From: Candidatus Gracilibacteria bacterium | GTDB taxonomy: Bacteria > Patescibacteriota > Gracilibacteria > BD1-5 > UBA2023 | Reading direction: 5' to 3' | Assembly (NCBI GenBank): GCA_028687475.1 | Contig: JAQUAB010000005.1 | Coordinates: 42,741-106,740, forward strand | DNA: 64,000 nucleotides | Part shown: positions 1-64,000 of the stretch, in pieces | Position numbering within the stretch: the first letter of the stretch is position 1 | Layout of the letters: every line of letters starts with the position of its first letter | Translations under genes and position numbers: made by a program | Notes under the pieces: generated by a model | What the model was told of the DNA's origin: nothing | Seen by the model: the letters and a program-made list of their open reading frames with translations, nothing else | Database searches by the model: none

Positions 1-116
1 CATAAAAATCATGTTATGTGTATGCAATGCATAATAGTTTAACTAAGAAATACAAAAAATAAAGAAATTCCTCATACTCTGGATAACCAACTATCCAGCT
101 CAGCGTTTTTTATCAT

Positions 117-145
117 AAACACCCTAGCATGTAGCTAGGGTGTTT
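117..145. terminator. Perfect 12-bp hairpin
   Basis: A perfect inverted repeat has arms at 117-128 and 134-145 around a 5-nt loop (ATGTA). It lies downstream of the minus-strand tRNA-Lys gene and could end that transcript or one arriving from the left. Neither side carries a strong T-run directly after the stem, so the terminator role is inferred from position and stability. A weaker 7-bp stem (79-85/92-98), followed after seven bases by six T's, lies just to the left. Confidence 0.5.
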
Positions 146-199
146 ATGTCATTGTTACTTCGAGACAGTAAAATGATTCATTTGTTTTGCATGTATGGT

Positions 200-271
200 G
201 GGAATGGCGGGGCTCGAACCCGCGACCTTGGCCTTAAAAGGGCCCTGCTCTACCAACTGAGCTACATTCCC
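200..271 (-). tRNA. trnK: tRNA-Lys (anticodon UUU)
   Basis: The minus strand folds as a 72-nt cloverleaf. It has a 7-bp acceptor stem (GGGAATG/CATTCCC), a D arm (GCTC..GAGC), an anticodon stem with loop CTTTTAA that gives anticodon UUU, and a T arm with the TTCGAGC loop. The 27-43 pair of the anticodon stem is a G/A mismatch. CCA is not encoded. It decodes lysine codons and is the only tRNA I find in the window. The tRNA-Gly(UCA) needed for the altered code is not here. Confidence 0.93.
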
Positions 272-312
272 AGAAACGTGTTGGCATAGTCCAAAATAGG
301 ACTGACCGGCGT

Positions 313-340
313 ATCATATAAAAAATTCACTTTTTGTCGA
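313..340 (-). promoter_or_regulatory. Candidate promoter of tRNA-Lys
   Basis: On the minus strand TCGACA (335-340) and TATGAT (313-318) are separated by 16 bp. They sit about 40 bp upstream of the mature tRNA 5' end, so the primary transcript would carry a short leader. Confidence 0.4.
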
Positions 341-370
341 ATTTTTTTTCATTTTTCCCCGATTTTCCTT

Positions 371-398
371 TTGCAATAGCGCCAAAAAATCATATATT
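371..398 (+). promoter_or_regulatory. Candidate promoter of the giant secreted protein gene
   Basis: TTGCAA (371-376) and TATATT (393-398) are separated by 16 bp and precede the gene that starts at 484, giving a leader of about 80 nt. The same TTGCAA -35 box recurs before other genes in this window. Confidence 0.5.
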
Positions 399-483
399 TA
401 TGGGAAAATCCTCGTGAAAATAAAAAATGATATTCGAGTAGTGCCGTAGAGTGACATTCCAATACCTTCAAAACGCCTTTCTT

Positions 484-3400
484 ATGCGAAAAAATATATT
501 TCGTTTTTCCTTCAAAGAGCACCTTTCCGTATTTCTGATATTTTGTCTTCTTGTATCTCAGACGATTCAGGTTTCTTTTTTCGATCGTACTGAGGCTGCG
601 GCTGATGATTATCGTGATCTCGTATCGATTGTGGTAGATCGTGATACATATGGGAAGCTCTCATCCAAAATAAAAAGATACAGTGAAGATATTCAGGGAT
701 ATCTCGGAAATACACGCGTCTCGCTTTTTGTCGTTCAGCAAGATACGCCACCAGAAGCGATCGCTGCTCAGAATGAGAAATTGTATTATGATGGAGATGG
801 AAAAGACGGAATCACGAGTCTTGTCGGAACGGTTCTGATCGGAAATGTTCCTATTCCTGTAGTCCATCGTGATAGTGAATCTTTCCCGAGTTTGTATCCA
901 TATGTCGATTTCGATGAGAAACGATTCGTCTATAACCAGCATTCTCATACGTATCAGTATGCTCCAGATGCATCTGAGAGTACTGATGTGGATATCTGGC
1001 ATGGTGTGATCAATCCGAGTGTTGGACGATCTTGGCAAGGAGATTCTGATATAGAGAAAATCAGCGAATTCCTCGATAAGACACATGATTTCTATACGAA
1101 AAGCGGAAAATTTGTTTCTTCCACACTTCCTCCGAGAGTTTTTTATTACGATGGATACAATGAGAGTGCAGCGATTGTTCCGAAAAGCGTTTTCCAATAT
1201 GATCTCTATATCAAGAATATTGAGAATTTTGTCTATAAACGATTCACGAAATATTTGCTCACGGATATTGGAAATGCTATCTCGAACTACGATGCCACCC
1301 ATTCTGATAAAGAGCTCGATGAATACATCGCTTCTCTTGGCTATCCGAAGGGAAGCGATACACTCAGTGGAGAGTTGGTGAGTTCACTTCCTGATATTCA
1401 GACAGTTCAGCCAACATCAGCCTATATCAAGAAATTTTATGAGATTCTGAATAAGAAGACCCTTTCGGATGAGCAACTTTTCGTTCATAATGCTGGAAGG
1501 TATACGAGCGGATCAACGGTTCGTGTCGATCAAGCGACCGTTCAGGGAACATATATGGATGAGGTTGCTGCGAGTATACTCAAGGAAGGGAATACAGCAC
1601 TAGAGCAAGCAATTGATAATCAGATAAATACTTCCGGCTATCCGAAAAAGGTAGTGATTTTTGATAGTATTAATTACAGGAATAATGGAGCACCCGATGC
1701 TTTTGGAACAAACACTTTTTCTGATAAAGTATACAATGGATATTTTTTCGGGAAAAAATCATCTGAAATCACAAATCCAGACCAGTGTACTATTGCACGC
1801 TGATACTCTGGCACGACGACTGATTTTGGTCGTTCGGTTCTCGTGGAGGCAAATGTCGGCTATGATGTCAATGCAACACAATCTCATGTTGAGCTTCTTG
1901 CGGCTGATACCGAAGAATTGACAAGACTTCATCGAAATGCTTCTTATTCTTGTTTTGATACAAGTAGTGGTTCTCCGAAGATGACTTCATATTGGGGAGG
2001 AAATACTATTCTGCGTGTCGCAGATGCTGGTTCTGATGCTGCGAATGTACTCAATACAGACATTGACTCACAGATAAAATGATATTCGCTGCCAATTTTT
2101 TCTCTTCAAGGAATGAAAGAAACTCCGCGTTTTGCGAATCCCAGTCTTGCGGATTGTAGTGTCGATTCTTATCAGTACTCACTTCTTGAACCATATACAT
2201 ATACTATTACAGATGAATTTGGGAATTCTCGAACTATAAAATGGCCAACTGAATGGAATGGAACTTCAAAGGATCCTCGCTATAGTTGTCTGACACAACA
2301 TAATTCTCTCACTTCTATCCCCAATCTTCCAAAAAGCCTTGCGGATTATGAATCGCAAACATGTTTTGTCGGAGGAGTTCATATTGATGGTACAAGTGTA
2401 AAATCTCTGGGGAATTATTGTTATTTCGCGGATGATTGAACAATCTATTCTCATATTCCAACATTGATAGAAAGCGCTTCAGGATATACAGATATTACGC
2501 ACTATGAAGATCGGTATTATCATACGATTCCATCTCTCTGGAAACATATATCACCCACAGATGAAGAAATCGCGGCCGCAACTACCAATGGTGTCACACC
2601 ATCAACTCCAGTAGATATCAAACGGAGTGTAGAATTTCTCACTGCAAAAGGAAATATCGCTCGATTCGAATATCCAGATTTTTTCCAATCTCCTGGAAAA
2701 GATGTCGCAACCGTACGAGCATGGCTCAAGGATCTCTCAGAAAAGCAGTGGAATGCAGTGATTGCGAAAGAAAATGCGACAACACTTTCTGCGTATGAAC
2801 AAGAAGCGAACGCAAAAGTTGCATCAACTCCTCTTCCGTCCACTCCGATTGATTGGAATTCCCTTATTTCGGACGATGCTATCAATAAAATAATCCAAGC
2901 ACAGAACTGGCTTCATCCAGATATCACTCAGAAAGCAAAAAATGCGATTGAAACATCTCTCTCATACTCTCACCAGTATGGAAGTGATATCACGAAAAAT
3001 CCACCATCAATTCCAGAAATGGGTTCTGGGTATGATATTGCTTATCTCGGACTTTCATCACTTGCTCCACTCAATACCAGTTTTTCTGCATCCGATACTC
3101 TCGAGACCGATTATGCGACTACGCTTGCAGAGATCCAAGCGTTGAATATGGGTGAAGATGGGGTTGCATCTCCAACGAGTGACTATCAGGCAAGTGCGAA
3201 ATGTGGACCTCCAGAAGGGGTGATGATTTTCCAATGGCCAAGTGCTATCATGTGTTGGATTGCATCTTTATTTCCGCCGAGAATCAGCGGTGGTTCGTGT
3301 GGGGGGAGTACTATAGGTGCAACGGATAATACTCGATCTTCGACATCACCGAGCAAAGAAATACAGAATGATACTGAGAAAATGAAAGCATACTATGATG

Positions 3401-6400
3401 CAGCGAAACTCGTCTACAATATTCCAAAAACAGCGATCGGAGTGAATGAGTCTTCCACTGTTGAGTATGATTTTATCACCAAAGATAATGCACATATCGA
3501 GTTGCCGATAGGTTCCACGGTGAAGCTCGAAATCATCACTCTTGAATCTCAGGGAAAGACTATTTCTCCAACTTCCGCGACAGGATATCTCGAGATTGCA
3601 CCTGCACAGAGTCCGTACTCGAACCTCGGATGATCATTTGTGATTCTCTCACACGATAAACTCCTCAAATCTACTCTTCGGGCAACTATTTCTATCCCGC
3701 TTCCAGATGGGACGACATACACATCTGTTTCTGATAATCTGAATTTCCGTGTCAGTGATGAGTCGATCGATATTTTTCCGACTGTAGAATGATCAGCAAT
3801 GGGAACCATCGATACGACGCTCGCAAGTCCAGTGAAGCTCAGTTTTGCACCGAAGACTTCAACGGGTCTTGTCCTCAAAGACGAGTTCCCCTATACACTT
3901 GATATCTACGACTCTTTCGATGATTCTCTCATCGAGTCTGGGATTACGATTCCGAATAATGATTATACCATCTCATACAACTATACGAAAAAGATTGGGA
4001 CATATCATTTTGTGATTCGTGATGCTCTCGGTCGTTATGGTGACACGACGTTGTCCGTTCGTTCTGGTCCCATAGCGAAAGCTACTTTTACTCCTGTATC
4101 TTCCGCACTTATCGTTGGTTCAGATTCTCTCGGAGTACTTCGTCTCACAGACAAGCTCGGGAATCTCCTCTCTCCAGAGCTGCATAGTATCAACATCACA
4201 GCAAAATGAGGATATATCATCGATTCAGAATGAACACATGTCAGTGAACTCAATCTGGATTCGATTGATTCCGAATTGATTCTCTCTTATGGGTCTTCCA
4301 CTGCAGGAAAGCTCACACTCTCGATCAGTATTGATGGAGTGATTCAGACCGAGACAGCTATCGATATTTTCCCAACAGCGCGAGTAGTATTCGAGCGTTC
4401 ATCGCAGCCAGTAGTTGCGGGATCACCGATTACTGCACACATCAAGGTGCTTGATGGAAACGGAAATATGATTTCTGGATTCTCGTCAGTGGCCGATATA
4501 ACTCTTCCAGAAGCGGCTGGATATTTCGCAAGTGGGACAACCGTCGAGATCAAGTCAGGACAAAGCGCTGACTTCACTTTCGTCCCTGGTCGTGTGGCAG
4601 GAGAACATATGCTGACACTCGACATTCCTGGAGTTGGAACTATTTCGGACATTTCATTCACGATTGCCGCAGGTGCTCCTATGTATATGAATGCGAGTTA
4701 TTCGGATACGACATTCTCTTTTGTCCTTCGTGACCGTTATGGGAATCTCTCTCCGAGAAACATGACTGCTACGATGACTCGAGATACTGATGCATCGCAG
4801 ACGGTTGCATTCTCGGGTGGAGTGTATTCACAGACGCGCAAGACTGGATTCTATAAGATGCAAGCTCCAGATATTGCGAAAAATACGCTCACGTATTCTG
4901 ATGCAAGCGGTTCTTATACGCTCACTGGTGTGACGTATGCTTCGCTCTATGTTCCACCGACACAGACAGATTTTTCATTTCTTCCTGACTACAATGCACG
5001 ATATACCGTCCTCGCAGGGAATTCATTCCTTCGCCAAGGAGAACAGATTCTCTACGATGTGACTCCAGGTGCATCGTCGAGTCTCGCGGTGAGTACACTT
5101 CTCGATTCTCCATATACCACGAATACACTTCTTTCGGTTATTCCATGATGATGATTTTCTTTCGGACAATCGATCGATACCGCGGTCACAGCAGGAATCT
5201 CTCTCGAGAAAAATACACTCGTTCTCACAGCGCGTGACGATGTCTCTCATAAAGAAGTCGGTCGTGTAGGATATCCAGTGTTGAATCCTGACCTTGATAT
5301 TTGTACAGAGAATCTTGTTTCTGATTCGACGTGTGATTCGTATTTCGAAAAGTCTCATATTCGACTCATAGCGTTCAGTGGTTCTGAATATCAATCTACG
5401 GTTACGAAGGGTTCTCTTGCTCTCGGCACCAAGACTGCGAACCTGCTCCAGTATCGAAATGGACAATGATTCACACTCATGGGTGGTGTGACGCTCGTTC
5501 CAGAGGCATCTCTGTCATCGAGACATCTCGAAATATCTGTGAAATACGATGATCAAATAATTGCTCGTCTGATTGTTGCAACTGATGTGAATGCGAGTGT
5601 CCTTCAATCCAGTGATATCACATCATCTACCGTTTCGACTCCGATTCTCCAGAATCGTGATAGTTCCATGTCTGTGCTAGAGAACTATGTGACAGAATTC
5701 ACTCCGAATATTCATGGATATAGTGTCGTTGCACCAGATTCGACACAGACACTCGATGAGAAAAAAATCGGGCCGAATCATATCGATTCACTCGGGTCAC
5801 TCTCAGAATTGCCAGGAGTCGGATGGAGAGATCAGAATCGTCTTCTTCTTTCCTATAGTGCTGGTGATACCGTCGGAGAAGCATCTCGTTGGTTCCATAC
5901 GTATACCTATGTGAATCTCGGAGATCCAGTGGCTCATGTCGACCATGGTGCTGTAGGAACCGAACAAGAGGGAATCGATCGTACGATTGGTACGCAGATT
6001 GCATCGAGTGCACATGGTGCTATTCGGTCATACTATCACAAGGACATGAATCATGATGGAAATGAAGATATCGTGATTGTGTATACTGATGGATATATAG
6101 AACTACTCTTGAATATCAATGGCAAATTCCGTTCGAAGAAAATGATTGCGTCGGTTCCTGATGTGGGCAATCGTTGAATATCAATTGGGGATTTCACAGG
6201 AGATGGATATGGTGATATCGTCGTACTCACTGCTGGATGATCATTCGTTCTGGTCGACAATGATTCACGGAAACTGACCCGCACTTCGATCTCTCTCAGT
6301 GATACAATGTCTGTCGTAGGGCCGACTGGAATTACTCAGTTCCAAGTCTATGATATGGATGCAGACAATCGTGATGACATCGTGTATCTGACAGAAATGG

Positions 6401-9400
6401 GAGAACTCGGTGTGCTCTATGGTACAGTAGAGAAGTGAAAATTCGTCCAAAATATTCTCGATAAAACCCTGACCGTCTCGCTTTCGAGTGATCCAGTGAT
6501 TTCTGGCGGTGCTATCACAGCGAATGTTGTGCCACAGCTTGAGACCCTCAATATGCCAACGACGAACACGGGAACCGATGATACGATGCTGAAATGAGAA
6601 GTGTATTTCCAGAGAACTGTCTATGATACAACAGCGACAAATATTCTCCCATGATCCGATATTCTTGTGACAGATGTATCGTCTATGACAGGCACGATAG
6701 CTTCCATGTTGACTGATCCGAATATCACTCCGAATCCAACAAAACTCATTACGTATGTGAAAAGTGAATATGCGAGTGCCTATGGAATGGAAATCTCAAA
6801 AACCTATAAAAATATTTCTGCAAAAAGTCTCGTCGCAGGAAGCAAGGTTCAAGTAGATGTCACTATCAAAAATACCTCAACATCTTCTATCAAGGATGCG
6901 GAATATCTCGATACAATTCCATCAAATCTTACCACAGAAAATACGACCAAATATACTCTTTCTCTCAGTGGACAGAGTGAGGAAAGAGTATTCAGAACGG
7001 CAGATGACACCTATGATGCTTCATTCGTATTGAAGGATATTCCCGCATGAGCGACACTCCATATCATCTATGAAGTGGAAGCGTTGGCAACCAGTTATGG
7101 GAAAATGATTGTTGGGAAACTCGAGTGAGGAGAAGTGGGGGATGATATCTATGGAGATGTTGGATTCGAATCATCGACAACGTGTGGGGCGAATATGGTA
7201 CTCTGGCGTTCAGATAGCGCTCGAGTGTATACTCGTGGTACACGCTCATACACCGCGGCTACTATTCCAGATTCTATCGCATCACAACTCACTGATGCAG
7301 ATAACAACGGAACTCCAGACAGTGTCGAAAATATGTCACTCTCAGATCGTCAGGCTGCTTATACACAGATGACAAGTGATTCGAGTGTTACTCCGAATAC
7401 GAGTAGTCTTGCCCATGCAAATATGAATAGCGAAGGCAATGTCATAGATATCGGACTCTCATCGAGTTCGGCGAATGAGATAAATACAATTGCCAAGAAT
7501 CTTGCTGATGGATTATCGTGCGGGTTCGGTGGTGGTTCTTGTATGAGTTTCCCAGTGAACTGGGCACCACTGGCTCCTGGATCTGATCCGTCAATTTTTG
7601 GTATGCCGGTAGGGGATGGACTCAATGTCTGAGAAGGAGTGCCGATATTTAGTTCCCTGACAGGAAAACAAACAATGTGTTGAGATACTCCATGTTGTCT
7701 CCCTATCGTTTATCCACAATCAAGTCTCGCATATGTACCATGACCATTCTGCTGATCCCCATCAGCGTGATGAGACCTATGAACATGGGCTCCTACCAAC
7801 CAAATTCGTATCTTTGTCACTCCAACTTTGACTCTTGGTATGGGGGTAGCAATCTGTATGGGCGGACCTGCGTCAGCTATTTGAAGACTTCCATTCCCTG
7901 GCTTATATCCGCTTGTTTCATGAGGAAATTGTATTGTACTCGCTCAGCCGATGCCAATCTGTAGAGGTGATGGATCTGCAGATGATGGGAATATTATCGG
8001 TGTTTCATGACTCGGAAGCACAACCGATACATGGAATGGTGAAAGTTGTTCGCTTCAGTCCACGGCAACTTCCGAGAAAGACGACAAAGATTTCTATGAT
8101 TCTGTGGTGAGTTATCTCAAGAGTAAGGATACCACGAAGCTCAATAATATCTATACAGCACTCTCAAAACGTGGTTCACGAAATTTGTCTGGAGGTCCTA
8201 TGATTCGAATCGGTAATGGATGATGAACAGAAATTGCTGTTGATTTTGATTCGAGCAAACCATTCACAGTTGGCGAAATCGTAAAAGTAAAAAATAAAAG
8301 AGTGTCTGATTTTCCAGATTTTATCATGGATTGGGTGACTCGTCAGGTTGCAGAAATCTCGAACAATCTCTTCTCACTCCCGAATCTCGTAATCATTCCT
8401 CCAACAACACTTTGACCAAATGCTCAGACGGACGGATCTGTCGATTCTTATGGAAAACTCTTTTCGACTCTCGCAGATCGTGTTTCTCTCACAGAACTCC
8501 AATCTCAGATGAAGGGAGCATTTGATACTACCGACGTTACCAGTTCTTTTACCAATAAAACTCGTTCAAATAGTTCACTTTCTGCTGGGTATGAGAATTG
8601 GCTCGACAATACAGTACAGGAAAATTCTTCGACAATCAATACAGTTGTATGATCTGCGAATGCTCTCAGAGCAGCATATAAGTTCATATGACAGATTCCA
8701 TTCCTCCGTATTCGCCAATCTGCAGTGACGGTGAATGTACCATGGCCACTTCCACAGGAACTCGACAAATATGCTCGTTCTCTGAATCAATATAATGATG
8801 AAATCGATAGAATGGAGAAAAATTGGTGTAATGGAACACCTGATGCCCAGTGTCTCGATCAGAAAACACATGCAAATGTTTCTGCATTTCGTGCGAGTGT
8901 CGAGAATGGACTCAGAATGATCGATGAGTATAGGAAATTCCCTGATAAAATGCAGAATTATATCACTTGGCGTCAGCGTTATACGGCTTGGGCTATGTGT
9001 AATATTGATGCCATTCAACAATTCACTGGAAAATGGATCAAAGAAAATGGTGTCCGATTCCAGAAGTGGGCAGAGTTCTATGTACTCATGAAGGCAATAG
9101 CAAAATCATGGCAGCCAGTTATCGATGTGTTCCGTACGGGAAATGCACAATGTGCCGTCTGTCAGAATCAACGATACACATTGGATTATTTTAAATTCAA
9201 ACTTATTAGTGCATTTATCCCAAGTGTTCCTGTTATCCAATTCTCGAAATGGCCAGATGTTGTTCTGGATCTCTCTGATGTTCGTCTCGGAATCACAATA
9301 GATGTTCCTGATTTCAAGTTCAATGTCACACCGCTTCGTCTTCCGAACTTGCCAGCACTGACACTTCCATCTCTTCCATCACTCTCACTGACACTTCCAT

Positions 9401-12400
9401 CTCTCCCACGTCTTCCTCATCTTCCAGAACTTCCATCTCTCCCAGAACTTCCATCTCTCCCGAAGATGAGTTTTCCACCACTTCCTCCACCACCAAAACT
9501 TCCAAAAATGTTTGGTTCAGTTTCGATTGTAACGAATCTTGTGAAATTATATCAGACTATCAAGTGTTATTATCAGAAATCCATGCTCGTTCCAGAATGG
9601 CAAGTGGGAGATGTGATTGCTCAACGTACTGCTCGTCAGGGAACTCTTCCGATTGACTTCTTGAATTTACAGTTTCCACAGTTTTCTATACCTACTCTCA
9701 GAGAAATTCGCGTTCAGTCACATGTGAATTTCGAACTACGGTCAGATTTTATCACTGAGTTTGCTCGGAATGCCGTGAAGCCACTGAATCAATTCAATAC
9801 GGATTTGGGTCATTCCATTCCTTCGAGAGTAGTAGAAGATGTGAGTATTCAGACTCCATGAAATGTGAATGTGTCAGTTCCAGCCATCCAGTCCTATCTC
9901 GATTCCTCTGAATCTTCGGGTGCAACTATTGGTCAGATGATAGCAAAACTTGATACATATGCAGATGTCATGATGGATGTCTCAGATTTTATTCCGTATT
10001 TCCAGAGTGAACTGCTCAAGAGTGGACAATCAACGGATGAACTCAATAAGGCACTCCAGAAGTCACATATTGAATCTGAGAAAGTCATGAATGAACTCCA
10101 AGAAAGTACCGATACGCAAGTGAAACTCCTGAAACAATATATCGAGGCAGAAGAGGCGAAAACGAAAGATATCGAGAAACTCATCGATACAATGAAACAT
10201 CCGAATACACTTCTTTCAGAAAATGATATTGGAACCGCGTCATTCGTCAGTGAAGCCAATGATGCAGGAACAACAGCACTCAGTCGATACAATGAATTCA
10301 TGAATGCTTCCGTTCAAGATTCTTCCACTTCATCCAATGTTGATACAAGTATGGAGACAGAACGTACTTCTCTCCAGAATCGTACGAAACGTCTGATTGC
10401 TGCCGTCACTACAACTACTGTGACTCCAGAAAGTGGATGAATCATAGCAGATGGATATTCTCCGAAGTTCGAGGGAATCTATATTCTGACACCGAGCGGT
10501 GTTCAGACCCGACTTTTCGACTACATAGAGCCACTTCTCGGAGATGAGACGGTCGATGTTCTCGATATCGACAAAGACGGAGACAAAGACTATCTGTATC
10601 TCATGGATGGTGTCCTCTATCTGAAGTCGAGTCATGCACATGAACCAAGTCAGCAGAAGGATACGACTATTACTATTTCTGACCTTGATCCAACACTTGT
10701 ACCAGAAGCTCCGAATTTTTTCCAAGAATTCTCAGCGAGTCCTGGACAGATTGAACTCAATTTCTCTGCGGCACAGAACCAAGACCGACAATTCCGCCTC
10801 GAATTCTTCGATCGCTATACGGAATGGGATCTCCTCCATATTGATGCACATGATGAAGAGAAAATTCCTCGAAGTGTGGTCGATATTATTACAGAAGATA
10901 CTTCACATGATACGAGCGCTGATGGTATAACGGTTCATCCACTCGAACGTTCTCTCGATAAGATTTCTGGAACGGATGGATTTATCCTCGAATGACCGAA
11001 AGTCACTCCAGTTGCCGCGGGTACGAATTTCTCACTCACCTATGGACGTCCACTCTATACGGGTGAATCCAATGCCCGAATCACATTCACTCTCGGTGAT
11101 GGAGTAGTGCAGAATCTCACGCTCAAACCATATTCACAGTATATATTCGATGATACACTTTCAGGTTCTCTCACGAGCGGTCGCGTCTATTTCTTCGATA
11201 CGATGGTGACTGAGAAAACTTCATATGATGATGCTCTCGTTGGTATGCCACTTCTTCCAGGTATGAAAATCTCGAATCTCGGTGGTACGTTCACGATTCG
11301 TGATGTGACGCATGATACGAAGACGACTCTCGAATCAGGAGGACAATACCGCATTATGTCTTTGCCGACACTCAGTACTTCGAATATTATTTCTGTGCCG
11401 TATGAGAATGGATTCTATAATGCTCGACTTTCGTCTCTCGATTCGAGTGTTCATGCGGGAATCACTCTCTTCACACCGCAGGCATCGCTCGATCACGGTG
11501 CTCCAGTGGTTGATATTGCCGATACTATCCGCATCCCAGTCTATCAGACGAAATCCTATATACTCACAGATATCATCACAGAAATCAGTCCATACATGGT
11601 CACAGTGGATCCAGATACCACTCAGGATACCAATGATGATGGTATTTATGCGAATGATTACATGACTTCCGCTTCATGAGTCAGTATTACAGACAAAAAT
11701 CTCACATTTGGTCCATATGATGAGCTCGGAGAATATACGATGAATCTGAAAGTCCAAGATGAATATGGAAATACAACAACCACTCCGATTCACATCGAAG
11801 TCTATGCTCCAGTACCACAGATCCAGTCCGTGTCCGCGACAGGAATGCTCTACGGATCGCTTGTGGATGGTCAGAAAAATGAACCAATTCATTTCTTGCG
11901 CGTTCGTTCTGGAACGCCAGTGAGTATCATAGCTCCAGAGAGAACCATTTCTCTCGATGACGGTTCATTCGCGACGGGAAGTCTCTTCACGGGAAGTGGT
12001 GCTCGATTCTCCTATTCTGGCGGAACATTCGTGATCAATGAACAAAATGGATTGCCGACAGGAAGTGCGAAACTGGATATACAAGTTCTCACGGCAACAG
12101 TGGATTCACCGATGAAGTTCCAGTACAAGAGCACGAATGGAAAAACTCTATTTGAGGAATTTCTCTCACTTCCATCGTCTACCAGTATTTCTCTTTCTGC
12201 TTCAGAAAAAACAATTCCGAGTGTTATCGTGACAGCCGAGAGTGGATATCGTGCAGAACTTGCGACCCTGAAGGATCCGAATATTCCTGGCGGAGCATAT
12301 GTTACTGATGATCAGAAACAAGCAATTGCCGCTCTGGCAAATGATGGAAATATCTATCTACTCACTTCTGGACTATCTCTTGTGGCGACGAACAAGAATG

Positions 12401-12486
12401 GGTATCTCGCCGTCGAAATCCAGAAAAATGGAAAGTCGATTGCAACCGTTCTCTATCAGGTGAATTTCTTCTACATGACGAAATAG
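484..12486 (+). CDS. Giant secreted protein with FG-GAP-like and Ig-like regions (4000 aa)
   Basis: With UGA read as glycine one uninterrupted frame of 4000 codons runs from ATG 484 to TAG 12484-12486; I count roughly 40 in-frame UGA. Residues 1-35 form a signal peptide (MRKN.., a hydrophobic stretch, then a likely cut near TEA/AADD). Residues about 60-450 contain LVGTVLIGNVPIPVV followed by an aspartate-rich stretch, loosely reminiscent of a C25/caspase-like fold, but this is weak. Ig-like or Big-type beta regions dominate residues about 1100-1700. FG-GAP-like D-x-D-x-D-G-x-D repeats occur near residues 1850-1980 (MNHDGNEDI, GDFTGDGYGDI, MDADNRDDI) and again near 3370 (IDKDGDKDYLYL). Residues about 2126-2170 resemble DUF11. 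Residues 2954-3010 form an LPxLP proline-rich stalk. No C-terminal membrane anchor or sorting motif is visible. It is probably a cell-surface or secreted adhesin-like protein; its exact role is unknown. Confidence 0.9.
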
Positions 12487-12576
12487 TTTCCTTTTTGCTT
12501 TTTCTGGACTTCTCCCTATAATCCCGTCAAAATCAGACACATTTGTTGAACAAAAAACCATATAATCCCTTTTTTC

Positions 12577-14040
12577 ATGCTTCCACGAGTTACTATAGTT
12601 GGCCGACCAAATGTCGGAAAATCGAGTCTTTTTAATGCTCTTTCTGGTCATCGTATCGCGATTGTCTCTGATATTGAGAACACGACACGCGACATTATCG
12701 AATTCAAGATTCATGACAATGAACAAGATTTTTCCTATATCCTTGCGGATTCTGGAGGTATTGTTCAGGCAGATGATGAGACACTCCTTTCTGATGTTCG
12801 CGGACGTGTGGATGATGCTATCGAGAGCTCCGATCTCATTCTTTTTGTCCTCGAGTTCGATCGTATCACAGAGTTCGATGAGCATATTGCGAAGAAGCTT
12901 CGTCGTTCCAATAAACCGATTCTCGTGGTGGCGAATAAGGCAGATAATCCAAAACGTGCGGTAGAATCGTATGCGCTTCTCGAGCTCGGTCTTGGTGATG
13001 TGATCCCAACGAGTCCGATGCAGACACGCGGTATGGAAGAACTCCGTATTGCTATCGCGAAAACCCTTCGTGAACATGGATTCGAGTCCAAGGCAGATAC
13101 AGAGCTCGAAGATGAGAATATATTGAAGCTCGCGATTATTGGTCGTCCGAATGTCGGGAAATCCTCTCTCGTGAATGCAATTTCTGGAGAGATGCGCTCT
13201 ATCGTGAAGGATATGCCCGGAACGACTCGAGATGCTATCGATACGATTATCGAATTCCAAGGTGAAGAAATCTGTCTCATCGATACTGCTGGTATCCGTC
13301 GAGCGGGAAAAATCGGGAATGCGAATATCGAACAGTGGAGTGTGATGCGCGCAGAGCGCTCTATCGAGCGTGCTGATGTGGTTGCGGTGGTTCTGGATGC
13401 ATTCGAAGGTATTGCTCATCAGGATGAGCATATCGTCGGCGAAGCGATGAAAGCGAAAAAGGGAATTATCCTTGTGCTGAACAAGTGGGATAAGGTGCTC
13501 AATAAGCCAAATGTTGGAAGAGAAACCATTCTCGAGCGATATATGCAGTACCTCGCGAAGAAGTTCGATTTTCTCTCCTATGCTCCAGTGGTGTTTACTC
13601 AGGCGATTGAAGGGAAACGCATCGATCTCGTTCTCGAGCATGCGATCAAGATTCGTGCTGAGCGTCAGAAGCGTGTGAAGACGGGTGTCTTCAATAAGTT
13701 TCTCGATCAGATTACCTACGATCATGCTCCAACAGGAAACAAGAAATCCCACAAGCCAAAAATCTATTACGGTTCTCAGGTAGATATCAATCCTCCACGA
13801 TTTGTGATTTCTGTGAACAATGCTGGGCACTTTCATTTCTCGTATGTTCGTTATATCGAGAACAAGATTCGTGAGATTTTCGGATTCGAGGGAACGCCTA
13901 TCGATATTGAACTTCATTCACGCAAGAGTATCTACAAGGACAAGAGTCCTGAACGTGATGAAGAGGAAGGGGAGAATATGATTCGTCGTGACGATCATGT
14001 AGACAAGAAGTTCGCTACCAAGAAGAAGAAAAGAAGATAA
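12577..14040 (+). CDS. der: Ribosome biogenesis GTPase Der (EngA)
   Basis: This 487-aa protein has two tandem GTPase domains, each with the P-loop GRPNVGKSSL (near residues 8 and 190), followed by the KH-like C-terminal domain and a lysine-rich tail (KKFATKKKKRR). Der acts in 50S subunit maturation. The length is normal for the family, and the protein contains no UGA codon, in contrast to most neighbours. A TATAAT box at 12561-12566 lies only 10 bp upstream of the ATG, which suggests a very short 5' leader. The next gene starts 25 bp downstream and may be co-transcribed. Confidence 0.97.
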   Translation: MLPRVTIVGRPNVGKSSLFNALSGHRIAIVSDIENTTRDIIEFKIHDNEQDFSYILADSGGIVQADDETLLSDVRGRVDDAIESSDLILFVLEFDRITEFDEHIAKKLRRSNKPILVVANKADNPKRAVESYALLELGLGDVIPTSPMQTRGMEELRIAIAKTLREHGFESKADTELEDENILKLAIIGRPNVGKSSLVNAISGEMRSIVKDMPGTTRDAIDTIIEFQGEEICLIDTAGIRRAGKIGNANIEQWSVMRAERSIERADVVAVVLDAFEGIAHQDEHIVGEAMKAKKGIILVLNKWDKVLNKPNVGRETILERYMQYLAKKFDFLSYAPVVFTQAIEGKRIDLVLEHAIKIRAERQKRVKTGVFNKFLDQITYDHAPTGNKKSHKPKIYYGSQVDINPPRFVISVNNAGHFHFSYVRYIENKIREIFGFEGTPIDIELHSRKSIYKDKSPERDEEEGENMIRRDDHVDKKFATKKKKRR

Positions 14041-14065
14041 ATATTTGTCTAAAAACAATATCAAA

Positions 14066-15037
14066 ATGTCTCGCAAGTTTCTCATCATTACTGGTTTTTT
14101 CTCATTTCTCGCACTTTTCGTGCAGTGGGGATTTACAGGGTTTTCTGGACTTATTGGAGGTATTTTTCAGATTCTTTCTTGTGGACTCATTGCATCGTTG
14201 ATTGTCCGAATGCTTCGGGGAAAAGATATTTCTTTTCGTGCCAACTTTATCCGATCGACGCTTGTTTTTGCTTCCGTCATCGGGTTTTTCTCAGGGATTC
14301 TACTCCTATTTATCGCATATCAGAACACTTTCCCTGCCGCAGTAGGAAAAGTCATACTGACCAATGGTGACAAAAATATTGTCGTCTATCAGATGTCACA
14401 TATCGCCACACCAGCATTTTATGCTCAAGTAAAAAATGGAATCACAGAACTTGCTGCATCGGGATATACGATCTATGCTGAGTGAGTCAGACCAGGAACT
14501 CCTGAGAATCAGGAACGTTTCGATAAGCTCCTCGGTATCAAGATGACCAAGACACTGTATGAGAATTTTTCGTCTCTTTTCGGACTCATATCCCAAGATG
14601 ACTCGATCTATGCTGAAGTGGCTACAGGAAGCCTCCAGAATGTGGATATTTCTCTCGATGATATCATGAATCTCATCGGAACAGGTGCTGTAGTTCCTGA
14701 ATCCAGTCCTATCGACCTCGAAGCAGAAATCGCTCAGCTCGATGCCTCAGAACGAGGCGTTCTGCTGGCTCCATTCATGCGTTCCATGTTGAATTTCTTT
14801 CTCAGGAATAATAGTTCCCTTGATTCGCTTGCATCAGGTTTTTCGCCTGAAGTGTTCGATGTGATTCTTCATGATCGCAATGCATTCATCGTCAAGACAC
14901 TCGAAGCTGATACCCAGAAGAATATTGTCCTCGTCTATGGGGCAATGCACTTCCAGGGAATCTATGATCTCCTCAAAACTCACGATCCAAAATGGAAGAT
15001 TCTCTCTGTAGAATCTCTCTATCCTTATTCATTCTAG
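14066..15037 (+). CDS. Membrane protein with TraB/GumN-like domain
   Basis: This 323-aa protein carries one in-frame UGA (14483-14485). Three hydrophobic helices occupy residues about 5-100. The soluble part begins with QMSHIATPAFYAQVKNGI, then YTIYAEGV (the G is UGA), and ends with VLVYGAMHFQGIYDLL. The pattern H-I-A...FY..V...I.....G..IYAEG...YGAMH matches TraB/PrgY/GumN-type proteins, whose biochemical role is poorly defined (proposed metalloprotease-like). I chose ATG 14066; an in-frame TTG at 14045 is the alternative. It lies directly behind der and may share its transcript. The family call is by motif only. Confidence 0.6.
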
Positions 15038-15139
15038 GACGTCAAATCTATCCTCGACTTCCTTTTGATTTCTGAGCAGGTTTTCATATACTAAATTGAC
15101 CTATTTCAGGCTCTTATTTTCCTATTGATTTTATTTTTC

Positions 15140-17113
15140 ATGGCACCAAAAGATCAAAAACCACAAAAAAAACCAACTCCCAAAGTTCCAAAGATTCCAA
15201 AACTTCCAAAATGAGCGAATGTGAAAGTCTATGAGATTACTCTTCGTACCTTTCTCTATCCGATTATTGTTGGGTTTGGTATTTTTGCTATCATCTACGG
15301 AATTCGTAACTACTCTACAGAGAAAATCACCTACAATGATGATATCGGACTCAATCAGATTACTCAGAACTATAGTTCTGGAGTCTATGAGGAAGTAGTG
15401 ATTCAAGGCGCGAATATCCAGGCAAAGAAGAAGGCGACAGAAAATGTCGTGAATGGAAAGGTGGTTACGAGTCGCGAAGTAGATCGAACGATACTTCCGG
15501 TAAATCTCGAGATTACTGATATTGGTCTCTCGAATCCAGCCAATCCCACCAAGGTGACTATCAAAGAAGAAGGATGGGGTACTGTTCTGGCAGATCTTCT
15601 TCCATCACTTCTCGGAACTCTTCTCTTTATCGTATTTCTCTTCTTCATCATGGGTCGTATGGGTGGTGGAGGCATGGGAAGTCCGATGGCGTTCATCAAG
15701 AGTCGTGCTCGTATGTATGATCCTGAGATGGATGAGAAAGTGACATTCGAGAATGTTGCTGGTGCAGAAGAAGAGAAAGCAGATCTCGTAGAGATTGTCG
15801 ACTTCCTCAAGAGTCCACAGAAATACAAAGACCTCGGTGCGAAAATCCCTCGTGGTATCCTGCTCCAGGGGCCTCCAGGAACGGGGAAGACGCTTCTTGC
15901 TCGTGCTGTTGCAGGTGAATCTGATGTTCCATTTTTCTCTATCTCTGGTTCTGAGTTCGTCGAGATGTTCGTCGGTGTCGGTGCTGCTCGTGTACGTGAC
16001 CTCTTCAAGGATGCTCGTGACAATGCTCCATCGATCATCTTCATCGATGAGATCGATGCTATCGGGAAAAAGCGTTCTCCTGGTATCGGTGGTGGACACG
16101 ATGAACGTGAACAGACATTGAACCAGATCCTCACGGAGATGGACGGATTCGATAACGAGACCAATGTCATCGTCATGGCAGCAACCAATCGTGCTGATGT
16201 CCTCGATAAGGCTCTTCTTCGTCCAGGACGATTCGATCGCAAGGTGACCATCAATCTCCCAACTCTCGAAGACCGTCGCAAGATCCTCGACGTCCATGCG
16301 AAATGAAAACCATTCGCTGATGATGTGAATCTCGATAAGATCGCAGCTATCACCGTCGGATTCTCTGGTGCTGAGCTCGGGAATCTCCTGAATGAGTCTG
16401 CTATCCTCGCTGGTAAGAATAGTGCGAAAAGTATCACTCAAGAGATGATCCAGAAATCTATCGAGAAAGTCGTGATGGGAAATGAGAAAAAATCGCTCCG
16501 CATGACCGAACACGAGAAGAAGCTCACTGCTATCCATGAGATCGGACATGCGATCGTCGGCAAGATGCTCGCACACACAGATCCAGTGCACAAGATATCT
16601 ATCCTTCCTCGTGGTGGCGCTGGTGGCGTCACTTGGTTCCTCCCTGAGAAAGATAGAACCTATACTTCGAAGGCGAAATATCTAGATGAACTCGCGACTC
16701 TCTATGGTGGTCGTGTAGCAGAAGAAGTATTCTTCGGTCCTGACTATATCACGACGGGTGCGAGCTCAGATATCGAGCGTGCGACCGAGATTGCTCGTGC
16801 GATGGTGATGCGATTCGGTTTCGATAGTGATATCGGGCCAGAGAATCTCGCTCCGGATATGAGTGAAGGCAACTTCCTCGGTGGTCAGACGAATGCGAAG
16901 GTCATCTCTGATAAGACACAGGATCTCATCGATTCGAAGGTGCGCAAGCTCCTTCTCGATGCCTATGCTCTCGCGAAGAAGATCATCACTACGAACAAGG
17001 CTCTCCACGAGAATCTCGCGAATGCTCTCCTCGAACGTGAAGAGATGCTTCAGGAAGAGTTCGATGCATTCTTCGAAGGAGTGGAAGGTGTTCCACAGAA
17101 AGTCGCAATGTAG
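15140..17113 (+). CDS. ftsH: ATP-dependent zinc metalloprotease FtsH
   Basis: This 657-aa membrane-anchored AAA+ protease degrades unassembled or regulatory proteins. The N-terminus is a Lys/Pro-rich stretch, then a membrane helix (about residues 35-50), an extracytoplasmic domain and a second helix (about 155-175). Walker A GPPGTGKT is near residue 244, Walker B is IIFIDEIDA, and the zinc site HEIGH is at about residues 466-470. Two UGA codons are read as Gly: one at residue 25 and one in VHAKGKPF, where FtsH proteins conserve glycine. With the standard code the gene would be cut between the AAA and protease domains. A terminator follows immediately. Confidence 0.97.
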
Positions 17114-17119
17114 TCTATT

Positions 17120-17143
17120 CCCTCACGAAAGTGGGGGATTTTT
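17120..17143 (+). terminator. Terminator of ftsH
   Basis: CCCTCAC (17120-17126), loop GAAA and GTGGGGG (17131-17137) form a 7-bp GNRA-capped stem followed by ATTTTTT. It lies 7 bp after the ftsH stop. Confidence 0.9.
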
Positions 17144-17171
17144 TGTATTTTCCGTTCAATAGATCTTTTTC

Positions 17172-17199
17172 TTGATCTATTAGATAAAATTCATACTAT
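17172..17199 (+). promoter_or_regulatory. Candidate promoter of structured leader RNA and R-M operon
   Basis: TTGATC (17172-17177), a 16-bp spacer and TACTAT (17194-17199) place the start of transcription at about 17206. That is exactly where the first stem of the structured RNA begins. Confidence 0.55.
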
Positions 17200-17205
17200 A
17201 AAAAA

Positions 17206-17441
17206 GCCAAAATTACATCTTCTATTCTTTTTATATTTAAAGGTAAGTAGGAGGATTTGCAAAATCCTTTCCTCTCTTTCTGTCTTTAAATATAGGAAGA
17301 AGTTGTAGTTTTGGCGAACATTAAGGTGAGCGAGTCCTCCTTTTTGTTTGCCAAAACTCACGTATCCCACTCAAAAAGTGGGATCGATCCATTTTTATAG
17401 ACTGTATGTTTTGGCGTGTTTATACTGTAGCACGCCTTTTT
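17206..17441 (+). ncRNA. Structured leader RNA with mutually exclusive stems upstream of R-M operon
   Basis: A 236-nt region between promoter and methyltransferase start holds nested inverted repeats. GCCAAAA (17206-17212) pairs TTTTGGC (17309-17315), with an inner 10-bp stem of 17233-17242 with 17284-17293. AGGAGGA (17249-17255) can pair TCCTCCT (17335-17341) as a pseudoknot. GCCAAAAC (17350-17357) pairs GTTTTGGC (17408-17415) around a perfect 8-bp hairpin (17364-17371/17377-17384). The last arm shares GGC with a terminator stem at 17413-17436, so one fold excludes the other. This looks like an attenuator or riboswitch-type control element. I do not recognise a known family; the fold was drawn by eye. 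Confidence 0.6.
17413..17441 (+). terminator. Candidate attenuator terminator before the methyltransferase
   Basis: GGCGTG (17413-17418), a 12-nt loop and CACGCC (17431-17436) are followed by TTTTT and immediately by the ATG of the methyltransferase. Its 5' arm overlaps the competing stem 17350-17357/17408-17415. The loop also contains TATACT, which could be a -10 box instead. Confidence 0.55.
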
Positions 17442-18236
17442 ATGTGACAATATTTCAAAGATAACAATTTCGCACTGTATCATGGAGATAGTATTGAAAT
17501 AATGTCGAAATTTTCAGAAAATACTGTTGATATGATATTTGCTGATCCTCCGTATTTTCTCTCTAATTGATGAATGACGGTTCATGCAGGACGAATGGTA
17601 AAAGTTGATAAATGAGATTGGGATAAATCTACTGGAACAGAAGATGATTTCGCTTTCCATATTCGTTGGTTAGAGGAAGCAAAAAGAATATTAAAACCAG
17701 ATTGAACGATCTGGATATCTTGAACATATCATAGTATATATCAGTGTGGATATGCACTTCAGATTCTTGGTTTTCATATACTTAATGATATATCTTGGTT
17801 CAAGCCTAATGCTTCACCAAATCTTTCTTGTAGGTTCTTTACTGCTTCTCATGAGACAATAATATGGGCGAGAAAGAGTAAAAAATGAAAACATTACTTT
17901 GATTATAACTCCATGAAAAATGGTGATTGGTCTGGGGATAGCATCAAAAAACCTGGGCTTCAGATGCGATCTGTCTGGTCTGTTCATCCACCGAAGAACT
18001 GGGAAAAAGTACACGGTAAGCATCCAACACAAAAGCCAATCGATCTTCTCAAAAGGATCATCATAGCGTCTACAAAGGATCAAGATATTATTCTTGATCC
18101 TTTTTCTTGATCTTGAACTACGGGCATTGCTTCAGAGATTATATGAGAAAGGAAATATATATGAATCGATCAAAATAAAGAATATCTCGATCTCACAATT
18201 AAACGGTACAAAGATATTAAATCCAACTCCAAATAA
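17442..18236 (+). CDS. Type II DNA adenine methyltransferase (beta class, M.DpnA/HinfI-like)
   Basis: This 264-aa protein starts ATG-UGA (Met-Gly) at 17442. The order of motifs is catalytic ADPPYFLSNGG (about residues 33-43), WDKS, a target region with ILKPDGTIWISGTYH, then HPTQKP and the S-adenosylmethionine site DPFSGSGTTG near the C-terminus, so it is beta class. The body resembles M.DpnA/M.MboB enzymes that methylate adenine in GATC, but the specificity here is inferred, not shown. I count 11 UGA-encoded glycines, including both glycines of SGSG, so the standard code hides the gene. It is followed after 4 bp by the endonuclease gene and protects host DNA from it. Confidence 0.9.
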
Positions 18237-18240
18237 TTCT

Positions 18241-19464
18241 ATGACTACCCTCAATCATGATGCCTGGGATATTATATTCAATAAACTTCAGATACTTGGA
18301 TCTGTGGATAAATGTTGATATTATGACATTACTGCAGATGATATAAAAAGAATCTCAAATAGAGAGCCGAGACTCATGACAAAAATTGATTATGAAGAAG
18401 TCTTACCTCAGATTATGAAAGAAAATCAACTCTCTATACTTGCTATATCAAATTGAGTATATAGAATCGCTCGTACTAATCCATTTATCAAAATTGCACC
18501 GATATCAAGTGTTGAAAATATAAAAAAGATGATGGTCCGTGATGATATATATACTATCGATCCATTTTCTATTAAAACTGAATCACAAATACTTGACCTA
18601 TGTGGCGTAAACTGAATATTGGATGAGGTATTTTGAGAAAAATCATATTTGACTATCAGATGAAGAATAAGAATTGATTCTGAAATCGGATTCACTCTTA
18701 ATTCTACAAAGTATAATATCTCATGAGTACAGATAGAAGTTGATGGTGGTTATGAATGAGACTCATCCATTAACCTTGTGGAAGCAAAGATGTGAGGAAG
18801 GGGAAATCTTAGCATAAGGCAACTTCTTTATCCTGAATTATTTTGGAAATCTCATGTTGCAAATAAAGAAATACGATCTCATGTATTACTCTATGAACGC
18901 AATATTATTAGATTTATACCATTTTATATAGTCTCAAACTGAGAATATATACTTGATAGCAATAATGAAAAGCAGTTTCAATTTATTCGTCCTGATATTG
19001 AAGTATTTGAGATATCAAAAGTCCCAATCAAGGAATGATTTCTGAATTATGATGCTCCATTTCCTCAGGCAGATGATTTTGATAAGGTGGTATCTATGTT
19101 TATATACATATCCAGTGGATATAATTCAAAAGATGAGCTCTCAAGGGAGTTTGATATTGTGAGTCGTCAGATAGATTACTATTATTCTGTATTGAGTTTT
19201 CTTGGTCTCTGTAAGAATGAACGAGGAGATAGCATAACTCTCACTGAAAGATGAGAACAATTGTCTTGATTATCAAAAGATGAACTTCTCATTGAGCTTG
19301 CGAAGATTATATTTTCCTCAAAAATATTTCATGATGCCTACAAATATGGAGTTGATTTAGTTGATGAGAAAGATTTTGATAAATGGAGAATTAGTGGAAG
19401 TACGATAAAACGAAGACTTCAAACTGTAAATGCATGGATAAGATACTTTAAGGAGATTTTATAG
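18241..19464 (+). CDS. Type II restriction endonuclease (PD-(D/E)XK type)
   Basis: This 407-aa protein starts 4 bp after the methyltransferase stop and ends at TAG. A likely PD-(D/E)XK core is VQIEVDGGYEG (about residue 165) followed by INLVEAKMGG, giving an acidic residue then E-x-K. The C-terminal part (about residues 290-360: SKDELSREFDIVSRQIDYYY...LTERGEQL) looks like a winged helix. Twelve UGA glycines occur. The function is inferred from the pairing with the methyltransferase and the catalytic pattern; I do not place it in a named endonuclease family. It would cut the sequence that its partner methylates. Confidence 0.75.
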
Positions 19465-19536
19465 TATTTTGCTAAATTCTGAGAAGTATAACTTTCTTCT
19501 CATCATGCACGAACATATGTTTATATTCAAGAAAGT

Positions 19537-21480
19537 TTAGTCTCCCCATATCCCATGATCTCGGAGAATATCTCTCTGCTTCTGGGTACAGAGGGTTTCC
19601 ATGACTTCGAGAGGGATAGTCCTGATCTCATCGATAGTTCCTGCTATTTTTAGGAGTTTCTTACGAGTGACCGGTCAGATTCCTGGTATTTCTTCGAGGA
19701 TATTCTTCTTCATACTTTTCATACGAGCAGATTTATTCGCTCCGATGGAGAATCGATGAGATTCATCTCGTGCCTTCTGGAGCACCATGAGTTCTCCGGT
19801 TCATTTCTCGAAGAGGATAGGGTCACGATGTCCAGGGAGGAATATCTCTTCCTCACGCTTTGCTATGGAACAGAGGGGAATAGAGCGATAATCTATGAGT
19901 GATGAACGATGAGATATTCAGTTTTCATCCTCTACTTTCTTATCGTTTATCGTTCATAATTTATAGTTGGATATTCCCGCATCTATTCCTGCTATCGCGC
20001 TTGAGAGCTGTCACTTGCCTCCGTCGATGATGATGAGGTGTGGGAAGTTATTCATCTCGAGTCACTCGAGAGTTCGTCGCTTCATGACTTCCCGGTGAGA
20101 TGCGAAGTCGTCGATATCTCCATCCTTCAGGGATTGGATCTTGTATTTCTTGTATCGAGAAGTCTCTGCCTTCCCATTCACGATGACGACACGAGAAGCA
20201 TAGGTGAAGTGTCCATCGGTATGAGAGATATCATAACATTCGAATATGATTTCTCACTTCTTCGGTGCTGGATATCCGAGTCTTTCAAGTACGTTGACCA
20301 TATGTTCTCGAGTGAGCGTCTTGTTCTCGAGTGATGAGAGTTCTTTCTTATATGCATACTCTCTCACTTGGTTGAGTGTGAAAAGTATGATTTCATTCTT
20401 TGGTCAGATTTTTGGAGCTTCGACCGTGACTTTCTGTGATTTCAGGAATTCTATGAGTGCTTCATCTTCTATCTCATTCTGGCAGAGGAGGAGTTCAGGT
20501 GTATCGTCATTATTCCCATCGGTAGTATATTGTCGCAGGAGGAATTGGGTCATGATATCTGACTTCTCGTCAGCTCAGAGTATGACTTCATGTCTGAGAA
20601 CTCCGATTATCTGACTATTGCGAATTTGAGTGATTCCTATATATGTTTTATCATACTTTTCATACTGCACAAAAACATCCACATTTCATTCGAGAATATC
20701 TCGGACTTTCTGTCGTTCGTGGAGTCACTTCAGGGCTTCAAGTGTTTCCTTGATTTTCTGCGCATCTTCGAATTGGAGATTTCGAGATTTCTCTATCATT
20801 TCTCATTCGAGTTCTCGGTAGAGTTCATCAGAATCACCACGCAAGAAACTCCGAGCCCGTGCGAGATTGCCGTCATGTTCCTTCATCTTCCCAGATTCGA
20901 GGACACAGGGTGCTGGGCAGAGCCCGATATAGTAATCCATACAAGGAATAGTTCTTCCAGCCTTATCTGTTATAAGTATTTTTTCTCCTCTATCACGTGC
21001 GAACTTCATCTTGCAATTGCGAATACGAAATATCCGACGGATTGCACGAACAGATTGCTCTACAGCGCTCACATATGGTCCATAATATTCTCCTCCATCG
21101 CGGAACTTCTGTCGGGTCTTGATGAGTTCTGGGACAGGAGAGTTCGTGATCTTGATATATGCGAGATTCTTGTCATCCTTCATGAGGATATTGTACTTCG
21201 GCGAGAGGTGCTTGATGATATTGGTCTCGAGTACGAGTGCTTCCACTTCCGTCTCACAGATGATGAGCTCGATATCTTCGATTTTTGCGACCATCTGTTT
21301 CTTCGCAGCGCTGAGTTCTGTCGTTCGTTCGAAGTAGGATTTTACACGATTCTTCAGATTCTTCGCCTTGCCGACGTACATGACTTTTCCATCCTTGTCC
21401 TTCATCTGATAGACTCCTGGTGCAGTCGGCAGACGAGTGAGGATTCATGCGAGATGTTCTGAGAGTGTCTTTTTTGGCAT
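19537..21480 (-). CDS. uvrC: UvrABC nuclease subunit C
   Basis: This 647-aa protein is the dual-incision nuclease of nucleotide excision repair. The GIY-YIG domain is at the N-terminus (PGVYQMKDKDGKVMYVGKAK); a conserved CxxxxC cluster follows (CMDYYIGLCPAPC). The C-terminal end has a helix-hairpin-helix (ILEEIPGIGPVTRKKLL, the second G from UGA). Several UGA codons break it under the standard code. The start is ATG 21480; a second in-frame ATG three codons upstream (21489) is possible. It converges with the endonuclease gene, with 72 bp between stops, in which TGAGAAG/CTTCTCA forms a small hairpin. Confidence 0.95.
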
Positions 21481-21528
21481 GGGAGACATTTTATTGGAAT
21501 AGGGAAAATAGGCAAATTTCTCAATATA

Positions 21529-21558
21529 AGCACCTCATTTTGACAGGTGCTATTTTTT
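21529..21558 (+). terminator. Intrinsic terminator or attenuator upstream of dnaJ
   Basis: AGCACCT (21529-21535), a 9-nt loop and AGGTGCT (21545-21551) are followed by ATTTTTT. The T-run points to the plus strand although no plus-strand gene ends just upstream. It may therefore act as an attenuator in the dnaJ leader or as insulation from uvrC antisense transcription. Confidence 0.6.
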
Positions 21559-21573
21559 CTATAAAATGTTTCT

Positions 21574-21673
21574 GTCATTCTCGGAACGAGAATCTCTTTC
21601 CATTCTGCTTATATGAGAAATATGAAGTAAATCTTCAAAAGGTGATTTTGAAAGGGATTCCTACGGAGTGACA
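21574..21673. repeat. Dispersed GTCATTC inverted repeat element (copy 1)
   Basis: The element starts GTCATTCTCG.. with an inner hairpin TTCTCG/CGAGAA and ends ..GGAGTGAC. Similar elements with GTCATT at one end and TGAC at the other occur at 43611 and 56363, with a compound form at 37700. It looks like a small non-autonomous palindromic (MITE/REP-like) repeat. Confidence 0.5.
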
Positions 21674-21699
21674 AAGGAAATAACTCATAAACTCAACCC

Positions 21700-22431
21700 A
21701 TGGCTACAAAAGATTACTATGCACTTCTTGGACTCAAAAAGTGAGCTTCTGATGCAGATATCAAGAAAGCATACAAAAAAATGGCGATGCAGTATCATCC
21801 TGATCGCAATAAGGGTGACAAAAAAGCAGAAGCCAAATTCAAGGAAATCAATGAGGCGTATCAGGTGCTCGGAGATGCTACGAAGAAAAAGAACTATGAT
21901 CAGTTCGGGAATGCGGATTTCTCAGGATTCTGATGAGGTGCTGGTGGGAATCCGTTTGGTGGATGATTCTCTTCTGGTGGTGCCCAGGGTTTTGATTTCT
22001 GAGATATATTCTCTCAGTTCGGAGGTGCTGGCGGTCGTCGTGGGCAATCTCAGGATCTCGAATTCGATATCTGAGATCTCTTCGGAGGTATGGGTGGTGC
22101 CCAGAGCAGATCTCGCAGGAATCCTGAACCAGAGTATCGTGAAGAAGCAAAGAAACCAGATAATCTCGATGTGACCGAGACGGTGGAGATTCCTTTTCTC
22201 AATTTTCTTTTCGATACGAGCATCGATGTGAAGACTGTCTATGGGAAACATCTCTCACTCAAGGTAAAAGCGGGCACGAAGCCCTGAACCAAGTTCAAGA
22301 TATCAGGGAAGTGACGCACGATGGAAGGCAAAATAGGGGATATGTACGTCATCGTCGATGCGAAGATGCCGAAAATGCCACTCGATACTCAGACAGAGAA
22401 GATGATTGAGGCGATTCGCTATCAGATATAA
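21700..22431 (+). CDS. Short DnaJ-like co-chaperone (J domain, no zinc finger)
   Basis: This 243-aa protein has a J domain at residues 4-68 with YHPDRN as the Hsp70-stimulating HPD motif. A Gly/Phe-rich linker of about 70 residues follows, with many of its glycines from UGA. A single C-terminal substrate-binding region ([18 protein letters not shown]...[10 protein letters not shown]...[13 protein letters not shown]) ends the protein. The CxxCxGxG zinc-binding repeats and the second C-terminal domain of full DnaJ are missing, so it is closer to CbpA/type II proteins and shorter than both. It would deliver substrates to DnaK, which is not in this window. Confidence 0.9.
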
Positions 22432-22553
22432 TCCTTTACTACTCTGGAAAATATGGGAAAGTAAAAATTTCTCTTGATTTTTCGAGAGAAAAGATGATAA
22501 TCCCAAGCAATCAGAAGAACTATTGCATATTTTTATTTATTTCGTATAAATAT

Positions 22554-22582
22554 TTGCAATAAGTAAAATATTCTGATAGAAT
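22554..22582 (+). promoter_or_regulatory. Promoter giving a probably leaderless mRNA
   Basis: TTGCAA (22554-22559), a 17-bp spacer and TAGAAT (22577-22582) end 6 bp before the ATG at 22589. Transcription should start at or next to the start codon. Confidence 0.6.
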
Positions 22583-22588
22583 ACTGCT

Positions 22589-22891
22589 ATGAATAATGTT
22601 GTAAAACTTCATTCTCGTCCAGACTCTCCAGAAGGAAGATTTGAGACCGTGATCGATGTACTTCTCAAGAATGGGAATACTCGATTGGTAGAGGTTCTCA
22701 AAAAAGAAAAGAAAGAAACGTCTCCTGATATTTTCTCTGAGATTCTGAAAGTTATTGAGCATTATCTCCAGATAATGCGTGGGAATAATTTTCCACGAGC
22801 GGTTCGCTCTATTCTTGGTGAAAATCAGATTTCTTCCAAATTGAGTGCTAATGATGACACATTTGGGCAACCAGACGAGAAAGTAGCCTAA
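22589..22891 (+). CDS. Hypothetical protein (100 aa)
   Basis: I do not recognise this small soluble protein. It begins MNNVVKLHSRPDSPEGRF and is predicted mostly helical, without a signal peptide, membrane segment or cysteine cluster. It has a clear promoter with the start codon at the expected transcription start and an intrinsic terminator after the stop, so it is a monocistronic unit. It contains no UGA. Confidence 0.7.
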   Translation: MNNVVKLHSRPDSPEGRFETVIDVLLKNGNTRLVEVLKKEKKETSPDIFSEILKVIEHYLQIMRGNNFPRAVRSILGENQISSKLSANDDTFGQPDEKVA

Positions 22892-22915
22892 ATCAAAAAT
22901 ATTTGCAAAACTCCA

Positions 22916-22949
22916 AAAACTGATACAATAAAAAGGTATCAGTTTTTTT
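22916..22949 (+). terminator. Intrinsic terminator
   Basis: AAAACTGATAC (22916-22926), a 9-nt loop and GTATCAGTTTTTTT (22936-22949) form an 11-bp stem ending in a T-tract, 24 bp after the preceding stop. Confidence 0.9.
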
Positions 22950-22982
22950 GACTCCGTTCTATCTCTTCATTGTACCAGAGTC

Positions 22983-23354
22983 ATGACCAATGCTCGTCTT
23001 CTCACGCTTCTCGAACGTTGTCCATTGTCACAAGAAGATTGTCACAATATTGCAGTGATTTTTGATGCATTGACCCCAGAGCGTCAGTATCATATCCTCG
23101 AGAATTGGGACAAATATCTCATCGAGATGATTATGGTGCGCAAGGAGATCGATGCAGCGAATAAAATGCTTCTCGATGAGGCACTTGAGATGATTGATAC
23201 ACTGAAAGATGCTCAGACAGCACATGAAGCAGAAGCTCGCCTTGCGAAATTCAAGAAACAAAAACAGACGCGTATCGAACTCGAATCTGTACAGAAATAC
23301 CATCAGGCTCAGAAATTCAATCTCATTCGAAGTATCGCACAAATCGAAGACTAA
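22983..23354 (+). CDS. Hypothetical coiled-coil protein (123 aa)
   Basis: I do not recognise this helical protein. Residues about 55-110 are rich in Ala, Glu, Lys and Gln (KDAQTAHEAEARLAKFKKQK) with heptad spacing, so a coiled coil is likely. There is no signal peptide or membrane segment. A single-gene unit is suggested by terminators on both sides. No UGA is used. Confidence 0.65.
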   Translation: MTNARLLTLLERCPLSQEDCHNIAVIFDALTPERQYHILENWDKYLIEMIMVRKEIDAANKMLLDEALEMIDTLKDAQTAHEAEARLAKFKKQKQTRIELESVQKYHQAQKFNLIRSIAQIED

Positions 23355-23379
23355 AGTAACTAAAACATATCCATACAAG

Positions 23380-23408
23380 GACGCAAGAAAAAATTCTTGT
23401 GTCTTTTT
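23380..23408 (+). terminator. Intrinsic terminator
   Basis: GACGCAAGAA (23380-23389), loop AAAA and TTCTTGTGTC (23394-23403) form a 10-bp stem with one G-U pair, followed by TTTTT. Confidence 0.85.
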
Positions 23409-23528
23409 GCGTCTTGAGTAATACCATGATATACTCGTTTTATATTCCTTGGTCAGAAGGAATGCTTTAACCTCTTGCAAGAGAACCGCTCAAATAATAC
23501 GGTTTATTTTGCATTGCAATCATTATCT

Positions 23529-25091
23529 ATGACTGAAAATAGTGTGGAAACATCATGAACATGAGCTGTCCCAGAAAAAAAGCAGATATCTGGTAATACT
23601 GTCATGATTTCTGCGAACACACCTCTGGATGGATACAAACTCAAGAATTTCTATATCAACAATGCATTCCAGGGTTTTGTATGGATGATATTTCATTTTT
23701 CGGTTGTGTTTTTCTTCACATTCCAATTAAAGAGCATCGCCCTCGTTGGTATATTTCTCGGTATTGCAAATGCCTTTGCTTTTTTCATCGATATTCCAGT
23801 GGGGATTCTCCAACGATATTTTTCTACGAAACGTCTTTTTATTATAGCGACTATCTCTCAGCTTATAGCAACAGCAATATTTTTTAGTTTTATCTATAAT
23901 TTCTTCAGTGTTGTGGGAGATATATCGAAGATTGTCGTTCCTGAAGGTTTTGAGTCGGTTATTGCTTGGTTTTTTGGAAATATATTGAACTGGATATTGA
24001 TTCTTATTGCATCGATTTGTTATGGTCTCACCAAAGAGATCAATGATATCGCGACATATGGATACATTCTCTCACATGCGAGCCCGAGTGAATACGGAAA
24101 AATCCTTGCGCGAAATAATATCACATTTGGTATTGGTACTCTCTCAGGATTGATTGTTTCCTGAGCGATTTTGTCGATTAATCCGACTTTCGCTGTCCTG
24201 TCTCTGGGGGTGGTTATCATTGCACTGTTCTTTTTTACGTCTCATTTTTTCGATAATGCGAATGAGACTATCGAACTCAGTGATATTAGTTCTTTCACTA
24301 TTGCTGTATCGAAACTCAATAAGGAAAATATTCGAGAATACGTCAGTGAGAAGATTTCTGCGGTTGATCTTCCGAAGGTACTTCAGAACACGAAATATAT
24401 TTTTCTGAAACCGAGAGAAAAACAAATATCGTCTTTTAGTTGGTCGCAATTATTTATAGATACACGAAATTCAGCACAGATTATTCGCAAAATCATGTTC
24501 CATGTTCCGATGTATATGGTTATATATTGGACTATGACTTTGGTGTTGATTTTTGGATTCTGGGATACATTTGCTTCTACGTTTCTCATCGACTTTCTCA
24601 ATAATGTGAAGCCTGGTTGGAGTTATATTTTGCTCGCATGTATTGCAGTTCCAGCTCTCGCACTACAAGAAACGATGGTGAGAATCGCAGAGAAAGTCGG
24701 GATAAAGACCGTCGCAATGGTAGGACTCGGACTCTCTGGAATATCACTTATCGTCATGGGGATAATTGGCAATGCTGGTCCAGTTGCAGTGCTTTCTTGT
24801 GCCTTTGTGAATAGTCTCTGATATGCTTGTGGTATGGCACTCGGACAGAATGGATTTCTTGATCATTATAACAAGGTATATGCAGAAACTATGGGACTGC
24901 AAGAAATAGATTCCAATGCTTCGGCATGACCAATGAAAATCCTCCAGAATGCCGCCAATGTTATCGGACTAGTTTTCGGATGATTTATTCTCGAAGTGCT
25001 CGGTTATCAAGGATTCTTTATTCTTTTTGGTATTGGTATTCTAGCGATACTTGGATGGAGTATCCAGAAAAAAGATGAGATCGATATCTAG
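23529..25091 (+). CDS. MFS-like multi-pass membrane transporter
   Basis: This 520-aa protein has about 10-12 hydrophobic helices beginning near residue 45 (AFQGFVWMIFHFSVVFFF). A soluble loop of about 60 residues lies in the middle (NETIELSDISSFTIAVSKL). The overall pattern (two helical bundles, RY/K loops between helices) fits the major facilitator superfamily, but no substrate motif is recognisable. Several UGA glycines occur (for instance in the C-terminal VIGLVFGGFILEVLGYQG). The start is ATG 23529. It is convergent with the PriA-like gene, whose stop lies 9 bp away. Confidence 0.7.
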
Positions 25092-25100
25092 TACAGAGTT

Positions 25101-26081
25101 CTAATTCCATTCAAGCGTTACAGATCGATTTCTAATAATCTCCACCTCGAGTTCGCGGAGGAGATTCATGATGTTTTTTCCTTTCAGGATGATTTTTTGT
25201 GACCAGACATCATGCGTCTTGTTCCAGATATCTTTGTCGAATGCGAGAAATACAGAATCATCTTTCATAATCTCAATTTTGTTCACGAGTTTTGCGACAA
25301 TATCTTGTACTTTCGTTTTCGATGGATCATGAATACGGAGCGTGACGAAGTTGGTGTATGGTGGGTAATTGAAGTTCTTGCGTTCCGTACTCATATAGGA
25401 GAGAAAATCTTTATAATTTCCTTCCATACAAATATCGAGCAGAGTATGTTTCTCGAGTTCCGTTTGGATGATGATATTTTTTCCTGATTTTTTCGCATAA
25501 TCGAAAACATGGAACAGTTTTTCTTCCATCTGGTATTCGGGTATGGTGAGGTCAGATTCAAAAAGTGCAAATACGACGTATTCTATTTCGGGATTCTGAA
25601 TAATACCAATCGCAGAATAGGTCGAGAGGATAATATTGCTTTCCTCGATGAGGGAGAAAATATTTTTCCGTTCTTTCTTGTTATCCGAATCAATACGTGA
25701 AAGAGTGATATCTGGAAAGAGTTTCTGAATATCCGTCTCAAGACGTTGGATACCAATACCAATCGCATCGAATCCATATCATGAACATTTCGGACATTCG
25801 TGCGGAATGACGGATACATAGTTGCACTGATGACATATGAGTCTCTTCGTTGGTGATGTGTGATATGCGAGGGCAATATCACAATAAGGACACATGATGA
25901 TGTGTGAGCAATCACGACAAATCCAGGCTCTTCCAGAACCGCGTCGATTATGGAAAATAAGTATCTTTTTCCCGCGTTCATTCACATCTCGGATTATCTC
26001 ATGAAGTTCGTGAGATATCAGTGGAGCCTGGAGAAAGGTATTTCTCAGAGAAACTCGTGTGATGATATTATCAGAGCTCAT
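25101..26081 (-). CDS. PriA-like primosomal protein remnant (C-terminal part only)
   Basis: This 326-aa protein aligns by motif with the second half of PriA. It starts near the helicase C lobe (HNRRGSGRAWICRDC), has four CxxC pairs (CRDC, CPYC, CHQC, CPKC) forming the two zinc sites, then GIQRLETDIQKLFPD, and the C-terminal domain (FNYPPYTNFVTLRI). The 3'-end binding domain, winged helix and Walker A lobe (about 400 residues) are absent. Helicase motif VI (QVAGRAGR in PriA) is replaced by HVFDYAKKSGKN. It therefore cannot be an ATP-driven helicase. Its ATG lies inside the end of nrdR (14-bp overlap), so translation is probably coupled. It may be a replication-restart scaffold or a decaying gene. 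Confidence 0.8.
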
Positions 26082-26514
26082 CTTCTATAAATTTTACAAA
26101 TCCTCGAACGTTCTCATGATTGTGGTAGATAGAAGCATATCGGAGAAATGCGACTTCATCGAGGTCACGGAGCTTGCGGAGTATATCACGTCCAATTCGT
26201 TTCGAAGTGATTCATTGCTTGTTCTGTGCCCACTCATTCTCGAGTGCATTGATGACATTATCGATTTTCTCAGGATTGTATTCTCGTTTTACGAGTGCTT
26301 TCATCATAGAATTCACGACTTTTGCGCGGTCGTATGGTTCACTCTCTCCTGATGATTTTGTCACCATGAATGAGACGAATTCGAGACGTTCGAAAGTGGT
26401 GAATCGGGCACCACACTTCTCACATTCTCGACGTCTACGGATTGCCTTTCCATCTTCGGTTGTACGTGAGTCGATCACCTTTGTATCAAGATTCTTACAT
26501 TTCGGACATTTCAT
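26068..26514 (-). CDS. nrdR: Transcriptional repressor NrdR
   Basis: This 148-aa protein has a zinc ribbon (CPKC...CEKC) at residues 3-35 and an ATP-cone domain (FVSFMVTKSSGESEPYDRAKV). It senses (d)ATP and represses ribonucleotide reductase genes, none of which are in the window. UGA encodes Gly after NKQ and the last residue. The start is ATG at 26514 (MKCPKCKN), matching family N-termini. It is followed with overlap by the PriA-like gene. Confidence 0.93.
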
Positions 26515-26561
26515 ACTGAGAGAAAATAAGGGATAAGATAGGGAAACTGATGCAGGGAAAA

Positions 26562-29500
26562 TTATTCTGTAATCTGAACTTTTTCGTACTTCGTATATGC
26601 ATGGACTTCTGGACGATACATGAAGTAGGAAGTTGCAGGAGGAAGGAGGTAATTTCATACTGTATTCGGACGAACATAGTATGTGTATATCCGCTCATTA
26701 CCATATCCATAATCAACATGCGTAAGCATGCGGTCATCTCGTGATTCGGTATAGTTCCACCAGTCACTCGAATTCGAATGTGTCATGGCACTTTCCGTTT
26801 TGAAGTTCGAATTGATCGGTCTCCAACCAGCAGGATAAAAATCTTCTATCGTGAGATTGTACCAAGAATTGTACTGATTCGTATTTCCAGGAATAGTCGA
26901 TTTGAGAGTAACTCGATAGAGTTTTCATTTCTGGAATGTTCCATTTTTCACTGGAGTTGCCGAGACAAATGTTCCATCTTTTTCTATACCTTTCGATTCA
27001 TCAATAAGTTCGAACGTTCGAGAAATACTCATACCGAGAGCGCTTTTTGCTGGCATATCGAGAATACTCTTGGTTCGATCACGAGTCGTGATAGTGATAT
27101 AGAGAGGAAGTTTACTCTCATCTCGTTTCAGTGTCAGTGTAGAACCAATTTTCTCACGAGTGGTATCGATTTGCATTATTGGATGTTCAGGGGTGAGAGT
27201 TGCATCAGCGATAATAGCATCACCACGAAGTGCCATAGCATGTTTCTTCGAGATAGCATTAGAAGCCTTATTCGCTTGTTTCACGAGCGCTCGGAATATC
27301 TGGATTTTCGCTTGCGTCGAGACATAGTATGATGTGAGATCAGCATCACGCACAATCCTGTCGATGAGTGCTAATGCTTTCACATCATCACCACGGTCGA
27401 TAAGAAGTTGTGCATAGATTCACTCGTCAGCGTTTTTATCCCAATACCAATAATCATTCGTCGATCCTGTTGCGAACATGAGATTATCGAGCTTCATCGC
27501 TATCTCTGGGGAATAAATAGTGAGAACATGGGCGGCATAGGCATATGCGAGATATCCATGTCGAGAAAGCTTACTCGTATTGATAGTTTTCCAGTTTTCG
27601 AGTGCTTCTGGTGTACGACCAAGAAGTGCAAGAGTCCACACGGCTTCCGCAAAACTATTCTCATCTTCTCGATAGGTAGAGAGATTGTTGATGATATAGT
27701 TGGCGCCATTTTCGAGCGTTTCATCAGGAACTTTTTGTCCGAGATTTTTGAATGTCACGAGAGATCTCAGAACATATGGTGTAATATGACTTTCTGCTTC
27801 ATTCTCTCACTCCCAGTATACCCAACCGCCACTATAGTGTTGCATGCGAAGGATTTTCGCAAGTCCGTTTTTGACGTTCTCTGTGGCCTGTGCACGATCG
27901 ATATTGATACCCAGAGAATCAGAAAATGCGAGAGCAAGGGCATTTGGCAGAGTAGAACCAATCGTTTGCTCGATGCAACCGTATGGATATTGTACGAGAG
28001 ACTTTATGGCTTCAGAGAGCTGGGTGGCATAGGATGGAGAAATACTGATGGAGACCTTGGAACTTGCGAAATCAGTGCCAGAATCCGTTTTCGGTAAGCT
28101 GTATGAGAGGGAAGTTCCTGTAAAGAGAAGAATAGCGCGAGACGTGCTTTCTATCTCAGGAATTGGTGCAAATCGAAATGAGCTGGTATAGCTATCAAGA
28201 AGTGTCTCTTTTTCTCGGAGTTCTATCGTATATGGAACATCTCCTGACCATCATCCTTGTGCTGAGAAGGGGAAATCTCGAGAAATGGATGTATTTGGAT
28301 TCAGTGTTACTTCGAGATTTTTCCGGATAACACTTGATCCAGTTCCGATGATAGCAGTGAGAGTGGCTCCAGTGATTTTCTTCGTAGAATTGAAGACGCT
28401 GGCGGTGATGGTACTCGAATCACTCGGACGAAGAATCATCGGTGCATGTGTCTCGATCACATAGTCTTTGCGAACCTGAATGGTTTTCTCACTCACCGCA
28501 AAATGTGCATCCTTGGTATTGGCGATGGCGATGATACGATAATCGGTCACATTATCTGGAAGCTCGAATCGGACACTGGCTTTTCCAGAAGCATTCGTAC
28601 GAACACTTGGATTATAGTAGGCAGTATTTTTAAAGAGGGAACGCGATGCTATCTCATTTCCTGCTCCACCCTTATCTCCACTTCCTCCGTTGGATCATTT
28701 TCTCGAGAGCCAATGATTGCGCTCAATACCAATAAATGAAAGCGCTGTCTTCATGGTGAATGGGTATTTCTGATAGAATTTCGGGAGAATATCGAGATCG
28801 ATATTTCCGAGAAGGCGAATAAGGCTCTCGTCGACGACCATGACGGCGACTTCTCATTGGAGTGGATTTCCAGAACGATCAGTGAGTGTCATATCGAGAT
28901 TGACCGTCTCGCGATTCTTATAGGTTTCTTTATCAGGATTGAGTGTGAGATTTCCTTTTTTCTCGGTATAATCTGATACGATTTCTCCATAACCAACAGC
29001 GTAGCTGCGGTTCGATTCTGGAGAAGATGGATTCAATGCGACAACTCCAATGTATGCATTCGGAATCATGGTATCATCGACTCTGTATTCTCGTGTGAAA
29101 GTGTTGCCTGAGAGAGTGAAATATTCATGGTTGATAACCCCTCACTTTTCTACGGTCATAAGAATATGTGAACCTGTGAAGGGAACTGTTACAAGGACTC
29201 GCGCGGTTTCTCCTGGTTTGTAGACGGTTTTTTCTGGAATGACTCGCAGTGCTGAACCCTTCATGTTCGTCATATCTCCAGCTACATAGAATGTTGTCTC
29301 TGAAACGGCAGAATCAGGAACTGTGGCTCATGAGAGCGCTATCGGTGAGACGCGGAAAAGATATTCTCATGATGGATATGCGATGAGTTTTTTCGTGAAT
29401 GTATCACTGCTCACTGCACCACTGGCGATGACTCGGTCAGCACTGGTGGTGACATTGATTTTTCCAGCACGGATATCGTCAACAGGAGTTTCCCTATACT

Positions 29501-32387
29501 CACGATAGACGATTTCATATGTATATTTTCCTGTGAGACTCGCATCCCAAGAACCATATTCTGGCTTCAGGTTTCACTGAAGTTCTTCTCCATTTTGGAG
29601 GATTTTTTTCTTCGGTGTGAATGTGAGGGGATTATTGGGAGAAAATGATTTGTATTCTGCAGGAAGTTTGACAACCAGTGTACTTGGTGTGGTAACTTCT
29701 TCTCCAGAAAGAGGATCTTTGACGATGATTTCTGCTGTGTACTGATAGTCACTATAGAATGAAGTATAATCAACTGGCACACTGAATACACCATATCCAT
29801 CCTGATCTATCATGCCCGTTCATTCGGTGTAGTATTCGAGAGAAGGTTCATAATAACATCCCCAGAAACAGTCCGTCCAATAATCATCCGCGTAGTATTC
29901 ACTTCGATAGATTCGATATGTGAATGGTGTGTTCTTCATTTCAGTACCATTGTAGTATTTTGCTTTCACTACGCCTTCGAGTGCGAATTTCCCTTCATAC
30001 ATATCAGTATACCAAGGATTGTTCGGATCAGTATTTACTTTCTTACGAAGATTTTTGATGCTTCCATTTTCGATATCAGGACTTCTGAGTTCTACGTTTG
30101 CGGTGAAGGTTGGATTCTTGAAGACTTCCACTTGGAAGTTTGCCCAACCATTTTGTACGTATTCTGTCTGATCGAGAGTCGCAAGGGAAATAGTATACAT
30201 TCCGAGCGTTGCATCTTTTCCGAGATTGAGATCGGCACTGATGGTACCGAATTCATTTGGCTTCAGGGCAAGTCTACTTATTTCTTTTCCCATACTATCT
30301 GAGACTATAACATTGAATGAGACGTCTCCAGGAACCTTGAGTGCAGTGCTATTTTCTCGGATAATTCCATGGATATGTACGGTCTCGCCAGGAAGATAGA
30401 GTTTTCTTTCAGTATGGAGATATGCAGTGTATTTTGATCGAGTCTCATAGGAGTAGTCGGATTCTTTCATTCCGAAATTGTAGCCAGTGATTCCATCATT
30501 CCACGTACTGACGAGGTATCAGAGATGATTGTTACTATCTTTCGATTGCACCAGAAAGCTCTCATATCGTCCCTCGTATTCCCACCAACTCTCGAATGAG
30601 AGACTATATGGACTCGATTCATATCTATCGAGTCAAGAGAGACTACTCAGAGACACATCGAGAAAACCTTCACTATTCGTGCGTCCGAGCACAACCCCCG
30701 TCGCGAATGCCTGGGAAGTGAGAGGAATATATTCGCGAGTTGTCTCATTGGTATTCTGATTCCACTGTTCATGATATGTGCGAGTTACATTTCTCATGAC
30801 GGTTATTTCTTGATTGGCAACTGGCTCTCCCGTCTTGATATCTGTCACGAGAAACATCATCTTGCCACTCGCATCAACCTTCATCGTGATATGGCTATCC
30901 ATAACGGTAAAAACAAGTGGTTTTACCGGCTTCTGGAATCCATTGATATCGTCTCGATTGGTGAATGCAAGAATATACATACCCGGATCGAATTTTCCTC
31001 AGGCGACTATTTCTCTGACATCAAATGTTGACATGTATCCTGTAGACGTGAGGTTGACATCTTTCTTGACACAACCATATGCATCACTTCCATGAAGCGT
31101 GCTATATACCGCATCGAGTGAAGAACCAGTTAAACTATCGGCAAGTATGCGTTCCATACGAGCGTATGATTCGAGTGGAAGATGACACAGTTTGACACTG
31201 TAGGCATTCTTTGGAGCCTTGAGAGCATAGAGCTTCGTTGGTATTGCTTCATTCGGACTATAGTAGGTGCGATTGTCAGGGAATTTCAGAGAAAGAAATG
31301 GTTCTTGTTTCGGAGTGATGGTGTATTGTAGATCTATACTTCTTCCATAGATATCTGTGAGATTTGTGAGAGAGAAAGTCACTTCTTTTCCCTCTGCAAG
31401 CGGAAGTGTGAGAATTGCATGATCTGGAGTGAGAACAAGATTATCTGGAGTGACAGCAATATCAGGACTGATATTGAGACTTTTGAGAAATGCGATTTTC
31501 GCATTGGAACGATTCGCGATATATGCAGGACTGTAGAGTGATCCAGTATCTTCATAGATTGGATAGGAGAAATCGAATTCTATCCGACTCTGCATATCGT
31601 ATTCTGGCGAGAGAACTTCCAGGGTTGATCCTGTTGCTACGAAAGCATCGAGATTTCTGTCTTCGAGCACACGATATACCCCATTCACTCCACCGATAAG
31701 ACAGACATGAGATTTTGAGGTATCATAATCAAACTGCACATTCATGTTCATGATCTGCCCGTTCTTGGTCAGAGGTTTTGTTGTCGTCGGGAATATCGGA
31801 GAAAATTCTTGCCAAGAAGATGAGAGATTACAGGCAACATTTTTGTCGTAGTTCACGAAGTAGCGAATATGCTCTGGAGTGTACTTGTCGAATCCGAACA
31901 TAGAAATCGCATAGGTACGGTCGCGCGGTGTACCAACAGGTGTGATATTGAGTGATCTTGGATATTCGAGTGGAGTGAGTGTGATATCTCGCGGGAGTCG
32001 ATAACGAGTTGTTTTCTTCTCATTATATGTATCCGAATTGAGTGTGATGGATTGTCATTTCTCGAGACCAGGATAAAAAACCTGTATATGTTCACCAGAA
32101 ATAGTCACAGAATATTCTCCCGAAATTGATGGATTATCTATGAGAGCAGATGTACCAAATTGAAGTGATTCTCGGATCGCTTTCTCATCGATGATTGGTC
32201 CTCCCGTGAGATTGACGATGAACTTTGGTCGCGCAACAACGAGATCGAGCGTGTCACCTTTTTGCTCATCTGATCCGAGAAATGGATAGGTGAGCGTCTC
32301 GGCACCAAGGACGTAAGCATAATAACCGAGCGCGACGACTCAGATAAGTGCGAGAAGAAGGAGGAAAATACGACTCAGTGTGCGCAT
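26562..32387 (-). CDS. Bacterial alpha-2-macroglobulin with thioester (1941 aa)
   Basis: One minus-strand frame of 1941 codons with UGA=Gly runs from ATG 32387 to TAA 26562-26564. Residues 5-25 are a hydrophobic signal anchor (IFLLLLALIGVVALGYYAY) with no lipobox. Long macroglobulin-type beta domains follow, including LPGETVHIHGIIRENS near residue 660. The thioester motif YPYGCIEQ is present with Cys at about residue 1471 and Gln at 1474, followed by the helical alpha/alpha barrel region (GGWVYWEGENEAESHITPYV). The family traps foreign proteases by covalent linkage after bait cleavage. A PBP1C-like gene, its usual partner, is 8 kb away. The gene has its own promoter and is divergent from mutY. 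Confidence 0.93.
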
Positions 32388-32425
32388 AGGTGAAAAGATG
32401 ATTGAAATACGCTTAAACTTTCCTG

Positions 32426-32453
32426 ATTATAGTGTTTTGGTACGCCTTTGCAA
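32426..32453 (-). promoter_or_regulatory. Promoter of the alpha-2-macroglobulin gene
   Basis: On the minus strand TTGCAA (32448-32453), a 16-bp spacer and TATAAT (32426-32431) lie about 38 bp upstream of the ATG. Confidence 0.65.
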
Positions 32454-32530
32454 CACAAAATAGTGGATTTCTCTAGACTTTTCCGAGCGCTTTGGATTGC
32501 AGAAAATCGAAAAATAACTAATATCCATCT

Positions 32531-33613
32531 ATGTCTGAAAATATTGATTTTTCATTCCCTTGGGAAACCCTCATTTCTTGGTACGAAAAAAATGGTCGTC
32601 ATCATCTTCCTTGGCGGGATTATTCTGTTGCATGAAATATATGAGGAATATCTTCCGAACATCTGCTCTATAGGGTTTGGCTCTCAGAGATATTTCTCCA
32701 GCAGACACAAGTGGATCGAGTGATTGGGTATTTTCAGAGAGTTCTCGAACGGTATCCGGATATGGAGTCTCTTGCTCATTCTGATTATGATGAATTCTTT
32801 CCGTATTATCAGGGAATGGGATACTATTCTCGTGCGAGAAATATTCTCAAAACCGCGAAAAAAATTGTAGATGAAAATGCAGGTATTTTTCCAAGAGATA
32901 TAGCTCATCTCAAAAAACTCCCAGGAATCGGAGAATATACAGCACGCGCGATTCTCGCATTTGGGCTGGGTGAACCGTATCTTGCATGGGATACGAATCT
33001 GGAGAAAGTATTTTCTCGGTATTACCATGGGAGAAAGGATCAGAAGCTCTCACTCGAAGAGAAAGAAAAAATAGAAGAGAATTTTCGAGATTTTATCGCA
33101 AAGAAAAACGGAATAGCTGATCGAATACAGACAGTCCGTGCTCTCAATAATGCACTTATGGATTTCTCTTCTGGGATGGATCTGAAGAATCCCCAGAATA
33201 TAGATTGGGAGAATTATCCGATACGGTCAGGGGTATTCTATAATACTCAGTGATCACTAGAACCACAGGAAATAAAAGCTACAAAAACATTTCCTATTCC
33301 TGATGCTCGTGTGGTATTGATTCTTCATCGGGATCACCAGGTATATTTCTCAGAGAAATGAGGTGAAAAATATACTCCATTTTTTCTCCCACCCGCACTT
33401 CATCGTGATATTCGTCAGTATGTCCAAGAACAATTCCGAGAACGTTATAGTGTCGAACTTTCCGTCCGTCCGATTCATCGGAAATGGCTTTCAGATGAGG
33501 GAATTCCTTATATCATGATGAATGCTCAGATTCAAGTATGATTTCATTCCCAATTCCAAGAGTTCTCTAAAATAGAAGCAAAAAAAGTGCTTCATGAACT
33601 CGGATTCGTATAG
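32531..33613 (+). CDS. mutY: A/G-specific adenine glycosylase MutY without Fe-S cluster ligands
   Basis: This 360-aa protein has LISWYEKNGRHHLPWRDY, then WLSEIFLQQTQVDRVIGYF containing the catalytic Glu, the helix-hairpin-helix LPGIGEYTARAILAF, and the catalytic Asp in AWDTNLEKV. The C-terminal Nudix-like domain that recognises 8-oxoG follows (about residues 245-360). The usual C-x6-C-x2-C-x5-C cluster after ALMDFSSG is missing: the segment NIDWENYPIRSGVF has no cysteine. This places it with clusterless MutY proteins. UGA glycines occur in the first 60 residues and after YNTQ. It removes adenine mispaired with 8-oxoguanine. Confidence 0.92.
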
Positions 33614-33632
33614 CTCTTTTCAAAATTCAATT

Positions 33633-33713
33633 ATGTATATTCTTGCTTTCGAAACATCCTGTGACGATACTTCTCCGCAGATTGAGACACTTCGAGTTTA
33701 TGAAATACTATAA
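33633..33713 (+). pseudogene. Truncated duplicate of the 5' end of tsaD
   Basis: ATG at 33633 opens with the first 14 codons of tsaD (MYILAFETSCDDTS), then diverges and stops at TAA after 26 residues. This appears to be the original tsaD start, separated from the rest of the gene by the insertion that carries the HIT gene. A functional product is unlikely. Confidence 0.75.
33634..33674 (+). repeat. 41-bp direct repeat, left copy
   Basis: This segment is identical to 34230-34270. It is the tsaD 5' coding end. The two copies bracket a 555-bp segment with the HIT-family gene. Confidence 0.9.
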
Positions 33714-33749
33714 TTTTACTTTTTTGATTATTTAGTTAAATTAGAGATT

Positions 33750-34220
33750 ATGAAATACCATGAAAATACATTTAATAGAAGTATCTTTACTCAGATATTA
33801 TCATGAGAAGTAGTAGGTGTTATCTTATTAACTACAGAACGTTTCTTTGTAATACTGACAAATAAACCTGCAAGACCTGGACATACTCTCATTATTCCAA
33901 GACGATGTTGAGTTCAATATAGTCAATTTAGTAGAGAGGAGCTATCTGAATTTGGATTAGTAAAACAATTGGTGATTCGAGCATTAGAAGAAGCATATAA
34001 AATTGATGATACACTCAAGATCGGTGAACACGTGTCATGATTTGAAATACGAAATCATTATCATATGCATCTCATTCCTGCTGAGAAATGAGAACAAGTA
34101 AGCTTGCAATGAACCAGAGAAGTTTCTCTGGATGAAAGAATGAGTGAATGATCTAAGATTATTCCTATTCTTAAAAGAATATCTTGAGAGTATCCTGAAT
34201 TACAATGTTCTTTTAAATAA
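33750..34220 (+). CDS. HIT-family nucleotide-binding protein
   Basis: This 156-aa protein has GHTLIIPRR near residue 46 and the histidine triad NHYHMHLIP near residue 112 (H-x-H-x-H). HIT proteins are nucleotidyl hydrolases or transferases. Seven of about eleven glycines are UGA, unlike tsaD or mutY around it. The gene lies between a duplicated tsaD start and the intact tsaD, 8 bp before the tsaD TTG codon. This placement, together with its UGA-rich codon use, suggests that it was inserted here. The substrate cannot be told. The start is ATG 33750; a short in-frame decoy ATG-TAA precedes it. Confidence 0.85.
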
Positions 34221-34228
34221 TTCCTATT

Positions 34229-35212
34229 TTGTATATTCTTGCTTTCGAAACATCCTGTGACGATACTTCTGTCGCGATTCTCCGGGATCGTGAATGTATT
34301 GCCATGTCGACTCGAACCCAACTCGAACATGATGTCACTGGTGGTGTTGTTCCGGAGGTTGCTGCTCGTAGTCATGCGAATGCGATTTTTCCTTGCATTG
34401 AGGATGTTCTGACTGAGACAGGACTCCATCTCGAAGATATGGATTATATCGCTTGTACTCGCGAACCATGACTTCTTCCATCGCTTCTGACAGGAATGAC
34501 GGTTGCCAAAACACTCGCATTGTCACTCGAGAAACCACTTATCTGGGTGAATCATATCGAAGCACATATGTTCGCGAATTTTCTCGAGCGCGAAACGGAT
34601 GATATTCATTTCCCGAACGTGACTTTGACCGTTTCCGGATGACATACAGAGATTTACCTCTGGAGAAGTATAGATGAATTCGAACTGATTGGTCAGACTC
34701 GTGATGATGCAGCGGGGGAATGTTTCGATAAGATTGCAAAAATGATGGGGCTTGGTTTTCCTGGCGGTGCAAAAATCGCGAAACTTTCCGAAGCATTCGA
34801 TATTCGTGCGTCAGAATCGGAGAAAAATCAGGCAAAGACTCTTTTTCCACGTTCCTATCTGGAGAAAGATTCTTTTGACTTTTCTTTCTCTGGAATGAAA
34901 TCCGCCGTGAAACGATATATTGACACCCTTGGAAAAATTACGGAAAGTGATATGGAGATGATTGCGTATGCATCCGAGCAAGCGATAACCATGATTCTTT
35001 CAGATAAAATTATTGCTGCAGCAGAAAAATATAATATTTCATTTCTCTGCCTTGCTGGTGGAGTGAGTGCGAATACAAGATTGCGAGATATGATTTCCCG
35101 AAAGGCCCAGGAGAAATGATATGCCTTCATTGCACCGAAGAAAAATCTCTATTCCATGGATAATGCGGCCATGGTCTGAATTCGAGCATATTACACCATA
35201 AAAAATACTTAG
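34229..35212 (+). CDS. tsaD: tRNA N6-adenosine threonylcarbamoyltransferase TsaD
   Basis: This 327-aa protein has the ASKHA-fold start YILAFETSCDDTSVAIL, the metal ligands in VNHIEAH, the substrate loop VSGGHTEI (second Gly is UGA), and GECFDKIAK then GFPGG and SFSGMKSAVKR. It makes t6A37 in tRNAs together with TsaB, TsaE and TsaC. The start codon is TTG because the original ATG was left behind in the upstream duplicate; no better start preserves the conserved N-terminus. The C-terminus is slightly shorter than usual. A terminator follows. Confidence 0.95.
34230..34270 (+). repeat. 41-bp direct repeat, right copy
   Basis: This segment is identical to 33634-33674. Here the base before the repeat is T instead of A, which turns the tsaD start codon from ATG into TTG. 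Confidence 0.9.
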
Positions 35213-35244
35213 AAATCCAAAATAGCACTTTTCTAATACTGAAG

Positions 35245-35275
35245 CTCTTTGTTTGTCAAAGAGATTTCTTTTTTT
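35245..35275 (+). terminator. Terminator of the mutY-HIT-tsaD unit
   Basis: CTCTTTG (35245-35251), loop TTTGT and CAAAGAG (35257-35263) are followed by ATTTC and eight T's. Confidence 0.85.
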
Positions 35276-35336
35276 TCGTTGATTTTATCAGCATTTCTCC
35301 TAAAATTCTTTCGTATTTATTCTTTATATTTTTCTT

Positions 35337-36287
35337 ATGACACCAGCAAAAAAAGTTCATACAGATGAAGTTTCTCGAATATCCAATTCTCAAAATGGAT
35401 GAATCAGTAATGTTCTCATACTCAGTGTTCTCGTTATTTCTATTGCGCTCAATGCTATAGCAGTATATCTTCTTATGGGATATACATTTTCATTTTCTTC
35501 GACGAGTGATACTCTCGGCATGAAACGCGCGGTTCTCGAAGTAGAATACGACAAAGTAGGAGGAAAAGAGAACTATGATATGCTCACTCAAGCACAACTT
35601 ATCCAGTTCAAACAAACACTTCCTCAGCTCAAGGAATATCTCAAATCACAGGGTGGAGATATCGGCGGCTCTACAGGAACGAATACTACTACCACTGTTG
35701 ATCTATCAAAAACTCTTGATGCTACAAAGATAGCAAAAATCGCAGAAAATGCTGCTATCGAAGGAGATGTGAATGCGGATATTACAGTCATCGAATATTC
35801 TGATATGGAATGTCCGTACTGTCTCAAACAATATCATACTACAAAACTCAAAGAAAAACTTCTTGCTCAATATGGTTCAGGAGTGAATTTCGTCTTCAAA
35901 AATAGTCGTGGGGTGAATCATCCAGGTACTGAAGCGAAGGCTATTGGTGCCCTCTGTGCTCAGAAAGTTGGTGGCGATCTCGCGTATATCCAGTACTACA
36001 ATGCTATTCTCGCAGGATCTCCAGATGGGAATAATGTCTATGCAGTATCGAAGCTCGCAGACCTTGCAAAATCACTCAAGATTGATACAAAAAAATGGCA
36101 AACATGTTATGATAATAAAGAAACTCAAGATATATTCGCGGCTCAGACAGCTGAAGCAAGCTCATTCTCTCTCGATGGTACACCTGGAACTCTCATCATC
36201 AACAGAAAAACAGGGAAATATGACACTGTTGCTGGAGCGTATCCATATGAGACGTTTACACAGAAGATTGATGAACTGATGAAGTAA
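35337..36287 (+). CDS. Membrane-anchored DsbA-like thiol-disulfide oxidoreductase
   Basis: This 316-aa protein has a short cytoplasmic N-terminus, one membrane helix (about residues 22-46: VLILSVLVISIALNAIAVYL) and a Ser/Thr/Gly-rich linker. A thioredoxin-fold DsbA/DSBA-like domain follows, with the active site CPYC (in DMECPYC, about residue 160) and a cis-proline region DGTPGTLIINRKTG. It would introduce or isomerise disulfides in exported proteins on the outside of the membrane. One UGA glycine lies in QNGGISN. It is a single gene between two terminators. Confidence 0.9.
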
Positions 36288-36302
36288 TTTTTCTTCCCAA
36301 AT

Positions 36303-36326
36303 AAAAACCTCCAATTGGAGGTTTTT
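36303..36326. terminator. Bidirectional terminator
   Basis: AAAAACCTCC (36303-36312), loop AATT and GGAGGTTTTT (36317-36326) form a 10-bp stem with T-rich ends on both strands. It serves the convergent DsbA-like and RsmB/F-like genes. Confidence 0.9.
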
Positions 36327-37683
36327 ATTTTCTCTGCCAGTCTTTCGGAAACCGATTCGAGATCATATCTTCTTTTCTCTTCTCGAGTCCGATGGGGACT
36401 CCTTCGTATTCGATGAGAACATAGTCATCTTCTCCATCACTTTCGAGAGGATTTCCTCGGAGATACATATCGAGTTCGACCTCATCTTGGAGTGTATATT
36501 TCTCAGTGTTTGAAGTGTCGAGAAATGGAAATGCCCAGATATTCGGTTCATATTTCCCATTCACGATATTCCCGATATATTCCCCGTAGCGCATAGGGAA
36601 TATCTTCTCACGGAGTGGTTCTCCGACTTTTGCATTCGCGACAGCGAGGACTTTCCCTTCATGTTCATAAAGAGTGATTCATTCTATTTCTTTCCATTCA
36701 CCGAGTCGTCCATGGAATCGTCCGAGCGCAGTGTTTGAGGTTTTGAATGAGGATTTCTTTTCAGTTTTCCATGAGTTATCTACTTCGCTTTCTTTTCTCT
36801 CAAGGGAAGCGATTTTTTGTATCTTGGTTACGAAGAATCCGCCAGTTTTATCGATGTGTGGCCAGTATTTTTTCTGAAAGAGTATTTCGAAGGCTCCTGG
36901 ATATTTCTCCATCATGGCATTCACGACTCATTCGTTCTCTAGGAGATTGAGTGCACAGGTGGAATATATCATCTCACCACCCACCTTCAGTGCATGGAGT
37001 GCCGCATCAAGGAGTCGTTCCTGAAGTCTTGCAATTTGCTTGATATTCTTCAGATGCCAGTGTTTTACAGCATCAGTACACTTGTAGAGGGTTCATTCGC
37101 CGCTACATGGTGCATCGAGAAGAATTCGGTCGAAAGTCTCAGGGAAATTTTTCCAGTATTGTCCAGGATAGAGGGTAATGGCTACATTCGGCGTGTGCAT
37201 GCGCTCAAGGTTCTGGAGCAGTTGAGGAATACGTTCGCGCGTCGGTTCGTTTGCGATAATGAATGAGTTCGGGAAATATTCTGCAAGTTGAGTGGTTTTT
37301 CCACCAGGACTGGAGGCCAAATCTAAGATGAGGAAATTCTTTTCTTGAATTGTATGATCCGCAAGAATATCAACGGGTTGGGCAGCTGCAAGTTCCTGGA
37401 TATAGAAATTCCCGACCAAGTGATCGAGAGAAAAACCGATACGTCGCTCGAGCGGGTCGAAGTCTTCTCTGCGATCCAGAGAAAATACATTGAAAACATT
37501 CGTCGGATGAAGAATCCAACCATCTTTTTCGAGACGAATTTTCACTTCCTCTATCATATCGGGCTTGATACGAATCGTTCGAGGAATCGAGAGTTCGATG
37601 GATGCGAGGAATTCCTGGAGTTCTTCAGGTTTCTCTGAGAAAAAGTTCTCACGGAAGTAGTCGACGAAGCGGGGATTGATCAT
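36325..37683 (-). CDS. RsmB/RsmF-like rRNA (cytosine-5) methyltransferase
   Basis: This 452-aa protein of the NOL1/NOP2/Sun family has the SAM-binding motif LDLASSPGGKTTQLAEYF (about residue 115), motif IV DAPCSGEG (about residue 200, last G from UGA) and the catalytic cysteine motif YSTCALN (about residue 245). The C-terminal region of about 190 residues resembles the extra domain of RsmF/YebU. It methylates C5 of a cytosine in rRNA, most likely 16S, though which base is not shown. I chose ATG 37683 (MINPRFVDYF) over an upstream in-frame ATG because it matches family N-termini. Confidence 0.88.
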
Positions 37684-37699
37684 AAGAATAGAAATTATT

Positions 37700-37771
37700 G
37701 TCATTTCGACTGGAGTGTAGTGGAATGGAGAAATCTTGTTCCTGTCATTCCTGACTTGTTCAGGAATCTAG
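37700..37771. repeat. Compound dispersed repeat (GTCATT elements)
   Basis: Two adjacent elements lie here. The first is GTCATTTCGACTGGAG..GGAGAAATCT; the second is GTCATTCCTGACTTGTTCAG..AATCTAG with an inner hairpin CCTGA/TCAGG. The GTCATT end and the AATCTAG segment resemble the element at 43611. They sit upstream of the methyltransferase gene and hold no gene. Confidence 0.5.
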
Positions 37772-37837
37772 TATTTCTTATACAGAACGTACTTTTGTAA
37801 CCAAAAGTACCAAAAGTTCTTGAGCTTCTATGTCTCA

Positions 37838-37919
37838 TTTCCGTATGTGTATTCCACTCGATTTCCTAAATCACAAAAACTCGGTTTCACCTCAAACAGT
37901 TTGTGATTTTTTACGGAAA
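37838..37919. repeat. Long two-part inverted repeat
   Basis: TTTCCGTA (37838-37845) pairs TACGGAAA (37912-37919), and inside it AAATCACAAA (37868-37877) pairs TTTGTGATTT (37900-37909). It may be a terminator-like structure or a palindromic element. The stretch 37772-37960 shows nothing else that I can name. Confidence 0.5.
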
Positions 37920-37961
37920 TCTTCATGGACACATACAAGAAATTCGCATAACGAAGCTTAT

Positions 37962-38085
37962 GAGCGGGAAACTTCGTCGACAGAAAACTAAAACTCACAA
38001 AAGAAAGAAGCAAAATTGGGAACGAATAGATTTTAAATTTACCCCCACACTTTTTTTGTTTCTCTTTCGAGGTCGCGTTCTTTGA
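37962..38085 (+). CDS. Possible small basic protein (about 40 aa)
   Basis: ATG 37962 opens a short frame beginning MSGKLRRQKTKTHKRKKQN, dense in Lys and Arg like small ribosome-associated proteins, then a hydrophobic tail. It overlaps the 3' end of smpB on the other strand, so the tail may not be real coding sequence. No clear ribosome binding site is visible. It could equally be chance. Confidence 0.3.
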
Positions 38086-38491
38086 GTACTTGTTTCTTTT
38101 CCCATTTCTTTCGTCATTTTGCGAGGGCGATACGCACCTTGAAGAGATTTCCTTTGCTATATATTTCGATGGGTACTACCGTTGCACCCATTTCTTTGAC
38201 TTTCTGCGAGAGTCTCAGGATTTCTTTCTGCGAGAGGAGGAGGAGTCGTTCGCGTTTTGGGTCAAGTTTTGTTGTGGAATTATTCTTGTATTCGGATATG
38301 TGACACCCGACGAGAATCGGTCGTCCAGAATGGGTGTTGATATAGGAACCCTTGAGATTGACTTGTCCGAGGCGTATACTTTTTGCTTCTGCTCCAGCGA
38401 GCACAATCCCTGCTTCAAATTCCTCGATGATCTCATAATCAAAAAGGGCTTTTCGGTTTTCAGCAATGGTAGTGTTTGTTTGCTTTCACAT
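38039..38491 (-). CDS. smpB: SsrA-binding protein SmpB
   Basis: This 150-aa OB-fold protein binds tmRNA for ribosome rescue. Recognisable parts are NRKALFDYEIIEEFEAGIVLAG, then SYINTHSGRPILVGCHISEYK, DPKRERLLLLSQKEI and a basic C-terminal tail ending VLKERDLERETKKVW. The gene starts ATG-UGA (Met-Gly), and a second UGA lies in ALAKGRKKW. I found no tmRNA gene beside it. Confidence 0.95.
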
Positions 38492-38553
38492 GGGCGGGAT
38501 TATATGGAATTGCGTGAAAATGTCTATATTTTACAGAAAAATAAAAAATGTAC

Positions 38554-38581
38554 TTGTCAATATAATAATATGTGGTAAAAT
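38554..38581 (+). promoter_or_regulatory. Candidate promoter of three-way-junction RNA
   Basis: TTGTCA (38554-38559), a 16-bp spacer and TAAAAT (38576-38581) place the transcription start at about 38588, just before the first base of the folded element. Confidence 0.55.
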
Positions 38582-38591
38582 AGACTCATCA

Positions 38592-38657
38592 AAGTTTGGA
38601 AAAACGAAAGCATACTTTCGTCCTCTTCACTGTATTGCATACAGATTTTCCAAACTT
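38592..38657 (+). ncRNA. Three-way-junction RNA element upstream of His-rich peptide gene
   Basis: A perfect 12-bp closing stem (38592-38603 with 38646-38657) encloses two perfect hairpins: ACGAAAG/CTTTCGT with loop CATA (38604-38621) and CTGTAT/ATACAG with loop TGC (38630-38644). Junction strands are 0, 8 (CCTCTTCA) and 1 nt. It begins within about 5 nt of the predicted transcript start and lies 59 nt before the ATG of the next gene. I do not recognise a known riboswitch or ribozyme core; a regulatory leader is likely. Confidence 0.65.
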
Positions 38658-38716
38658 AGGAAGTCATCATTCATTCTGATAAGAGAATAAATTCTCTTTC
38701 CTCATTCTATTCGACT

Positions 38717-38935
38717 ATGAAAAAAATATACATATACATAACATTTCCCGTTTTTGCATTTCTCTCGAGCGCATTTCTCCCTGTATATGCTGATTGATCC
38801 GAGAAATCAGACAATCGTGAGAATGCTGGATTCAATAGCACTCATTCTGAACATCCACCGCATGACCATCATGATCCTGATCATCTGAAGTACATCCGTA
38901 CCAGAGATGAGAAGAAAAAAAAGAAACTCCATTAA
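38717..38935 (+). CDS. Secreted histidine-rich small protein (72 aa)
   Basis: Residues 1-24 form a typical signal peptide (MKKIYIYITFPVFAF.. cut after VYA). The mature part of about 48 residues has a cluster HSEHPPHDHHDPDH and a lysine-rich C-terminus (RDEKKKKKLH). Clustered His and Asp suggest binding of divalent metal such as Zn, Ni or Cu outside the membrane. One UGA glycine lies in ADGSEK. A structured leader and a terminator flank it, so it forms its own unit. No family is recognised. Confidence 0.75.
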
Positions 38936-38952
38936 TTTGATGGAGTTTTTTC
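38924..38952 (+). terminator. Terminator of His-rich peptide gene
   Basis: AAACTCCAT (38924-38932) pairs ATGGAGTTT (38940-38948), followed by TTTTC. It overlaps the stop codons of both convergent genes. Confidence 0.85.
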
Positions 38953-39315
38953 TAATGTAGAAACTGTTGTTCTAATCTCATGTGTTAATCTTGAAGATTT
39001 AGTTTTTCCCAGTAGGTTCTCTTGAACTAATTGTAAAAATATATTTAATAGTTTTGGATCTTTTCATGTTTTGTCATATATAGATAAAAAAGCATCAATT
39101 GTTCCGTCCCATTTCTGTTGTATGTCTTTTCATGAATCGAGTTTTGCATTGAATTTCAGACTTTTCACTTTGTTTATATTGGGTGAATCTCCAAAGGAAA
39201 ATATCGTGATATTAAGGCAAGCTAATAGATAAGCTATTTCCTCATTATTCATATGAGATATGAGTTCTTTGATTATTTCTTCACGATGTTCTGTAATTTC
39301 CTTATGGCTATTCAT
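38932..39315 (-). CDS. Hypothetical protein (127 aa)
   Basis: This protein starts MNSHKEITEHREEIIKEL at ATG 39315 and reads through two UGA to TAA. It is helical and polar, with no signal or membrane segment and no motif that I recognise. Its start overlaps the end of the UPF0489-like gene by 43 bp, so the two are probably in one operon with gmk. Confidence 0.6.
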
Positions 39316-40004
39316 TGGTCGATAAAATAAGGGCTTGTGGCTATTGTAACGCAATCTACTTTCTGAAGCAAATTTCGAATCAATTGCATCTTTTTTTCTT
39401 CTCTGATGAAGTCGAGTTCAGGAGCGAAGATATCGAGATCCAGATTGAGAACAGTATTTCCACTTGGAGAATAGTCCATGTATTCCTCGATTTCTGTCTC
39501 GTTCTCGATGCGAATCATTTTTCCGATGAGCCCACTTCTGAGCGCGGGTTGGATATAGTTACCAACATTACAAAAAAGATTGGTAAATTCCCAAGAATAT
39601 TCTTCATTTTCCAGAGCTTTTTCGAGATCGAAATCATTCTCATTTTCCCAGAGATCTGAATGTTCATCGATGTGTATGAGTTCGAATCATGGTTGTATGA
39701 TTCATCTTCTCACGGCATCAATCCAGAAGTAGAGAGCGTGATTGTGATTGTCGAAGATGGTGATTGGTGGGATAGATGAGTATATTTGCACAAAATTCTT
39801 GAGTCCTACACAAGATCTCAGTTTTCCATTCTCTATTTCTTCGAAAACAATATTTTCCCCGATTTGCACGAGAGAAATATCTCACTCAATAAGACTTGGA
39901 ATAGTGAGAATCGGGGATTTTCCATATTTCTGTGTCCGTTCCTCCCAAACAAAGGCATTATTTCCAACTCTTTCCATGATGATATTCTCTTTTTCGTACA
40001 GCAT
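39273..40004 (-). CDS. UPF0489-like protein (arginase-like fold)
   Basis: This 243-aa protein has the putative metal-site patterns IFDNHNHAL, HIDEHSDLW and LNLDLDIFAPE. They match the UPF0489 family, which resembles arginase/deacetylase folds and whose activity is not established. Four or more UGA glycines occur (for example RRGIIQPGFELIHIDEH and DQGIAIRK). ATG 40004 shares one base with the gmk stop (TAATG), so translation is probably coupled with gmk. Confidence 0.65.
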
Positions 40005-40570
40005 TACATATTGAGGATAGCAATCAGTTCTTCTTTGGCTTTTTCGAAATCGTCATTCACCAGACGAATATCATAAAAATCCTGTTGTTCGAGCTCAGTC
40101 ATGGCAGTTGCAAGTCGAATCTCGAATTGTTCTGTTGTCTCTGTTCCACGACCATGGAGTCGGCGTTTGAGTTCATCGATGGAAGGAGGCAACAGAAAAA
40201 TAGTAATTACTTTATATCATTCTTCTTCCATGAGTGGCTTGAGGTGAGTCATGCCTTGAGGTTCAATAATATATATTGGTGTCTTTCATATTTTTGTAAT
40301 ACGTTCGAGTTCACTTTTTAGTGAACCATAGTAGTTCGTATGTACAATTGCATATTCAAGAAATTCATGATTATGTATTTTTTCTTCAAACTCCTTTTGA
40401 GTTACAAAGTAATAGTCAACTCCATTTGTTTCTCCGGGGCGAGGAAGTCGTGATGTCATACTAATACTTTCTTGTATATATTCTTCACAGATTGGACGTA
40501 CTGTATCCCAGAGTGTATTTTTCCCGACACCAGCAGGACCTGAGAGAATGAATACTTTATTTTTTTTCAT
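40004..40570 (-). CDS. gmk: Guanylate kinase
   Basis: This 188-aa protein phosphorylates GMP to GDP. The P-loop is LSGPAGVGKNTLWD, in which the usual GKST is GKNT. The GMP-binding part is SRLPRPGETNGVDYYFVT, and the lid region is HGRGTETTEQFEIRLATA. UGA glycines occur in TKIGKTPIY and EEEGYKVI. The start is ATG 40570. It is the first gene of a minus-strand trio with the UPF0489-like and 127-aa proteins. Confidence 0.95.
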
Positions 40571-40633
40571 GTTTGGATTATAGAGAAAAATAGGTTTTTG
40601 CAAGAGTACACGAAAGAGTCAGAGTTATAAGGT

Positions 40634-42520
40634 TTATCGTATTTTCCATTTCTCGATTTCTTCATCTGTCAGTGGAGTGATAAATTCTGATTTGTAGAAT
40701 CTTTTTTCGAGAATCCGTGAGAGATTCGTCATATTTTTCCATCGGAATCATTCCTCCTTTCTCATACAGGAGTTATCGAGACAAATAGTAGTTTTTTCGA
40801 TTCATTCTGGGATAGTGAGCTCTCTGTTTTCTATCATTCCATTTGCTATCATATATTCGGCAATGTGATGAAAAATCGGTCCTGCACCGCTCACTCATGA
40901 GACGTCTTGCATGGGACTCTGGTCTGCATTCCCGACCCATACACCGATGATTGCATCTGGATGATATCAGATAGTCCAATTATCATGGAAGTCAGTACTC
41001 GTTCCTGTTTTTACGGCTATTGGGATTGAGGTATTCAGGATACTCGATATACCGAATGTTTTTGCGCGATTCTTTCCATCTGATAGGATGTTATAGAGGA
41101 GAAAATGAGAACCATCATTGAGAGAAAGAAGGGAAGTATATCACTCTACAACATTCTCGAGTGTGAGTTCGACACTTCCGAGCGCAATTCCATAGCCATA
41201 ATATCCAGCATCATGATCGAGTTTGAGCCCACTTTTTTTATAGGTATCATATATCTTCCCGATTCCGATTGATTCAGAAAGGCGAACACTAGCACTATTG
41301 AGTGAATTTCCAAGGGCTTCCTTGAGACGCACGGGGCCATATGATTTTGGTACGTAGTTTTCTGGAACGAAACTTTTATCTTCCTGTTCGGTATTGTAGA
41401 CTTTCGTATCATCCATAATGAGTGATTCTCCATCAGCGCCACCTGCGATTGCGAGATTATAGATGAAAGGTTTGAGAACTGATCATACGGATCGGCGTTC
41501 CTGGATCATATCTATAGCATTTTCTTTCGAGAGATTGGTTCTGTTTCCGATATATGTCAGGATAATGTTGTCTTTTGGATTGAGAATATAGATTGCTCCA
41601 TTGTGTACATTTTCATGATCGAGAGATTGAACGATGCCTTCGAGCGTGTTGCGTGTGAAGAGAGAAAGGTTTTTATCAATCGTTGTCTGTATATCAAGAG
41701 AATTTGCGAGGCATATTTTTTCTGGTATCTGTTGCACGAACATTTTCAGATTATTCTCTCTTCATTGGCAGTATGATGCGATTTCTTTTTGTATTCTTGT
41801 GGTGAGATGGGAAAATGTATTGATTCCGATTTTTCTCTCTGTTCGCGTCAGTTCTCCAGAAAAACTCTTTCCATAGAGTTTCTGACTCACTTTTTCTGCA
41901 TAGTTTTTGCCATCGGTTCCGATGTTTGGACTATGAATTCGTGTGATGATTTCTACGATTTCGGTTTCTGTGAGCGTATCTGGATTTTCTCATCAGAAAT
42001 AGACATCAATCGCGCTCTGGATTCCATAGAGTCCATTTCCCATATAGACGGAATCGAGGTATTTTCTGAGAATTTGCTCTTTGTTATACTTGAAGCCGAG
42101 AATAGTAGCAGAAAATGCTTCTCGGATTTTTTGCTGAATCGTTCGTTTTTCTCCTGGGAAATATATATTCTTGATATATTGTTCCGTGAGAGTTGATCCT
42201 CATCGTACAATCGTTCCAGCATTGTAGTTTTCTCTGATAGCTCCGATTTTTCCGATGATATCTATTCATGAATGTTCATAATATCTTCCATCTTCGATAC
42301 TGATGATTCATCGCACCAGAGCATTATCGAGCGAGCCAGTATAGTGAGTACTATATCATCATGGAAGACTCATATCCGTGAGGATTTCTCCCTTTTTATC
42401 GAGGATTCGTATATTTCCGACATTTTTCAGATATTGCTCTGGAGCGAAATAAAAAAGAAGTCCCGTATAGGAAATATACACAAAAACAATGGCAAAAATG
42501 AGAGCAAGAAATTTCTTCAT
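40634..42520 (-). CDS. pbpC: Class A penicillin-binding protein (PBP1C-like)
   Basis: This 628-aa bifunctional peptidoglycan synthase has an N-terminal membrane helix (residues 3-25). The glycosyltransferase 51 domain follows with EDGRYYEHSGID and GGSTLTEQYIKN. The transpeptidase domain has the SxxK motif in SVLKPF (preceded by a UGA glycine), SLNSASV as SxN and KTGTS as KTG. It is shorter than typical PBP1C and lacks the extra C-terminal domain. PBP1C genes often accompany alpha-2-macroglobulin genes, and an A2M gene lies 8 kb away on the same strand. The symbol is by similarity of layout. Confidence 0.88.
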
Positions 42521-42580
42521 AGAATCGATTATTCGATGATTCAAAGTATATCGAGAAATAGAAGAACGGGAAATTTTTGT

Positions 42581-42607
42581 TTGACAATAAATATTTTTCT
42601 ATATAAT
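42581..42607 (+). promoter_or_regulatory. Promoter of rplJ-rplL
   Basis: Consensus TTGACA (42581-42586) and TATAAT (42602-42607) are separated by a short 15-bp spacer, directly before the L10 leader. This is the only TTGACA-type box noted in the window. Confidence 0.7.
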
Positions 42608-42618
42608 CGCCACACTTC

Positions 42619-42677
42619 TATCGCAGACAGTAGGTTCCTTTTGGATAAAAATAGCCTACCGAGATGGACGGTTCCGT
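42619..42677 (+). promoter_or_regulatory. Ribosomal protein L10 leader
   Basis: GCAGACAGTAGGTT followed by AGCCTACCGAGATGG forms the 7-bp stem and asymmetric kink-turn loop typical of L10 leaders; a small ACGG/CCGT hairpin follows. In other bacteria the L10(L12)4 complex binds this element and represses its own operon. It sits about 180 bp before rplJ. Confidence 0.8.
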
Positions 42678-42705
42678 AGATATAAGATATAAGATATAAG
42701 ATATA
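42678..42705 (+). repeat. Heptanucleotide repeat AGATATA x4
   Basis: Four perfect 7-bp units lie immediately after the L10 leader. Confidence 0.9.
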
Positions 42706-42718
42706 AGATTTCCCAAAA

Positions 42719-42746
42719 TCTCATCTCTCATCTCTCATCTCTCATC
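42719..42746 (+). repeat. Heptanucleotide repeat TCTCATC x4
   Basis: Four perfect 7-bp units plus a partial fifth lie in the rplJ leader. Confidence 0.9.
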
Positions 42747-42810
42747 TCTCCTGATTCTCCGTTCGTGCGATAAGCGCGATTTTTTTTCGCTTTTCGTCAG
42801 AAGTTTATGA

Positions 42811-42845
42811 AATTCATAATTCATAATTCATAATTCATAATTCAT
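42811..42845 (+). repeat. Heptanucleotide repeat AATTCAT x5
   Basis: Five perfect 7-bp units end 12 bp before the rplJ ATG. Between this tract and the previous one is a GCG-AT-AAGCGCG hairpin followed by a T8 run (about 42768-42787), possibly an attenuator. Confidence 0.9.
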
Positions 42846-42857
42846 AATTTTTCATTT

Positions 42858-43520
42858 ATGGCCGTTTCTCGCGCTCGAAAAAGTGAACAACTTGCTGCTC
42901 TTGAGGCTCACCTCAAGGAGGCAAAATCAGTTGCATTCACATCAAATCAAAAGGTAACTGTTCTCGAAATTTCTTCTCTCAAGAAGGATCTTCGAGCTGT
43001 TGACGCTATCGTTCTTATTGCCAAGAAAACTCTTATTCGTATCGCATTCCAGAATGTCTACGGTGTTGCTCTCGATCTCGAGACTCTTCCTGGTCAAGTT
43101 GCTCTTATCATCGGTAAGGGTGATGCTATCGCTCCATTCGGAATCACGAATAAATATGCAACAGAGTGGAGAAAGGAGGAAAAGATGGTATTCGTTGCTG
43201 GCTATATCGAAGGTCGTCTTATGGACGCAACTGAGACAAAGAAGCTCGCAACACTTCCTTCTCGTGAAGTTCTTCTCGCGAAACTCCTTGGTTCTATGAT
43301 GTCTCCACTTTCTGGTCTTGCTCGATTCTTCGATGCTGCTGGAAAGGATCTCACGACAAAGGGTCTCACAAAGGTGAGTGATCTCACTGCCTCTCTTCCT
43401 GCCAAGGAAGAAACTCCAGCTCCAGTTGCTGAAGCTCCAAAAGTTGAAGAAGTTGCTGTTGCTCCTGCTGAAGAAACTCCAGCTCCAGAAGTTGCTGCTG
43501 AAGAACCAAAAGCTGAATAA
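42858..43520 (+). CDS. rplJ: 50S ribosomal protein L10
   Basis: This 220-aa protein anchors the L7/L12 stalk. The core spans residues 1-175 (MAVSRARKSEQL...AVDAIVLIAKKTLIRIAF...LLGSMMSPLSGLARFF). A low-complexity tail of about 40 residues follows, made of repeats of EETPAPVAEAPK that are not in most L10 proteins. No UGA codon is used, as in other highly expressed genes here. It forms an operon with rplL, 193 bp downstream. Confidence 0.97.
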   Translation: MAVSRARKSEQLAALEAHLKEAKSVAFTSNQKVTVLEISSLKKDLRAVDAIVLIAKKTLIRIAFQNVYGVALDLETLPGQVALIIGKGDAIAPFGITNKYATEWRKEEKMVFVAGYIEGRLMDATETKKLATLPSREVLLAKLLGSMMSPLSGLARFFDAAGKDLTTKGLTKVSDLTASLPAKEETPAPVAEAPKVEEVAVAPAEETPAPEVAAEEPKAE

Positions 43521-43534
43521 TTTTCGTTTCACAT

Positions 43535-43606
43535 CCTGTCCCGGTTTTTCGGGATAGGTGCGAGGTGAAAATCTCGGGTGGTTGAACATCTCGTTGTTCC
43601 CGCACC
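43535..43606 (+). promoter_or_regulatory. Paired hairpins in the rplJ-rplL intergenic region
   Basis: CCTGTCCCG (43535-43543) pairs CGGGATAGG (43550-43558) with a T-rich loop. The overlapping GGTGCG (43557-43562) can pair CGCACC (43601-43606) to close a larger stem, so the two folds share bases and partly exclude one another. It may adjust rplL expression relative to rplJ by partial termination or RNA processing. Confidence 0.4.
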
Positions 43607-43610
43607 TTCC

Positions 43611-43674
43611 GTCATTCCCGCGAAGGCGGGAATCTAGGATTCATTTACTGGATTCCTGTATTCACAGGAATGAC
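43611..43674. repeat. Dispersed GTCATTC inverted repeat element (copy in rplJ-rplL)
   Basis: GTCATTCCCGCGAAGGCGGG at the left and GTATTCACAGGAATGAC at the right form two hairpins, with GTCATTC/GAATGAC termini. Such elements are common as REP/MITE-like repeats. This one sits inside a ribosomal protein operon, 39 bp before rplL. Confidence 0.6.
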
Positions 43675-43713
43675 AGAAACAATCACATTATTTATTTTTT
43701 TATTTTTTCTATT

Positions 43714-44094
43714 ATGGCTGACCTTTCAAAGAATGCTGAGAAAATCCTCGAACTCGTTGAGGCTCTCACAATCGTAGAACTCGCTGATCTCGTTTCCGCT
43801 ATGGAAGAGAAGTTCGGAGTTTCTGCTGCTGCTCCTGTTGCTGTTGTTGCTGGTGGTGCTGCTGCCGCAGGTGGTGATGACGAAAAGACATCATTCGATG
43901 TTGTTATGACTTCTGCTGGTGCTCAGAAAATCGCTGTGATCAAGGTTATTCGCGAAATCACTGGTCTTGGTCTTGCTGAGGCAAAGGCTCTCGCTGACAA
44001 CGGTGGTGAAATCAAGAAGGGTGTCAAGAAGGATGAGGCTGAGAAAATCAAGACTCAACTTTCTGAAGCTGGTGCTACAGTTGAGATCAAGTAA
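43714..44094 (+). CDS. rplL: 50S ribosomal protein L7/L12
   Basis: This 126-aa stalk protein has the N-terminal dimerisation helices ([20 protein letters not shown]), an Ala/Val/Gly hinge ([17 protein letters not shown]) and the factor-binding C-terminal domain ([20 protein letters not shown]). It has no UGA. The start is ATG 43714. Confidence 0.97.
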
Positions 44095-44172
44095 TATTTT
44101 TCTCCAAGAGCACTTTGTGCGATTGGTGAAGAAAAATATTATCCTGAACAGAAGTGAAGGATCTCTCATTCT

Positions 44173-44206
44173 AAAAATCCCAATCAGAAATGGTTGGGAT
44201 TTTTTG
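44173..44206 (+). terminator. Terminator of rplJ-rplL
   Basis: A stem of AAAAATCCCAA with TTGGGATTTTTT lies around a short loop, 79 bp after rplL. Between stop and terminator, 44094-44141 forms another long hairpin (AATATTTTTCT with AGAAAAATATT) with inner pairs GCAC/GTGC, probably stabilising the mRNA 3' end. Confidence 0.85.
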
Positions 44207-44219
44207 TATAGTCGAAATT

Positions 44220-44819
44220 CTATCTCTTGAATTTCAGGAACTTCATGAGTGCTTCGCGAGTTGCCATAATATCTCATTTTGCCGTATGCGCGCTATATCC
44301 GCTAATATGAAGCACTTCTGAGATTCCTCCAGGTTTCGAGAGACTGGTACTCTGGAACGGAAGTGTTATTTTGTTGTATCGAGCAATGGCATTTGCCTGA
44401 TTCGCTATAGATTTTGTATCGATAATATCATTTCCGAGTTTCTCATAGAGGTTACTCTGTCGCGCATGATAGAACACACTTCCGAGAAATGCAATATCTG
44501 CAACGATAAATTGTCCGACCATGATTGGTTTTTTCTCATCACCAAAATAACTACTCAAAAATGCATCCCAATGGTCACAAAATTCTTCATAGGATTTTCC
44601 TGCTGCGATTCGGTCGAGGGTGAATCCATTGTATTCGAGCGATTTCGGATCGATGATAATATTCTCAGGCGGACACAAATCCATATAGAACTCTCCAATA
44701 ATATCGAAAGTGTCATTCAATACTATTGCGCCAACTTCGATAACTCCATGTTCGAATGGATTGAGTCCTGTCATTTCCAGATCGAGTACGAGATATGTTC
44801 CAGTATGTGATTCTGCCAT
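44220..44819 (-). CDS. DEDDh 3'-5' exonuclease (DnaQ/oligoribonuclease-like)
   Basis: This 199-aa protein has Exo I LVLDLEMTGLNP (D-x-E), Exo II GQFIVADIAFL (D) and Exo III SAHTAKGDIMAT (H-x4-D). The glycine of AKGD and the last 20 residues depend on reading UGA. The length and motif spacing fit a stand-alone exonuclease such as oligoribonuclease or a DnaQ-like proofreading subunit; I cannot tell DNA from RNA substrate. It is divergent from rlmE, with 133 bp between that shows nothing else. Confidence 0.88.
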
Positions 44820-44952
44820 AGATAAAGAGAGATTGTGAATTGAAGAGAAAAATTTGCTTTTTTGGCAGGCATTACTAAGCTTCTTCAGGAAGAAATTGAT
44901 AAGTTACTTTAACAGTTTTCATCGAGAAGTCAAAAATTTTCACTTTACAACT

Positions 44953-45558
44953 ATGCCAAAACCTTTTGTCATCCATGATCCATACTTCGAAAAAGCAAAG
45001 AAACTCTGATATCGTGCAAGAAGTGCCTTCAAGCTTATCGAAATACAACAGAAATATAATCTCATAAAACCTGCGATGAATGTCCTCGATGTTGCGAGTG
45101 CACCAGGAAGTTTTCTCCAAGTAATCGCGAAAATCATCGGACAAAAAGGAAAAGTGGTAGGAATTGATATCCAAAAAATCGATCCCAATTTTGGATTTCC
45201 GAATATTCATCTGCTTCAGGAGAGTATATTTGAATTCGAAAAGATTCGCGTATATCTTGATTCTCTCGAAATTGGTCAGTTCGATCTCATCACTTCTGAT
45301 ATTGCTCCAGCAACTACTGGGATGACTGGTGTGGATCAATATCGTTCTATCGAGCTCAATCTGGCGATTCTCGAAGTGGCAAAAATTTTCCTGAAAAAAT
45401 GATGAAGTCTTGTTTTGAAGGTCTTTGTAGGTGAGGATATTGAGGATCTCATGGCGCCACTCAAAGAAAACTTCAAGAAGGTTTCTCGATTCAAGCCGAA
45501 GGCATGCCGCGATCGAAGCTTCGAGGAATATTTCGTTTGTATCGGAAAAATAAACTAA
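44953..45558 (+). CDS. rlmE: 23S rRNA 2'-O-methyltransferase RlmE (FtsJ)
   Basis: This 201-aa Rossmann methyltransferase has the SAM motif VLDVASAPGSFLQVI. The catalytic tetrad K-D-K-E is visible in SAFKLIE, TSDIAP, LVLKVF and FEEYF. It methylates U2552 of 23S rRNA in E. coli. UGA glycines occur at KKLGYRAR and FLKKGGSLVLK. The start is ATG 44953. Confidence 0.93.
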
Positions 45559-45659
45559 TATTGATAGAATTTCTCATGGAGTCAAGGAATTTTCTTTTAT
45601 CATTTCTTGCCTTTTCCATGCAGAAGATTATCCTTCTAAAAATTTCTTAAACTTTGTCT

Positions 45660-46622
45660 ATGGCACGTCGTGTTGTCCGAACGGATTCAGGAGAATCTTC
45701 AACCAAAAAAGGAGTAACAGAACGCGTACCAAATGTATTCATAAAATACATTTCTCAACTCTTCTGCATTTTCTGGAAAATCATCAAGTTTCTCTGGTAT
45801 TGGTTCGAACGTGCTTTTCTCCTCGTATTTCTCCTGGGATTGACCGTTTGACTTGCATGGTGGACGAGTCAGAAGCCGTCACTTTATCGTGATTGGGAGG
45901 ATATGGATGCAGTATTGCCGACAATTTCTTGGTCAGGGAATAGTGTAACCATCGAGAATATCCGCAATCACACCTGGAAAACAGATACAGAATTCACACC
46001 ATGATATTATAATGATATCTTCAATCTCGATGAGATTGAAAAAGTGTATTATAGTATTACACCATTTTCTGATAAAGATGGGCCGGCACATACGATGCTC
46101 TCTTTCTCTTTTTCTGGAGGGAAAAATGTGGTCATCTCTGCTGAGCTTCGCAAGGAGCGTGGTGAGTCTTTCGATGCACTTAAAGGGATTCTGAATCAGT
46201 TCGAGATTCAGTATGTCATCGCGAGTGAGAATGATATCGTAAAATTACGAACGAACTATCGAAAGAATGAAGTCTATATGTATCCAATCAATACTCCAAA
46301 GGAAAAGGTACAAGCACTCTTCCGTTCTATGATTATTCGTGCCGATAAGCTCAATCGTGAGCCAGAGTTCTATAATACTCTCTGGAACAACTGTACTACC
46401 AGTGTGCTCATGCATGCGAACGCCCTTCGAAAAGATAAGCTCGAATGAGGAACATATACGCTTCTTCCAGCCCATTCTGATGAAGTACTCTATCAGGCAG
46501 GACTCATAGATACCCAGCTCTCTCTTCCTGATGCGAGAAATTATTATCGTGTCGATGAGCTGGCTCGGAGTGCAACGGGTGAAGTGGATTTCTCTGCGCT
46601 TATTCGCAAACCAATTCAGTAG
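45660..46622 (+). CDS. DUF4105 membrane-anchored protein
   Basis: This 320-aa protein has a basic N-terminus, two hydrophobic helices (about residues 30-72; one glycine from UGA) and then an extracytoplasmic DUF4105 domain. The domain holds the conserved [16 protein letters not shown] with a candidate nucleophile Cys, and [17 protein letters not shown]. The family (Lnb N-terminal periplasmic domain) has a papain-like fold, and some members acylate lipoproteins; the activity here is inferred only. It is a single gene followed by a terminator. Confidence 0.75.
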
Positions 46623-46644
46623 TTTTCATCTGCAAATACAGATT

Positions 46645-46675
46645 TCCACTTGCCAAATTTCGAGTGGATTTTTTT
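46645..46675 (+). terminator. Terminator of DUF4105 gene
   Basis: TCCACT (46645-46650) pairs AGTGGA (46663-46668), followed by TTTTTTTG. A second small hairpin ATCTG/CAGAT lies just upstream. Confidence 0.8.
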
Positions 46676-46744
46676 GATATTTCTTCTATAATCAGCCAAT
46701 CTTCTGATAACTTTTCATTTTTAATTGTTCATTATTCATCGCAT

Positions 46745-48607
46745 ATGATCCTCGCCAGTGAAATCCGCGCAAAATATCTTGAATTCTTCAAATCCAAGAA
46801 TCACGCTATCATCCCATCTGCACCACTCGTGCCGGAGAATGATCCGTCTGTTCTCTTCAATACTGCTGGGATGCAACCACTCGTGCCATACCTTCTCGGT
46901 GAGAAACATCCGCTCGGAACTCGTCTTGCTGATGTACAGAAATGTGTCCGAACTGGGGATATCGACGATGTTGGGGATGATACACATCTCACATTCTTCG
47001 AAATGCTCGGGAACTGGTCGCTCGGTGATTATTTCAAGCGCGAATCTATCGCGATGAGTTGGGAATTCCTCACATCACCAGAATGGCTCGGGCTTGATCC
47101 TGAGATGATTTCTGTGACTGTTTTCGAGTGAGATACAAATGCTCCTCGCGATGAAGAATCAGCAGATATCTGGGAGTCTATCGGAATGCCTACAGATCGT
47201 ATTGCGTATCTGCCTGCGGAGGATAACTGGTGGGCAGCAGGTCCAACTGGGCCATGTGGTCCAGATACGGAGATTTTCTACTGGATGGGAGAAGGGAAAC
47301 CACCAGCAGGATCGAATAAGGGAACTGACTCGAAGATGTGGATGGAAATCTGGAACAATGTATTTATGCAGTACAATCGTGTCGATGCTGCGACTCTCGA
47401 GACACTTCCTGCACAGTGTGTCGATACTGGTATGGGTATAGAGCGTTGTACCGTGACACTCAATAAGATGAAGAGTGTCTATGAGACAGATCTCTTTGCT
47501 CCAGTGCTCGCGAAGATTCGAGAAATCGTTGAGTGGTGAGGTTTATTTGAATGAGCAATGCAGTCGAGTTGATTTGTAGGAGTACCTGGAAAATCTCGTT
47601 ATAATGAACGAAGTGCTCGTATCATTGCTGACCATCTCCGCGCTGCGACTCATATGATTGCTGATGGTGTGGTACCAAAAAATATCGATCAAGGATATAT
47701 CCTCCGTCGTCTCATCCGTCGCGCTATCCGTGAGGCGTACAAGATGGGATATGAACAAGCATTCACGGCTACTATTGCTGATATCTATATTGAGCAGTTT
47801 TCTGGTATTTATGAGAGCGTTCGCAACAATGCTGAGAAAATCCGAACAGAACTCTCACAGGAAGAAGGACGATTCTCAAAAACACTCAAGGATGGAGTTC
47901 GTGAATTCGAAAAGATTGTGAATGGATTCAAGATTGCATTCGAACGCAGTGGGCAGAAGGTGACTCAGATTTCTGGAGGGAAAGCATTCACGCTTTTTGA
48001 TACCTATGGATTCCCACTCGAGATGACGATCGAGCTCGCTCGTGAACAAGAGCTTACAGTCGATATCGAAGGGTTCAACAAGGCATTCGAAGAGCATCAG
48101 GAGAAATCACGAACTGCTGCAGCCGGGAAGTTCAAGTGAGGCCTTGCGGATGATGGTACGGAGACGACAGAACTTCACTCAGCATGTCATCTCATGCTCG
48201 CTGGTCTTCGGAAAGTACTCGGAGCACATGTGCATCAGGCTGGATCGAATATCACCGCTGAACGTCTCCGATTCGACTTCACTCATCCAGAGAAGATGAC
48301 TCCAGAACAAATAAAAGCGGTCGAGGACTATGTGAATGAGGCTATCAACTCTGGACTCACGGTCACGATGACGAATATGGACAAGAACGAAGCAAAAGCC
48401 TCTGGCGTCGAGTGAGCATTCTGGGAGAAATATCCAGATATCGTGAAGGTCTATTCTATGGTAGGAGCCAATGGTATCACATATTCTCGTGAGCTCTGTG
48501 GTGGGCCTCATGTCGAGAACTCAAAAGAAATGGGTCACTTCAAAATCCAAAAAGAAGAATCCAGTTCGAGTGGAGTGAGACGTATTAAAGCAGTGCTCGA
48601 GAAATAA
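46745..48607 (+). CDS. alaS: Alanyl-tRNA synthetase lacking the C-Ala domain
   Basis: This 620-aa protein has the class II catalytic core ([52 protein letters not shown]), the tRNA-recognition helical region ([17 protein letters not shown]) and the editing domain with HSACH and CGGPH. It stops right after the editing domain, whereas usual bacterial AlaRS has about 870 residues with DHHA1/C-Ala at the end. Charging and editing should still work; dimerisation and tRNA elbow contact would differ. Several UGA glycines occur (FEGDTNAP, WGGLFEG, FKGGLADD). Confidence 0.95.
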
Positions 48608-48624
48608 TCCTTAAAAACAAGGTT

Positions 48625-48903
48625 ATGTGACTTCAATGATTGGAAATTCTACGAGAATCCGTAAAACAAAGTGGTATACGTCTTCATTGACCTAGTCATG
48701 CCTTTTGTGGTGATGAGGTAGTTGCTGTAAATAATATCACAAGGAATTGAGATATTATTATTCCTCAAGGTACTAAGTGTCTGATTCATGAAATCTTGGT
48801 TGAAAGTCAGGAAGGAAATGGGGTCTGATTTCTAAAAAGATTAATATTATCATGATACGAATGAGTATTTTCACCTCAGAAATTTAAAAAAACAAATGAA
48901 TAA
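48625..48903 (+). CDS. Hypothetical protein visible only with UGA=Gly (92 aa)
   Basis: The gene starts ATG-UGA (Met-Gly) at 48625 and ends at TAA. Seven of about twelve glycines are UGA. A beta-rich segment reads AFCGDEVVAVNNITRNGDI then IIPQGTKCLIHEILVE, like a small barrel, but I know no family. It lies 17 bp after alaS and overlaps the DUF1653 gene by 8 bp, so it is likely co-transcribed with both. Confidence 0.65.
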
Positions 48904-49162
48904 TAATCTTCTTCTTCCTCATTCCCGCTGGCGCCACTATAAATCCTCTGGATGAGAGGATTATACATATGAAGTTCTCGGAATTGCGATTCACTCAGAA
49001 ACTCAGGAAGAAATAGTGATTTATAAGACACTCTATGAATCCAAGTGAGAAAATGGGAAACTCCCATTTCCAAAAGGCACTATTTTCGTCCGTCCGCTCT
49101 CGATGTGGTTCGATATCGTCGAGTGGAACGGGCAGAAGATTCAGAGGTTTATAGAAATGTAA
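48896..49162 (+). CDS. DUF1653 domain protein
   Basis: This 88-aa single-domain protein has HYKSSGGEDYTYEVLGIA, then HSETQEEIVIYKTLY and VRPLSMWFDIVEW, the order of the DUF1653 family (small, function unknown). UGA glycines lie in SSGGEDYT and SKGENGK. It overlaps the upstream 92-aa gene. Confidence 0.85.
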
Positions 49163-49189
49163 TTGCAATTTCCAATTCTTCACTATAAT
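49163..49189 (+). promoter_or_regulatory. Promoter of leader peptide/attenuator region
   Basis: TTGCAA (49163-49168) and TATAAT (49184-49189) with a 15-bp spacer end 6 bp before the ATG at 49196, so the transcript would start at or beside this ATG. Confidence 0.6.
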
Positions 49190-49195
49190 TCCCTC

Positions 49196-49255
49196 ATGCT
49201 CATCTCAAAACGTCTCATCACTTGGTCAGGATTTATCCGTTCTTCACTCGCATAA
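49196..49255 (+). CDS. Possible leader peptide (19 aa)
   Basis: ATG 49196 to TAA encodes MLISKRLITWSGFIRSSLA. The stop overlaps the second arm of the first terminator hairpin, as in translation-coupled attenuators. It has one Trp and several Ser, Ile and Leu, with no strong run of one amino acid, so the sensed signal is not obvious. It could also be a short functional peptide. Confidence 0.4.
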   Translation: MLISKRLITWSGFIRSSLA

Positions 49256-49267
49256 CGGGTTGTTTTT
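49235..49267 (+). terminator. First of two competing terminators
   Basis: ATCCGTT (49235-49241) pairs AACGGGT (49254-49260), followed by TG and seven T's. AACGGG can instead pair CCCGTT at 49286-49291. Confidence 0.7.
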
Positions 49268-49285
49268 TTAGACTTTTCTAGAATG

Positions 49286-49306
49286 CCCGTTTTCGGGTGT
49301 TTTTTT
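49286..49306 (+). terminator. Second of two competing terminators
   Basis: CCCG (49286-49289), loop TTTT and CGGG (49294-49297) are followed by TG and a T-run. It lies 23 bp before the next gene. Strands 1:2, 2:3 and 3:4 can pair, the layout of an attenuator. Confidence 0.65.
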
Positions 49307-49328
49307 ATTTGTCTAAAAATCTTAATCC

Positions 49329-49826
49329 ATGGAAACTTTTTGACTCCTCCGTATTTGCTACCCGAACTTTTCTGAAGAGAAATTCCGAGAAACTATTCCA
49401 GAACTTCTCTCTACTCAGTATTCTCGTTCTGCACAATATTGTGATTCTCCATGAGTGACTCATTGTGTGAGTGCAGTTCGTTATCTCATCGAGAAATCAA
49501 CATGATGGCAACTACCATATTATTATGTGTGAGATATGTGTCGGAAGATTCTCGAGAATCATAGTATCGATGCTCATCTGGTTCCCATCGAGGAAGGAAA
49601 AATAGGAGATCTCATATTCTTCCATAGAAAATCGGTAGCTCACAAAGCCTATATGATAACGCATGTTGGGATTCTTGTTGATGAAGATTCATTTTTTCAT
49701 TCATCATGGAGCAAGGATGGGAGTATCGAGAAGATTCAATCCAGAATGCATACTGGAACTATTGCTACTTGCAGGCAATTATCGAGCCTGACTGATCCGA
49801 GGTCAAAAAAGCGTAAGACTTTATAA
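49329..49826 (+). CDS. NlpC/P60-like peptidase
   Basis: This 165-aa protein has THCVSAVRYLIEK with a candidate catalytic Cys, GWQLPYYYVGDM, GKIGDLIFFHRK and ITHVGILVDEDSFFHSSW with a candidate catalytic His. This is the order of NlpC/P60 cell-wall amidases. No signal peptide is visible, so it may act inside the cell or be exported another way. UGA glycines occur in FGLL, PGVTH, STGWQ and VGDM. Confidence 0.75.
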
Positions 49827-49829
49827 AAA

Positions 49830-49854
49830 CTCCTTCCAAAAAAGGAGATTTTTC
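49830..49854 (+). terminator. Intrinsic terminator
   Basis: CTCCTT (49830-49835), loop CCAAAA and AAGGAG (49842-49847) are followed by ATTTTTC, 3 bp after the NlpC-like stop. Confidence 0.85.
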
Positions 49855-49887
49855 ATATACTTCAGTCATTACTTCATAATAGTATAT

Positions 49888-50352
49888 ATGGCATATAACC
49901 CGTATCTCACGGAAGAAACTTTTTTCGTTGCCACGAAGGTTTGTTTGAAATATCAGGACAAAATCCTGGTTCTCGAAGAGGATAGACCGTGAAAAGCTCT
50001 CTGGATGGAACTTCCTGGGTGAAAAATCAGTAAAAATGATAGAGAACTCAATCCTTTCCAGTGTCTGAATCGTGAAGTTCGTGAAGAACTGGGTTTTGAG
50101 ATAGATTTTGATGAAACTAATACGAAACTTTTTATGGCGTATAAGAACTATGAAGATGTCACTTTTTCTGATGTTCCTGTACCATTTGTGTTTCTTTGTT
50201 ATATCTATGAATGTGATATGATGCCACAAATCACATTAAGTCATGAACATACATCATTTCGTTGGATCACAGAAAATGAAATAGGGAATATCCATCATTG
50301 GCGACAATGATTCGATAAAATAGTGAAGAAAGCCTTTTGAGAAAATATATAA
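49888..50352 (+). CDS. Nudix hydrolase
   Basis: This 154-aa protein has a Nudix box LPGGKIS...CLNREVREELGFEI, with a slightly longer spacer than GX5EX7REUXEEXGU. UGA encodes the second glycine of PGG. It hydrolyses a nucleoside diphosphate-linked substrate, which cannot be told. The start is ATG 49888 and the stop is TAA at 50350-50352, 20 bp before pepF. Confidence 0.85.
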
Positions 50353-50372
50353 TTTATAACTTTTAACTTTTT

Positions 50373-52265
50373 ATGACTTATCCAACCAGCTGGAATCTTG
50401 CTCGATATTTCTATACAGGACTTGACGATCCAAAACTCGCTACCGATATTGCTACTATCATGCCACGTACGGAGGAATTCGCTCGAAAATATGCGACGAC
50501 TTTCGGCAAGTTCACGACTCCAGGTGAGATTCTTGGATTCTATGATGATTTTACTCGGCTCTCTCACGAGATGGCGACACCGAGTTATTACCTCTTCTAC
50601 CGTTCGACGCTCGATACGCAAGACCTCGAAGTGACGAAGAAAATGGGAGAAGTGGACTATATCTACACCGAGGCTTCGAATCTCCTGCTCTTCATCGCAC
50701 AAGGATGGAAAGTGATCGGATATGACCGTATCATGGAGTGGTCACGTGCGCCAGAACTCGCGAAATACAAGAACGATCTCATCTCGACGGCTGATGGTAT
50801 CAAGTATATCCTCAGTGAGAAAGAAGAATATGTTCTGAATCTGAAGTCTCGTCCACTCGGTCTCGCAGGAACGCTTCATGATGAGCTCACGGGTTCGTAT
50901 GAGTTCACGATGAATATCCACGGTGAAGAGAAAATAATGACCGAAGAAGAAGTTCGTTCGTATCGTCAGCATACTGACAGGAGTATACGAGAAGAAGCAT
51001 ATCATTCACTTCGTCGCGTGTACAATTCGAAACAAAACCAGATCGCGCTCGGGAATATCTATACTTCGATCGTGAAGGATTGGAGTAGTGAAATTCGTAT
51101 GCGTAAATATAGTGACAATGTCATGGCACAGCGCAATCTCAGTGAAGAGATGGATGATGAAGTGGTAGATATGCTTCTCGCAGAAGTGGAGAAGGCATAT
51201 CCGCTCTATGTCCGATTTCTGAAGGCGAAGGCGAAAATGCTCTGATTGGAAATTCAAAATTCAAAATGAAAGATTCAAAATAATGGAGTAGATTCTTCAG
51301 GGGCTCAGAATAATGGAAATCATAATCTTGAATCTTGAATTAATAATCTTGAATTATTTAGCGTCTGGGATGTCGGAGCTCCGCTCGGGACAACCGATAA
51401 GGATTTCTCATTCGAGGAAGCGTTCGATCTCCATCTTTCTGTCATGAAGGATTTCGATAATGATTTCTATGAATATTCGAAGAAAATGATCGAGGAAGAG
51501 CGTATCGATGCTTTCCCACGTGCGGGGAAACGCGGTGGTGCGTTTGCGAGTTATCGGAAATGAGATGAGAGTTTCGTGCTTCTGAACTTCACAGGGAAGC
51601 TTCGTGATGTTTCGACGATTTCCCATGAGCTCTGACATGCGATCCACGGTCACCTCTCTCAAGTCCAAGAAGCTCCAGTCTATGATTCACCACTTTCTCT
51701 TGCGGAGACGGCTTCAATCTTTTCTGAGATGCTTCTTGGTGAGAAGGTGAAGTCACTTGTTTCTGTAGAAGAATACAAGGAATATCTCAATGAGCGTCTC
51801 GGTGATATTTTTGCAACCATATTCCGTCAGGTGCAGTATGTCATCTTCGAACGCCGAGTACACAATCTCATCCATACAGGACAAGAGCTCACGTACAAGG
51901 AACTCAATAGTATGTGGAGAGAGTCCCAAGAGTCACTCTATGGAGGTATTGTGAAGCATGATGTTGCAGCAGAAGAGGAATCTGGATGGTCGATGATTCC
52001 ACATATTTTTCACTCACCGTTCTATTGTTATGCGTATGCGTTCGGGAACTTGCTCACATTCGCGCTTTACAACAAGGTACATACCGAAAAATCTCTCTCT
52101 GTCGAGGATTACAAGGATATTCTCCGTGCGGGTGGTAGCGAGCGTCCACGTGATCTCCTCGGTCGCTATGGTATCGATATAGCTTCTCCTGAGTTCTATC
52201 AGGCGGGAATCGCGGAAGTGGAGAGAATGGTGGAGGAATTTGAACAGCTAATAGATAAAAACTAA
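50373..52265 (+). CDS. pepF: Oligoendopeptidase F (M3 family)
   Basis: This 630-aa zinc peptidase cleaves oligopeptides in the cytoplasm. The zinc site HELGH is at residues 418-422, with its glycine encoded by UGA at 51633-51635, then AIHGHLSQ and SLAETASIFSEM with the third ligand. Between LGLE (residue 293) and LFSVWDVGAPLG is an extra, Asn/Gly/Ser-rich stretch of about 33 residues, encoded by 7-bp repeats and absent from typical family members. Under the standard code it would break into several parts. Confidence 0.93.
51251..51358 (+). repeat. Heptanucleotide-phased repeat insert inside pepF
   Basis: Phased 7-bp units occur at 51251 (AATTCAA twice, then variants) and at 51324 (AATCTTG, AATCTTG, AATTAAT, AATCTTG, AATTATT). 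They stay in frame and add a low-complexity loop to PepF. The same 7-bp periodicity is seen before rplJ. Confidence 0.8.
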
Positions 52266-52344
52266 AAGTTAATAATTCTTCTATGTATCACGCTTTTTTC
52301 TAGTTTTTCAGGCATCTCGATTTTACTTCTTTACCTATTTTCGT

Positions 52345-52956
52345 ATGTCTGAAATTATCATCCTTGCATCCATCACACTCCTTGCTTCAATATCCCCTGG
52401 TCCGGATTTTATTGTCGTCATGAAAAATGCTCTGAAATCAAGAAAACTCGGCTATCTAACGGCGCTTGGAGTTGGGAGTGCGATATTTGTCCACGTTGCG
52501 TATTGTATCGCTGGCATCTGATTGGTCATCTCACAATCCATTATCCTATTTTCGATTATCAAAACTCTCGGGGCTATATATCTTCTCTATATTTCCTATC
52601 AGCTTTTTCGTTCAAAAAAAGAGAAAATAAAAGATATAGAAGTTACTAAAAATCAAAGCTGATTTCTCGCGTTTCGAGAAGGATTTCTCACGAATGTAAT
52701 GAATCCAAAAGCAACGATATTTTTTCTTTCAGTATTTACTCAAGTTATCAATCCAAATACATTGATTATCACACAGTTTTTATATGGTGTTATGATGGCA
52801 AGTATAGTGTGAGGATGGTTTCTCGTATTGACTACTGTTGTGAATCTTTCTCCAATGAGGTCTCATATTTCATGAGTTCAGTACTATCTAAATAAAGTTA
52901 TGTGAGCACTTTTAGCGTTTCTTGGTATTAAGATTCTTTTATCTTCAAGTAAGTAA
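52345..52956 (+). CDS. LysE/RhtB-family exporter
   Basis: This 203-aa protein has five to six hydrophobic helices. The N-terminus (ILASITLLASISPGPDFIVVMKNALKS) carries the SPGPD motif of the family, and GFLTNVMNPKATIFFLSVF is the second signature. It exports amino acids or similar small molecules; the substrate is unknown. Five UGA glycines hide the gene from the standard code. Its TAA overlaps the ATG of the next gene (TAATG). Confidence 0.9.
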
Positions 52957-53948
52957 TGTTTATCTTTTCTCAATCTCCCTCCATAGAGGCTTCTTTAGAA
53001 GGCTTTAGAAATCCACTTGATATCTTGAATCGGTATTTTTCTTTGCTTGTTCATAGAAATAAACAAAAATATGCTTCCTATGTTCGTGCGATGAAAATGC
53101 AAGTATGGATTCTCATGTTGGCTTCATGACGAGTGAGTCAGGCAATAAATTATCAATATGCATGATTGCGTATTGTGGATGATCGAATTGATGGAGATAT
53201 GGACTTGATAGATACAGATATTTTATGATATGCAGAAAAGCGTTTCCATATTTTGAATGCGCTTGCTCGTCCAGATTTTTCTCCAGAAACTCCTGAGGAT
53301 ACACTTCTCCAAGAAACATTACGTATTGCTCGTGAAAACGGAAAAGAAATGGAAATTAAACAATCAATACAGATGATTCTCGAATCAATGATATTTGACG
53401 CGAAACGCATAAAGAGATTCCGTGAAACAGGAAGATTGGAATTTCTCCCGCGTGAGGAATTGGAACAACATTTTTATAATCTTGATATAGTTGGAACGGG
53501 TATTGGGATGCTCGTGTATCTTGGTTCAAAAAATATTGCAGAAGACTTAAAAAAACTGCATAATATTGGGCGTGCTTGCAGGATAGAATACAATCTTAAT
53601 GACTTTGTAGAGGATATTGAGCATGGAATTCTTAATATTTCTCATGAGGATGCAGAAAAATATAGGATTACAGAGTCAGATTTGGTTGCTGTTCGAGATG
53701 CTCCAATCGTACGTGATATTGATCCAAGAGATCCTGCAAAAGTATGGTATCAAGATATTTCAGAGTATCCAACGAGTATCATTGCATTTCTTCAAGATCA
53801 AGTAGAACAGTATGATAATCATATTAAAATATTTCTGCAAGAGGAGTATATGGATTTTCCGCTTATGACACGAGTTGTATTTCGACAATTTTATCTGAAT
53901 CCTACAGGAAAAAATATTTGAAAATTCCGAATGTTACTGCCTTCATAA
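52956..53948 (+). CDS. Squalene/phytoene synthase-like protein
   Basis: This 330-aa helical protein has an aspartate-rich motif DDRID (in LRIVDDRIDGDMD, about residue 75) and a second motif in IEYNLNDFVEDIEHGILNI (about residue 215). This matches the two Asp-rich Mg-diphosphate sites of head-to-head prenyl synthases (D-D-x-x-D and N-D-x-x-E-D). Overall similarity is only recognisable at these motifs, so it could have another prenyl-related role. It is coupled to the LysE exporter gene by a one-base overlap and is followed 6 bp later by the FemAB-like gene. Confidence 0.6.
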
Positions 53949-53954
53949 TTCATC

Positions 53955-54821
53955 ATGAAAACCCTCTCACGCAACCTCATCCCTGAAGATTTTTCTTACT
54001 ATCGGACTGCTTCGAAGGTATTTCGTGATTACTATGAGAAATATACAGGACTAATTATCGGAACACTGGGGAAATATAATGGATTTTTTATCGCGTTTCA
54101 TGTGTTGCCGTATTTCTGGAGCATTACTTCTGAGAAACACGATGAAGAAATCACCAGAGAAAAATTGCGGAGTGTCGGCATCCCTCATGGGATAGTTTTC
54201 TGGACACCGCACCGTCGCATCGAGAAGCCGAAGTGATGGTGGCGAGTGCCAACTTGGTTCACGAAATGGAACATCCATTCTTCTCGTTCCGCTTTTTCTA
54301 TATTGGATCGTGCTGATTATTGGAATAAATGGTCATCGTCCGCTCGTGCTCATCGTCGTCATATGCTTGAGAATATCGGAAATGGAACCATCCGTATCGA
54401 GAAAAATGCTTCAATCCGAGATTTCCTCAGTCTCTATAGAAACACTAAAATCCATGATCCGAATAAAGGATTTGTCTCTCGAATGACAGAAAAACTATTT
54501 CAGGAAAATATCGAGAATTATCGGGTATATATCATCTCAGTGAATGGTCATCCACTTGCAGGTGCCGTCTTCATCGACGAATGAGTGACGAGCGAATATT
54601 GGGCATCGTTTTATCATGATGATTCTCGTCCATATCATCTCGGAATCGCTATGATGGATGCATGGTTCCTTGACTCGTATGAAAAATGAATAAAATACTG
54701 TGACCTCGACCACATGCGAGATCGTGGACAATCATTCAGCTATGCTGGATATACGAAATTCAAGGAATCTATCGCAGATTATGATGTTTATTTTCACGAC
54801 ATGTGGGTAAAAATCTTCTAG
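53955..54821 (+). CDS. FemAB/GNAT-like acyltransferase
   Basis: This 288-aa protein ends with a GNAT-like part: GHPLAGAVFIDEG, then HLGIAMMDAWFLDSYEKGIK and YCDLDHMRDRG. The pattern is that of FemX/FemAB-like or GNAT transferases, some of which add amino acids to cell-wall or lipid carriers. UGA glycines occur three times. The position after the prenyl synthase-like gene could suggest work on a lipid-linked substrate, which is speculation. Confidence 0.55.
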
Positions 54822-54929
54822 GATTTCTGAAAAACTACGAACTTCTTCGTTAGAAAAATTTATTTCTCAGTCACTTACAAATTAGCAAGCTCCTTTCGAA
54901 AAAATTTTTCTGCCTCGAATTTCTCGTTT

Positions 54930-54957
54930 TTGAGAAATCCTAAGTATCATCTAATAT
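54930..54957 (+). promoter_or_regulatory. Candidate promoter of phosphohexomutase gene
   Basis: TTGAGA (54930-54935), a 16-bp spacer and TAATAT (54952-54957) lie 25 bp before the ATG. An ATTTCTC/GAGAAAT hairpin overlaps the -35 box. Confidence 0.45.
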
Positions 54958-54982
54958 TCTAAATAACTTAAACATTTCCCTT

Positions 54983-56353
54983 ATGAACTACTCACTTCTC
55001 TCCCGTTCCTACGATCTTCGCGGTATCTACGGAGTCGATATCGATGAAGATTTCTACTTTCGACTCGGATATGCTTTTGCCAAAGTAACTAGGAAAAATA
55101 GGATTGCTCTCGGATATGATGCACGACTGTCATCTCCTACTCTGAAGTCTGCATTCACTCGCGGAGCTTCTCTGGCTGGTGCGACCATCATCGACCTGGG
55201 GCTTGTATCATCCGATATGCTCTCATTCGCGACGTGTCACTATGATGATATCGAAGCGGGAGGGATGATCACGGCGAGTCATAATCCGAAGGACTACAAT
55301 GGATTCAAATCACTCGCACATTCTGCAGAACCATACAACCTCAAGAAATACGGTCCAGCAATGGTGGAGATCATGGAGTCTCTCGATATTCCTGACGAGA
55401 ATATCGTAGAAAATGTGGAATATCGCGATGTGAGCGATGATTGGGTGAATCATATCCAGAATTTTGTGGGGAATGATGTTGATTTTTCTGCACTCACGAT
55501 TGTAGCTGATGGTTGAAATGGAAGCGCTGGAGCTTTTATGGAGAAACTTGCGGAGAAGTTCTGATTCAAGCTCGTTCCACTCTATCTCCAACCAGATGGG
55601 AACTTCCCGAATCATCATCCGAATCCGATGCTCGAGAAGAACCGTCAGGATGCGAAGGATGCACTCATAGAAAATCAGGCTGATGCGGCATTTATTTTCG
55701 ATGGCGACGCAGATCGTATCATGATCCTCGATGATGTAGCGAACATGATAACCTCTGGAATCATGTCTTCCGTGATTGCTGAGGAGGTTGCGAAGAAATA
55801 TCCAAAAGCAGGATTTATCGGGAATGCGACAATTTCTCATATCTTCCGTGATACGGTCGAGAGAATCGGCGGATTCTACGAACGTGAGATGGTCGGTCAT
55901 GTCTATATTCGAGAACATATGATGAAGAATCCCGCAATTGTCTATGCTGGAGAACATTCTGCACACTATTTCTTCCGAGATAATTATTATATGGATTCAG
56001 GTATCATGGCAGGAATGGTATTCCTTGCGGCGATTGCTCGTCGTGGGAAGAAGATTTCCGAAGTCGTTCCCGAATACCAGAAATATGTGACACTCGAAGA
56101 GACGAATTTCGAAGTGAAGGATCCGAAGGGTTCTATCGCGATTCTCGCTGAGAAATACAAAAATGAAGATCACGATCTGTTCGACGGTATCACTGTTCGT
56201 TATGCTGATGGAAGTTGGTGGAACTTTCGCCCATCGTCCAATGAGCCACTTCTTCGTCTGAATATGGAAGCAAAAACACAAGAGAGATTCGATGTGCTCT
56301 ATACGGAAATCATGGAACATATCAGAAAATTCGGAGAATCGAGTGAGAATTAG
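54983..56353 (+). CDS. manB: Phosphomannomutase/phosphoglucomutase
   Basis: This 456-aa alpha-D-phosphohexomutase has the phosphoserine loop MITASHNPKDYNG, the metal loop FDGDADRIM, the sugar-binding loop AGEHSAHYFF and the phosphate-binding RPSSNEPLLRL. These are the four family domains in order. It interconverts hexose 6- and 1-phosphates for surface polysaccharide precursors. UGA glycines lie in DGGNGSAG and KFGFKL. It has its own promoter. Confidence 0.93.
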
Positions 56354-56362
56354 TTTCTTTTT

Positions 56363-56424
56363 GTCATTCTCGAAGAGAATCCCTCTCATGAAATTATGAA
56401 AGAGATCCTCCTTCGGAGGATGAC
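56363..56424. repeat. Dispersed GTCATTC inverted repeat element (copy 4)
   Basis: GTCATTCTCG... at the left and TCCTCCTTCGGAGGATGAC at the right form an element with GTCATTC/GATGAC ends. It is similar in layout to 21574-21673, with shared GTCATTCTCG and AGAGAT/GGGATTCC segments. Confidence 0.55.
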
Positions 56425-56434
56425 AAAGTTTTGG

Positions 56435-56463
56435 TTGCTACATCCACTAAAATATGCTACAAT
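56435..56463 (+). promoter_or_regulatory. Candidate promoter
   Basis: TTGCTA (56435-56440), a 17-bp spacer and TACAAT (56458-56463) lie 17 bp before the ATG at 56481. Confidence 0.55.
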
Positions 56464-56480
56464 GGTGGCATATTTTTCTT

Positions 56481-57245
56481 ATGCAGACAAAAGACGACCT
56501 CATCCGTGAAAATTCCGAACTCCGTGCTCGTCTCGAACTCGCGGAGCAATGGATGCAGCGCGAAGTTCAGATTGCGATGCGTCATATCCAGAAAAAAGAA
56601 GTGCAATCTGTGACTCGCAAACATTTCTCGAATCTTCTCGAAGAAGAGGGAATCGATATTATTGCTCGACGTATTCACGATACTTTTGGTGATGGTCTTG
56701 CAAATGCTCCAGAATATACACTTGAGCGTCTCATCGATGCAGAAATATATTGGCAAACCCTTCAGAAATATCCGACTATGGATGGACTTCCGATCATTCT
56801 TGCGTATCAGAAAATACTTGACGCTTGGGTGGAAGAGAAACTGATTGCTACATGGAGGAAGAATAGAAAATGAAATACAAAAGGTGGAATGTTCATGTCT
56901 CCAATAGAAAGAGATATCCAGAATATTCTCACGAAAGATTATACGCTCTCTATCGGACGGCTCTATCAGATTCTCAAAATGGTTCGTGACAATGAAAAAC
57001 TTCCTCTTTTTGTGGTAGAACTGGTAAATTTCTGGAAGAAAGAAATTCCAGAGATTTTTTCTATGCTTGTTTCTGATGTATTTTTCCTTCCATTTTCTGA
57101 GCTCATGGAACGGGAAATATTCACAAAAAAACGTCACGAGAAGAAAGTGACGTTTGGGGATGTGAAGAAGACGAGGGAAATATTTCTAGGAAGTTCTAAG
57201 ACACGAGGTTTATTGCAATGAATTCTTATTTTTCAGAAGGAATAG
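56481..57245 (+). CDS. Hypothetical coiled-coil protein (254 aa)
   Basis: The N-terminal 40 residues (DDLIRENSELRARLELAEQWMQREV) have strong heptad spacing. The rest is helical without signal peptide, membrane segment or cysteines. Reading two UGA codons joins the two halves (..RKNRKGNTKGG..) and extends the end to TAG 57243-57245. I recognise no family. The 3' end overlaps the convergent minus-strand gene by 20 bp. Confidence 0.65.
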
Positions 57246-57639
57246 TATTTTTATACTCACGAGGTTTGAGGAGATATGGATCACTACAGCTGTTATCGTC
57301 GATATTACAATGAATTACGGATTCTTCACCATTGTCGCGGTTCCGTATGGCGAAATCAAGCTTATGTCAACCTCACATTATCTTTATTGTTTCAGGGATT
57401 ACTTCGGAATTTTGTGTTCCTGATATATGTTTTAGCATCTTTTCGACTCGTTCTTTTGTCCACTTTGCAGTAAGTTCTGAAATACGATCACTCATAGTCT
57501 GCTGCTTAGAATAACCAGTATATGCCAACGTACCTCAAAAAGCTAAGGAACAAGCAATTATTAATGCTGCCGTTCTTTTTCGTCTAGAAGTGTCTTTTTC
57601 ATCATTTTCATTGGTAGATGTAAAATCCTCAGCATTCAT
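57226..57639 (-). CDS. Hypothetical membrane-anchored protein (137 aa)
   Basis: The gene is visible only with UGA=Gly: ATG 57639 to TAA 57226-57228. A polar N-terminus (about 20 residues) is followed by one membrane helix TAALIIACSLAFGGTLAYTGY, then a polar region and a C-terminal part with two cysteines (IHCNIDDNSCSDP) that could form a disulfide outside the cell. UGA glycines lie in the helix (AFGGT) and in IMGGHK. The function is unknown. Confidence 0.65.
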
Positions 57640-57749
57640 AAGTATATAAATTTATAGAATAATTAGTTAAATAATATCATTATATTACATTTGTCAAATG
57701 ATTTTTATAAATAAGCATATTTTTCCAGATTTTTCCCTATAATCACTCC

Positions 57750-58223
57750 ATGATTATCCTCTGACTTGATCCATGAACTGCGACGGTGGGATTTGCTCTT
57801 CTCGAGAAAGAAGATCGGATTCTGCGTGTTATTGAGTATGGGGTGATCGAGACGAAGGCTGGACTTTCTCTCTCTGAGCGATTGGTGCAGATAGGGAATG
57901 ACCTCAAGGAAGTCATCAATACATATCATCCCACGATTTGTGGCATCGAGAAGCTTTTCTTCCTTCGCAATGTGACGAATGGTATCGATGTGGCTCATGC
58001 TCGTGGCGTGATGCTCCATACGCTTGCAACTTCAGGGATTCCTATTGTGGAGTTCACACCACTGCAGGTGAAGCAGGGAATCGCAGGGAATGGGTTCGCG
58101 AAAAAACCACAGGTTCAGAAAGCGCTCCAAATGGTGCTCAAGCTCTCTGAAATCCCGAAACCTGATGATGCCGCGGATGCACTTGCTATCGCATATCTCA
58201 CTTCACTCAAGGTGAGAGTATAA
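57750..58223 (+). CDS. ruvC: Holliday junction resolvase RuvC
   Basis: This 157-aa protein has the acidic catalytic residues in LGLDPG (D), GIEKLFF (E) and PDDAADALAIA (D, D). It resolves recombination intermediates with RuvAB. Both glycines of GLDPG come from UGA, so the standard code would lose the active-site start. A TATAAT at 57738-57743 lies 6 bp before the ATG, suggesting a leaderless mRNA, although no clear -35 box is visible. Confidence 0.95.
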
Positions 58224-58230
58224 AATTCCC

Positions 58231-58258
58231 TTGCTTTCGGCTCTACATTCGATACAAT
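58231..58258 (+). promoter_or_regulatory. Candidate promoter of envelope cluster
   Basis: TTGCTT (58231-58236), a 16-bp spacer and TACAAT (58253-58258) lie 28 bp before the ATG at 58287. Confidence 0.55.
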
Positions 58259-58286
58259 TCAATGAAAAGTTAACCGTTCACTGCTC

Positions 58287-59069
58287 ATGCCAATTCTCAC
58301 GGCTCTCGCGATGACATTCCAGGTGACAGAGTTTGATATTTTGATTCTCTGAGGCATATTGTTTGCTATCATGATTTTGTATTATTTTGTGACATTGCAT
58401 CGCATATTTGAAGCAGCATTTGGGGCAATCGTCGGTATGGGAATCTATATTCTTCTCATGGTGCTTCTTGTTGGGAATCCTCCGCTTGGGACGACAGGAA
58501 CTCTTTTTCCATTCGGATTTTCTGTATTTCTGGTGAGTATCGCAGTCTATCTTGTTTTTATACTGGCAGTTCTTTTTCCACTTCATGGTGGATTGGTCGT
58601 GAGTGAACCGACGCAGCCAACACTCTATACACTTGTATATATGTTTGTTTCCGCCTATTTGCTTTTTACAGCTGGTGCGATTTGTATTTATTTTATCGAA
58701 CAGGCATATATATTTCGCGTATCGACGATTTTCACATGGATTCGTGATACACAATATTATGTCGAGACGGTGCGAAATTCCTGGTTCTACAGTTATGTCA
58801 TGGCACATCAAAATACGATTATTCCTCTGGGGGTTGTATTGATGCTCTATAAGCTTCTTCTCTCGAATCTCGTGAATGCAGCGTTGCTTTCTATCTGGTA
58901 CAACCTCTCCCATGTTGGATTCTATCGCTCAAAAGACGATGCGCACTATCGAGTAGAATTCCATGAAGTTGGATGATCAGCACATGCAGCAGAATCAGAT
59001 GATCATGGTGCGGGTCATGATGATCATGGACAGAGTGGATGACACGATGACCATGGTGGACACCATTAG
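58287..59069 (+). CDS. Multi-pass membrane protein with His-rich C-terminal tail (260 aa)
   Basis: About six to seven hydrophobic helices fill residues 12-215 (for example IYILLMVLLVG, VYLVFILAVLF). The last 28 residues are rich in His, Asp and Gly (DDHGAGHDDHGQSGGHDDHG then GHH), a likely divalent-metal-binding tail. UGA glycines occur three times. I recognise no transporter family. It is the first gene of a tight plus-strand cluster (41 bp to the next gene). Confidence 0.7.
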
Positions 59070-59109
59070 GTTCCTGATACATTTATCCCGAAATTTCAAT
59101 ATAAAATCT

Positions 59110-60039
59110 ATGGCATCTGATAATCGATTCGAAGAAAAAATCCTCTACAAGACCCATCAACACTGGATTGTTGCGGTTTCTCATTCTCTGAAAATACTCC
59201 TTATTGGAGTTCTTCCACTGACACTTTTGACGTATGTTCTCGTGGATTATTCCATGGTATATACTTTGGTATGATTTTTCATACTTGCAGGAATTCTTCT
59301 TGGATATGAACATTATCTTTGGCATCATTCCTGGCTTCTTATTGGAAATCAGAAAATAACACTTTCTGTACGAAATAAACTTTTTTCTCAATATGCGATG
59401 AATATCCGCTATCGCAATATTCGCGATTCTGCTGTGAGTAAGAATAGTTTTCTCGGTTTTTTCTTGAAATACGGAACTCTTTTTGTTCGTTCATCGACGA
59501 ATGAAGGGGACTTTCAGGCGCATTTCGTACCAAAAGTTGGAAAGGTATATGCTCTCGTGAATGCACTTTCTCGCTATAGTGATGATGAACGTGCGGAGAT
59601 CGATACGATCGAGAAGCTTCATAACTATCATACTCGGAAGGAATTCTCTGGAACTATAGCTCAGAAATCTCTTCTCGAAGAAAATATCGAAATTCTGAAG
59701 GATATTCCTGGAATTACGGAAGTGATAGAGTTGGATGCTACAACTCGTGAGTATATCCAATGACATGAAGAGATTCGGAATCACGGTGTTCATGAGGTTC
59801 TTCGAAGGAATCGTGTACTTTGTTTCGTTCATGATAGTGAATTTCGTAGCGCTTCTGCTGACATCACTGCAAAAACGAATTCTGGAGAAGTATACTTTCC
59901 TGGAGTTCCATTTCCAGAAGTACATGGAAAAGATGTAATTTCTGCTTCTCCGGGAAGCCAGGTTCATACGTATTTGCGAAACTATTTTCCCTATGCGACT
60001 GATACAGATGCGACAGTACTGGTTGGATGGAATGAATAA
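59110..60039 (+). CDS. Membrane protein with PH-like (bPH) domain (309 aa)
   Basis: Two membrane helices (residues about 25-70: LKILLIGVLPLTLLTYVLV, then LAGILLGYEHYL) are followed by a domain resembling bacterial PH domains (LLIGNQKITLSVRNKLFSQ, FLKYGTLFVRSS). The C-terminal 120 residues are polar. Function unknown; PH-like domains in this setting usually occur in envelope proteins. The end overlaps the PLD gene by 8 bp, so translation is coupled. Confidence 0.6.
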
Positions 60040-61039
60040 GGTTTTTCTTTTTCTTCTTCCTCTATTGATATTGGCTTCTTGTAGTGAATATCGAGATTAT
60101 TATAGAGGAGAACATACACAATACACTACAGGAGATTATATTTCTGCGTCAGGTTCGGATCCAGAGATGTATGTTCTTCCAGATGTGAAAGTGAAAGATG
60201 CACTTGTTTCTCAGTTTGATTCGGCGAAATCCCGCATCTGGGTAGAAATATATACATGGACAGAACGAGATACTGTGGATGCGCTGATTCGTGCTCATAA
60301 TCGGTGAGTCGATACTCGCGTGGTTCTCGAAGGAAATGTCTATGGAACGCCTCGCATCAATAATGATACTTTCGAAAAACTCGAATGAGCAGGAATCTTG
60401 GTGACTTATGCGGACAATGATCGATACAACTTCACTCATGCGAAATTCTGGATCGTTGATGATATGTATTGTGTCAGTACGGGGAATCTGACGTATAGCT
60501 CTTTCCAGAAAAATCGTGATATTATCGTGTGTGATACTCAGAGAGAAGTTCTTTCTATTTTGGAGAATACTTATACTGCTGATCAGAAAAGAATTCAGCC
60601 AGTTTTTTCTGGAGCAATTCCTGCGAATATTGCGATGAGTCCGATCAATATGCGTTCTGGAATTGAGCAATTTATTCAAGATGCACAGAAAACTCTTTTC
60701 GTATATGTACAATCAGTCACTGATGATGCGATGCTCGAGCTCCTAGAACAGAAATCCACATCGTGAGTAGACGTGCGTCTGTGTGTAGCTGACAATGATT
60801 CTCTGTGAAGTCTTTCTGGATACACTTTCCCTATTTCAAGAGTGAAGAAGCCATATCTGCATGCGAAAGCAATTCTCAGAGATGGAAAATATCTTATGAT
60901 TGGAAGTATCAATCTCACTCAAAATGCTCTCGACCATAATCGCGAAGTTTCTCTTTTTTACCAAAATGTACCAAAAATATACAATAGTGCTGAGGCGGTA
61001 TTTTTCAATGATTGTTTTCCTCAGAAATTTGCAAAATAA
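60032..61039 (+). CDS. Phospholipase D-like lipoprotein
   Basis: This 335-aa protein has a lipoprotein signal peptide (MNKVFLFLLPLLILASC, lipobox LASC with Cys at residue 17). Two HKD motifs define the PLD superfamily: FTHAKFWIVDD..STGNLT (about residue 135) and YLHAKAILRDG..GSINLT (about residue 275). It would be anchored to the outer face of the membrane and act on phospholipids or nucleic acids; the family includes nucleases. UGA glycines occur in HNRGVDTR, LEGAGIL, STSGVDV and DSLGSLSG. Confidence 0.9.
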
Positions 61040-61063
61040 ACGGTTATATGGTAGATTAGTTTC

Positions 61064-63415
61064 ATGAATCGCATCCTCTATTACATTCTTCTTGTTATTT
61101 TTTCGACACTTGGAGCATCTTTTATGGTTTTTTCGTCCATGAATTTTGCTGACCCAGATACAATGGTAGTCGAGAGTACGAAAGAAAATTATTGGTATAA
61201 AGTAGTTCTTTCGGATTCAAACTCTATTGTGAAATATATTCCTATTGCAGGAACTGGTCAAAATGTAACACCAGATACCGTTCTTTTTGGTGATATTTGA
61301 CGCCTATCCTCATTTCTCTATTTATTTGAGACTGGTTCTACAGTTCCGCCACTTTCATTTAGTGGAAAAAAGAACATTATTCTCTCCAATGTGCAGGGAA
61401 TTATTTCATTTTATGATTTGTTCTCAAAATACACGATTTCTTCACAGGAGAATGACTTCCGATTGGAGCAAATTACCAATGGAAGTTTCTATATTGGGAG
61501 ATCAGAAAATGGAAAACTCGTCATCTATTCTATCGATGGAGTTGCTCGTCTGGTATTTCTCGACAAAGGTGTAGAGATGACTAATATGATTCTTTTTCCT
61601 GGTTCATATATTCGATTCGATCCTTCGAAGAATGCATCGTTGAAATGAGCCGATCTTTTCCGTATTATTACAACCCTTGCCAAGAAAGATAGTTGATCCG
61701 AAGAAAATTTTGACAACGATGAGAGCTTTGAATTTATGGATCCAAGAGCTGATACTATGGATGGTTCTGATATCTTTTTTAATTCACGACTTCCATTCAA
61801 GACTATTAAACTCTTTCGAGTTCTCTCAGCACGATTTCATAATCAAGTCGCATGAATTAACCTCGCAAATTCATATGATGCCAGTATCGCGAATCAACAA
61901 ACAGCAGAATTTTCTTCTTGGCTCATGAATCCAAGCAAAAAAAATCATCTCATGTTCTTGGAGCTACGATGACTTCTATCCAAAGTGGTGAAGTCAAACG
62001 GAAATACAGATGAGCTCGTTGCACGTATAGCCAAACTCTATGAAATAGCAAAATCGCTCGATACAGAGACATCTTCTGCAGGGAAAATTATCGAACAATT
62101 TCTGCTCGATGGGCATTTTGCTCTCTATGGCGATATGGATAACGTAGGTGCCTCTTATCAGGATACATACGAGAAAATCGCAAGAATGATCGGAATCGAG
62201 CCAACCGAATGAAAGTCAAAGCTCCTTCAAAACTTAGCAGATATCTATTCTGGGAATCTCTTTCTTCAATCCAGCAAGGTGACGAGTTTTCGTATCAATA
62301 CCTACAATCCAACAGCTGAAGCATTGTATGCGACACTCAATGAAACAACTATTGAACAGAAAGATTTCTTCGATATTGCTATCTATGTATATAATATTCT
62401 CGATAAAGTACACGATAAATGAATACTTCCCGCTGAATTTCTCGAAAATGAGTCAACCTATAAATATCTAACAATATTCTTTCGTGCCGGTGAGAAATAT
62501 ATGAACTCTATCGATGATCAAAATAAGAAAATCGATACTATTGTTAGTTTTTCTTCTCAATTCTACGCAAAGATACTATCTATTGTCGTTGCTTCATTGT
62601 ATGATGATCTTATGTATGAGAATGAAGGTGTATTGTATTTGCGAGATAATCTTGTAAGAGGATCTGATATTTCCATGGATAAGACGAGAATCTGATTTAT
62701 ATCCAATCTTGAGTCCAACGTTTCTCGTATTACAGAAATGGTTGATACTGCATATACTCAGGCTCATTTGAAATCAAATTCTGATACTTATATTAGGATC
62801 CAGAAAGCAACACTTAGATTAAAAGCACTGAAGGATATTTTAGATCCATCGAATAGTAAAATGAATTATAAGATGTATCTGAGTACCCCTTATATAAGTG
62901 AAAAAGAATTCAATGATGCTAATCTCGAGGTGATTCTTCCAAAAGTAAGTGCAGATATGCAAAGTATTGAACGAATTGGAATACAACAGAAAATAGATAT
63001 TGTACCACTTTCTCCCTCAGAGAGTTCTATCGGAGAAAAATTTCCAGTTATAAATTCTATTTTCCCTGATGCTGATGTTTCTGCTTTTGTACTGGAGTGA
63101 TGAAATCTCAGAACAAATAAAGCCAAAGGATATATTCGACGAATAGACGATAGTATTGTAGAGTGATATTGGACACTTCTCATTTCTAGTACGAATCAGA
63201 TTTCCCAAGTATTTCTACAATATGGTGGACGAAATATCGAAGTAAAATTTCCAACGAATTCTATAGATGTTGCAACATTTCTTGATTTCCAAAAAAGCAA
63301 TCTTCCGAAATATCTTGATATTATTGAGGCGAATTCTGACATTCCAGGGAATGCTCGAATACTTCTTGCATTCCAGAGAATTGATATTGGAGAAACATCG
63401 TTTAGCCTAGAATAA
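61064..63415 (+). CDS. Secreted or membrane-anchored protein of unknown function (783 aa)
   Basis: An N-terminal hydrophobic helix (residues 4-24: ILYYILLVIFSTLGASFMVF) acts as signal or anchor. Residues about 95-200 have a FecR-like beta pattern (KLVIYSIDGVARLVFL then MTNMILFPGSYIRFD). The middle is helical (residues 240-620) and the C-terminus is beta-rich. About ten UGA glycines split it under the standard code. It follows the PLD gene after 24 bp. I find no enzyme motif. It may be a surface scaffold. Confidence 0.7.
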
Positions 63416-63425
63416 TTCTCTCATA

Positions 63426-64000
63426 TTAGTTCTTTGTATGTCCGTGATTCCATTCACGGATTTTTTTCTGGTCTCAAGATAAAAGTACCTCTGGAACTTT
63501 TAGTCACTCAAACTCTGCAGGTCGAGAATAGTGTGGATATTCTTTCTTTCAGCCAAGCTCTACAGAAAAAGATTCTTCCATAAGGGAATCCTCACTGATA
63601 ACTCCAGGAATAAGACGCACAACACTATCTATCCAAACAAGACTCGCGAGTTCACCACTGGATAATACATATTCACCGATAGAAATCTCCGTGATATCAA
63701 AGAGTTCAAATATTCGCTCATCAATCCCTTCATAGTGTCAGCAGATGATACAGTATTGACCATCAACTTTTCCATATTTCTCAGCTGATTCTTGTGTATG
63801 GAGATTTCCACGAGGAGAAAAATAGATAATGTCCATTTTTCCATACTTTTCTTGGATTTCTCGAAGAGCGTTCACGAGAGGTTCTATAGTAATAATAGTA
63901 CCAGCTCATCCGCCATAAGGATGATCGTCGACACGTCGTGTATTTCGTACTGTCCAATCTGTGAGATTATGCACAAAATAATGAAAGAGCCCCTTGTCTT
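63426..64000 (-). CDS. trmD: tRNA (guanine-37-N1)-methyltransferase TrmD, partial
   Basis: The last 191 codons are in the window; the start lies beyond the right edge. Motifs are [30 protein letters not shown] (one G from UGA), [15 protein letters not shown] and [16 protein letters not shown], which form the SPOUT trefoil knot. It makes m1G37 in tRNAs. Further UGA glycines lie in VELGGKKE, FEGLKVP and LSGDQKK. It is convergent with the 783-aa gene, with 10 bp between stops. Confidence 0.95.

Follow-up and report, generated by a model that had tools for sequence, protein, structure and literature searches.

A conserved family of leader RNAs with two mutually exclusive predicted folds upstream of restriction-modification and other genes in one order of Patescibacteria

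Our analysis of a 64,000-nucleotide (nt) stretch of DNA from a Candidatus Gracilibacteria bacterium, here referred to as the window, revealed a leader element of approximately 235 nt directly upstream of a gene for a type II DNA methyltransferase (MTase). The element is one member of a large conserved family and has two mutually exclusive predicted folds; it likely serves as a switch before the restriction genes, and the choice of fold probably decides whether transcription terminates at a terminator-like hairpin in front of the MTase gene. An initial reading of the bare letters (the sequence-only reading) had proposed RNA-based attenuation of a restriction-modification operon; this interpretation is supported by the data reported here, attenuation itself being what we infer from sequence.

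Results

The window belongs to a 1.06-Mb genome in 5 contigs, and its genes were read with code 25 (table 25), in which TGA encodes glycine. On the plus strand, positions 17442 to 18236 encode a CcrM-like MTase of the N6_N4 family, which matched the PADLOC type II MTase model (E value of 1e-96) and CcrMI in the PDB (E value of 2.4e-56). The next plus-strand gene, from the ATG at 18241 to position 19464, encodes a putative type II restriction enzyme, a name borne by some of its homologues. Searched with a query that began one codon before its ATG, this protein matched the PADLOC REase_II model (E value of 4.7e-42) and the Pfam domains DUF6996/DUF6997/DUF7226. Judged by these matches to type II MTase and restriction enzyme models, the operon at 17442 to 19464 looks like the restriction-modification system that the sequence-only reading had taken it for; its leader, as described below, belongs to a broad family that is not specific to restriction-modification. 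The gene upstream of the leader, which ends at 17113, we take to be ftsH, and the downstream neighbour of the operon is presumably a uvrC-like gene. In C-protein-controlled systems, a small regulator gene stands next to the restriction and modification genes. Between these two neighbours, the list of code-25 open reading frames (ORFs), with small ORFs left unscanned for regulators, contains the MTase and restriction enzyme genes and no other obvious gene. A hairpin with a T-run lies after ftsH at 17120 to 17145; it is likely a terminator and would keep transcripts of ftsH from running into the leader.

The element spans positions 17206 to 17441 on the plus strand, between ftsH and the MTase start codon. 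As had been read from the letters, it carries four boxes in alternating orientation: box 1 (GCCAAAA, 17206 to 17212), box 2 (TTTTGGC, 17309 to 17315), box 3 (GCCAAAA, 17350 to 17356) and box 4 (TTTTGGC, beginning at 17409). Box 1 is followed by the 5′ strand of a long stem, P1 (17213 to 17242), and the 3′ strand of P1 (17284 to 17308) leads into box 2; both strands are supported by inverted repeats and own-versus-cross comparisons, and the 5′ strand also by folding. Loop 1 contains strand a (AGGAGGATTTGC, 17249 to 17260) and its local partner a′ (17263 to 17273), which was supported by the own-versus-cross comparison of a with a′, and loop 2 contains strand a′′ (GCGAGTCCTCCT, 17330 to 17341). 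Since a is complementary to a′′, two G-U pairs included, the AGGAGGA/TCCTCCT pair of the sequence-only reading proved real and longer than claimed; the motif CCTT within a′ (17266 to 17269) also lengthens this loop-loop helix. Box 3 lies in the 3′ strand of the second stem, P2 (17345 to 17358), as defined by P2 covariation. Between box 3 and box 4, sequence and folding indicated an extra local hairpin (ATCCCACT/AGTGGGAT, 17364 to 17384), which in an 11-copy alignment (A1) occurs in the window copy only. Box 4 with its extension (TGTATG plus TTTTGGC, 17403 to 17415) is the proposed antiterminator partner of box 1 and overlaps a terminator-like hairpin with a T-run (17413 to 17441; arms 17413 to 17420 and 17429 to 17436). 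The T-run itself (17437 to 17441) adjoins the MTase ATG at 17442, in agreement with the earlier claim. The predicted fold of the element has an energy of −84.6 kcal/mol compared with a mean of −49.9 for shuffled sequences (z of −7.8), and none of 200 shuffles was as good.

Upstream of the stems, TTGATC (17172 to 17177) and CATACTAT (17192 to 17199) constitute a plausible predicted promoter on the plus strand, from which transcription would be expected to start near 17206. Of 71 copies of the element, 48 had a TATACT-like match (at least 5 of 6 positions) near box 1, as against 0.29 in shuffled controls, its commonest position being 12 nt upstream of box 1.

A DNA-level search against 99 related genomes gave many weak matches, among which were diverged copies from several genera, and a strict pattern matched 17 of 77 genomes of the window's order; a backward-read control matched once. 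Two covariance models were built, R1 from 23 and R2 from 48 sequences. R1 matched 51 of 353 genomes of the class at E values of 0.05 or less, and its strong matches (E < 1e-4) lay exclusively in the window's order. R2 matched 44 of 76 genomes of the order at E values of 0.05 or less, with five copies in the window's own genome (that of the window, C4:88309, C1:85470, C1:99740 and C1:339721). Outside the order, only weak places were obtained, the best with E values of 4.6e-4 in the class and 2.4e-4 in a sample of 379 genomes from the phylum. In the latter, in which 13 candidates per listed genome were scored, the matches listed came from the genome of the window itself and from two places that carry a different palindrome. 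Our inspection of outside-order places covered six loci and left aside the weaker class places (E ≥ 0.016): L361, L366, L373, L483 and L484 carry the different palindrome, and L370 appears to lie in coding sequence. This palindrome (e.g., GTTTTG...TTCACCCC...CCCCTC...CAAAAC) recurs at these five loci in Patescibacteria outside the order; at L483 and L484, GTTAGGC/GCCTAAC-like motifs are located close to it, and it may be a repeat of the integron type or of another kind. Two scans with exact patterns, over named genomes and over viral contigs, returned at least 118 and at least 120 stretches, respectively, most of them chance matches. When R1 was applied to 80 listed loci per scan, a single match was clear (L126, Candidatus Gracilibacteria, with an element identical to that of G040), and two further ones, L078 and L189, were weak (E of ~3e-4). 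In Rfam 15, no family reached its gathering score for the window element; a relaxed threshold gave sub-threshold matches only, the best being a microRNA family (21.6 bits versus 83 required), and L20_leader scored 16.9 versus 58.7. The elements of 16 other loci gave tRNAs only.

The copies analysed, 71 in total, all come from the window's order. They were derived from 142 matches over both strands, which were reduced to one strand per place at E values down to 0.005 and thereby to 76 places, the weaker places of L375 to L381 being excluded. For the covariation set, 12 places with no or a poor box 1 or with a different palindrome were removed (L338, L342, L353, L354, L361, L366, L367, L370, L372, L373, L389 and one of three L382 places), and the resulting 64 copies were extended to 71 by seven diverged copies upstream of EcoRI-type genes that were recognized by eye. 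Their common anatomy comprises box 1, P1 with the G-rich strand a and a′, box 2, loop 2 with a′′, box 3, a spacer and box 4, the 3′ end of which opens a terminator-like hairpin, mostly with a T-run, that is followed by the ATG. The boxes occur as GCCAAAA/TTTTGGC, GCTAAAA/TTTTAGC, GCCAGAA/TTCTGGC and other variants, and the pairings are kept despite this drift. Box 4 fell below the score threshold in 15 of the 71 copies; in some of these (e.g., L360, L391 and L392), a variant form of the box is present. We also observed a subfamily (L332, L334, L336, L385, L386, L387, L390 and L382 at 2008 and 11273) with mostly GCTAAAA boxes and an additional ACTACGAAAGTAGT-like hairpin, which is repeated in genomes of two genera; its box 4 is often degenerate, and some of its copies precede pilin-like or secreted-looking proteins.

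The covariation in relatives that the sequence-only reading had called for turned out to be strong. Pairing energies of strands from the same copy were compared with those of strands exchanged between copies; because the copies are related, the permutation counts are not strict probabilities. Box 1 had been located through its complementarity to box 2, and the comparison of box 2 with the upstream window is the fair test. In the 71 copies, own pairings were more stable than swapped ones for the upstream window with box 2 (−18.58 versus −9.01 kcal/mol), for box 2 with box 3 (−17.92 versus −11.82) and for loop 1 with loop 2 (−27.70 versus −15.66). The same was true of a with a′ (−9.08 versus −6.63 kcal/mol) and of a with a′′ (−12.61 versus −7.46). 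In the 56 copies with a scored hairpin, it held for the terminator arms (−9.23 versus −3.93 kcal/mol) and, by a small margin, for the extended boxes 1 and 4 (−8.45 versus −6.87). In each of these seven comparisons, none of 5,000 permutations was as good. The P1 strands gave −18.0 versus −7.3 kcal/mol in 64 copies. In P2, the stem of boxes 2 and 3, 96.0 % of the cells were paired in 48 copies, compared with at most 52.2 % in slid controls, and two-sided changes occurred at 11 of 13 pairs (0 of 500 shuffles). As regards the conserved unpaired aptamer core that a metabolite-binding riboswitch would have, the nearly invariant letters, noted by eye in this 48-copy alignment with other unpaired stretches left unscored, fall mostly in P2 or in the loop-loop helix and its U-run. 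Inspection by eye further showed that the boxes changed together in EcoRI-type leaders of the window's own genome, G016, G018 and G022, and that box 4 of L404 (CTCGG) fits the extension of box 1 (CCGAG), a motif that its box 3 lacks.

The loop-loop helix comprised a mean of 21.6 predicted pairs, with an uninterrupted run of 15.4 on average and of at least 9 in 70 of 71 copies; these counts are biased upward because the pairs were picked by energy. In the 64-copy set, one of 6,400 dinucleotide-shuffled loops reached the real energy, and for 30 copies the best-ranking loop 2 of all was the one from the same copy, which fits many copies having a common loop type. The helix contained 153 G-U pairs and 1 A-C mismatch when read from the sense strand and 30 and 36, respectively, from the other strand; for P1, the figures were 164 and 3 versus 30 and 32 (64 copies each). 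This excess of G-U over A-C indicates that the element acts as RNA from the sense strand. It also bears on the notion that the element is a mobile or recombination palindrome, such as a miniature inverted-repeat element (MITE) or an attC-like site, that stands before genes by chance. The alternating inversion of the boxes and the presence of several copies in some genomes would suit such a palindrome, but the strand asymmetry, the fixed orientation and distance to the ATG, and the deep divergence with compensated changes make it exceedingly improbable, and an ordinary repeat is rejected on account of the strand asymmetry and the fixed position before gene starts.

Taken strand by strand, the partner of box 2 is either box 1 or box 3, that of a is either a′ or a′′, and that of the box 4 region is either box 1 or the terminator arm. 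Three strands that each have two conserved, mutually exclusive partners are the signature of a two-state switch, and, as in a transcription attenuator, one of the exclusive pairings overlaps the terminator stem. The mutually exclusive stems of the sequence-only reading thus stood as copy-specific alternative pairings, and the sets had to be amended: box 1 with box 2 is opposed to box 2 with box 3 plus box 1 with box 4. An antiterminator formed by boxes 3 and 4 was rejected, being not copy-specific (310 of 5,000 permutations, n = 56; 509 of 5,000, n = 49) and appearing in none of the 56 full-leader folds.

We next followed folding along the transcript. In prefixes that end at box 2, boxes 1 and 2 paired in 71 of 71 copies. 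In prefixes extended to box 3, the nested folds gave a near tie between box 1 with box 2 (38 of 71) and box 2 with box 3 (29 of 71). In the 56 full-leader folds, box 2 paired with box 3 in 52, box 1 with box 4 in 31 and box 1 with box 2 in 4 (48, 28 and 4, respectively, by a stricter count). With the loop-loop helix left out, the energies of the two folds were similar: the second state (ON) differed from the first (OFF) by a mean of −1.7 kcal/mol (standard deviation of 6.8) and was lower in 45 of 56 copies; the helix, which is absent from nested folds, would be expected to favour the ON state.

From these pairings, we infer an order of events, with termination, read-through and a condition that chooses the fold. 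In fold OFF, boxes 1 and 2 would pair first and a would pair locally with a′; box 4 would then be left unpaired by box 1, and its 3′ half would close the terminator. Box 3 may subsequently displace box 1 from box 2, and a′′ of loop 2 may displace a′ from a to build the long loop-loop helix. The released box 1 would capture box 4, weaken the terminator and permit read-through (fold ON). The ON state is assigned in this way because box 4 overlaps the terminator arm. A ligand, a protein or the speed of the polymerase would choose between the folds.

An intrinsic terminator between leader and gene is indicated by sequence features only: a T-run of at least 4 directly follows the stem in 47 of 56 copies, the remaining 9 scored hairpins having none. 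The hairpin ends a median of 7 nt before the ATG, which lies within 14 nt in 50 of 56 copies, and a hairpin with a T-run within 14 nt of the ATG was found for 36 of 51 element genes versus 5 of 72 mechanically called control ORFs of the window. This ribosome-binding distance would also be in keeping with a leader that controls translation or mRNA decay, its last hairpin opening and closing with box 1, and three copies before zinc-ribbon genes (L327, L340 and L349) retain the hairpin without a T-run. Nevertheless, a purely translational hairpin has no need of the T-runs found in most copies, and we regard such control as unlikely. Shine-Dalgarno-like motifs preceded 2 of 56 element genes and 1 of 34 other ORFs, the latter scored at the first ATG only; since they are scarce before other ORFs as well, their scarcity does not decide the matter. 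Control of termination by strand exchange is the reading that we adopt.

The copies had been found without regard to genes, and the 72 loci that remain of the 76 places after subtraction of L361, L366, L370 and L373 yielded 70 first downstream ORFs. Pfam was run on 40 of these and on that of the window, and the remainder were placed by BLAST cluster. Restriction-modification genes accounted for 24 of the 70: 12 EcoRI-type MTases, 7 N6/N4 MTases (including that of the window and the type III enzyme of L362), 3 C5 MTases, one type I restriction subunit (L369) and one Tsp45I-type restriction enzyme (L350). The others encode pilin-like proteins, two SNase-type secreted nucleases, zinc-ribbon proteins, a T5orf172 protein and many secreted-looking proteins without a family. 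Viewed from the genes, the element was present at 19 of 21 loci of the order at which the start of an EcoRI-type MTase is visible (22 were found, one of them partial); 17 were detected by R1, the weakest three (E of 0.007 to 0.07) being confirmed by eye, and two by eye alone. The two loci without it are L403 and L401. The MTase gene of L401 (G058:C489) has no TGA codons and lies in a 2.7-Mb bin, and is perhaps not from a code-25 cell. An R2 match within approximately 460 nt upstream was found for 3 of 54 C5 and 9 of 91 N6/N4 rows of the order, with coordinates compared by eye and many fragments among the rows. The element therefore follows some gene families closely and not restriction-modification as a whole. 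In the window's own genome, a region of approximately 16 kb (C1:84467-99811; L404, L440 and L397) contains an EcoRI-type MTase gene with the element and pieces of a C5 MTase gene without an upstream R2 match, and another element there precedes a secreted-looking protein.

The sequence-only reading had named, as a sign against itself, homologous operons that lack the element combined with its occurrence elsewhere as an unrelated repeat. The first half of this was observed: no element was detectable at six loci (L025 to L030) with the nearest homologues of the window MTase examined as DNA (35 to 52 % identical), and hence it does not travel with the window's enzyme type. The second half was not, in that the copies hold a fixed place before gene starts and are not scattered.

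The diversity of downstream genes also weighs on the idea that the element chiefly represents an independent small RNA, with a promoter and a terminator to itself, trans-acting or protein-binding like the AbiF RNA RCd22 or type III toxin-antitoxin RNAs, so that expression of the gene would be mere read-through. The promoter-like box at its start and the terminator-like hairpin at its end agree with this, and a report on AbiF (PMC12373285) describes the same layout: RCd22 is a structured noncoding RNA that lies immediately before a defence gene and is equipped with a separate promoter and terminator, it controls AbiF, and premature termination occurs in the 5′ untranslated region. Repeated motifs are present in RCd22 and in type III toxin-antitoxin RNAs, which bind the toxin (PMC12373285). 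In contrast, the window copy has no tandem RNA repeats among its direct repeats, the downstream proteins belong to many unrelated families, and the terminator stem shares bases with a box complementary to box 1. We thus do not place the element among type III toxin-antitoxin or AbiF RNAs, and consider the small-RNA reading very improbable next to that of a leader switch.

Discussion

Transcription-attenuating leaders, such as riboswitches, T-boxes and protein-controlled leaders, comprise a promoter, a structured 5′ leader and exclusive antiterminator and terminator hairpins before a gene. The element shares this layout, with a predicted promoter, a structured leader and exclusive hairpins, but matches no Rfam family and differs in its core, in which a double exchange of strands is combined with a predicted loop-loop helix, and in its targets, which include restriction-modification, pilin, nuclease and secreted-protein genes. 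RNA-based control of type II systems is described in the main text of a restriction-modification review (PMC3874152) for EcoRI and Eco29kI, in which reverse promoters within the operon make antisense RNAs; the likeness is that both are RNA based, which for the element is presumed, but the element is a sense 5′ leader with alternative folds. The main text of that review does not contain the word "riboswitch", and the one passage each with "attenuat" and "terminator" deals with something else (PMC3874152). A literature search, outside which most subscription journals and preprints lay, returned no report of a restriction-modification leader switch or of the element.

A bolder proposal, which we consider tentative and somewhat doubtful, is that the family constitutes a novel type of RNA switch, restricted to a single order of Patescibacteria with a recoded TGA (Gly), in which one RNA signal would govern restriction-modification genes of types I, II and III together with those for secreted nucleases, pilins and envelope proteins as a regulon for DNA uptake and DNA degradation. 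Such a switch may need no aptamer, its strand exchange racing against a polymerase whose speed would be set by nucleotide supply. According to a review (PMC11665869), imported DNA may supply nucleotides to Patescibacteria, but competence genes were not required for growth of the only species in which this was examined. As a hint to a DNA or nucleotide link, the gene set is suggestive, no more.

If the switch is real, it would be the first leader-RNA control of restriction-modification found in our literature search, and would operate in bacteria about whose gene regulation little is understood. It would also provide a ready set of possibly co-regulated genes and a reporter of what these cells sense. 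Its unusual architecture, in which a long loop-loop helix is tied to strand exchange, would be accessible in vitro without culturing the organism.
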